NCBI GenBank assembly: GCA_021203325.1
Contig: JAJQBL010000155.1
Coordinates: 1 to 33,266 of the forward strand
Source of the DNA: Clostridiales bacterium
GTDB lineage: Bacteria; Bacillota; Clostridia; Oscillospirales; Oscillospiraceae
DNA: 33,266 bases
Direction: 5' to 3'
The notes under the pieces were generated by a model, which saw nothing but the letters and a program-made list of their open reading frames with translations, made no database searches and had not been told where the DNA came from. Below are positions 1 to 33,266 of this stretch, one piece after another. The translations under genes were made by a program, and so were the position numbers. The first letter of the stretch is position 1. Each line of letters starts with the position of its first letter.

Positions 1-169
1 GCCGGGGGCCGCCCCCCTGGAACAGCCCGGAAAGGCCGCCGCCCCCCAGCAGCCGCCCCAGAAGGCCGCCCAGGCCCTCTCCCCCCTGCTTCGGCGGGGC
101 GTCGCTGTCCCGGTTTGGGGCGTCCTCCACCGGTATAAATTCCTCGTTGGGAATATAACGGTTATACAT
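1..169 (-). CDS. Hypothetical small glycine-rich protein (partial, runs off left edge)
   Basis: The reading frame starts MYNRYIPNEEF and continues through an acidic/proline stretch into a run of Gly-Leu repeats (GLGGLLGRLLGGG). The C-terminus lies outside the window. The ATG overlaps the last 8 bases of the upstream gene, whose stop codon lies inside ATGTATAA, and GGAGGA sits just before it. This points to translational coupling as third gene of a minus-strand operon. I do not recognise a domain. The Gly-rich segment could be membrane-associated or disordered. Confidence 0.55.
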   Translation of the reverse strand, partial: MYNRYIPNEEFIPVEDAPNRDSDAPPKQGGEGLGGLLGRLLGGGGLSGLFQGGGPR

Positions 170-578
170 GATGCTCCTCCCGAAACAGTCCGAAGGCCGT
201 CTGAATCACCCGGGAGATGCGGGTGATTTGCAGGGCCTTTTCCACCTTCTCCTGCCGCTCCGGCCGGAGGAAGGGGCGCATGGCGCTCAGCAGCGCCGCC
301 TTTTCGTCCTCTCCGCGGGTATATGCCTGATAGAGGGCGGACAGTTTGGTGAGCATGGAGGGGTCCAGCCCCTGCAGGAGGGACAGCATATCCCCCGCCT
401 GCCCCACCGGCCCCGCCTGACTGGGCCGGGCCGGTGTTTCCTGGGCCTGAGGCGGCTCCTCCCGGGCGGAGGGCTCCCCGCCGGGCTTGCCGGAGATGGA
501 GTTGGCCAGCGCCATGATCTGTCCCATGGTTTCCGGTGAAGAGAGGATGGTATTCAGCTTTTCTTCAAAATCCTCCAC
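162..578 (-). CDS. Hypothetical protein, 138 aa
   Basis: The start is GTG, 7-8 nt after a GGGAGG ribosome binding site, and gives MEDFEEKLNTILSSPETM. The N-terminal third is a helical segment (LNTILSSPETMGQIMALANS). A low-complexity Pro/Glu/Gln/Ala linker follows at about residues 32-60, then a helical C-terminal half ending in a basic amphipathic stretch (RPERQEKVEKALQ). There is no signal peptide or membrane segment. It lies 19 bp downstream of the 598-870 gene and overlaps the next gene by 8 bp, so the three form one operon. Both this protein and its upstream neighbour carry an LxSPET motif (LSSPET here, LGSPET there), which suggests a shared short helical motif. Function unknown. Confidence 0.65.
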   Translation of the reverse strand: MEDFEEKLNTILSSPETMGQIMALANSISGKPGGEPSAREEPPQAQETPARPSQAGPVGQAGDMLSLLQGLDPSMLTKLSALYQAYTRGEDEKAALLSAMRPFLRPERQEKVEKALQITRISRVIQTAFGLFREEHHV

Positions 579-597
579 GGGTCAGACCTCCCTTCGG

Positions 598-870
598 TCA
601 GCGGCGATTCAGCTTCCGCTCCATCTGCTCCAGCGCGGCGGCCCCGTCTTTGGTGCTGCCCAGGCCGGACAGCATGGCGCTGAGACGGCTGGTATCGCCC
701 CCCTTGGCCTGCCGGGCCGCCTCCTGGAGGGCCGCCCCGTTCTGGGCGGACAGCACGGACAGCAGCTGCCTGGTCTCCGGCGAGCCCAGCAGCTCTTTCA
801 GCGCGGCGGCATCCCCCATCAGCGACGCCGCCTCCGGCGTGTCAAGGACGTTCTTCGGTTCCTGCTTCAT
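598..870 (-). CDS. Hypothetical protein, 90 aa
   Basis: A longer reading frame exists upstream, but the ATG at 870 (MKQEPKNVL) is chosen because GGGGGAGG lies 7-8 nt before it. The protein is small, helical and soluble: MGDAAALKELLGSPETRQLLSVLS, a middle AlaGln-rich part, and a charged end (EQMERKLNRR). It has no recognised catalytic motif. It is the first gene of the three-gene minus-strand operon and shares an LGSPET motif with the next gene. The upstream 110 bp separates it from the divergent phosphoesterase and contains the inverted repeat GCGTCC-TG-GGACGC at 887-900. Function unknown. Confidence 0.65.
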   Translation of the reverse strand: MKQEPKNVLDTPEAASLMGDAAALKELLGSPETRQLLSVLSAQNGAALQEAARQAKGGDTSRLSAMLSGLGSTKDGAAALEQMERKLNRR

Positions 871-980
871 GATGATAACCTCCCCCGCGTCCTGGGACGC
901 TTCTGTCAGCGTTCTTCCCGGGGCGGGCCGCATCCCGGCCATCCCCGTTCAGACCAATCTATGCACAGGAAAGGTAAAAC

Positions 981-1457
981 GTGACCTCCATGAAAATTCT
1001 TGTCTGTTCCGATTCCCACGGCCGGGTGTCCAACCTGTGCCGCCTGGCGGAGCGGGAGCAGCCCGACCTGGTGTTCCACCTGGGGGACACGGTGCGGGAC
1101 GGCTACAATTTGCACCTGGCCTGTCCCGACCTCCCCATTGAGCAGGTGGCCGGGAACTGCGATTATGCCGGCCAGGCCCCATTGGAGAAAACCCTCCTGC
1201 TGGAGGGGTGCAGATTCGTCCTCTGCCACGGCCATATGTATTCCGTCAAACAGGGCTACCGCTGCCTGGCCCAGCGGGGCAGGGAGGCCCAGGCGGACAT
1301 GATCCTCTGCGGCCACACCCACCGGCCCTGGCACGATACTTACGGTTCCCTGCAGGTGTGCAACCCCGGCACAGTGGGCATGGGCCCCGACCCCACCTAC
1401 GGGATTCTGACCGCGGAGCGGGGCATGGCCACCTTCACCATCAAACACGTTTTCTAA
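981..1457 (+). CDS. YfcE/MJ0936-type metallophosphoesterase
   Basis: This is a small (158 aa) calcineurin-like phosphoesterase. The metal-binding motifs are in order: SDSHG near the N-terminus, LGDTVRDG around residue 35, AGNCDYAG around 57, CHGH around 77 and CGHTHRP around 110. These are the family's di-metal ligands, so hydrolysis of a phosphodiester or phosphomonoester is expected; the substrate cannot be read from sequence. It is cytosolic. The start is ambiguous: GTG at 981 has AGGAAAGG at 6 nt, whereas the ATG at 990 gives the canonical MKILV start but at 15 nt. The 13-bp gap to coaX implies co-transcription. Clostridia often carry this enzyme beside housekeeping genes. Confidence 0.9.
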   Translation: MTSMKILVCSDSHGRVSNLCRLAEREQPDLVFHLGDTVRDGYNLHLACPDLPIEQVAGNCDYAGQAPLEKTLLLEGCRFVLCHGHMYSVKQGYRCLAQRGREAQADMILCGHTHRPWHDTYGSLQVCNPGTVGMGPDPTYGILTAERGMATFTIKHVF

Positions 1458-1470
1458 GGAGGAAACCGCC

Positions 1471-2268
1471 ATGCTGCTTACCATCGACGTGGGCAACACC
1501 AATATGGTGTTTGGCGTCTTTCAGAACGGACGGCTCACCAACAGCTTCCGCCTCGTCACCGGCGCCACCCGTACCTCGGACGAGATCGGCCTCCAGGTGC
1601 GGGAATGCTTCCAGTGCTTCGGCCTGGAGGTCAGCGAGGTGGAGGATGTCATCATCTGCTCCGTGGTGCCCCGCATCATGCGCTCGCTGAACAACGCCGT
1701 CATCAAGTATTTTAACCGCACCCCCATCGTCATCAATCAGGATGTCAGCGCGGGCCTGCGCTACAGCGAGGGCTGCCAGTGGCGCTCCCACGGTGCGGAC
1801 CGCAGCGTGGCCTGCGTCTCCGCCCTGGAGAAGTACGGCGCCCCCCTCATCGTCCTGGACTTCGGCACCGCCACCACCGTGGACTGCATGGACCGGGACG
1901 GGGTCTACCAGGGGGGCAGCATCCTGGCGGGCATCCAGATCTCCATGAACGCCCTTATCAGCGGCACGGCTCAGCTGCCCCAGGTGGAGCTGCAGGTGCC
2001 GGAAACCGTCCTCAGCAAGGACACCGTCAGCCAGATTCAGACCGGCGTGATGCAGGGCTACATCGGCGCCATGGAGCGGCTGATTGCCCGCAGTAGGGCG
2101 GAGCTGGACAGCGAGGAGGATCGGGTGAAGGTGGTGGCCACCGGCGGCCTGGCCCGGCTCATCGCCGCCAACTCCACCCTCATTGACGTGGTGGACGGCA
2201 ACCTGATTCCCGACGGACTGTTCAGCATTTATCAGCGGTACCGCAAGCAGAGCGGCGCAGCCCGGTAA
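1471..2268 (+). CDS. coaX: Type III pantothenate kinase CoaX
   Basis: CoaX phosphorylates pantothenate, the first step of coenzyme A synthesis, and lacks the feedback inhibition of CoaA. The 265-aa length and ASKHA fold markers fit: IDVGNTNMVFGVF at the N-terminus (phosphate 1), GADR around residue 109, DFGTATTVD around 130 (phosphate 2) and the ATGG motif near residue 230. AAGGAGG lies 8 nt before the ATG. One oddity: the family's usual N-P-x-E-V-G-A-D-R loop reads EGCQWRSHGADR here, so the invariant Asp-Arg survives but the NPxEV part is replaced. It is the second gene after the phosphoesterase and ends at a clear terminator. Confidence 0.95.
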   Translation: MLLTIDVGNTNMVFGVFQNGRLTNSFRLVTGATRTSDEIGLQVRECFQCFGLEVSEVEDVIICSVVPRIMRSLNNAVIKYFNRTPIVINQDVSAGLRYSEGCQWRSHGADRSVACVSALEKYGAPLIVLDFGTATTVDCMDRDGVYQGGSILAGIQISMNALISGTAQLPQVELQVPETVLSKDTVSQIQTGVMQGYIGAMERLIARSRAELDSEEDRVKVVATGGLARLIAANSTLIDVVDGNLIPDGLFSIYQRYRKQSGAAR

Positions 2269-2277
2269 CCCATAACA

Positions 2278-2312
2278 CCCCGCCCTCCAACCGGAAGGCG
2301 GGGCCTCTCTTT
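2278..2312 (+). terminator. Rho-independent terminator after coaX
   Basis: A CCCCGCC...GGCGGGG hairpin with an inner TCC/GGA stem and AACC loop lies 10 nt after the coaX stop. It is followed by the pyrimidine-rich CCTCTCTTT. Confidence 0.8.
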
Positions 2313-2410
2313 GCGGTGCAGAGGTTTGCCGGGGCAGACCGGCCTGCCAGGCTACGGCCTGCCGGCCGCCCGGCCGGTCAGGGCCGCCCCGGCCCCGGAG
2401 GGGCGCTGAC

Positions 2411-2551
2411 TCAGCAGCCGCCGCAGCCACAGCCGCCGTTGCAGCAGCCGCAGTTGCCGCCCCAGCCGCCGCAGCAGCAGAACAGGATAATAATGAGAAT
2501 CAGAATCCAGCAGCAACCGCCGCCGCAACCACAACCGTTATTGCATCCCAT
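2411..2551 (-). CDS. High-cysteine, glycine-rich small membrane protein (chorion-HCB-like)
   Basis: This 46-aa protein starts MGCNNGCGCGG, has a short hydrophobic core (CCWILILIIILFCCC) and ends in Gly/Cys/Asn repeats (GCCNGGCGCGGC). About a third of its residues are cysteine. The start is set by AGGAGG 9 nt upstream of the ATG; a longer frame upstream has no ribosome binding site. Proteins of this composition are annotated in Clostridia as chorion class high-cysteine HCB protein, and resemble the small YjcZ-type spore proteins in layout. A role in the spore coat or in metal or thiol chemistry is inference. A sigma-K-like promoter lies upstream. It is monocistronic and convergent with coaX. 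Confidence 0.75.
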   Translation of the reverse strand: MGCNNGCGCGGGCCWILILIIILFCCCGGWGGNCGCCNGGCGCGGC

Positions 2552-2633
2552 AGAAAAGTACCTCCTAAGATAAAATGTAAGGCACAGGCAGGCGCCTGTT
2601 CCCTGCGGCGGGTGTCGTTTCCCGCTCACAGTT

Positions 2634-2660
2634 TATCTTATGCCTTTGGGGGAAAAGGGT
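2634..2660 (-). promoter_or_regulatory. Possible sigma-K-type promoter for the high-cysteine protein
   Basis: On the minus strand CATAAGATA (2642-2634) matches the mother-cell sigma-K -10 CATANNNTA exactly. An AC dinucleotide (2660-2659) sits 16 bp upstream, matching the -35. The leader to the ATG would be about 80 nt. The match is short and could be chance. Confidence 0.3.
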
Positions 2661-2715
2661 GCCTGGGGCAGGGCAGGGCATCTGCATTGCTGGTCTTGTA
2701 AGAAGTTTTCAGCTC

Positions 2716-2744
2716 TTGACACACGTATAGAATACGTGTATAAT
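2716..2744 (+). promoter_or_regulatory. hicAB promoter with operator palindrome in the spacer
   Basis: TTGACA (2716-2721) and TATAAT (2739-2744) are both perfect consensus with a 17-bp spacer. The region 2721-2739 is a perfect palindrome, ACACGTAT-AGA-ATACGTGT, that fills the spacer. A repressor bound there would exclude RNA polymerase. This suits autorepression by the HicB ribbon-helix-helix domain. Confidence 0.85.
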
Positions 2745-2769
2745 AAAAATGCTAAGAGGGGGAATGGCA

Positions 2770-2952
2770 ATGCGATACAGTGAGCTGGAAAAGAAACTGA
2801 AAAAGGCAGGCTGCACAGTGCTCCGCGAGGGCGCAAACCACTGCATCTGGTTTAGCCCCGTCACAGGGAAGCAGTTCCCTGTCAGCCGCCACAAAACGGA
2901 AGAAATTCCCACGGGAACGCTGAAATCAATCCTGCGGGATGCGGGACTGTGA
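2770..2952 (+). CDS. hicA: HicA-type mRNA interferase toxin
   Basis: The 60-aa protein is a double-stranded-RNA-binding-fold toxin that cleaves mRNA in ribosome-independent fashion in known HicAB systems. MRYSELEKKLKKAG begins the first helix, and GANHCIWFSPVTGKQ holds the His in the short loop that is the family's catalytic residue (usually G-x-x-H). VSRHKTEEIPTGTLKSILRDAG is the typical C-terminal part. The start at 2770 is chosen because AGAGGGGG is 7 nt upstream; earlier ATGs at 2749 and 2764 lack spacing. It precedes hicB by 35 bp under the palindromic promoter. Confidence 0.9.
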   Translation: MRYSELEKKLKKAGCTVLREGANHCIWFSPVTGKQFPVSRHKTEEIPTGTLKSILRDAGL

Positions 2953-2987
2953 AGCCACGCTCAGACCTGAAAGGGAGGTTATCTGAA

Positions 2988-3383
2988 ATGGCAAAATACG
3001 CATATCCGGCGATTTTTACCCAGGAGGCGGAGGGCTACAGCATCCGTTTCCCGGACCTGGAAGGCTGTTATACCAGCGCCGCCGATGTGAACGAAGGCAT
3101 TGATATGGCGCAGGATGTTCTGTGTCTGACCCTGTACTGGATGGAAAAGGACGGCAAGGACATTCCCGCACCCTCCGGGGTGAATGATGTCCGGCACGAC
3201 AGCAACGAATTTGTCTCGCTGGTGGGCTGCGACACCGATTGGTACCGTCGGTTCTATGACAGCAAGGCCGTCAAAAAGACGCTGACCATTCCCAGCTGGC
3301 TGAATGACCTGGCGGAAAGCAGCGGCATCAACTTTTCCGGCGTCCTCCAGGAAGCGCTGAAAGAAAAACTGAACATCGGATGA
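2988..3383 (+). CDS. hicB: HicB-type antitoxin and repressor
   Basis: The protein is 131 aa. The N-terminal half is the partly degraded RNase H-like HicB fold that binds HicA (YPAIFTQEAEGYSIRFPDLEGCYTSA, then GIDMAQDVLCLTLYWME). The C-terminal part (KKTLTIPSWLNDLAESSGI...LQEALKEKL) is a ribbon-helix-helix DNA-binding domain. An upstream frame starts with GTG at 2949, but the ATG at 2988 has AGGGAGG 9 nt upstream. HicB neutralises HicA and probably binds the spacer palindrome of its own promoter. No obvious mobile element surrounds the pair. Confidence 0.92.
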   Translation: MAKYAYPAIFTQEAEGYSIRFPDLEGCYTSAADVNEGIDMAQDVLCLTLYWMEKDGKDIPAPSGVNDVRHDSNEFVSLVGCDTDWYRRFYDSKAVKKTLTIPSWLNDLAESSGINFSGVLQEALKEKLNIG

Positions 3384-3520
3384 TGCGTTCCCGCCCTTCC
3401 CCCGCCCCCCCGGGGGGGGCCGCCTGCCGCCGCCGCTCCGTCCCGCCCGCCCGAACGAAAAGTGTCCGGAATCCCGACCGGCAGCCTGACGGAAATTTCG
3501 GGAATCGCCGTTTCGTAATA

Positions 3521-3586
3521 TTTACAAACCGTTCACATAAGTTGTGAAAAATGGCACTTGTAAAGTGCAGCCGGATACGTTACAAT
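3521..3586 (+). promoter_or_regulatory. Promoter of the activase operon with nested inverted repeats
   Basis: TTGTAA (3558-3563) and TACAAT (3581-3586) are separated by 17 bp. Three inverted repeats cluster here: TTTACAA (3521-3527) with TTGTAAA (3558-3564), TTCACA (3532-3537) with TGTGAA (3543-3548), and GCACTT-GTA-AAGTGC (3554-3568) over the -35. The arrangement suggests control by one or two transcription factors. The leader to the ATG is about 120 nt. Confidence 0.6.
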
Positions 3587-3711
3587 AAGCTTCGGACACA
3601 GTGCGGCCCTCTGCCGCATCGTTTGCCCCCATTTGTCTGGCAGCCGCGCCTGCCGAAGCGTTGGGCGGCAGGCTGTCCTTCTATTTTTCAAAATGTCAAG
3701 GTGAAAAAAAG

Positions 3712-6684
3712 ATGAGCCTTAGAATCGGTATTGACATCGGCTCCACCACCGTCAAGGTGGTGGTGCTGGATGAAGCGAACAAGCTTTTGTTCCGCTCCTA
3801 CGAGCGGCACTTCTCCAAAGTGCGGGAAAAGACCTGCGAGATTCTGGAGCGGCCGGAGGTCTATTCCCTCCTGACCGGGCAGCAGGTCCATATGGTCATC
3901 ACCGGCTCCGCCGGTCTGGGCGTGTCCAAGGCCAGCGGCGTGGACTTCGTTCAGGAGGTCTACGCCACCGCCGCCGCTGTGGACACCTTCATCCCCGGCA
4001 CCGACGCCGTCATTGAGTTGGGGGGCGAGGACGCCAAGATCATCTTCTTCGGCGGGGCCCTGGAGGAGCGGATGAACGGCTCCTGCGCCGGGGGCACCGG
4101 TGCCTTTATCGACCAGATGGCCACGCTGATGAACGTTTCGGCGGACGAGCTGGATCGGCTCTCCCTGAAGCATGAGAAAATCTACCCCATCGCCTCCCGC
4201 TGCGGCGTGTTCGCCAAGAGCGACATCCAGCCCATCCTGAACCAGGGCGGCCGGAAGGAAGACGTGGCGGCCTCCATTTTCCAGGCGGTGGTGGATCAGA
4301 CCATCGCCGGACTGACCCAGGGCCGGGAGCTGAAGGGCAAGATCGTCTTTCTGGGCGGCCCCCTCCACTTCCTGATGGGCCTGCGGGAGCGGTTCGTGGA
4401 GACCCTCCAGCTGGACGAAGAACACGCCATCTTCCCGGAGGACGGCGACTGCTTCGCCGCCATCGGCGCGGCCCTCTGCGCCACCGACTATGAAGTCCAC
4501 CTGTTTGACGAGCAGCTGAAAAAGCTGGAGGAGTCCCAAAACGCCGTCTCCAGCGTAGACACCGCCCCTGTCCTCTTTGCGAGCCAGGAGGAGTATGACG
4601 CCTTCTGTCAGCGGCACAACAGCCAGCATCCCCCGATGTACGACATCGCCACCTATTCCGGCGACGCTTACCTGGGCATCGACGCAGGCTCCACCACCAC
4701 CAAGCTGGCCCTCATCGCCCCGGACGGCGGACTGCTGTACACCTACTACCACTCCAACATGGGCAACCCGGTGTCCATCGTCCGGCAGGAGCTGACCAGG
4801 CTCTATGAGCTGATGGGTGACCGCATCACCATCAAGGGCAGCGCTGTCACCGGCTACGGCGAGGACTTAATTAAGAACGCCTTCCGCTGCGACCTGGGGC
4901 TGGTGGAGACCATGGCCCACTACAACGCCGCCGCCCACTTCAACCCGGAGGTGGACTTCATCATCGACATCGGCGGCCAGGACATGAAGTGCTTCAAAAT
5001 CCGCAACGGCGCGGTGGACTCCATCATGCTGAACGAGGCCTGTTCCTCCGGCTGCGGCTCCTTCATCGAGACCTTCGCCCGGGCATTGGGCTATGACATT
5101 GCCGACTTCGCCAAGCTGGGCCTCTTCACCAAAAAGCCGGTGAACCTGGGCTCCCGCTGCACCGTGTTTATGAACTCCTCCGTGAAGCAGGCCCAGAAGG
5201 ACGGGGCCAGCGTGGAGGATATCTCCGCCGGCCTCTCCATCTCCATCGTGAAGAACGCCATCTACAAGGTGCTGCGGATGTCCTCCGCCGACGACCTGGG
5301 CCAGCACATCGTGGTTCAGGGCGGCACCTTCTACAATGACGCCGTTCTCCGGGCCTTTGAGCAGGAGCTGGGCCGGGAGGTCATCCGTCCCACCATCGCC
5401 GGCATTATGGGGGCCTTCGGCGCGGCTCTGGCGGCGAAGAAGCTGGCCCTGGAGAAGAGCAACATCCTCTCCGCCGAGGAATTGCAGCACTTCCAGCACA
5501 CCGCCAAGCCCGTCACCTGCAACGGCTGCACCAACCACTGCTCCCTGACGGTGAACACCTTTGACGGCGGCCGCCGGTTCATCTCCGGCAACCGCTGCTC
5601 CAAGCCCCTGGGCGGCAAGAAGGTGCAGAACCCCGACCTGATGAAGTGGAAGTATGAAAAGCTTCGCACCATGCAGGGCAAGGGTTCGGGCACCGGCGTC
5701 CGGGGCCGCATCGGCATCCCCTTCGGGCTGAATATGTACGAAAACCTGCCCTTCTGGTACGCCCTGCTCACTAGCCTGAACTTTGAGGTGGTGCTGTCCC
5801 CGGAGTCCAGCCGGAAGCTGTACATCAAGGGCCAGCGCACCATCCCCTCCGACACGGTGTGCTATCCCGCCAAGCTGCTCCACGGCCATGTGCTGGCCCT
5901 GCTGGAGGAGGGCGTGGACGCCATCCTCTACCCCTGCATGAGCTACAACTTCGACGAGGGCACCAGCGACAATAACTACAACTGCCCCGTGGTGGCCTAC
6001 TACCCCGACCTGCTGGCGGCCAACATCCCCCAGCTGAAGGACACCCGGTTCTATCACCCCTACTTCGGCCTCCATCGGCCCAAGGACTTTGAAAAGCACG
6101 CCTCGGACTTCTTCCTGCAGGAGTTTGACGTGCCCAAGAAGGAGACGATGGCCGCCGTGCGGAAGGCGTACCAGGCCTATGACGACTACAAGAACGAGGT
6201 GCGGGGCACCGGCCGGGAGTACATCGCCTACGCCCGGAAGCATGATATGCCCATCATGGTGGTGGCCGGACGGCCCTACCACATGGACCCGGAGATCAAC
6301 CACGGCATCAACGACCTGATCGCCGGTTTCAACTTCGTCCTCATCACCGAGGACGCGGTGGCCTACCATATGGATAAGCAGCCCCGCACCGTGCTGAACC
6401 AGTGGACCTACCACTCCAGAATGTACAACGCCGCCCGCTACGTCTGCACCCAGGACGATATGCAGCTCATTCAGCTGGTGTCCTTCGGCTGCGGCGTGGA
6501 CGCCATCACCACCGATGAGATGCGCTCCATCCTGGAGGACGGCGGAAAGCTGTACACCCAGCTGAAAATCGACGACATCTCCAACCTGGGCGCGGTGAAG
6601 ATTCGTGTTCGCTCCCTGATTGCGGCCATGGAGGCCCGGGACAGCGAGCAATCGGAGGCCCAGGCCAGGTCAGCGGCCGTCTAA
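3712..6684 (+). CDS. Acyl-CoA dehydratase activase with two ASKHA domains and a DUF2229-type domain
   Basis: The protein is 990 aa. ASKHA domain 1 is at residues about 3-290 (IGIDIGSTTVKVVVLD; GSCAGGTGAF; SRCGVFAKSD). ASKHA domain 2 is at about 320-620 (YLGIDAGSTTTKLALI; DIGGQDMK; ACSSGCGSF; GSRCTVFMNSS). The cysteines in the two CxxGxG/F and SRC motifs of each domain correspond to those that bridge a [4Fe-4S] cluster in dimeric HgdC, so the fused copies may form an internal pseudo-dimer. The C-terminal third has a Cys cluster (CNGCTNHCSL) and a DUF2229-like region. The family drives ATP-dependent electron transfer to a 2-hydroxyacyl-CoA dehydratase-like partner. The start at 3712 has AAGGTG 8 nt before it. 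The true substrate of this COG3580/3581-type system is unknown. Confidence 0.85.
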   Translation: MSLRIGIDIGSTTVKVVVLDEANKLLFRSYERHFSKVREKTCEILERPEVYSLLTGQQVHMVITGSAGLGVSKASGVDFVQEVYATAAAVDTFIPGTDAVIELGGEDAKIIFFGGALEERMNGSCAGGTGAFIDQMATLMNVSADELDRLSLKHEKIYPIASRCGVFAKSDIQPILNQGGRKEDVAASIFQAVVDQTIAGLTQGRELKGKIVFLGGPLHFLMGLRERFVETLQLDEEHAIFPEDGDCFAAIGAALCATDYEVHLFDEQLKKLEESQNAVSSVDTAPVLFASQEEYDAFCQRHNSQHPPMYDIATYSGDAYLGIDAGSTTTKLALIAPDGGLLYTYYHSNMGNPVSIVRQELTRLYELMGDRITIKGSAVTGYGEDLIKNAFRCDLGLVETMAHYNAAAHFNPEVDFIIDIGGQDMKCFKIRNGAVDSIMLNEACSSGCGSFIETFARALGYDIADFAKLGLFTKKPVNLGSRCTVFMNSSVKQAQKDGASVEDISAGLSISIVKNAIYKVLRMSSADDLGQHIVVQGGTFYNDAVLRAFEQELGREVIRPTIAGIMGAFGAALAAKKLALEKSNILSAEELQHFQHTAKPVTCNGCTNHCSLTVNTFDGGRRFISGNRCSKPLGGKKVQNPDLMKWKYEKLRTMQGKGSGTGVRGRIGIPFGLNMYENLPFWYALLTSLNFEVVLSPESSRKLYIKGQRTIPSDTVCYPAKLLHGHVLALLEEGVDAILYPCMSYNFDEGTSDNNYNCPVVAYYPDLLAANIPQLKDTRFYHPYFGLHRPKDFEKHASDFFLQEFDVPKKETMAAVRKAYQAYDDYKNEVRGTGREYIAYARKHDMPIMVVAGRPYHMDPEINHGINDLIAGFNFVLITEDAVAYHMDKQPRTVLNQWTYHSRMYNAARYVCTQDDMQLIQLVSFGCGVDAITTDEMRSILEDGGKLYTQLKIDDISNLGAVKIRVRSLIAAMEARDSEQSEAQARSAAV

Positions 6685-6753
6685 CGAAACCTCCGCGCCA
6701 ACGCCGGGGTACTGTCCCCCGGCGGGCGCATCCAAGGAAAGGATTTACCAAAC

Positions 6754-8040
6754 ATGGCAGAACTTGTATACAACGAGCAGGGCCGCCTCCTCTTCACCAA
6801 GGAGATGAAGGAGGAGTACACCATTCTGATGCCCCAGATGCTGCCCATTCACTTCAGCATGTTCCGCAAGCTGCTGGAGCTGGAGGGCTACCATGTGGAC
6901 CAGCTGAACAACGACAGCCGGAACGTGGTGGACGAGGGGCTGAAATACGTCCACAACGACACCTGCTACCCCGCCCTGCTGGTGGTGGGCCAGTTTATGG
7001 ACGCCATCAAAAACGGCGGCTACGACCCCCATAAGGTGGCCCTGTTCATCACCCAGACCGGCGGCGGCTGCCGGGCCTCCAACTACATCCACCTGCTCCG
7101 CAAGGCGCTGAAAAAGGCGGGGATGGACTATATCCCCGTCATCTCCGTCAGCTTCGGGCTGGAGTCCAACCCCGGCTTCTCCCTGACCATTCCGCTGATT
7201 CAGAAGCTGATTTACGGCATGATGTACGGCGACATCATCATGAACGTGGCCAACCAGGTGCGCCCCTACGAGCTGAATCGGGGGGACACCGACAAAATGG
7301 TCACCACCTGGGTGGACCGGCTGGTGGACCGCTTCACCCGGGGCCAGGGCATGAGCCGGAAGGCCATGCGTCAGGGCTTTGACGAGATCATCGCCGACTT
7401 CGCCGCCATCCCGGTGGATTTGAGCCAGGAGAAGATCCGCGTCGGCGTGGTGGGGGAGATCTATGTGAAATTCTCCGCTCTGGGCAACAACCACCTGGAG
7501 GAGTTCCTCCTGTCCGAGGGGACGGAGCCGGTGGTGCCCGGCCTGACCGACTTTATGATCTTCAAAATCTTCAACCGGGTCACTGACTGCAACATCTACG
7601 GCGGCTCCTTCGCCAAGAAGGAGGTCTGCACCTTCTTCATGGGGTACATCGAAAAGTGCCAGCACGACATGATCGACGCTTTGGAGAAGTCCGGCCGCTT
7701 CCGCGCCCCCGGCGACTTCGCCCAGCTGCGGGAGCTGGCCAAGGACTATCTGGGCGAGGGCTGTAAGATGGGGGAGGGCTGGCTGCTCACCGCCGAAATG
7801 CTGGAGCTGATCCACTCCGGCACCAACAACATCGTCTGCACCCAGCCCTTCGGCTGCCTGCCCAACCACATCGTGGGCAAGGGCATGATCCGCGCATTGA
7901 AGGACAACTATCCGGAGTCCAACATCGTGGCCATCGACTACGACCCCTCCGCCACCAAAATCAACCAGGAGAACCGCATCAAGCTGATGCTGGCCAACGG
8001 CAAGGCCATGGCCAAGAAGCGGCAGGCCGCCGCCGTCTGA
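6754..8040 (+). CDS. 2-hydroxyacyl-CoA dehydratase-like (HgdB/BcrC-related) partner protein
   Basis: The protein is 428 aa. Conserved cysteines that could hold an iron-sulfur cluster appear in NDTCYPALL (about residue 70), QTGGGCRASNYIHL (about 110) and CTQPFGCLPNHIVGKG (about 355 onward). The region VGVVGEIYVKF is the typical second Rossmann-like segment of this family. It lies 70 bp downstream of the activase, with AAGGAAAGG before the ATG, and ends at a strong terminator, so the two form a two-gene operon. Together they resemble the widespread pair in which an activase domain protein donates an electron to a dehydratase-like subunit. No CoA-transferase or electron-transfer flavoprotein gene is nearby, so the pathway is not identifiable here. 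Confidence 0.8.
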   Translation: MAELVYNEQGRLLFTKEMKEEYTILMPQMLPIHFSMFRKLLELEGYHVDQLNNDSRNVVDEGLKYVHNDTCYPALLVVGQFMDAIKNGGYDPHKVALFITQTGGGCRASNYIHLLRKALKKAGMDYIPVISVSFGLESNPGFSLTIPLIQKLIYGMMYGDIIMNVANQVRPYELNRGDTDKMVTTWVDRLVDRFTRGQGMSRKAMRQGFDEIIADFAAIPVDLSQEKIRVGVVGEIYVKFSALGNNHLEEFLLSEGTEPVVPGLTDFMIFKIFNRVTDCNIYGGSFAKKEVCTFFMGYIEKCQHDMIDALEKSGRFRAPGDFAQLRELAKDYLGEGCKMGEGWLLTAEMLELIHSGTNNIVCTQPFGCLPNHIVGKGMIRALKDNYPESNIVAIDYDPSATKINQENRIKLMLANGKAMAKKRQAAAV

Positions 8041-8058
8041 GTTGTCATTTATCGTCCG

Positions 8059-8091
8059 AACCGGCGCCCCGCTGTGCGGGGCGCCGGTTTT
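8059..8091 (+). terminator. Terminator of the activase operon
   Basis: A perfect 14-bp stem (AACCGGCGCCCCGC with GCGGGGCGCCGGTT) with a TGT loop, followed by further Ts, lies 18 nt past the stop codon. Confidence 0.92.
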
Positions 8092-8171
8092 GCAAGTTCA
8101 ACGGTACAATCTTGCATTTTGAGGGCAGAGCAAGCCCCGCCCTCTCCCGTCTGGGCTGATACCGGTTCCCC

Positions 8172-8208
8172 AAAAAAACGCCTGCCACCCGGCCGGGTGA
8201 CAGGCGTT
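8172..8208 (-). terminator. Terminator of the four-gene small-protein operon
   Basis: On the minus strand the hairpin AACGCCTG-x-CACCC with GGGTG-x-CAGGCGTT (loop GGCC) is followed by a run of Ts (8178-8172). It lies about 95 bp beyond the stop of the last small gene, closing a self-contained unit. Confidence 0.9.
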
Positions 8209-8303
8209 GTATGTTGTGTCAGATCATCCGCCCCAACCGGGCCGTCCAGACGGGGACGGAGGCGGGGTTGCCCTGCGCTTCCGCGCTGTAGGGCAGGGCC
8301 GGA

Positions 8304-8429
8304 TCAATACCGGTGATAGTTGCGCTCGTTGCGGTAGGCCAGGGCATCAAAGGCGTCCTGATGCCGGCCGGCAAATTCGGTGAAGCGCTCAGCAAGGGTC
8401 TTTTTCTGCTTGGTTTCCATCGTTTTCAT
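8304..8429 (-). CDS. Small protein A, 41 aa, uncharacterised family (4th gene of operon)
   Basis: The frame starts MKTMETKQKKTLAERF, continues TEFAGRHQDAFDALAY and ends RNERNYHRY. AAGGAG lies 9 nt before the ATG, the same spacer as in the three upstream paralogues. Shared features are a Lys/Gln-rich N-terminus, a central RF motif, a His-containing helix, a DAL/DAY segment and an aromatic, basic C-terminus. There is no Cys, no signal peptide and no membrane segment. It is the last gene before the terminator. I do not recognise the family. A second in-frame ATG at 8420 lacks spacing. Confidence 0.7.
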   Translation of the reverse strand: MKTMETKQKKTLAERFTEFAGRHQDAFDALAYRNERNYHRY

Positions 8430-8459
8430 GTTCGTTCACTCCTTACAAATAGGGACGGT

Positions 8460-8576
8460 TCAGCGGATGCTGCGGCTGTAGGCGTCAAACGCCCGGCCGA
8501 TTTCGGGGTGCTTCTCCAGATAGTCGCAAAAACGCTCCATCAGGTTCTTCTTTTCGTTATATTCACGGTTTTTCAT
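8460..8576 (-). CDS. Small protein B, 38 aa, uncharacterised family (3rd gene)
   Basis: It begins MKNREYNEKKNLMERF, has the helix DYLEKHPEIGRAFDAY and ends SRSIR. AGGAG sits 9 nt before the second of two adjacent ATGs; starting at the first (8579) adds one Met. The stretch from ribosome binding site to codon 4-5 is nearly the same as in gene C (AAGGAGTAAAT, then ATGAAAAACCGTGAA), which indicates recent duplication followed by divergence of the rest. It closely resembles protein D (xYLEKHPEIG against xYMEKHLPEIG). Function unknown. Confidence 0.7.
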   Translation of the reverse strand: MKNREYNEKKNLMERFCDYLEKHPEIGRAFDAYSRSIR

Positions 8577-8630
8577 CATTATTTACTCCTTTTATGAGAT
8601 GGGTTTGGTTTGGGTTGGGAACGCCGCCGC

Positions 8631-8747
8631 TCAGTGCTGGCAGTAGTTCCACTCGTCAAAGTAGCGCAGAGCCTCGAAAAAGTTGGGATGGCGCTCTACA
8701 AAGCTGCCCTTCTTCTGGGCGGTCTGCTTCTGTTCACGGTTTTTCAT
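8631..8747 (-). CDS. Small protein C, 38 aa, uncharacterised family (2nd gene)
   Basis: It begins MKNREQKQTAQKKGSF, then VERHPNFFEALRYF, and ends DEWNYCQH. AAGGAG lies 9 nt before the ATG. Compared with B it keeps the first four or five codons and the xRHP...A..Y pattern but has lost the RF-x-x-[FY] block. It is highly charged with an aromatic C-terminus and one Cys near the end. It lies 54 bp upstream of B. Function unknown. Confidence 0.7.
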   Translation of the reverse strand: MKNREQKQTAQKKGSFVERHPNFFEALRYFDEWNYCQH

Positions 8748-8926
8748 CACAATTTACTCCTTATATGATGCTGTCTGTCGGGTTCCTCCGCGGGGGGCGG
8801 CTGCTCCTGGCCTCAAGCCGTCTATAGGGTACCGACGGCTCCGGCTGATACGGTGCTGCGCCGGGCGCATCCCCGCTGCACGGTGCTCGATGACGAAGCG
8901 CTGTAGTTCTATCTGCTGCGGCGGGT

Positions 8927-9055
8927 TCAATACCTCGGAAAGGTCCGCCAGTTATAGAGGGCAAGCGCATCACCGATTTCCGGCAAATGCTTCTCCATGT
9001 AGCTGGAAAAGCGGCCTGCAAAGCCATGCTTCTGCTTCTTGTCACGAATCTCCAT
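8927..9055 (-). CDS. Small protein D, 42 aa, uncharacterised family (1st gene)
   Basis: It begins MEIRDKKQKHGFAGRF, continues SSYMEKHLPEIGDALALY and ends NWRTFPRY. AAAGGAG lies 9 nt before the second of two consecutive ATGs; the first ATG at 9058 would add one residue. This is the promoter-proximal gene, about 85 nt downstream of the -10. The C-terminal RY matches the RY of protein A. A 179-bp gap to gene C holds no convincing fifth gene. Function unknown; soluble, basic, helix-forming peptide by composition. Confidence 0.7.
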   Translation of the reverse strand: MEIRDKKQKHGFAGRFSSYMEKHLPEIGDALALYNWRTFPRY

Positions 9056-9141
9056 CATGCGTCACTCCTTTAAGTTCCGATTCGGCCATCTGCGACTGCG
9101 CTGTGGCCGTTGGGTTTTTGTTACCGTGTACCCTTACGGTG

Positions 9142-9214
9142 ATTATAGTATAGCACGGCCCCCCGCCTGGGAAAAGGTACCTGATTATCCTCTTTTAGGT
9201 CGATATTGACTTTT
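9142..9214 (-). promoter_or_regulatory. Promoter and conserved operator of the four-gene small-protein operon
   Basis: On the minus strand a -10 TATACT (9152-9147; TATAAT at 9147-9142 overlaps it) has a weak -35 TTTTCC (9175-9170) at 17 bp. Upstream, 9214-9184 matches the block before small gene E at 26 of 31 positions by eye. The core is GTCAATATCGAC, then GACC, AGG and TAAT. The weak -35 together with a conserved site just upstream suggests activator dependence. Confidence 0.7.
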
Positions 9215-9351
9215 TTGCATGAGTCATACATAGATTATTCATTTTTGCCGCCGCAAAGACGGCCCATGGCTGCACGTTTTCGCCGTTGATGTGCGTGAAA
9301 ACACGTTCTCCTGTTCCGGCGGCGTCCTGCCCCCTGTGCCGGCAAACGGAA

Positions 9352-9382
9352 AACCAGGACCGCCCAAAGGGCGATCCTGGTT
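9352..9382 (-). terminator. Hairpin, probable terminator downstream of small gene E
   Basis: 14-bp arms (one mismatch) AACCAGGATCGCCC and GGGCGGTCCTGGTT around a TTT loop are followed on the minus strand by TTTTCCGTTTG. It lies about 250 nt past the stop of gene E. The intervening 9383-9634 holds a purine-rich tract (9388-9420), smaller hairpins and no convincing gene. Confidence 0.55.
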
Positions 9383-9634
9383 CCCGAAGAAAAAGAAGAA
9401 GAAAAAAGGGGAAAACGCAAATCTATATGGAAACGGGCGGCGGATAAGGGGCATCCCCGCCCCGGTTGGCCCTCTCCCGACGGAGCCGCCCTCAGGCGGC
9501 CCCGCCTTTGAAAAAGAGGAAAAAAATGAAGAACGCAAGGTTAACGGGCCAGCCCGGCCCATCTGGGCTGGTCGCTGCGCTGTCCTGCCCGCCGCACCCG
9601 GAGGGGGCTGACGGAGGCAGAAAGGATGCGATAC

Positions 9635-9760
9635 TCAGCGCACATAACGGTAATCGTCGGTGCGGGGGGTCGCGTCGCAGTAGACATCGTCCATCAGACG
9701 GTCAGTCAAAGCTACTTTCTTGCCAAAGAGAGGCAGCTTCTGGTTGTGATTCTTTTTCAT
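9635..9760 (-). CDS. Small protein E, 41 aa, solitary divergent member of the family
   Basis: It begins MKKNHNQKLPLFGKKVALTDRL, continues MDDVYCDATPRTDD and ends YRYVR. AAAGGAG lies 11 nt upstream of the ATG; an ATG at 9769 is only 2 nt from the ribosome binding site and is less likely. It shares the Lys/Gln-rich start, the size and the aromatic-basic tail with proteins A-D but little direct sequence. Its placement in the family rests mainly on the shared 31-bp regulatory block and promoter geometry. It stands between the four-gene operon and the AraC-type gene. Function unknown. Confidence 0.65.
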   Translation of the reverse strand: MKKNHNQKLPLFGKKVALTDRLMDDVYCDATPRTDDYRYVR

Positions 9761-9932
9761 AATACTCATAACTCCTTTATCCTGAATTCTGTTGGCGCGC
9801 TGCCTGAGCGGGAGCAGGTGCGTCTCCACACTGCTGCCCCTGCCCACCGGAACCCCGGCTGGCACCGCGCACGTTAGCAGTTGCCGTCCGGAACCTTTTT
9901 CCTTGTCTCATCCGGTTCCTTTCAGCATCCTA

Positions 9933-10001
9933 ATGATACCACGGCCGTTCCTTTCTGCCAAGGCAGGTTATTAGCCTTTTTATGGTCAATATTGACTTTT
10001 G
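9933..10001 (-). promoter_or_regulatory. Promoter and conserved operator of small gene E
   Basis: On the minus strand TTGGCA (9961-9956), 17 bp and TATCAT (9938-9933) form the promoter. The block 10001-9971 contains the perfect palindrome GTCAATATTGAC (9997-9986). It ends 9 bp upstream of the -35, the same relation to the -10 (within 1 bp) as in the four-gene operon. The leader to the ATG is about 165 nt. Confidence 0.7.
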
Positions 10002-10100
10002 AAAAGAAACGGGTGAATTTTCGCGTTTTTCTGAGCGATTTTCTATAAGATTTCAGAAAGCAGGCTGACGCTGCCCCGTTCAGGCTGCCCGTCCCAGCAT

Positions 10101-10143
10101 CAACTGTCGGTCAGTTGACATTTTCTGTCAGCTATGGTAGTAT
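10101..10143 (+). promoter_or_regulatory. Promoter of AraC-type regulator 1 with inverted repeat over the -35
   Basis: TTGACA (10115-10120), 17 bp and TAGTAT (10138-10143) form the promoter. CAACTG (10101-10106) and CAGTTG (10112-10117) form an inverted repeat that overlaps the -35, suggesting negative control, perhaps by the product itself. Confidence 0.75.
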
Positions 10144-10168
10144 CTTTTTAGGAAAGGAGGCTGCCCTG

Positions 10169-11020
10169 ATGGATCACTACTTCCACGAAAACCTGAAGGA
10201 AGCGGGGGAAAACGGTTTTAAGATCGATTTTTTGGAAGGAACCCCGTTCTATTATCCCGCACACTGGCACTACGCGCTGGAGCTTCTGTTCTGCACGAAA
10301 GGATTTATTTTCGTGAAGGTGGGGGACGGAGAGTCCATGACGGCCCACACCCAGCAGACGTTCCTGCTGAACACCATGACCATCCACGAATCCTGGAGCC
10401 ATGAGGCGTACGAGGGCTTCTGCGTCCACCTCTTCCCGGACGACATGAAGCGGTACGTCTCCACCTTTGACAAACTGCGCTTTTCCCTTTCCTTTTCCTC
10501 CAACGATTTGGAGCGGGCCAAGGCCATGAGCCGCATCAACGCCAACATGATGCAGATCGCCCTGCTGCACAAGGAGCAGCCGGAGGGTTATCTGCTGGAG
10601 TGCGCCGCCCTGGTCTACAGCACCACACAGGTTCTGGTGCAGCACTTCTCCCACCCCCTGGTGGAGGAGGAGGTCAAGACCGCCCAGACCGGCATCGCCC
10701 GGCTGAAGCCCCTGCTGGATTACATCGACCTCCATCACGCGGAGGAGCTGACCCTGGACGGGGCGGCGGACTATATGGGGGTCACCAAGGAGTACTTCTG
10801 TCGGCTGTTCAAGAAGAACATGGGGGTCTCTCTGACCCGGTATGTGAACAGCGTCCGCATCGCCCACATCTGCGAGGAGATGAAATATTCTGACCTGAAC
10901 ATCTCCGAGCTGGCGGAAAAGCATGGCTTCGCCAACATCAAGCTGATGAACCAGATGTTCCGGGAGCTCTACGGCTGCACGCCCTCCCAGAAGCGGAAGG
11001 AACTGACCTCCTCCAAGTAA
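10169..11020 (+). CDS. AraC-family transcriptional regulator with cupin N-terminus
   Basis: The protein is 283 aa. The N-terminal AraC-type cupin (PAHWHYALELLF, residues about 31-42) is the usual ligand-sensing part. The C-terminal domain has two helix-turn-helix motifs (LDYIDLHHAEELTLDGAADYMGVTKEYFCRLFKK and ISELAEKHGFANIKLMNQMFRELYGCTPSQKR segments). The longer frame from a TTG at 10115 is rejected because that TTG is the promoter -35; the ATG at 10169 has GGAAAGGAGG 8 nt upstream. It is divergent from small gene E and is the nearest regulator to the paired 31-bp operator blocks, so it is the leading candidate activator. The ligand is unknown. Confidence 0.88.
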   Translation: MDHYFHENLKEAGENGFKIDFLEGTPFYYPAHWHYALELLFCTKGFIFVKVGDGESMTAHTQQTFLLNTMTIHESWSHEAYEGFCVHLFPDDMKRYVSTFDKLRFSLSFSSNDLERAKAMSRINANMMQIALLHKEQPEGYLLECAALVYSTTQVLVQHFSHPLVEEEVKTAQTGIARLKPLLDYIDLHHAEELTLDGAADYMGVTKEYFCRLFKKNMGVSLTRYVNSVRIAHICEEMKYSDLNISELAEKHGFANIKLMNQMFRELYGCTPSQKRKELTSSK

Positions 11021-11036
11021 AGCCGGACACAACAAA

Positions 11037-11064
11037 GCCCGCCCCGGTTTTTGCCGGGGCGGGC
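11037..11064 (+). terminator. Hairpin after AraC-type regulator 1
   Basis: An 11-bp perfect stem GCCCGCCCCGG / CCGGGGCGGGC with a TTTTTG loop lies 16 nt past the stop. There is no T-tract on the plus strand and a short TTTGTTG on the minus. The next 210 bp (11065-11275) hold no supported gene. Confidence 0.6.
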
Positions 11065-11275
11065 ATAACACGCAGATGCGTGGAATCGTTGGTCTGCCAC
11101 CAGCTCCGGGCATTGCCGGAATGGTGGGCAGTAAGTGCGGGTCGCGGGCCAGCTCTTGGAGCAGGCGCTGCAGTTCCTCTGTGTATCCTTATGGTACCAC
11201 AGGGCGGGAGGCGAATGTTGAAGAATCTGCAACCGGAGTGTGAAGAAATTTTAAACTGTTTTGCGAAATGATTTT

Positions 11276-11306
11276 AAAAGCCCGCTTCCGGTTCGGCAGA
11301 AAGCGG
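11276..11306 (-). terminator. Probable terminator of the GH13 gene
   Basis: On the minus strand CCGCTT and AAGCGG arms around a 13-nt loop are followed by GCTTTTAAAA, about 25 nt beyond the GH13 stop codon. Confidence 0.55.
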
Positions 11307-11329
11307 AATGCCTGCCCCGGCCAAACCGG

Positions 11330-12880
11330 TCACCGCAACACCAGGAAGGATTGCGGCTCCAGCCGGATCGTGCCATCCTCCGCCGCACCCCCGCCGATGG
11401 AAAAGAGGATTTGCCGCGTCCCTCCGTCCACCGACGCCTCCACGGCCTCCGCTGAGGGATTCAGCGCCAGCAGCAGCGCACCTCTGCGGTACAGGAACAG
11501 CTGCTGCCCCTGCCGGGCATTCACCACCTCAAAGTCTGCGTCCGCCTGTAGATCCGTCTCCCTGTGCCGGAGGGCCAGCAGCGCCCGGACGGTGTGGAGC
11601 AGGGAATCCGGGTCGGCCTCCTGCGCTGCGACGCTGGGGGCGGCGGCAGAGGTATCCACCGGAAGGTACAGCGCGTCTGCCGGGGCGGTGGAGAACCCGG
11701 CATTCCGCCCGTTCGTCCACTGCATGGGCGTGCGGGAACCGGTGCGGAAATAGCCTCCCTCTTTTGTGGGGAGGGTTTGGTACCGCATCCCGATTTCGTC
11801 GCCGTAGTACAGGAACGGCGCACCCGGCATAGTGAAGAGGAATGCGTAGGCCAGCTTTAGCTCCTGCTGGGTCAGGTTGTACCTGGGACGCACTGTGTCA
11901 TGGTTGCAGGTGATGAGGCAGTAATAGCCGTCTTCCCTGGTCGCCAGGTAATTGGGCAGATACTCTGCCAGGAAGCGGGTCATGTCCCCGTGGCCGTCCT
12001 GTTTGAAAAAGGTATGATCTTCATTTCGGGGATTCTCCACCCTGCCGTAATCCCGCATGAGGGCGTTATACCCGTTGCCTGGCGCATCCAGGTAGAAATC
12101 CATGTGGAACCCCGCCTTCAATGACCGCACCGGGTCGCCCCATTCGGCGAGGATGGCGGCTTCCGGGTACTCCTTGTCCAGCATTGCCCGCACGTTTCGC
12201 CAGATTGCGCAGGTACCGTTTTTTTCCGCGTCGTCGTTCTTCACAAGTGACATGGCCATGTCCACCCGAAAACCGTCGCACCCGTGATCCAGCCAGAAAC
12301 GCATGACGTCTTTCATAGCCTCCCGGGTGGCGATGCAGGACGGGTGGTCTGTGGGGAGTTGCCAGTCCTCTTCACAGCGGAGGAAGCCGTAGTTCAGCGC
12401 GGGTTGGCACTTGAAGAAGTTCAGCAGATAGGTGCCGTTCCGCTCACACTCCCCGCCGATGTAGGGATACCCGGTTGTCGGCTGAAAGCAGTGATTCGTC
12501 CAGATATAGCGGTCGGAAAATGCGTTCCGCTCCGCTTTCTGGCTCTCCAGGAACCACGGATGCTCTTCGGAGGTATGCCCCGGCACCAGATCCAGAAGCA
12601 CATGAATCCCACGCCTGTGGGCCTCGCCGAAAAGACGGTACAAATCCTGGTTCGTCCCGTATCGGGGGGCAACCTTTTGATAATCCCGCACGTCATATCC
12701 GGCGTCCTTGAACGGGGAGTCGAAGCAGGGGTTGAGCCACAGGGCGTTGCATCCCAGCCCCGCAATGTAATCCAGCTTTTCGGTGATGCCGTTGATGTCC
12801 CCGATCCCGTCTCCGTTGGTGTCATAAAAGGACTGGGGATAGATCTCGTAAAATACAGCGTCTTTTAACCAGTTTGGCAT
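11330..12880 (-). CDS. GH13 alpha-glucosidase / trehalose-synthase-like enzyme
   Basis: The 516-aa cytosolic enzyme has the (beta/alpha)8 barrel motifs in order: YQIYP-like start (VFYEIYPQSFYDTNGDGIGD), LDLVPGHTS (region I), GFRVDMAMS (region II, nucleophile Asp), ILAEWGDP (region III, acid Glu) and ITCNHDTVRPR (region IV, Asp). SRTPMQWTNGRNAGFS is typical of alpha-glucosidases and trehalose synthases acting on short malto- or isomalto-oligosaccharides. A beta-sandwich C-domain follows. There is no signal peptide, so it acts on imported sugars. GGAGGTG lies 7 nt before the ATG. It is divergent from the second AraC-type regulator, which probably controls it. The exact linkage specificity is not readable. 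Confidence 0.9.
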   Translation of the reverse strand: MPNWLKDAVFYEIYPQSFYDTNGDGIGDINGITEKLDYIAGLGCNALWLNPCFDSPFKDAGYDVRDYQKVAPRYGTNQDLYRLFGEAHRRGIHVLLDLVPGHTSEEHPWFLESQKAERNAFSDRYIWTNHCFQPTTGYPYIGGECERNGTYLLNFFKCQPALNYGFLRCEEDWQLPTDHPSCIATREAMKDVMRFWLDHGCDGFRVDMAMSLVKNDDAEKNGTCAIWRNVRAMLDKEYPEAAILAEWGDPVRSLKAGFHMDFYLDAPGNGYNALMRDYGRVENPRNEDHTFFKQDGHGDMTRFLAEYLPNYLATREDGYYCLITCNHDTVRPRYNLTQQELKLAYAFLFTMPGAPFLYYGDEIGMRYQTLPTKEGGYFRTGSRTPMQWTNGRNAGFSTAPADALYLPVDTSAAAPSVAAQEADPDSLLHTVRALLALRHRETDLQADADFEVVNARQGQQLFLYRRGALLLALNPSAEAVEASVDGGTRQILFSIGGGAAEDGTIRLEPQSFLVLR

Positions 12881-12945
12881 AGAGAGCCACCTCCGATTTT
12901 TCTTCTGCCGTCCCCCCTGCGGGGCTGGCGTTTATGATGATACTA

Positions 12946-13004
12946 TACTATAATAGGTGCGGGATTTCTTGCAAAATACTACTCGATCCTAACACGATCC
13001 CAAC
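12946..13004 (-). promoter_or_regulatory. GH13 promoter with tandem direct repeats
   Basis: On the minus strand TTGCAA (12974-12969) and TATAGT (12952-12947) are 16 bp apart. Two direct repeats, plus-strand CGATCCTAAC (12984-12993) and CGATCCCAAC (12995-13004), lie 11 bp apart, one helical turn, starting about 9 bp upstream of the -35. This is the geometry of an AraC-type activator site. Confidence 0.6.
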
Positions 13005-13033
13005 CAAGCGCACAGGCGCGGGAGGCGTTCCTC

Positions 13034-13924
13034 ATGAAACAGCAGAATCCGGATTACAGAGAGCAGATTGCCCACGGGGATTCCCTGCTCCCCGTGAGCT
13101 ACTACTGCTGCCACATACCGGGAAAGTTTCGCACCGTGCCCCTCCACTGGCATGAGGAGGTGGAGTTCACTTATATCGAAGTGGGCAGCGCCCAGTACAC
13201 CATTGATTTCGAGACCTTCCCGGCGGAGACAGGAGATTTGCTCCTGCTCTCACCTCAGGCACTGCACGGCGTCCAACAGCGGCAGGGGGAAACGATGACC
13301 TCCCACACCCTGGTGTTTCACCTGAACTTTCTGGGCTGTCTGATACCGGACATCTGCACCGTGAAATACCTGAACCCGATCCTCAGCGGGAAATGCCACC
13401 TCATCCCTGTCGTGAAGCCCGGCCACCCGGGCTATGAGGGGATGAAAGGGTGGTTTCTGGAGGCCTGTCAGGTGTTTCATGAAAAGGGCGAGGCCTATGA
13501 GCTGCGCACCAGGGCGTGCTTGACGGAGCTGCTGGCCGCTGCCTATCTCCACGGATGCGTGGAAACGACGGAGCGGAATGCCGGCAGCCTGTATGCGGAG
13601 GAAAAGCTGAAGGAACTGCTGACCTATATCCAGGCGCATTATAGCGACCCCATTTCCATCCGGGAGCTGGCGGAGGTCTGCCATTTCAGCGAGACGTACC
13701 TGATGCGCTTCTTCCGCAGGTATACCGGAATCACCTGTGTGGAATTTATCAACCGCTACCGGCTCTCCAGAGCCGCCGCCGCCCTGGAGGAAACGAACCT
13801 GCCAATCATGAACGTGGCGCTGGAGAACGGCTTTCGGAACGTCTCCTACTTTGATCGACTGTTTCAGAAACAGTTTGGGCGGACCCCCGGCGCCTACCGG
13901 AAGGAGAGCCGCCAAAGCCCCTGA
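13034..13924 (+). CDS. AraC-family transcriptional regulator with cupin N-terminus
   Basis: The protein is 296 aa. The N-terminal cupin (VPLHWHEEVEFTYIEVGSAQY and GDLLLLSPQALHGV) would bind a sugar-type ligand. The C-terminal double helix-turn-helix starts near residue 190 (LLTYIQAHYSDPISIRELAEVCHFSETYLMRFFRR, then IMNVALENGFRNVSYFDRLFQKQFGRTPGAYR). GGGAGG lies 8 nt before the ATG. It is divergent from the GH13 gene across 153 bp that contain direct repeats next to the GH13 -35. The inferred role is local sugar-responsive activator of the GH13 gene. It is only distantly similar to the regulator at 10169-11020. Confidence 0.9.
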   Translation: MKQQNPDYREQIAHGDSLLPVSYYCCHIPGKFRTVPLHWHEEVEFTYIEVGSAQYTIDFETFPAETGDLLLLSPQALHGVQQRQGETMTSHTLVFHLNFLGCLIPDICTVKYLNPILSGKCHLIPVVKPGHPGYEGMKGWFLEACQVFHEKGEAYELRTRACLTELLAAAYLHGCVETTERNAGSLYAEEKLKELLTYIQAHYSDPISIRELAEVCHFSETYLMRFFRRYTGITCVEFINRYRLSRAAAALEETNLPIMNVALENGFRNVSYFDRLFQKQFGRTPGAYRKESRQSP

Positions 13925-13972
13925 ACGGGGGACGACGGCCAGCCTGTTCACAAATTATTAAAGAAAAAGTGG

Positions 13973-14001
13973 TTGACAAAATAGGGCGCCGGTGCTATGA
14001 T
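13973..14001 (+). promoter_or_regulatory. Strong promoter for a rightward non-coding transcript
   Basis: TTGACA (13973-13978), 17-bp spacer and TATGAT (13996-14001). No protein gene with a ribosome binding site follows within 400 bp. Confidence 0.75.
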
Positions 14002-14007
14002 GAGGTT

Positions 14008-14155
14008 GCTTCAAAGAACACGCTTGCGAGACGTTCAGCCGATTTGCTCTCAGCCAGCCGCCGCCCACAGGCGGGGGCTGACCGGTTGATGTGCATCCGT
14101 TTCCGGCTTTTCCTTGAAAAAAACTCCCCCACCGCGGCTTGCCGGTGGGGGAGTT
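14008..14155 (+). ncRNA. Candidate structured RNA, about 150 nt, unidentified
   Basis: From the predicted start the transcript can fold into a long rod. TTCAA near the 5' end pairs with TTGAA at 14113-14118, GAGACG pairs with CGTTTC, and TCAGCCG pairs with CGGTTGA. They enclose an apical TCAGCC...GGCTGA hairpin with a GC-rich CCGCC-CACA-GGCGG tip. The 13-bp hairpin at 14122-14155 would end it, although the plus-strand T-tract is weak. A rod with internal loops recalls 6S RNA, but it is short for that family and I cannot confirm it. It might alternatively be an untranslated leader of the permease. Confidence 0.4.
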
Positions 14156-14213
14156 CACTTTGCCTGAAAACAGCGCTGCGTGGCCGCTCCACCTGTGAGA
14201 AACAGCCACACAT
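14117..14213 (-). ncRNA. Candidate leftward small RNA, about 97 nt, with promoter at 14220-14248
   Basis: On the minus strand TTGACA (14248-14243), 17 bp and TATACT (14225-14220) form a near-perfect promoter. The transcript would end at a perfect 13-bp hairpin (AACTCCCCCACCG with CGGTGGGGGAGTT) followed by seven Ts (14123-14117), an excellent terminator. In between, GTGGC pairs with GCCAC. No start codon has a ribosome binding site. It faces the rightward transcript and shares the hairpin with it. Confidence 0.6.
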
Positions 14214-14345
14214 AATAATAGTATAATGCCGAAAAGGGAAGCTGTCAACGGGGAAAACACACAAAATCGTGAAAATCCCCATTTTTTTCGGGAATTTCTC
14301 CCGCCTTTGTACAGAAACAACATGGACGGGGAGATCCCCCCCCGT

Positions 14346-14354
14346 GTTATAGTT
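14346..14354 (+). promoter_or_regulatory. Extended -10 promoter candidate of the permease
   Basis: TGTTATAGT is an extended -10 without a good -35. ACGGGG...CCCCGT forms an inverted repeat directly upstream (about 14325-14345). In the leader, GTTGGA/TCCGAC forms a small hairpin before the GAGGGAG ribosome binding site. Confidence 0.4.
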
Positions 14355-14417
14355 AGACGATAGGGTTGGACGCCGTCCGACGCTGCCAAAATTTCATAGA
14401 AAGATTGAGGGAGTACA

Positions 14418-15773
14418 ATGAGCAACAATTCCGTTCCCGAAGAGGGCATCCGCCACGCATTCCAGGAGCTTGGCACGCCCAAAACCCTGGTTTTGGGCCT
14501 CCAGCATATGTTCGCCATGTTTGGCGCCACCATCGTGGTGCCCATCCTGGTGGCAGGCTACTTTGGCCTGGAGTCCGCCGACCTGATTCAGCTGACCCTG
14601 TTCTGCGCCGGATTCGGCACGCTGTTTTTCCACCTGTGTACCAAGTTTAAGGTGCCCGCCTTTTTGGGCTCCTCCTTCGCCTTCCTGGGGGGCTTTGCCT
14701 CTGTGGCTGCCTTGGACACCGGCATTTACGCCGACATGGAGGCGGCAGACAAGCTGAGCTATGCCTGCGGCGGCATTGTGGTGGCCGGTCTGCTGTACCT
14801 GGTGCTGGCCGCCATCATTCAGCTGGTGGGGGTCAAGCGGGTCATGCGGTTCCTGCCCCCGGTGGTCACCGGCCCCATCATCATCCTGATTGGCCTGTCC
14901 CTGGCCAGCTCCGCCGTTGACAGCGCCTCCTCCAACTGGTTCCTGGCCATTGTGGCCCTGCTGATCATCGTTGTCGCCAACATCTGGGGCAAGGGCATGG
15001 TGAAGATCATCCCCATCCTGCTGGGCGTGGTGGGGGCCTATGTGGTGGCCCTGGTGATGATGGCCCTGGGCTTCACCAACCCGGACGGCTCCGCCATCAT
15101 TGACTTCTCCGGCGTCGCCGCGGCGGTGTCCTCCGGCATCTCCGGCTTCATCGGCCTGCCCAAGTTCAGCCTGGCCAAGTTCGACCTCACCGCCATCCTG
15201 GTGATGGCCCCCATCGCCGTCGCCACCATGATGGAGCATATCGGCGACATCTCCTCCATCTCCGCCACCACCGGCGAGCACTATGTGGAGGACCCCGGCC
15301 TCCAGCGCACCCTGCTGGGCGACGGCATCGCCACTGCCCTGGCCGGCCTGATCGGCGGCCCCGCCAACACCACCTATGGCGAGAACACCGGCGTCCTAGC
15401 CCTGTCCAAGGTGTATGACCCCATGGTGATCCGTCTGGCGGCCATCTATGCGGTGGTGCTGTCCCTGCTGCCGGTGGCGGCGCAGTTCATCGGCTCCATC
15501 CCCAGCGCCATCATCGGCGGCGTCTCCTTCGTGCTGTACGGCATGATCTCCGCCATCGGCGTACGGAACATGGTGGAGAACCACGTGGACCTGACCAACA
15601 GCCGCAACCTGATCATCGCGGCCCTGATTCTGGTCTCCGGTCTGGGCTTCTCCGACGGCATCACCTTCCAGGTGGCCGGCACCCCCATCACCCTGACCGC
15701 CCTGGCCGTGGCCGCGCTGGTGGGCGTTGTGACCAACGCCATCCTGCCCGGCAAGGACTACGAGCTGGACTGA
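14418..15773 (+). CDS. Uracil/xanthine permease (NCS2 family, UraA-like)
   Basis: The 451-aa integral membrane protein has about 14 hydrophobic segments. It shows the NCS2 signatures: LGLQHMFAMFGATIVVPIL near the N-terminus (the QH motif), MEHIGDISSISATTG in TM8 with the substrate-contacting Glu, and GPANTTYGENTGVLALSKVYDP in TM10. UraA-type members import uracil by proton symport; xanthine/uric acid members share the fold, and the HMFAMFGA plus GPANTTYGEN pattern favours uracil. GAGGGAG lies before the ATG. No pyrimidine genes are adjacent. It ends at a strong terminator. Confidence 0.9.
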   Translation: MSNNSVPEEGIRHAFQELGTPKTLVLGLQHMFAMFGATIVVPILVAGYFGLESADLIQLTLFCAGFGTLFFHLCTKFKVPAFLGSSFAFLGGFASVAALDTGIYADMEAADKLSYACGGIVVAGLLYLVLAAIIQLVGVKRVMRFLPPVVTGPIIILIGLSLASSAVDSASSNWFLAIVALLIIVVANIWGKGMVKIIPILLGVVGAYVVALVMMALGFTNPDGSAIIDFSGVAAAVSSGISGFIGLPKFSLAKFDLTAILVMAPIAVATMMEHIGDISSISATTGEHYVEDPGLQRTLLGDGIATALAGLIGGPANTTYGENTGVLALSKVYDPMVIRLAAIYAVVLSLLPVAAQFIGSIPSAIIGGVSFVLYGMISAIGVRNMVENHVDLTNSRNLIIAALILVSGLGFSDGITFQVAGTPITLTALAVAALVGVVTNAILPGKDYELD

Positions 15774-15797
15774 TTGCAGCAATCCCCTGACACAGCG

Positions 15798-15834
15798 CGC
15801 CCCCTTCCGCCGTCGGCGGGAGGGGGCGTTTTTG
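15798..15834 (+). terminator. Terminator of the permease
   Basis: CGCCCCCTTCCGCC / GGCGGGAGGGGGCG stem with a GTC loop, followed by TTTTT. Confidence 0.92.
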
Positions 15835-15885
15835 CGGCGGAGTGGATTTCTCTCTCCCCGGTCTGCATTTTGTCGAAAAATAGAC

Positions 15886-15914
15886 TTGACGAAAAAGCGT
15901 TCCAAGCGTATACT
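15886..15914 (+). promoter_or_regulatory. Promoter of the XRE-cupin regulator
   Basis: TTGACG (15886-15891), 17 bp and TATACT (15909-15914). Confidence 0.85.
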
Positions 15915-15963
15915 ATAACAGTTGTTTCGTGCAAGATTTCGGGAGAAAAAGAGAGGAAACCCC

Positions 15964-16536
15964 ATGACTATCAATGAAGCTGTCGCCGTCAACGTGCGGA
16001 GAGAACGCAAGGCAAAGGGCCTGAGCCTGGACCGGGCCGCCAAGCTGACCGGTGTCAGCAAAAGTATGCTGGGCCAAATCGAACGGGGCGAGGTGAACCC
16101 CACCGTCTCCGTCCTGTATAAAATCGCCTCCGGGCTGGAGCTGGACTGCGGCGTCCTGCTGGAGATCCCGGTCCCGGCGGTGGAGTTTGTCTCCTCCACC
16201 AACGGCGCCAACCGCAAGGAGGACGGCGGCAAGGTGACGATTTACCCCCTCTTCCCGTCGGATGCCGCCCAGACCTTCAGCATTTACCGGATGCGGCTGC
16301 TGACCAGCGGCCGCTATCAGGCCCCCGCCCGACAGCCCGGCACGATGATTTTCATCACCGTCTACTACGGCACCCTGCTGCTCACCGTGGACGGCGAGCA
16401 GTACCGCCTGACCAGGGGGGACTCCCTCCGGTTCCGGGCGGACCAGCCCTACGAGCTGTACAACCGGGACATTCAGGTGTGTGAGTGTCAGGTGACGGTC
16501 AACGCCCCAAAGGGGGGCAGCGCCGCATCTTTTTGA
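15964..16536 (+). CDS. XRE-family regulator with C-terminal cupin domain
   Basis: The protein is 190 aa. The Cro/C1-type helix-turn-helix is at residues about 8-65 (VRRERKAKGLSLDRAAKLTGVSKSMLGQIERGEVNPTVSVLYKIASGL). The C-terminal half is a cupin barrel (YYGTLLLTVDGEQYRLTRGDSLRFRADQPYELYN). Such proteins usually sense a small ligand and regulate amino-acid, polyamine or transport genes. The start at 15964 follows GAGAGGAAA; an upstream frame has no ribosome binding site. It has its own promoter and terminator, so it is monocistronic. The target genes are not evident. Confidence 0.9.
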   Translation: MTINEAVAVNVRRERKAKGLSLDRAAKLTGVSKSMLGQIERGEVNPTVSVLYKIASGLELDCGVLLEIPVPAVEFVSSTNGANRKEDGGKVTIYPLFPSDAAQTFSIYRMRLLTSGRYQAPARQPGTMIFITVYYGTLLLTVDGEQYRLTRGDSLRFRADQPYELYNRDIQVCECQVTVNAPKGGSAASF

Positions 16537-16541
16537 AAAAT

Positions 16542-16579
16542 AAGCCTGCCGCCGGAGACCCGGTCGGCAGGCTTTTTTT
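16542..16579 (+). terminator. Terminator of the XRE-cupin gene
   Basis: AAGCCTGCCG and CGGCAGGCTT form a 10-bp stem followed by a run of Ts. The tract overlaps the stop codon of the convergent esterase gene. Confidence 0.9.
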
Positions 16580-17465
16580 ACAGGAAGTTCCGGAAGAAGC
16601 CACACTCCTCATCGTTGCACAGCTTTGCGTCCTCCGTCTTGATGTTGCAGTGGAACACATGGCCCAGAGGCGGCCGGGCAGCGTCCCCGTAGAAGCGCAG
16701 CACGAAGGGCACGCTGTTGACCATCAGCGCCGCCTGTAACAGCGGGGTCTGGTCCTGCAAAAAGTCCCCGGTGGCGGTCATGAAGAAGGCGGGGGGAAAC
16801 TGGGGGGTGATGTAGCGGATCACGCTGATGGACGCCAGCTCCTCCGGCGTCCCATGCTCCGGCAGGAGGTCCGCCATCAGCAGCCGGTTCAAATCGTCGC
16901 CCTCCCCATCCGTAGCGATTTGATACACGCCGCAGTTCAGGGCGACGGCGGTGGGGACAAAGCCCTCCGGCGGCCGGAAGGGGAATTGGGCGCTGTAGTC
17001 CGGGTTGGTGCAGAAATCGGCATACAGCCCCAGAAGGTGCCCTCCGGCGGAGTCCCCAACGCCAAAGACGTGGCCGGTGTCAAAGCCGTAGGCCTCCCCG
17101 TGGGTCAGCACCCAGGCAAAGACCAGGTTGGTGTCCTCCAGCGGCGCGGGGAACTGGAACTCCGGCGCCAGGCGGTAGGTGAAGTTCACCACGGCGAAGC
17201 CCCGCTGGGCCAGGTTCATGCAATAGAACTGGTACCGCTCCTTATCGCCGTAGACCCAGCCGCCGCCGTGGACGCTGACGATGACGGGGAGCTTCTGCCC
17301 GTCGGCCGCCCTGGGTCGGTACACGTCCAGCACCTGCCAGTGGGGGTCAGGGCCGTAGGGAATGTCGTCAAACCGCCGGATGTCCTCCGGGGTGGTGAGT
17401 CCGGCGTCCCGGATGTTATCCCCCTCGGTGAATCTGGCGCGGACGAGGTCGCTTGTCTGTGACAT
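16578..17465 (-). CDS. Alpha/beta hydrolase, HSL-type esterase/lipase
   Basis: The 295-aa cytosolic enzyme has HGGGWVYG (oxyanion hole, about residue 65), GDSAGG (nucleophile Ser elbow, about residue 138), TGDFLQDQT (probable catalytic Asp) and GHVFH (catalytic His). The HGGGW plus GDSAGG pair defines the hormone-sensitive-lipase / BD-FAE-like group acting on short acyl esters or carbohydrate esters. The start at 17465 is set by AAAGGAGG at 8 nt; the longer frame lacks a ribosome binding site. It is monocistronic and divergent from the DUF4830 gene. Substrate unknown. Confidence 0.88.
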   Translation of the reverse strand: MSQTSDLVRARFTEGDNIRDAGLTTPEDIRRFDDIPYGPDPHWQVLDVYRPRAADGQKLPVIVSVHGGGWVYGDKERYQFYCMNLAQRGFAVVNFTYRLAPEFQFPAPLEDTNLVFAWVLTHGEAYGFDTGHVFGVGDSAGGHLLGLYADFCTNPDYSAQFPFRPPEGFVPTAVALNCGVYQIATDGEGDDLNRLLMADLLPEHGTPEELASISVIRYITPQFPPAFFMTATGDFLQDQTPLLQAALMVNSVPFVLRFYGDAARPPLGHVFHCNIKTEDAKLCNDEECGFFRNFL

Positions 17466-17646
17466 ACTGTTTCCTCCTTTGTGGTTGGGAGCCGCTGCAT
17501 GGAGCGATACCCTGATTTTTTCCATCCGACGGATGGGGTGTCATGTTTGGCCTGTCCCTCCCATAGAGTGATGATGGCCTCCCATGAACTGCGCCCCGGC
17601 GCAGGCTCATGGCGGGCAATCTTGCAGCGTTTGGGGAGGATACGAT

Positions 17647-18105
17647 ATGGTTTTTTCCGTCAGGCAGGCGGGCCGCAGGGCGATGGCCTGCGCCGCCGTC
17701 CTTCTGGCCCTGCTACTCTGCTGGTGGGCGGGCAGCATGGCCCCCGGCGAAGCCGCCGCACAGCAGGCCATGCCCTCTTTGACAGAAATCGAGGCGCAGC
17801 GGGCCTTTTTGGAGGGCTACGGCTGGGAGGTGGCCCAGCAGCCCACCTGCGACTATGTTTCGCTGCCCGACCCGTTCACCGACGAGTATGACGATTACCT
17901 CGCCTTACAGGAGGACTGCGGCTTCTCCCTGACCGACTACGCCGGCGCAACCGTGCTGCGCTGCACCTATGAGGTTTTGAATTACCCGGGTGCAGCGCAG
18001 TATGTTTACGCAGACCTGCTGACCTGTGACGGCGTCATCGTCGGCGGCGACATCCGTTCCAGCGCCCTGGACGGCTTCATGCACAGCCTGCACTATCCCG
18101 CCTGA
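17647..18105 (+). CDS. DUF4830 domain-containing exported/membrane-anchored protein
   Basis: The protein is 152 aa. A basic N-terminus (MVFSVRQAGRRAM) precedes a hydrophobic segment (ACAAVLLALLLCWWAGSM, about residues 14-31), so it is a signal peptide or anchor. The rest matches the DUF4830 pattern: AQRAFLEGYGWEV, LPDPFTDEYDDYLALQEDCGF, LTDYAGATVLRCTYEVLNYPG and VIVGGDIRSSALDGFMHSL. The family is common in sporulating Clostridia and has no known function. GGGGAGG precedes the ATG. It is convergent with the mscS-like gene, with only 8 bp between. Confidence 0.85.
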   Translation: MVFSVRQAGRRAMACAAVLLALLLCWWAGSMAPGEAAAQQAMPSLTEIEAQRAFLEGYGWEVAQQPTCDYVSLPDPFTDEYDDYLALQEDCGFSLTDYAGATVLRCTYEVLNYPGAAQYVYADLLTCDGVIVGGDIRSSALDGFMHSLHYPA

Positions 18106-18113
18106 GGGGCAGG

Positions 18114-18908
18114 TCACTTGGCCTGATGGACAATGATGTGGTTGTAGGTCATGATTACGCCGTTGCGGTCGAAGTAGACCTTGATGTTTTCCAGCAGGTC
18201 GAAATAGACGTCCCAGTAGTGGGCGTTCACCGTCCACACGCGGACCACATAGGTGATGGAGCTTTCGCCGTAGCTCTTCACCCGGACGAAGGGGGGCAGC
18301 GGGTCATCCTGGGTGTACTCGGTGGCGGCAATGGCCTCCTGGATGGCAGTCTTGACGCTTTCTATCGGGGACTCATAGGCGGCGGTGATTTCCAGATCCA
18401 CCCGGCGCTTCCCCTCTACGGAGCAGTTGGTGATGGAGGTGGAGGAGATGGTGTCGTTGGGGATGGTCACCCGCTTGTTGTCGATGGTGTTCAGCACGGT
18501 GTTGAACAGGCCAATCTCCAGCACGGTGCCTTCCTTATCCCCGGCAATGATGTAGTCCCCCACCAGGAAGGGCTTCGTCCAAAGCATCAGGATGCCGCCG
18601 AACAGGTTGGACAGGGCGTTCTGGGCGGCCAGTGCGAAGGCTGCGGACAGCACCGAGGCGAAGGCCACGATGGAGCTGGTGTTGAAGCCCATGGAGTTGG
18701 CAATGATCAGGATGGCGCAGAAGTAAATCAGCACCTTCAGCACCGGCTTGATGAACTTGACCAGGGTGGACTCCAGGTGGGACTTGTCCAGCAGCTTGGT
18801 GGTCGCGTTCAGCAGGAACCTTGCCGCCAGCAGGCAAATCAGAGCGGTAAAGATCACGGGCAAAATGCTGCCCGTCAGGACGGTTAACACGGTTTCCAGT
18901 TCAATCAT
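18114..18908 (-). CDS. Small-conductance mechanosensitive channel, MscS family
   Basis: The 264-aa protein has three N-terminal transmembrane segments. TM1 is at about residues 8-30. The pore-lining helix TM3 is Ala/Gly-rich (SIVAFASVLSAAFALAAQNALSNLFGGI, residues about 77-104). The beta domain follows (FLVGDYIIAGDKEGTVLEIGLFNTVL and IPNDTISSTSITN) and then the C-terminal alpha/beta domain. It acts in the plasma membrane as a hypo-osmotic release valve. AAAGGAGA lies 8 nt before the ATG. It sits behind the tuf terminator and is probably transcribed separately. Confidence 0.93.
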   Translation of the reverse strand: MIELETVLTVLTGSILPVIFTALICLLAARFLLNATTKLLDKSHLESTLVKFIKPVLKVLIYFCAILIIANSMGFNTSSIVAFASVLSAAFALAAQNALSNLFGGILMLWTKPFLVGDYIIAGDKEGTVLEIGLFNTVLNTIDNKRVTIPNDTISSTSITNCSVEGKRRVDLEITAAYESPIESVKTAIQEAIAATEYTQDDPLPPFVRVKSYGESSITYVVRVWTVNAHYWDVYFDLLENIKVYFDRNGVIMTYNHIIVHQAK

Positions 18909-18989
18909 GATTCATCTCTCCTTTAGTTTCGTTCAGCGGAACCGATTCGACAAGAACAGTATACCCTCTGTCCGCCCGGAACGCAAGCG

Positions 18990-19026
18990 AAAAAACAGCC
19001 AGACCTGCCGAAACAGATCTGGCTGT
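18990..19026 (-). terminator. Terminator of tuf / str operon
   Basis: On the minus strand ACAGCCAGATCTG and CAGGTCTGGCTGT arms, with one wobble, are followed by TTTTTT. Confidence 0.92.
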
Positions 19027-19055
19027 GAAAGGTTTGGTTTTGTCAGGTCAACAAT

Positions 19056-20258
<1,203 letters not shown>

Positions 20259-20316
20259 TGGGATTTCCTCCTTACAATTATGAATAGAGAGTCATAGTTT
20301 TTTCGGCTATACGCCT

Positions 20317-20350
20317 ATTGTATCCTATTGCGTCAAAAAATGCAATAGGA
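20317..20350 (-). promoter_or_regulatory. tuf-proximal promoter inside a 9-bp inverted repeat
   Basis: On the minus strand TTGCAT (20345-20340), 17 bp and TACAAT (20322-20317) form the promoter. The spacer and -35 lie within a perfect inverted repeat, TCCTATTGC (20350-20342) and GCAATAGGA (20331-20323), around 10 nt. The same hairpin could also act on fusA read-through. Confidence 0.7.
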
Positions 20351-20383
20351 TTTTCATGATAGAATCCAGGATTTATACCTGAT

Positions 20384-20413
20384 ACGGTGCAGGCGGCAGT
20401 GCCGCCGCACCGT
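20384..20413 (-). terminator. Hairpin downstream of fusA
   Basis: ACGGTGC and GGCGGC arms close on an AGT/ACT loop with one bulged base. The minus-strand T-tract is poor, so this may be a weak attenuator or a processing site between fusA and tuf rather than a full terminator. Confidence 0.45.
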
Positions 20414-20423
20414 TTTGTGAGCA

Positions 20424-22505
20424 TCAGTCCCGCTTGGAACGACCGGAGATGATGTCCGCCGCGATGGACTTGGGCACTTCCTCATAGTGGGAAGGCTCCA
20501 TGGTGTACTGGCCGCGGCCCTGGGTACGGGAGCGCAGGTCGGTGGCATAGCCGAACATATTGCTCAGCGGCACGAAGGCGTCCACCTGGGTGGCGCCGTT
20601 CCGGGGCTCCATGCCCTGAATCATGCCGCGGCGGCTGTTCATGTCGCCGATAACGTCGCCGATATACTCGTCGGGGGCGGTGACGCAGACCTTCATGATG
20701 GGTTCCTGGAGGACGGGGTCCGCCTTGCGCATGGCCTCCTTGAAGGCCATGGAACCGGCGATCTTGAAGGCCATCTCAGAGGAGTCCACCTCGTGATAGG
20801 AGCCGTCGTACAGCGTGACCTTCACGTCCACCACCGGGTAGCCGGCCAGTACGCCGGCCTGGAGTGCGCCCTGGATACCGGCGTCCACCGCAGGGATAAA
20901 CTCCTTGGGGACGGCGCCGCCCACCACGGCGTTGGTGAACTCGTAGCCCTTGCCGGACTCGTTGGGCTCCACGATGATCTTGACGTGACCATACTGGCCG
21001 CTGCCGCCGCTCTGGCGCTTGTACTTGGTCTCCTGGTCCACCTTTTTGCGGATGGTCTCCTTATAGGCCACCTGGGGCGCGCCCACGTTGGCCTCCACCT
21101 TGAACTCACGGAGCAGACGGTCCACGATGATCTGCAGATGCAGCTCGCCCATGCCGGCAATGATGGTCTGACCGGTTTCCTCGTCGGTGTAGGTCTTGAA
21201 GGTGGGGTCCTCCTCCGCCAGCTTCATCAGGGCCACGGTCATCTTTTCCTGACCGACCTTGGTCTTGGGCTCGATGGCAACGCGGATGACCGGCTCCGGG
21301 AACTCCATGGACTCCAGGATGACGGGGTGATTCTCGTCGCACAGGGTGTCGCCGGTGGTGGTGTTCTTCAGGCCCACAGCGGCGGCGATGTCGCCGGAGT
21401 AGACCTTCTCGATGTCCTCACGGTGGTTGGCGTGCATCTGGAGGATACGGCCGATCCACTCCCGCTTCCCCTTGGTGGAGTTCAGCACGGAGGAGCCGGT
21501 ATCCAGCTGGCCGGAATACACGCGGAAGAAGGTCAGGCGGCCCACATAGGGGTCGGTCATGATCTTGAAGGCCAGGGCGCTGAAGGGGGCGCTGTCGTCG
21601 GACTCCCGCTCCTCCTCCGCGTCGGTCTCGGGGTTGACGCCCTTGATGGCGGGGATGTCGGTGGGGGCGGGCATATAGTCCACGATGGCGTCCAGCAGCT
21701 TCTGCACGCCCTTGTTCCGGTAGGAGGTGCCGCAGACGACGGGGACGATCTTGTTGTCAATGCAGCCCTTGCGGATGGCGGCCTTGATCATGTCCACCGG
21801 AATTTCTTCCTCTTCCAGCACCATCATCATGATGTCATCGTCTACGTCGGCGATCTCGTCCAGCATCTTCTGACGATACTCCTGGGCCTTTTCCAGCATA
21901 TCTTCGGGGATCTCCTCGACACGCATATCCTTGCCCATATCGTCATAGTAGACGTCGGCCTTCATCTCTACCAGGTCGATGATGCCGCGGAAGTCCGCCT
22001 CAGCGCCGATGGGCAGCTGGATGGCCACGGCGTTGGCCTTCAGGCGATCATGCACCATGTCCAGAACATGGTAGAAGTTGGCGCCCATAATGTCCATCTT
22101 GTTGACGTAAATCATGCGGGGCACATGGTAGTTATCAGCCTGACGCCAGACCGTCTCAGACTGAGGCTCGACGCCGCCCTTGGCGCACAGAACGATCACG
22201 CTGCCGTCCAGCACACGCAGGGAACGCTCGACCTCCACAGTGAAGTCCACATGGCCCGGGGTATCAATGATGTTGATACGGTGGTCACGCCAGAAACAGG
22301 TGGTGGCAGCAGAGGTGATGGTGATGCCCCGCTCCTGTTCCTGAACCATCCAGTCCATGGTGGCGGCGCCGTCATGCACCTCACCAATCTTGTAATTGAC
22401 ACCGGTGTAGTAGAGAATACGTTCTGTGGTTGTGGTCTTGCCTGCGTCGATATGAGCCATGATGCCGATATTTCTGGTCTTTTCCAGGCTTGTTTTTCTA
22501 GGCAT
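20424..22505 (-). CDS. fusA: Translation elongation factor G
   Basis: The 693-aa ribosomal translocase GTPase has G1 [13 protein letters not shown], the switch region [13 protein letters not shown]3 DTPGHVDFT and G4 NKMD, followed by domains II-V including the EF-G domain IV segment [10 protein letters not shown]. The length is normal and there is no frameshift. It lies 50 bp downstream of rpsG in the conserved str order. The ribosome binding site AAGGAG precedes the ATG. Confidence 0.99.
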
Positions 22506-22555
22506 TAAAATTGCTCCTTAAACTCGAAACTCGCAACGAATCAATGGGGACGTCA

Positions 22556-23026
22556 TTACCAGCGGTAGTGGGCGAAGGCCTTGTTGGCCTCGGCCATCTT
22601 GTGGACGTCCTCGCGCTTCTTCACGGCGTTGCCGGTATTGTTGGCGGCGTCCATGATTTCGCCGGCCAGGCGCTCCTTCATGGTGGCCTCGCCGCGGTTG
22701 CGGGCGTAGGTGGTCAGCCAGCGCAGACCCAGGGTCTGACGGCGGGCCGGGCGCACCTCAATGGGCACCTGATAGTTGGAACCGCCCACGCGGCGGCTCT
22801 TGCATTCCAGGCTGGGCATAATGTTCTCCATTGCCGCCTGGAACACCTCCAGACCGTCCTTGCCGGTCTTTTCCTGGATGATGTCGAAAGCGCCGTATAC
22901 AACCTTCTGCGCCACACCCTTCTTGCCATCCAGCATAACGCTGTTGACCAGCTTGGTGACCAGCACAGAATGGTAAACAGGATCGGGCAGAATCTCCCGC
23001 TTGGGTACATTTCCTCTTCTGGGCAC
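22556..23026 (-). CDS. rpsG: 30S ribosomal protein S7
   Basis: The protein is 156 aa, the standard bacterial length. It starts at GTG ([11 protein letters not shown] follows), with AAGGAGGG 7-8 nt upstream; an upstream ATG at 23044 would overlap the ribosome binding site. It binds the 3' major domain of 16S rRNA and nucleates head assembly ([48 protein letters not shown]). In other bacteria S7 represses its own operon. The 200-bp leader upstream contains several hairpins. Confidence 0.98.
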
Positions 23027-23226
23027 TTTACTTCCCTCCTTCATATTAAAATGATTTCATAGGTACTCGAAAGTGAGTCACTTCCGTGTCCGGGCGGCGG
23101 AGCCGCCCCTGTGCCTGCCTGAAATTTACCCACGGAGCCAACGGCTCCAATCTATGAATAAACATCATGGCAAGGCGTTTGCCTTGCGCAAATGCGCAAA
23201 AGTTTCAAATGCTGCGGCGAAGAGAG
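23027..23226 (-). promoter_or_regulatory. rpsL-rpsG intercistronic leader with three hairpins
   Basis: This stretch is unusually long for a str operon. On the minus strand it shows AAGGC-AAAC-GCCTT, GGAGCC-GTT-GGCTCC and GGGCGGC-TCC-GCCGCCC in series. No gene and no consensus promoter is seen. It is a candidate S7 feedback site or RNA-processing region, by analogy with the rpsL-rpsG spacer of enteric bacteria. That role is inference. Confidence 0.45.
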
Positions 23227-23649
23227 TTACTTCTTCTTGGCCTTGGGACGCTTCGCACCGTACTTGGAGCGGGCCTGCATCCGTCCGTTGACGCCCTGGG
23301 TATCCAGTGTGCCGCGGATGATGTGGTAACGAACGCCGGGCAGGTCCTTGACACGGCCGCCACGAATCATGACGACGGAGTGCTCCTGCAGGTTATGGCC
23401 GACACCGGGGATATAAGCGGTGACCTCATAACCGTTGGACAGACGCACACGGGCAATCTTCCGCAGTGCGGAGTTCGGCTTCTTGGGGGTGGCGGTACGG
23501 ACTGCGGTGCAGACGCCGCGCTTCTGGGGGGAGGGCAGGTCGGTCTCCTTATCCTTCAGAGTGTTCTTGCCCTTCTGGAGTGCGGGGCTGGTGGACTTGT
23601 AAACAGTCGTGCTTCTTCCCTTACGAACCAGTTGGTTAAAAGTAGGCAT
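23227..23649 (-). CDS. rpsL: 30S ribosomal protein S12
   Basis: The 140-aa decoding-centre protein begins [11 protein letters not shown]. The residues that mutate to streptomycin resistance are wild type: Lys in [13 protein letters not shown] and Lys/Pro in [10 protein letters not shown]. The C-terminus is the usual basic tail (AKRPKAKKK). AAAGGAGG lies 8 nt upstream of the ATG. It is the second gene of the operon, after the L7Ae-like gene, with a 12-bp inverted repeat between them. Confidence 0.99.
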
Positions 23650-23684
23650 ATAGTGTTTCCTCCTTTCCTGACAGATGATTTTAT

Positions 23685-23719
23685 TTTTAACGGAATCCGG
23701 GGTTTTTATTCCGTTAAAA
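23685..23719 (-). repeat. 12-bp perfect inverted repeat upstream of rpsL
   Basis: TTTTAACGGAAT (23685-23696) and ATTCCGTTAAAA (23708-23719) flank 11 nt. Followed on the minus strand by ATAAAATC, it could be a weak attenuator, an RNase site or a protein-binding hairpin in the rpsL leader. Confidence 0.6.
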
Positions 23720-23740
23720 GCAAATTATTCCCGGCGAGCG

Positions 23741-24004
23741 TCATGCGCGCACCAGTGCGGCGGCTGCGGCCCCGACTTTGATGCCGCAGGCCTGGCCCAG
23801 CTCCCGCATGGAAGGGGCCGCCTCCCAGGGCACGTCATATTCCCGGCACAGGGCCAGCAGGGCGTCGGTGACGGCGGGGTCTGCGTCCAGGGCGTAGAAT
23901 ACGCGCTCCGCCCTGCGGCCGGTCACCGCCTTTCGGGTCTGCTTCAGACCGACGACGCTTTTTCCTGTTTTCAGTTGGGAAATCAAGTGTTTTCGCTCCC
24001 TCAT
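23741..24004 (-). CDS. L7Ae-like ribosomal protein (YbxF/RplGB type)
   Basis: The 87-aa protein has the L7Ae/L30e fold pattern: LISQLKTGKSVVGLKQTRKAV, then VFYALDADPAVTDALLALCREYDVPWE, and ELGQACGIKVGAAAAALV. Such proteins bind kink-turn RNA. The B. subtilis homologue precedes rpsL in the same operon, as here. The ATG at 24004 is preferred over an upstream TTG at 24028, since the latter lies at the predicted transcript start. No good ribosome binding site precedes 24004. It is first in the str operon, about 30 nt from the promoter -10. Confidence 0.85.
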   Translation of the reverse strand: MRERKHLISQLKTGKSVVGLKQTRKAVTGRRAERVFYALDADPAVTDALLALCREYDVPWEAAPSMRELGQACGIKVGAAAAALVRA

Positions 24005-24034
24005 CAGTGGGTTCGCAGCCCTACGCAAGTTTAC

Positions 24035-24063
24035 ATTTTAGCACGTATTGAACGCTGTGTCAA
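24035..24063 (-). promoter_or_regulatory. str operon promoter
   Basis: On the minus strand TTGACA (24063-24058), 17 bp and TAAAAT (24040-24035). The start site would lie only about 25 nt before the first gene. Confidence 0.88.
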
Positions 24064-24075
24064 GGAAATTATAGG

Positions 24076-24127
24076 AAGATTTCCGCGGTTTTCTCCCGGT
24101 TTTCCCCATCAAAATGACGGAAATCTT
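24076..24127 (-). terminator. Inverted repeat between the M24 peptidase gene and the str promoter
   Basis: AAGATTTCCG and CGGAAATCTT are perfect 10-bp arms around a 32-nt loop, 5 bp past the peptidase stop. The minus-strand T-content after it is modest and the plus strand has five Ts. It probably ends the upstream operon. Confidence 0.5.
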
Positions 24128-24131
24128 TTTG

Positions 24132-25205
24132 TTACAGGATGATAAGCTCCCGTTTCGGGGCGTGGGTGATGTCGATGCAGCGGTCCTCCTTCAGCAGCAC
24201 CACGTCCTCGATGCGGACGCCGAACTTCCCGGGCAGGTAGATGCCCGGCTCCTCGGAGATCATGCAGTTCAGGGGCAGGGGCTCCCGGTTGGCGGCGCTG
24301 GCTCTGGGCTCCTCATGAATTTCAATGCCCAGGCTGTGGCCGAAGCCGTGGCCCATCTTGTCGCCGTAGCCCGCCTTCTCCAGCACCGCCATGGCGGTGT
24401 TGTGGACGTCGCAGCCGGGCACACCGGCGCGGTTCATGGCGATGGCGGCCTCCTGGGCCTCCAGCACGGTGTAGTACACCGTTTTCATCTCCTCGGTGGG
24501 CTGGCCCACGCAGACGGTGCGGGTCATGTCGGAGCAGTAGCCCTGATAGATGCAGCCGAAGTCCATGGTGACGAACTCGCCCTTCTGAATCTCCTTCTGA
24601 CCGGGCACCGCATGGGGCATGCTGCTGTTGGGGCCGGAGGCCACGATGGGGTCAAAGGAGTTCTTCTCCGCCCCCAGCAGCATCTGATAATAGGTCAGCT
24701 TTGCGGCGATCTCGCACTCCTTCACGCCGGGTTTGATGTCGTTCAGAATCCTGTCAAAAGCCTGGTCGGTGATGTGCTGGGCCTCCTTCATGGCGGCCTG
24801 CTCCTCCTCGTCCTTGGCCGCCCGGAGGGTGGTCAGCAGCTTCCCGGCGGGCACCAGCTCCACGGAATCGGGGAACTGCTTCGTCATGGCCCGGAAGGAG
24901 GCCACCGTCAGATACTGCTCCTCAATGCCCACCTTCCGGAGGCCGCACCGGTTCAGCACCTCCGCCGTCAGGCTCATGTGGCCCCGGCCGTTGCCGATCA
25001 TGGTGACCTCCGCCGGCAGGCGGAGCTTTTCCACGGCCTCAATGTAGCGGGAGTCGGTGAAGTAATAGTTCCCTTTGGCCGTGACGATGACAGTGCCTTC
25101 GCCCCGGAAGCCGATGGCGTAAAACTCCTCCGGCTCGCTGGTGATCAGCATGGCGTCCAGGCCGTACTCCGGCAGCTGGGCTGCGATTTGATTCAGATGG
25201 TTCAT
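24132..25205 (-). CDS. M24-family aminopeptidase (Xaa-Pro peptidase type)
   Basis: The protein is 357 aa. The N-terminal creatinase-like domain (residues 1-125) precedes the pita-bread catalytic domain. The five metal ligands are visible: Asp in VTMDFGCIYQG and Asp in CSDMTRT, His in GHGFGHSLGIEIHEEP, Glu in ISEEPGIYLPG and Glu in GVRIEDVV. It removes N-terminal residues next to proline in the cytosol. AAGGAG lies 8 nt before the ATG at 25205; a GTG at 25214 is too close. It lies 15 bp after the endonuclease IV-like gene, so it is third in the yqeG operon. Confidence 0.93.
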   Translation of the reverse strand: MNHLNQIAAQLPEYGLDAMLITSEPEEFYAIGFRGEGTVIVTAKGNYYFTDSRYIEAVEKLRLPAEVTMIGNGRGHMSLTAEVLNRCGLRKVGIEEQYLTVASFRAMTKQFPDSVELVPAGKLLTTLRAAKDEEEQAAMKEAQHITDQAFDRILNDIKPGVKECEIAAKLTYYQMLLGAEKNSFDPIVASGPNSSMPHAVPGQKEIQKGEFVTMDFGCIYQGYCSDMTRTVCVGQPTEEMKTVYYTVLEAQEAAIAMNRAGVPGCDVHNTAMAVLEKAGYGDKMGHGFGHSLGIEIHEEPRASAANREPLPLNCMISEEPGIYLPGKFGVRIEDVVLLKEDRCIDITHAPKRELIIL

Positions 25206-25220
25206 AGTTCGCACTCCTTC

Positions 25221-26126
25221 TTATCGTTCTATCGTATCACCGCTTTCGCGGGATGCAGCAGTTTCCCGGCAGGCCGCCAGATAACACGCCTTCATCTCCA
25301 AAGCGTCCTCGCTCTGGCTGCCTGCGCTCTCACAGATGATGGTGGGATGCCACCCCCGCCGGGCGATGGCCCTGGCCAGTGGGGCGAAGTCCGGCCCGTA
25401 TTGGCCGTCGGAGAAGCGGAGGTGCCGCTTTTCCCCGCCCCTGAGGGTGTATTCAATGTGGGAAAAGTGACTGTGGAACCGGGAGGCCCGTTCCTCCCCC
25501 AGCACCGCCGCCATGCGGTCCAGCATCCGCTCGCAGGCCGCCTCCCCCTCCAGCGCCCCCAGGGAGCGGGCGTAGAGGTGGCCGAAGTCCACACAGGGCA
25601 GCAGCCGTTCATCCAGGGTACACAGCTCCAGTACCTCGTCCAAATCCCCCAGCTGGTTGATTTTTCCCATGGTTTCCGGGCAGAGGGTCAGGCCGCCGTA
25701 GCCCAGGTCGTCGCAGATCCGCAGAATTTCACGCAAAGAACCCTTTGCAATGTCCAGCGCCTCCCGCCGGCTCCGCTTCATCAGCGCCCCGGAGTGGATC
25801 ACAATGCGCTCGGCCCCCAGGAACAGGGCCACCTGGCAGGAGGCCGTCACATAGCCGACGGTCTTTTGCAGCATTTCCGGGTCAGGGTTGGCCAGGTTGA
25901 TGAAGTAGGGGGCGTGGAGGGAGATTTGGATGCCCGCCTGGGCGGCGTTTCGGCCGATTTTCTCCGCCGTCTCCCGCCCTACATGGACGCCCTTACCGCA
26001 CTGGTACTCGTAGGCGTCCAGCCCGACAGACTTCAGCCAGGCCGGGGCGTCTGCGCTGGATTTGGACACGGTTTTCGTAAACGTATCCGAGTTTCCGGCC
26101 ACGCCGAACAGTGCCCGCTCCCTCAT
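25221..26126 (-). CDS. Endonuclease IV-like TIM-barrel protein
   Basis: The 301-aa AP-endonuclease-family barrel keeps the expected Zn ligands: SLHAPYF, VIHSGAL, LCPETMGK, VDFGH, FHSHFSH and IICESAG. That set (His, His, Glu, Asp-His, His, Glu) matches deoxyribonuclease IV, which incises abasic DNA, though sugar isomerase-like members share it. The ATG overlaps the yqeG stop in ATGA, so translation is coupled. GAGGGGG precedes it at about 8 nt. No other repair gene is adjacent. Confidence 0.82.
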   Translation of the reverse strand: MRERALFGVAGNSDTFTKTVSKSSADAPAWLKSVGLDAYEYQCGKGVHVGRETAEKIGRNAAQAGIQISLHAPYFINLANPDPEMLQKTVGYVTASCQVALFLGAERIVIHSGALMKRSRREALDIAKGSLREILRICDDLGYGGLTLCPETMGKINQLGDLDEVLELCTLDERLLPCVDFGHLYARSLGALEGEAACERMLDRMAAVLGEERASRFHSHFSHIEYTLRGGEKRHLRFSDGQYGPDFAPLARAIARRGWHPTIICESAGSQSEDALEMKACYLAACRETAASRESGDTIER

Positions 26127-26629
26127 ATCCGGTTCCCCCTCAGGGCGCACAGTCCCCGGAAGGGGGTCTCGACGCCGTAGCGCAGGACGCGGAAAGCGCT
26201 GTCCAGGGCGATGGGGCGAATCAGGATGGCCCGGATGCCCGCGTTGTGCCCGCCCCAGACGTCGGTGAAAATCTGGTCGCCCAGGATGACGGCCTGCTCC
26301 GGCGTCACGCCGGTCAGGGCGAAGGCCCGGTCAAAGCTCCGGCGGCGGGGCTTCCCCGCGTGGCTGAGGTAGGGGACGCCCCAGCTCTCGCAGAAGCGTT
26401 TGCTCCTGGCGGGGCGGCGGCCGTTGGACAGGACGAACACCTCCAGCCCCGCCCCTCTCGCCTCCTCCAGCCAGCGGCGGAGGGCTTCGTCCGGCTCCGG
26501 CTGGTGGTAGCGGGCCACGGTGTTGTCCAGGTCCGCCAGCAGCAGCCGGACGCCGCCCCGGTACAGGGCAGCAAAGTCCAGGTCGTAAACGCTGTTTTCC
26601 ACCCGGTCGGGAATCAAATTCAGGGACAC
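26123..26629 (-). CDS. yqeG: YqeG-family HAD phosphatase
   Basis: The 168-aa protein has HAD motif I LLLADLDNTVARY, motif II VLSNGRR, a basic segment HAGKPRRRSFDRA (motif III Lys) and motif IV VILGDQIFTDVWGG. These match the YqeG/HAD-IIIA branch, whose physiological substrate is unclear (phosphatidylglycerophosphate phosphatase activity is known in related plant and yeast proteins). The GTG at 26629 is chosen, 6 nt after GAGGTG, because it gives the family's length; an ATG-initiated longer frame adds 33 residues without homology. It is first in a three-gene coupled operon. Confidence 0.88.
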   Translation of the reverse strand: MSLNLIPDRVENSVYDLDFAALYRGGVRLLLADLDNTVARYHQPEPDEALRRWLEEARGAGLEVFVLSNGRRPARSKRFCESWGVPYLSHAGKPRRRSFDRAFALTGVTPEQAVILGDQIFTDVWGGHNAGIRAILIRPIALDSAFRVLRYGVETPFRGLCALRGNRI

Positions 26630-26675
26630 ACCCTTCACCTCATTGTCATATCTCCGTGCTGCGCACACATAGAAT

Positions 26676-26704
26676 AGTATATCAATTCTTCGGGCCAAAC
26701 TCAA
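26676..26704 (-). promoter_or_regulatory. Promoter of the yqeG operon
   Basis: On the minus strand TTGAGT (26704-26699), 17 bp and TATACT (26681-26676). Confidence 0.8.
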
Positions 26705-26717
26705 GGGGGAAACGCAC

Positions 26718-27467
26718 ATGGACAGCAAATTTCGCCTGATCTTCTCCGTCCCGCCTGCCGAAGCGGAGCAGCTGCGGCAGCGGGAGGGGATTCCGGCCCC
26801 GCCCGCCTACCGTCTGGGGCCGGGGCCTTCCCTCCAGCGCATTCAGGCCGTCCCCGACCTCCGGGGCGGGATTCTGACCGTCACCGACAGCGGCACCGCC
26901 CTGACGGGGAGCCCCCAATACCTCTGCCGCCAGGTGCAGCGGGAGGCCGCGACCCGGGGGGTCATGGGGGTCTGGCTGGATTTGCAGCGCCGCCCCCTGG
27001 AGGCGGCCGGCCGCTGCCTCACCGCCCTGGACGGGGCGATTTCCGGGAAGGGGCTGGAGCTGTGGGTGCCGGAGTGGTGCGGGGAGGCCGCGCCCCACGG
27101 CAATGTGCTGATTTCCTCCGCCCTGTCCGGCGGGTCGCTGAAGGCGCGGCTCAGCGACGCCGTCGCCGCCTACGGCCTCTCCCGGGTGACGCTGGCCGTG
27201 GAGCCCATGGCGGAGGACTTCACCCTTCCCGCCGCCGACGGACAGGGCCGCCCCCTGACCGGGGAGGAGCTGCAAACCCTGCAGCGCACCCGGCGGCCCA
27301 ACGTGTTCTATTCCGGCGAGCTCTGCGCCCACTACTTCACCTTTTTGCAGCAGGGGATGCCCCACTTTATCCTGTTCGACAACCCGGGCAGCGTCCGGGA
27401 GAAGCTGAATCTGGCCCGGCAGCTGGGCCTGCGCTTCGCCGTCCTCCCCTGGGAGTACGCCCCCTGA
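26718..27467 (+). CDS. Hypothetical protein, TIM-barrel-like, 249 aa
   Basis: The gene starts MDSKFRLIFSVPPAEAEQL, with AAGGGGG 8 nt upstream. Alternating strands and helices ending in acidic or aromatic tips (GVMGVWLDLQ, GLELWVPEWC, VTLAVEPMAEDF, HFILFDNPGS, GLRFAVLPWEYAP) look like a beta/alpha barrel akin to the GH18-like domain in spore and cell-wall proteins, but the DxxDxDxE catalytic motif is absent. There is no signal peptide. It is divergent from yqeG and monocistronic. I do not recognise a named family. Confidence 0.7.
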   Translation: MDSKFRLIFSVPPAEAEQLRQREGIPAPPAYRLGPGPSLQRIQAVPDLRGGILTVTDSGTALTGSPQYLCRQVQREAATRGVMGVWLDLQRRPLEAAGRCLTALDGAISGKGLELWVPEWCGEAAPHGNVLISSALSGGSLKARLSDAVAAYGLSRVTLAVEPMAEDFTLPAADGQGRPLTGEELQTLQRTRRPNVFYSGELCAHYFTFLQQGMPHFILFDNPGSVREKLNLARQLGLRFAVLPWEYAP

Positions 27468-27472
27468 CAGAA

Positions 27473-27504
27473 AACACCCCCTGAGCGCAGACTCAGGGGG
27501 TGTT
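27473..27504 (-). terminator. Shared terminator between the 249-aa gene and rpsU
   Basis: Perfect 13-bp arms AACACCCCCTGAG and CTCAGGGGGTGTT; TTTT follows on the minus strand only. Confidence 0.75.
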
Positions 27505-27521
27505 GGACGCTTCGGATGAAC

Positions 27522-27704
27522 TCAATAATATCTCTTACGATTCTTCCGGGCAGCCTCAGACTTTTTGCGACGCTTTACGCTGGGGCTTTCATAATGCTCA
27601 CGCTTACGAACCTCTGCAAGCACACCGGATTTCGCACAGCTGCGCTTGAAACGCTTCAAAGCGTTGTCCAAAGACTCACCGTCTCTCACTCGGACCTCTG
27701 ACAT
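27522..27704 (-). CDS. rpsU: 30S ribosomal protein S21
   Basis: The 60-aa, highly basic protein ([20 protein letters not shown], then [27 protein letters not shown]) is the standard Firmicutes S21, which helps translation initiation near the anti-Shine-Dalgarno. GGAGGGAAAA precedes the ATG. It is monocistronic with a consensus promoter and a downstream terminator. Confidence 0.98.
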
Positions 27705-27787
27705 TCTATTTTCCCTCCCTCCGAATATGCCCAGGGAGTAATAAACAAGGGCACAGCAGACCACTGGATAGGGCCTCGTTATAAGTC

Positions 27788-27816
27788 ATTATATGCCCTC
27801 GCCAGCCCTTTGTCAA
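27788..27816 (-). promoter_or_regulatory. Consensus promoter of rpsU
   Basis: On the minus strand TTGACA (27816-27811), 17 bp and TATAAT (27793-27788): both hexamers are perfect. Confidence 0.92.
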
Positions 27817-27893
27817 GCTGTAATTGTCTATTTTTTCAGAAATATACCTATAAGTTTCCCTGAAAATTTGACAGGATTGGAAAATTTACCCAC

Positions 27894-29416
27894 TTATCCC
27901 TGGAGCAGGGAGTCCGCCGTGCGGTATTGCAGCGCCTCCGCCAGGTGGAGCATTCCGATGCGTTCCTCCCCGGCCAGGTCGGCGATGGTGCGGGCCACCC
28001 GCAGCAGCCGGTCATAGCTCCGGGCGGTCAGGTGGTAGGTCTCAAAGGCCCCCCCGCACCAGCTCCAGGCTCTCCTGATCCAGCTGGCAATGCTGCCGCA
28101 GCTCCGCGGTGGTCATGTCGGCGTTGCAGGTCAGGCCGGTGCCCTGAAACCGGGCCTGCTGGACAGCCCTGGCCCGGTTCACCCGCTGGCGGATGTCGGC
28201 GGAGGACTCCGACGGCCGGGTCTGGGCCAGGTCCTCAAAGGGCAGGTCGTGGACGTATACCTTTAAATCAATGCGGTCCAGCAGCGGGCCGGACAGTCGC
28301 TTTAAATACCGCTGCCGCTCCACAGGGGCGCAGGTGCAGCGGCGGGTGGGGTGGCCGTACCAGCCGCACTTGCAGGGGTTCATGGCGCACACCAACATGA
28401 AGCGGCTGGGGGAAGCTCATGGTGCCGGACACTCTGGAGATTTGCACCTTCCCGTCCTCCAGCGGCTGGCGCAGCACCTCCAGCGCCGCCTGGGAGAACT
28501 CCGGCGCCTCGTCCAGAAACAGCACCCCGTTGTGGGCCAAACTGACCTCTCCGGGCCGGGGGAAGCTGCCGCCGCCGGCCAGCGCCGCCGTGGAGACAGT
28601 GTGGTGGGGGGAGCGGAAGGGCCGGGTGGTCAGGAGGGGGTGCTGCTCGTCCAGCAGGCCGCAGACGCTCCACAGCTCGGTGCTCTCCATAGCCTCCTCC
28701 CGGGTCATGTCGGGGAGAATGGAGGGCAGGCGCTTCGCCATCATGGACTTGCCGGAGCCCGGCGGGCCCACCATCAGAATGTGGTGGTTGCCTGCGGCGG
28801 CGATCTCCAGGGCGCGCTTCACGTTTTCCTGGCCCTTGACGTCGGCGTAGTCCAGGGGGAAGCCGCTGCCCATGGGGGAAATCACCGCCTTCGTCGGCTG
28901 AATCTGCGCCCAGCCGGACAGGTGGGCCACCAGCTGGGCGAAGTCCCGCACCGGGTAGACGGTAATTCCCTCCGCCAGGGCGGCCTCCGGGGCGTTCTGC
29001 TCCGGCACGAACAGGCTTTGAATCCCCGCCCGCTGGGCCGCCAGCGCCATGGGGAGCATTCCCCGGACGCCCCGGAGCTGGCCGGACAGGGAGACCTCCC
29101 CCACAAAGGCCATGTCGCTGACATCCGCCGACAGCTGACCGGTGGACAGCAAAATCCCCAGCAGAATGGGCAGGTCGTAGACCGTCCCCTCCTTCCGCCG
29201 CCCGGCGGGGGCCAGGTTCACCGTCACCCGGCCGATGGGGAACTGATAGCCCCGGTTTTTAATGGCGGAGCGCACCCGCTCCCGGGCCTCCTTCACCGCC
29301 GCATCCGGCAGGCCCACCACGTCGAAGGCGGGCAGGCCGCCGGCCGTGTCGCACTTCACCGTCACCTCATAGCCCGCAATGCCGTAAAGCCCCAGGCTGC
29401 GCACGGATACCACCAT
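27894..29416 (-). pseudogene. comM: comM/YifB Mg-chelatase-like AAA ATPase, interrupted by two +1 frameshifts
   Basis: Intact segments read [18 protein letters not shown], then the N-terminal domain [20 protein letters not shown], Walker [17 protein letters not shown], Walker [13 protein letters not shown], and the zinc-like stretch [13 protein letters not shown]. It ends with the C-terminal helical domain FETYHLTARSYDRLLRV. The frame shifts at a G5 run (28408-28412, SFP/SRF junction) and at a C7 run (28049-28055, ELVRGAF). Removing one base from each gives a continuous 506-aa protein of normal length. ComM-type helicases promote branch migration in natural transformation. Whether this is real decay or a sequencing error cannot be told here. 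GGAGG lies 10 nt before the ATG. Confidence 0.85.
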
Positions 29417-29550
29417 AAAGCTGCCGCCTCCTGCACGAAATTTCTCTGTTTCTATCATATCAGAATTTCGGAGGATGTGCAATCAAAAACATGGGGGCAA
29501 TGCTATCAACTGAAATGGATTGCGCTCCTTAATACCCTCCCCCAAAACAA

Positions 29551-29592
29551 ACAGCGCCGAACTGGCAGAAGCTCCGCCGGTTCAGCGCCTGT
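29551..29592 (-). terminator. Bidirectional hairpin after the cation antiporter
   Basis: Imperfect stem CAGGCGCTGAACCGG with CCAGTTCGGCGCTG; TTTGTTTTGG follows on the minus strand and TTGTTTTTGTTTTGG on the plus strand. Confidence 0.75.
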
Positions 29593-29614
29593 TGTTTTTG
29601 TTTTGGAGTTCTGT

Positions 29615-30586
29615 TTACGCCATAGTGAACTGGAACACGCAGAAGGCTGCGTAAATGGCCAGCAGGGTGAAGCCCTGCCACCGGGTCAGCCTGCCCTTTT
29701 GCAGGGGCGGGACGGTGAGCAGAATCATCACCAGGAACATCACCGGCACATCCACCACCAGGGAGGAGTTGACGCCAAACAATGTGGAGTTCTCCGGAAT
29801 GCTGAAGGGGGACACGGTGATGGACACGCCGCACACCAGCACAAGATTGAACAGGTTCGCCCCGATCACGTTGCCCAGGGACAGGGCGCCGTGGCCCTTG
29901 GCCAGGGAGGTGATGGCGGTCACCAGCTCCGGCAGGGAGGTGCCCAGGGCCACCAGGGTCAGGGCGATGACGGATTCCGGCACGCCCAGGGCCTGGGCGA
30001 TCAGGGTGCCGTTATCTACCAGCAGGTCCGCGCCAATGGCGATCAGCACCGCGCCCACCACCAGCAGCAGAAGGAGCTTCCACATAGGGCTGTTCTCCTC
30101 CTGGACCTCCTGGGGCGGCTCTGCCGGCTGCGGGCTGCCGCGCATCTCCCGGACGGTCAGCACCATGTAGACCGCAAAGATGACCAGCAGCAGGATACCC
30201 ACCAGCCGGCTGAAATACCCGGTGGTGTAGGCCACCACCGCATAGAAGATGGCCGCGGTGAAGAAGAAGATCACCGGCGTCCGCAGCGTCCTGGGGTCCA
30301 CCCTGGAGGGGTGGATGGCGATGGTCAGCGCCGCAATCAGGGCCGTATTGCAGATGACGGAGCCGATGGCGTTGCCGTAGGCGATCTGGCTGTGGCCGGA
30401 GATGGCGGAGGTGGTGGAAACCATCACCTCCGGCAGGGTGGTGCCGATGGAGACCACCGTGGCCCCGATCAGCAGCTCCGGCAGATGGAACCGCCGAGCG
30501 ATGCCGGTGGCCCCGTCCACGAACCAGTCCCCGCCCTTAATGAGCAGCACCAGCCCCACCGCAAACAATAACACGGGAATCAGCAT
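29615..30586 (-). CDS. CaCA-family cation antiporter (YrbG-like)
   Basis: The 323-aa membrane protein has about ten segments in two inverted halves. The signature alpha repeats are GATVVSIGTTLPEVMVSTTSAISGHSQIAYGNAIGSVI-type (residues about 41-75) and LTLVALGTSLPELVTAITSLAKGHGALSLGNVIGANLFN (about 205-245), each with the ion-coordinating G-T-[ST]-L-P-E and GN-[AV]-[IV]-G motifs. It is placed behind a yybP-ykoY Mn2+ riboswitch, which suggests manganese efflux rather than bulk calcium transport; that is inference from the regulation. GGGAGGG lies 8 nt before the ATG. Confidence 0.93.
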   Translation of the reverse strand: MLIPVLLFAVGLVLLIKGGDWFVDGATGIARRFHLPELLIGATVVSIGTTLPEVMVSTTSAISGHSQIAYGNAIGSVICNTALIAALTIAIHPSRVDPRTLRTPVIFFFTAAIFYAVVAYTTGYFSRLVGILLLVIFAVYMVLTVREMRGSPQPAEPPQEVQEENSPMWKLLLLLVVGAVLIAIGADLLVDNGTLIAQALGVPESVIALTLVALGTSLPELVTAITSLAKGHGALSLGNVIGANLFNLVLVCGVSITVSPFSIPENSTLFGVNSSLVVDVPVMFLVMILLTVPPLQKGRLTRWQGFTLLAIYAAFCVFQFTMA

Positions 30587-30672
30587 ACCGGCAGCCCTCC
30601 CTGTGCATCAGGCTGCGCGGACTCCGCAGGGGGGAGATGCGCCGCAGGGGTTCTTTGATACATAAAAACCAT
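30580..30672 (-). CDS. Possible 30-aa leader ORF overlapping the antiporter start
   Basis: Between the riboswitch terminator and the antiporter there is a frame MVFMYQRTPAAHLPP, then AESAQPDAQGGLPVC, with GAAGG 6 nt before its ATG. Its TGA lies inside the antiporter start region, giving a 7-nt overlap. Translation could couple to the antiporter. The sequence is not recognisably conserved, so it may be fortuitous. Confidence 0.35.
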   Translation of the reverse strand: MVFMYQRTPAAHLPPAESAQPDAQGGLPVC

Positions 30673-30695
30673 TCCTTTCCTTCGCAGCGAGGCGG

Positions 30696-30742
30696 AAAAA
30701 AAGGACCCTCACCGCATACTGAAAAATGCGATAAAAGTCTCG
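30696..30742 (-). terminator. Expression-platform terminator of the Mn2+ riboswitch
   Basis: On the minus strand the GAGAC of the aptamer 3' strand and the following TTTTATCGCAT can pair with ATGCGGTGAGGGTC, followed by CC and a T-tract (30702-30696). Because the stem uses aptamer bases, ligand binding should prevent termination, an ON switch. Confidence 0.75.
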
Positions 30743-30829
30743 TTACTTCGCGCTCCGTCCGGCTGGCGCAGGCCAGCGTGATGACGACCGGGGCAACGCG
30801 CCGGGGCGCGCCAACTACTCCCTCTTTAT
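30732..30829 (-). promoter_or_regulatory. yybP-ykoY manganese riboswitch aptamer
   Basis: The conserved motif order is present: AAAGAGGGAGTAG at the 5' side, GGTCGTCATCACGC in the middle, CCGGACGGAGCGCGAAG and then GAGACTTTT at the 3' side, with the closing stem AAAG/CTTTT. This is the pattern of the Mn2+-sensing family (for example GGGGAGUAG...GUCGUCA...GCAAGACCUUU). It lies about 145 nt upstream of the antiporter ATG, on the same strand and behind its own promoter. Confidence 0.9.
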
Positions 30830-30837
30830 CAAGTTGT

Positions 30838-30866
30838 AGTATACCCTGTTTGGGCGGAAAGCACAA
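30838..30866 (-). promoter_or_regulatory. Promoter of the riboswitch-antiporter unit
   Basis: On the minus strand TTGTGC (30866-30861), 17 bp and TATACT (30843-30838). The aptamer begins about 10 nt after the -10. The stretch 30867-31044 holds no gene. Confidence 0.8.
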
Positions 30867-31044
30867 GCCCCAATTTTGCGGATTTGTCCGACAAAAACCG
30901 GCCGCTGTAGGCGAAGCCGCCGGAACGGGGCGGGCCGCCGTGCCGAATTTAAAAATTGAAAATGAGAAAACGGGAGGATACAAGAGAAAACAGGAGAATT
31001 TCAAAGCTCAGCACCTGCTCCATAAAAATTTTCCGATTTTCCGC

Positions 31045-31160
31045 TTGACGAATCCCGCCCCCTGTGGTATAAATAAGGTTGCTGTGGCCGTGCCTCCCAC
31101 TCGCGGCCCCGGCGCTTTTGCAGAACAACATGGTTTGAAATCATATTTGGAGGTTTGTAT
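31045..31160 (+). promoter_or_regulatory. rplM-rpsI promoter and leader
   Basis: TTGACG (31045-31050), 17 bp and TATAAA (31068-31073). The following 85-nt leader is a plausible L13 autoregulatory leader by position; I did not verify its fold. GGAGG ends 8 nt before the ATG. Confidence 0.7.
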
Positions 31161-31586
31161 ATGTCCACTTACATGGCAAAGACGGACGTGGCCGGCCGTA
31201 AATGGTACGTCCTGGATGCAGCTGGCAAGCCCCTGGGCAAGACCGCTGTGGCTGCCGCCGACCTGCTCCGCGGCAAGAATAAGCCTGAGTACACCCCCCA
31301 TGTGGATTGCGGCGACTTCGTCATCGTCATCAATTCCGACAAGGCTGTCCTCACCGGCAAGAAGGCAACGCAGAAGTATTATCGTCATCACTCCGGCTGG
31401 ACCGGCGGTCTGAAGGAGATTCAGTACGGCACCATGATGGCCAAGCGCTCCGACTTCGTGATGGAGCTGGCCGTGAAGGGTATGCTGCCGAAGAACAGCC
31501 TGGGCGCCAAGGCCCTGACCCGGCTGCGCGTTTACAAGGGCGCTGAGCACCAGCAGGCTGCGCAGAAGCCCATCGCCGTGGACTAA
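31161..31586 (+). CDS. rplM: 50S ribosomal protein L13
   Basis: The 141-aa protein contains RKWYVLDAAGKPLGK, LLRGKNKPEYTPHVDCGDFVIVIN, KYYRHHSGWTGGLKE and GMLPKNSLGAKAL. It is an early assembly protein of the large subunit. The ATG at 31161 has GGAGG at 7 nt; a TTG six bases upstream is rejected. It forms an operon with rpsI, 14 bp downstream. Confidence 0.98.
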   Translation: MSTYMAKTDVAGRKWYVLDAAGKPLGKTAVAAADLLRGKNKPEYTPHVDCGDFVIVINSDKAVLTGKKATQKYYRHHSGWTGGLKEIQYGTMMAKRSDFVMELAVKGMLPKNSLGAKALTRLRVYKGAEHQQAAQKPIAVD

Positions 31587-31600
31587 GGAGGTAATCGATT

Positions 31601-32005
31601 ATGTATCAGAGCAAGAAGCCTTACCTGTATGGCACCGGCCGTCGGAAGTCCTCCGTGGCCCGGGTGCGGGTCTATGAGGGCGGCACCGGCGCCATCACCA
31701 TCAACGGCCGCAGCATGGACGATTATTTCGGCCTGGAGACCCTGAAGCTGGTGGTTCGTCAGCCCCTGGTCGCCACCGAGAATGTGGACAAGGTGGACAT
31801 CGTGGCCAACGTCTCCGGCGGCGGCGTCAGCGGCCAGGCCGGCGCCATCCGTCACGGCATCGCCCGCGCCCTGCTGGGCATGAATCCTGAGTACCGCACC
31901 ATCCTGAAGAAGGCCGGGTACCTGACCCGCGATCCTCGTATGAAGGAGCGGAAGAAATACGGTCTCAAGGCCGCCCGTCGCGCGCCGCAGTTCAGCAAGC
32001 GCTGA
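31601..32005 (+). CDS. rpsI: 30S ribosomal protein S9
   Basis: The 134-aa protein has [37 protein letters not shown] and the C-terminal [17 protein letters not shown], whose basic tail reaches the P-site tRNA. AAGGAGG lies 9 nt before the ATG. The 3' end of rpsI is a reported insertion site for integrative elements; here the gene is intact and followed within 120 bp by element-like sequence. Confidence 0.98.
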
Positions 32006-32035
32006 TTTTCTCAAAAAATCGAATCAAAGCAGCTC

Positions 32036-32071
32036 AAACCCCCGGAAAATTACGGTTTTCCGGGGGTTTTC
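32036..32071 (+). terminator. Terminator of rplM-rpsI
   Basis: AACCCCCGGAAAA and TTTTCCGGGGGTT arms around a short loop, followed by TTTTC. Confidence 0.9.
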
Positions 32072-32122
32072 TATATAAATCGGTTTGATATAGTTTGTCC
32101 GATTTTGACCTGACGAGACATG

Positions 32123-32200
32123 TTTTGACCCGGTTTTTTTGAGTGAAAGATGGGGCAGCCGGCCTTTTCTGACCCAGTTTGAGTGAATAAATGGGGCAAC
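32123..32200 (+). repeat. Imperfect direct repeats at the start of the mobile element
   Basis: Two copies of GACCC-[GA]-GTTT-GAGTGAA-ATGGGGCA start at 32127 and 32171, 44 bp apart; the first has four extra Ts. A weaker third copy follows near 32210. Such repeats may be recombinase arm sites or iterons. No gene is seen from 32072 to 32444. Confidence 0.6.
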
Positions 32201-32444
32201 TTTTTCCCATTTTAGTGGCTCAAAAAGTGGAGTTTTGGATTGCTATTGTATGCTGCCCATGTCTCAAAACGATGGTACAGATTCTTTGATGGCTTTCTCT
32301 GAATTTGTCTTAATCTGGCCAAATCAAATCATGTTTATAAATAATGCGATAGAGCGCATCTGCCGTACCCGTCATCACGGGAAATCCCTCTGGATGGTGG
32401 ATGCGCTTTTTTCAGGCCAAAACCAGATGGAGGTGAAGGAATCC

Positions 32445-32732
32445 ATGAGCGGAAACACAGCAGATAGCGACGTGCGGTATTCCAGGGATAAGCCCAATGA
32501 CTGCAAGTTCTGTTACTACTGGCAGGGCCGGAGGAGGGGCTGCCTGATGGGTGAGCAGAACTGCGCCTATCTCATCCGGGAGGAAGCACCCGCTGAGCAT
32601 AGTCGGTGTAATGGCTGTCCATACGGAAGATACTCACCCTGCATCGGCTGGTGTACCGTGGATGTGATAAACGCTGTTTTCAAGAACCGGCTGGCCGCAA
32701 GAGCAGACCGGGAACGAGAAAGGAGTCCGTGA
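32445..32732 (+). CDS. Cysteine-rich protein of a conjugative-element module, 95 aa
   Basis: The protein begins MSGNTADSDVRYS and has ordered Cys pairs: CKFCYYW, GCLMGEQNC and CNGCPYGRYSPCIGWC, consistent with zinc binding. This Cys pattern is frequent in uncharacterised genes ahead of the replication gene of Tn1549-type elements; the role is unknown. The open frame extends upstream to 32235, but the ATG at 32445 has AAGGA and GGAGG close by. The spacing is imperfect, so the start is uncertain (32427 is an alternative). Its stop overlaps the next start by one base. Confidence 0.7.
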   Translation: MSGNTADSDVRYSRDKPNDCKFCYYWQGRRRGCLMGEQNCAYLIREEAPAEHSRCNGCPYGRYSPCIGWCTVDVINAVFKNRLAARADRERERSP

Positions 32733-32896
32733 TGGGAAAGAGAAAATATCCGGAGGACGGCTATGACAAGGGCAGGGATGGAAAGTTCCCGGACTGCTGC
32801 TATTGCCGTTATCACACTTCCGGCAGCAAGGGAATCCGGTGCCGGTACAAGCACTGTCTGTACCGCAAGCGGCAGGCCGACAGGCGGAGGAGGTGA
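32732..32896 (+). CDS. Small Cys-rich basic protein of the element, 54 aa
   Basis: It begins MGKRKYPEDGYDKGRDG, followed by a CCYCRYH...CRYKHC cluster and a basic tail (RKRQADRRRR). AAAGGAG lies 6 nt before the ATG, which overlaps the previous stop codon (TGATG). It is probably a zinc-binding nucleic-acid-binding protein by composition. It is coupled to its upstream partner and followed 6 bp later by the replication-type gene. Confidence 0.7.
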   Translation: MGKRKYPEDGYDKGRDGKFPDCCYCRYHTSGSKGIRCRYKHCLYRKRQADRRRR

Positions 32897-32902
32897 GCTT
32901 TC

Positions 32903-33266
32903 ATGCCGGTCTTTCGAGTTGAGAAAAACACTAATTATACAACCATGTGCAACTACCACCTGAGAGACAGGAACCTGACGCTGAAAGCGAAGGGGCTTCT
33001 CTCTGTTTTCCTGAGTTTGCCCGATAATTGGGATTACAGCATCGCAGGACTGGCTGCAATCTGCAAAGAAGGTCGGAGCGGGATTTCCTCCGGTCTGAAG
33101 GAACTGGAACAGTGCGGCTATCTGGTGCGTGAGCGGCGCAGGGATGCAAAGGGACCGCTTCGGGATAACGTCTATGTGATCTATGAGATGCCTCAACAGG
33201 GTGTGTCACCGCCTATAGCAATCATCAAAAATGTTATCAGTAATTTGACGCATGGAACCATCCCTT
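32903..33266 (+). CDS. Helix-turn-helix replication-initiator-like protein (partial, runs off right edge)
   Basis: The first 121 residues begin MPVFRVEKNTNYTTMCNYH and contain LTLKAKGLLSVFLSLPDNWDYS followed by a winged-helix segment (IAGLAAICKEGRSGISSGLKELEQCGYLVRERR). This is the N-terminal domain typical of the first replication or helper gene in Tn1549-like conjugative elements and some phages. GGAGGAGG precedes the ATG. GC content is visibly lower than in the flanking chromosome, suggesting transfer. Confidence 0.8.
   Translation, partial: MPVFRVEKNTNYTTMCNYHLRDRNLTLKAKGLLSVFLSLPDNWDYSIAGLAAICKEGRSGISSGLKELEQCGYLVRERRRDAKGPLRDNVYVIYEMPQQGVSPPIAIIKNVISNLTHGTIP

Follow-up and report, generated by a model that had tools for sequence, protein, structure and literature searches.

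An AraC-family regulator gene and a shared candidate operator place four tandem paralogous small-protein genes in a putative regulon in Clostridia

The window, by which we mean the whole stretch of 33,266 nucleotides that was analysed, carries four small open reading frames (ORFs) in tandem on its minus strand, here called P1 to P4 (Table 1). As the original prediction had described, they lie within positions 8304-9058, encode proteins of 38-42 aa, and share a ribosome-binding site (RBS), with AGGAG and a spacer of 9 nt before an ATG in each case. The claim of one operon with one promoter and one terminator also held. An extended -10 element lies upstream of P1, without a good -35 and absent from the list of a sigma-70 consensus scan, and an intrinsic terminator follows P4. 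Upstream of the operon is P5, a separate small gene with its own promoter, and divergent from P5 is a gene for an AraC-family regulator.

Table 1. Genes and sequence features of the locus (window coordinates, except for the ORF in genome G012)
Feature	Position	Strand	Remarks
Intrinsic terminator of the P1-P4 operon	8177-8208	-	14-pair stem, then a T run; conserved in the carrier alignment
P4	8304-8429	-	41 aa; ORF with clear purifying selection
P3	8460-8576	-	38 aa; further ATG at 8579
P2	8631-8747	-	38 aa from ATG; GTG at 8750
Hairpin H2, GCCGTC-(GGTACCCTATA)-GACGGC	8817-8839	-	P1-P2 spacer
P1	8927-9055	-	42 aa from the second ATG; first ATG at 9058
Hairpin H1, ACCGT-(AAGGGTAC)-ACGGT	9123-9140	-	Expected mRNA 5' end; inside a 23-nt run invariant in seven species
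Extended -10 of the P1-P4 operon, TGCTATACT	9147-9155	-	Within an invariant run, seven species
Candidate operator of the P1-P4 operon, GTCAATATCGACCTAAAAGAGGATAAT	9184-9210	-	Half-sites GTCAAT and GATAAT, 21 bp apart
Terminator-like hairpin after P5, AACCAGGATCGCCC... then T	9352-9382	-	Found by eye; absent from the terminator prediction list
P5	9635-9760	-	41 aa; not demonstrably a P1-P4 paralogue
Conserved structured leader of P5	9761-9927	-	Kept in seven species; putative transcript start
Extended -10 of P5, TGGTATCAT	9933-9941	-	
Candidate operator of P5, GTCAATATTGACCATAAAAAGGCTAAT	9970-9996	-	Half-sites GTCAAT and GCTAAT, 21 bp apart
AraC-family regulator gene	10115-11020	+	PF02311 AraC_binding and PF12833 HTH_18; listed from TTG, in-frame ATG at 10169
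27-aa ORF in G012, MTSIKKMFAQWLESYYKVVELKNQYRL	L109 1173-1256	-	RBS and terminator-like hairpin; downstream of operator, divergent from AraC homologue

We compared the four proteins with one another against 2000 shuffles for each pair. All six pairs scored above the shuffles (P 0.0005-0.0010); five beat every shuffle, and P1-P2 beat all but one. These results indicate that P1-P4 are true paralogues, as had been supposed, with the majority consensus MKNRExKQKKxLxxRFxxFxERHPExFxALAYxxERNYxRY. The similarity of P5 to P1-P4 was not significant in the same kind of test (P 0.05-0.59). When a 27-aa ORF from a second locus in the genus (genome G012, see below) was included, all eight comparisons with P1-P4 gave P≥0.05, and neither P5 nor this ORF is demonstrably a member of the paralogous family. 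Searches of P1-P4 against Pfam, NCBIfam, PHROGs, PDB sequences and PDB folds returned nothing above chance, in line with the suggestion of an unrecognised family.

In the genomes sampled, the distribution of the operon is narrow. With P1 as query, 59 genomes (the relatives and the window's own genome) gave seven matches, all within the genus. A DNA search returned the same seven genomes and one chance match of 32 nt in G030, which was dropped as it lies inside an unrelated gene. We then searched a profile of 23 rows against 32 genomes of the genus and obtained 28 near-full-length matches at E≤1.4e-18, four in each of seven species; these carriers are the window's own genome, G002, G004, G017, G018, G021 and G029. 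The next-best matches in the genus (E 0.0045-0.94) fell in nine other genomes and at extra places in the carriers. Among 400 genomes of the family, strong matches occurred only in four carriers, with partial matches (E 0.002-0.1) in 29 non-carrier genomes; among 394 genomes of the order, only three carriers matched at E≤0.01. We attribute the weak genus and family matches to chance, given their partial length and their usual position inside longer frames; the one viewed, by ORF list, was that in G009 (L035). The P5 gene was found in the same 7 of the 32 genus genomes. Taken together, the operon, the paralogy, the lack of a known family and the lack of RiPP genes among five neighbours stood as originally predicted, but the expectation that such genes are likely unannotated in many genomes did not, with strong matches in seven species only.

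Where the stretches reach, the gene order is constant in the carriers: a BcrAD/DUF2229 gene, a second gene whose DUF2229 match is below the cut-off, P4 to P1, P5 and araC. The exceptions are G029, in which the BcrAD/DUF2229 gene was not seen, and G002, in which araC is cut by the contig end. The second gene is also present in 22 non-carriers. In 16 stretches downstream of it, six of them shorter than 900 bases, nothing resembled P1-P5 at E≤0.01; other genes occupy the longer stretches. A narrow literature search for AraC regulators with divergent small proteins, or for tandem small proteins in Clostridia, returned nothing on point. Microbiome small-protein catalogues of the GMSC type reportedly hold short conserved ORFs of a kind easily overlooked by gene callers, and P1-P4 are likewise short conserved ORFs.

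The frames of P1-P4 are open in the window and in the six other carrier species, and AAGGAG precedes all 28 starts. The spacer from the RBS to the ATG used is 9 or 10 nt in the carriers, with nearer ATGs in some. Between the window and the six others, dN/dS was 0.06-0.13 for P4, 0.04-0.27 for P5, 0-0.49 for P3, 0.19-1.01 for P2 and 0.35-2.29 for P1 (one value undefined), P1 having a very low dS of 0.00-0.09 in four of six pairs. Pooled over P1-P4, it was 0.25-0.37 versus 0.03-0.12 for three flanking genes.

We also placed the observed changes at random in 5000 trials. P4 has 22 synonymous and 12 nonsynonymous changes where 9.5 synonymous changes are expected, a value reached in none of the trials, so P4 is a real protein. 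The result was borderline for P5 (11 and 10, 7.2 synonymous expected, P=0.0498) and suggestive for P3 (12 and 17, 8.9 expected, P=0.12); both are probably real proteins. The changes in P2 (6 and 20, 6.0 expected, P=0.59) and P1 (10 and 20, 8.4 expected, P=0.31) resembled random placement. A dN/dS near 1 is thereby cleanly excluded only for P4. Synonymous changes are not in excess in P1 and P2, and their presumed coding status depends on paralogy, open frames and the conserved RBS, not on the substitution pattern. By eye, we ruled out a fifth ORF hidden between P1 and P2, since its frame meets a stop in G021 and loses 1 nt in G029. The P2 of G004 (L085 4879-4992) stands apart from that of the window at the protein level (dN 0.12); for P1, P3, P4 and P5 the two genomes give dN≤0.01. 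It is as though this P2 had been exchanged or had evolved fast.

The regulator gene divergent from P5 encodes both domains of an AraC-family protein above the curated Pfam cut-offs (PF12833, E 5.8e-18; PF02311, E 1.3e-5). Alignments of the upstream regions revealed a 27-bp element, GTCAATATYGACCWWAAARAGGMTAAT, upstream of both P5 and P1 on the same strand, which the original prediction had missed. It contains a 21-bp direct repeat of GTCAAT-like half-sites, namely GTCAAT and, 21 bp on, GATAAT, GCTAAT or GTCAAT. A distance of about 21 bp is the typical spacing of AraC half-sites. The window contains two perfect copies of the 22-nt core of the element, whereas 100 shuffled versions of the window contained none. 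A 49-bp weight matrix gave the two known sites 76.7 and 74.8 and the next place -8.9, the matrix being trained on those two sites. At up to three mismatches, the 32 genus genomes contain 15 sites, two in each of the seven carriers and one in G012; the 24 other genomes have none, and neither was any found with a reversed control pattern. The distance from the element to the extended -10 is equal in 14 of the 15 promoters, the P1 promoter of G004 having one extra nucleotide.

In G012, the site lies between a gene for a 298-aa AraC homologue, 48% identical to that of the window, and the tiny divergent ORF of 27 aa. This ORF is not significantly similar to any of P1-P5 (P=0.11 against P5, shuffle test). 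The neighbourhood is otherwise unrelated: among 86 window ORFs of at least 100 aa, only araC and two antisense frames match its 12 kb. AraC homologues of at least 48% identity and the operator share one distribution in the genus, the same 8 of 32 genomes having both and the others neither, although the carriers are close relatives, so these are not eight independent events. Among the 400 family genomes, AraC matches at E≤1e-45 were confined to four genomes, all carriers. Six further species of the genus have an AraC homologue at 30-33% identity and no operator; the ORFs divergent from these homologues offered only weak candidates, of 24 aa (L135) and 40 aa (L138), and were set aside. The stretches that we take to be the DNA-recognition parts of AraC are 0.87 and 0.78 identical between the window and G012, versus 0.46 for the N-domain. 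In the six distant homologues the values are 0.73 and 0.61, versus 0.20-0.22. The conservation of these stretches is thus also seen in homologues without the operator, and is not specific to operator users.

Judging by the half-site spacing and the co-occurrence, the AraC regulator very probably binds the candidate operator. Since the operator is common to the operon and P5, and P5 is divergent from araC, the operon would be part of the same regulon, and we consider it highly probable that AraC, P5 and P1-P4 form one. The operator of P5, lying between P5 and araC, could in addition serve the promoter of araC itself. In this way, four orphan ORFs gain a putative regulon for which regulator gene, operator sequence and promoters can be named, and shared operators offer a route to a context for orphan small ORFs. 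P5 and the G012 ORF are not significantly similar to P1-P4, so that genes under this regulator may differ in function.

P1-P4 are basic (pI 8.9-9.6) and hydrophilic (gravy -0.90 to -1.51; mean Eisenberg -0.17 to -0.42), with 18-residue helical moments that reach 0.38-0.54. An AlphaFold model of P4 has helices at residues 12-22 and 24-38 (mean pLDDT 70, pTM 0.32) and matched no PDB fold at E≤10. These predicted properties fit soluble protein-binding proteins better than membrane-active peptides.

On this basis, we propose that the AraC regulator, through its ligand-binding domain, would respond to a ligand, bind the two half-sites upstream of P5 and P1-P4, and activate both. P1-P4 would then be intracellular, for the most part helical paralogues whose action depends on binding to a partner protein. 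The AraC regulator itself may be the most probable partner, giving a negative feedback such as that of Aar on AggR. We put the probability of this whole proposal at roughly 0.35. Speaking against it are the absence of any Pfam match for P1-P4, the missing synonymous excess in P1 and P2, and the dissimilarity of P5 and the G012 ORF to P1-P4. By analogy, P1-P4 might be anti-activators; we rank this above every other role, an effector function in the response coming second by a small margin.

Aar is described as a small protein that is activated by AggR and binds AraC-like regulators (PMC4038620, PMC10148876, PMC5570504), attaching to their central linker and abolishing DNA binding (PMC4038620, PMC5570504). 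The AraC Negative Regulators (ANR), the family of Aar under AggR and other AraC/XylS activators, are given as 39-80 aa (PMC4038620), P1-P4 with 38-42 aa being small as well. The Aar gene depends on an AraC-family regulator (PMC4038620), and the candidate operator suggests that the same might hold for P1-P4. The ANR proteins are predicted to be helical (PMC5570504), as is the model of P4. In contrast, the ANR family in these accounts is described from Gram-negative bacteria (PMC4038620, PMC5570504), whereas the present genus belongs to the Clostridia. Moreover, there are here four tandem paralogues and a fifth, unrelated small gene. If the proposal is true, this case in Clostridia would make small-protein feedback on AraC regulators more general than Gram-negative bacteria.

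Alternatively, the regulon may be as described, with P1-P4 being effectors, namely soluble modulators of an enzyme, a transporter or an RNA, and with no feedback on AraC. SgrT, a protein of 43 aa, acts on a sugar transporter in this manner. The operator sites and the co-occurrence with AraC speak equally for this reading, and a set of four copies in one operon would make more sense for dose or hetero-oligomers than for a feedback brake. Five neighbouring proteins were scanned for domains: two AraC proteins, an alpha-amylase-family protein and two BcrAD/DUF2229-type proteins, one of them below the cut-off. The adjoining alpha-amylase-family gene and second AraC gene would suit an effector role; however, neither has the operator, since up to three mismatches were allowed in the window without a further site there and the weight matrix finds only the two known ones. 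We regard effectors as a serious though somewhat doubtful alternative to the feedback role. The alpha-amylase-family gene (PF00128) is divergent from the second AraC-family gene, at 11330-13924.

It is also conceivable that the operon, at least in its 5' half, serves mainly to produce a structured RNA rather than peptides. Hairpin H2 lies in a 28-nt non-coding run, the longest invariant run in the aligned region, except for its outer G-C pair, which is lost in two of the seven species; H1 is invariant, and RNAalifold predicts both. The loops of H1 (AAGGGUAC) and H2 (GGUACCCUAUA) share a 7-nt perfect complement, which arises at a frequency of 0.0005 in random loops of equal composition, for a pair that was picked after it had been seen. 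A kissing contact between H1 and H2 is therefore possible. Together with the weak constraint on P1 and P2, which lack a synonymous excess (the low dS of P1 included), these features would suit an RNA. On the other hand, 0 of 100 predicted pairs in leader and spacer changed on both sides, so covariation gives no support, and the region spanning H1 to the P2 start folds with only a modest z of -2.0, 5 of 100 shuffles being as good. In Rfam, nothing reached the gathering score in the window, and the one match in 8100-10200 (E 0.99) was far below it. Both P1 and P2 are open in 7 of 7 species and paralogous to P4 at the protein level. We consider RNA as the main product unlikely. Slightly less probable still is a full Gram-positive counterpart of AggR-Aar, with quadruplicated anti-activators and P5 on the one side and a polycistron tuned by the H1-H2 loop-loop contact on the other, that is, feedback by both protein and RNA.

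An operon of four basic peptides in tandem, each of 38-42 aa, is reminiscent of secreted cationic peptides, such as a leaderless multi-peptide bacteriocin. Aureocin A70 comprises four tandem peptides, and both it and PSM-alpha are like the P1-P4 operon in that a single transcript carries a number of short paralogous ORFs with separate RBSs. The peptides of both are amphipathic and membrane active, whereas P1-P4 are strongly hydrophilic, and the five scanned neighbours are neither transporters nor immunity proteins. The amphipathic or hydrophobic peptides and the exporter or immunity genes of a leaderless bacteriocin were thus not found among P1-P4 and these neighbours, though the helical moments of P1-P4 reach 0.38-0.54, nor was any RiPP or bacteriocin machinery, as the original prediction had noted, the rest of the window being judged from the ORF list only. 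We consider this reading improbable. Least likely is a peptide-pheromone circuit of the Rgg/SHP or RRNPP kind, in which an exported, cut peptide returns as the ligand of the adjacent regulator: a regulator with a divergent small ORF is present in both the window and G012, but this regulator has AraC_binding and AraC-type HTH domains, the peptides are hydrophilic overall, and the two divergent ORFs are not significantly similar.

The flanks of P5 are conserved as well. The stretch around the leader of P5 (9745-9927) folds with a z of -3.7, and none of 200 shuffles was as good. The leader of about 167 nt contains one GGAACC and two GGTTCC stretches, which could compete. We rejected an upstream extension of P5, as a 2-nt indel puts the window and G004 in different frames there. 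Downstream, about 300 nt on the minus strand (9331-9634) have 199 of 304 columns invariant in seven species, and this region includes a 19-nt invariant run at 9440-9422 and the terminator-like hairpin.
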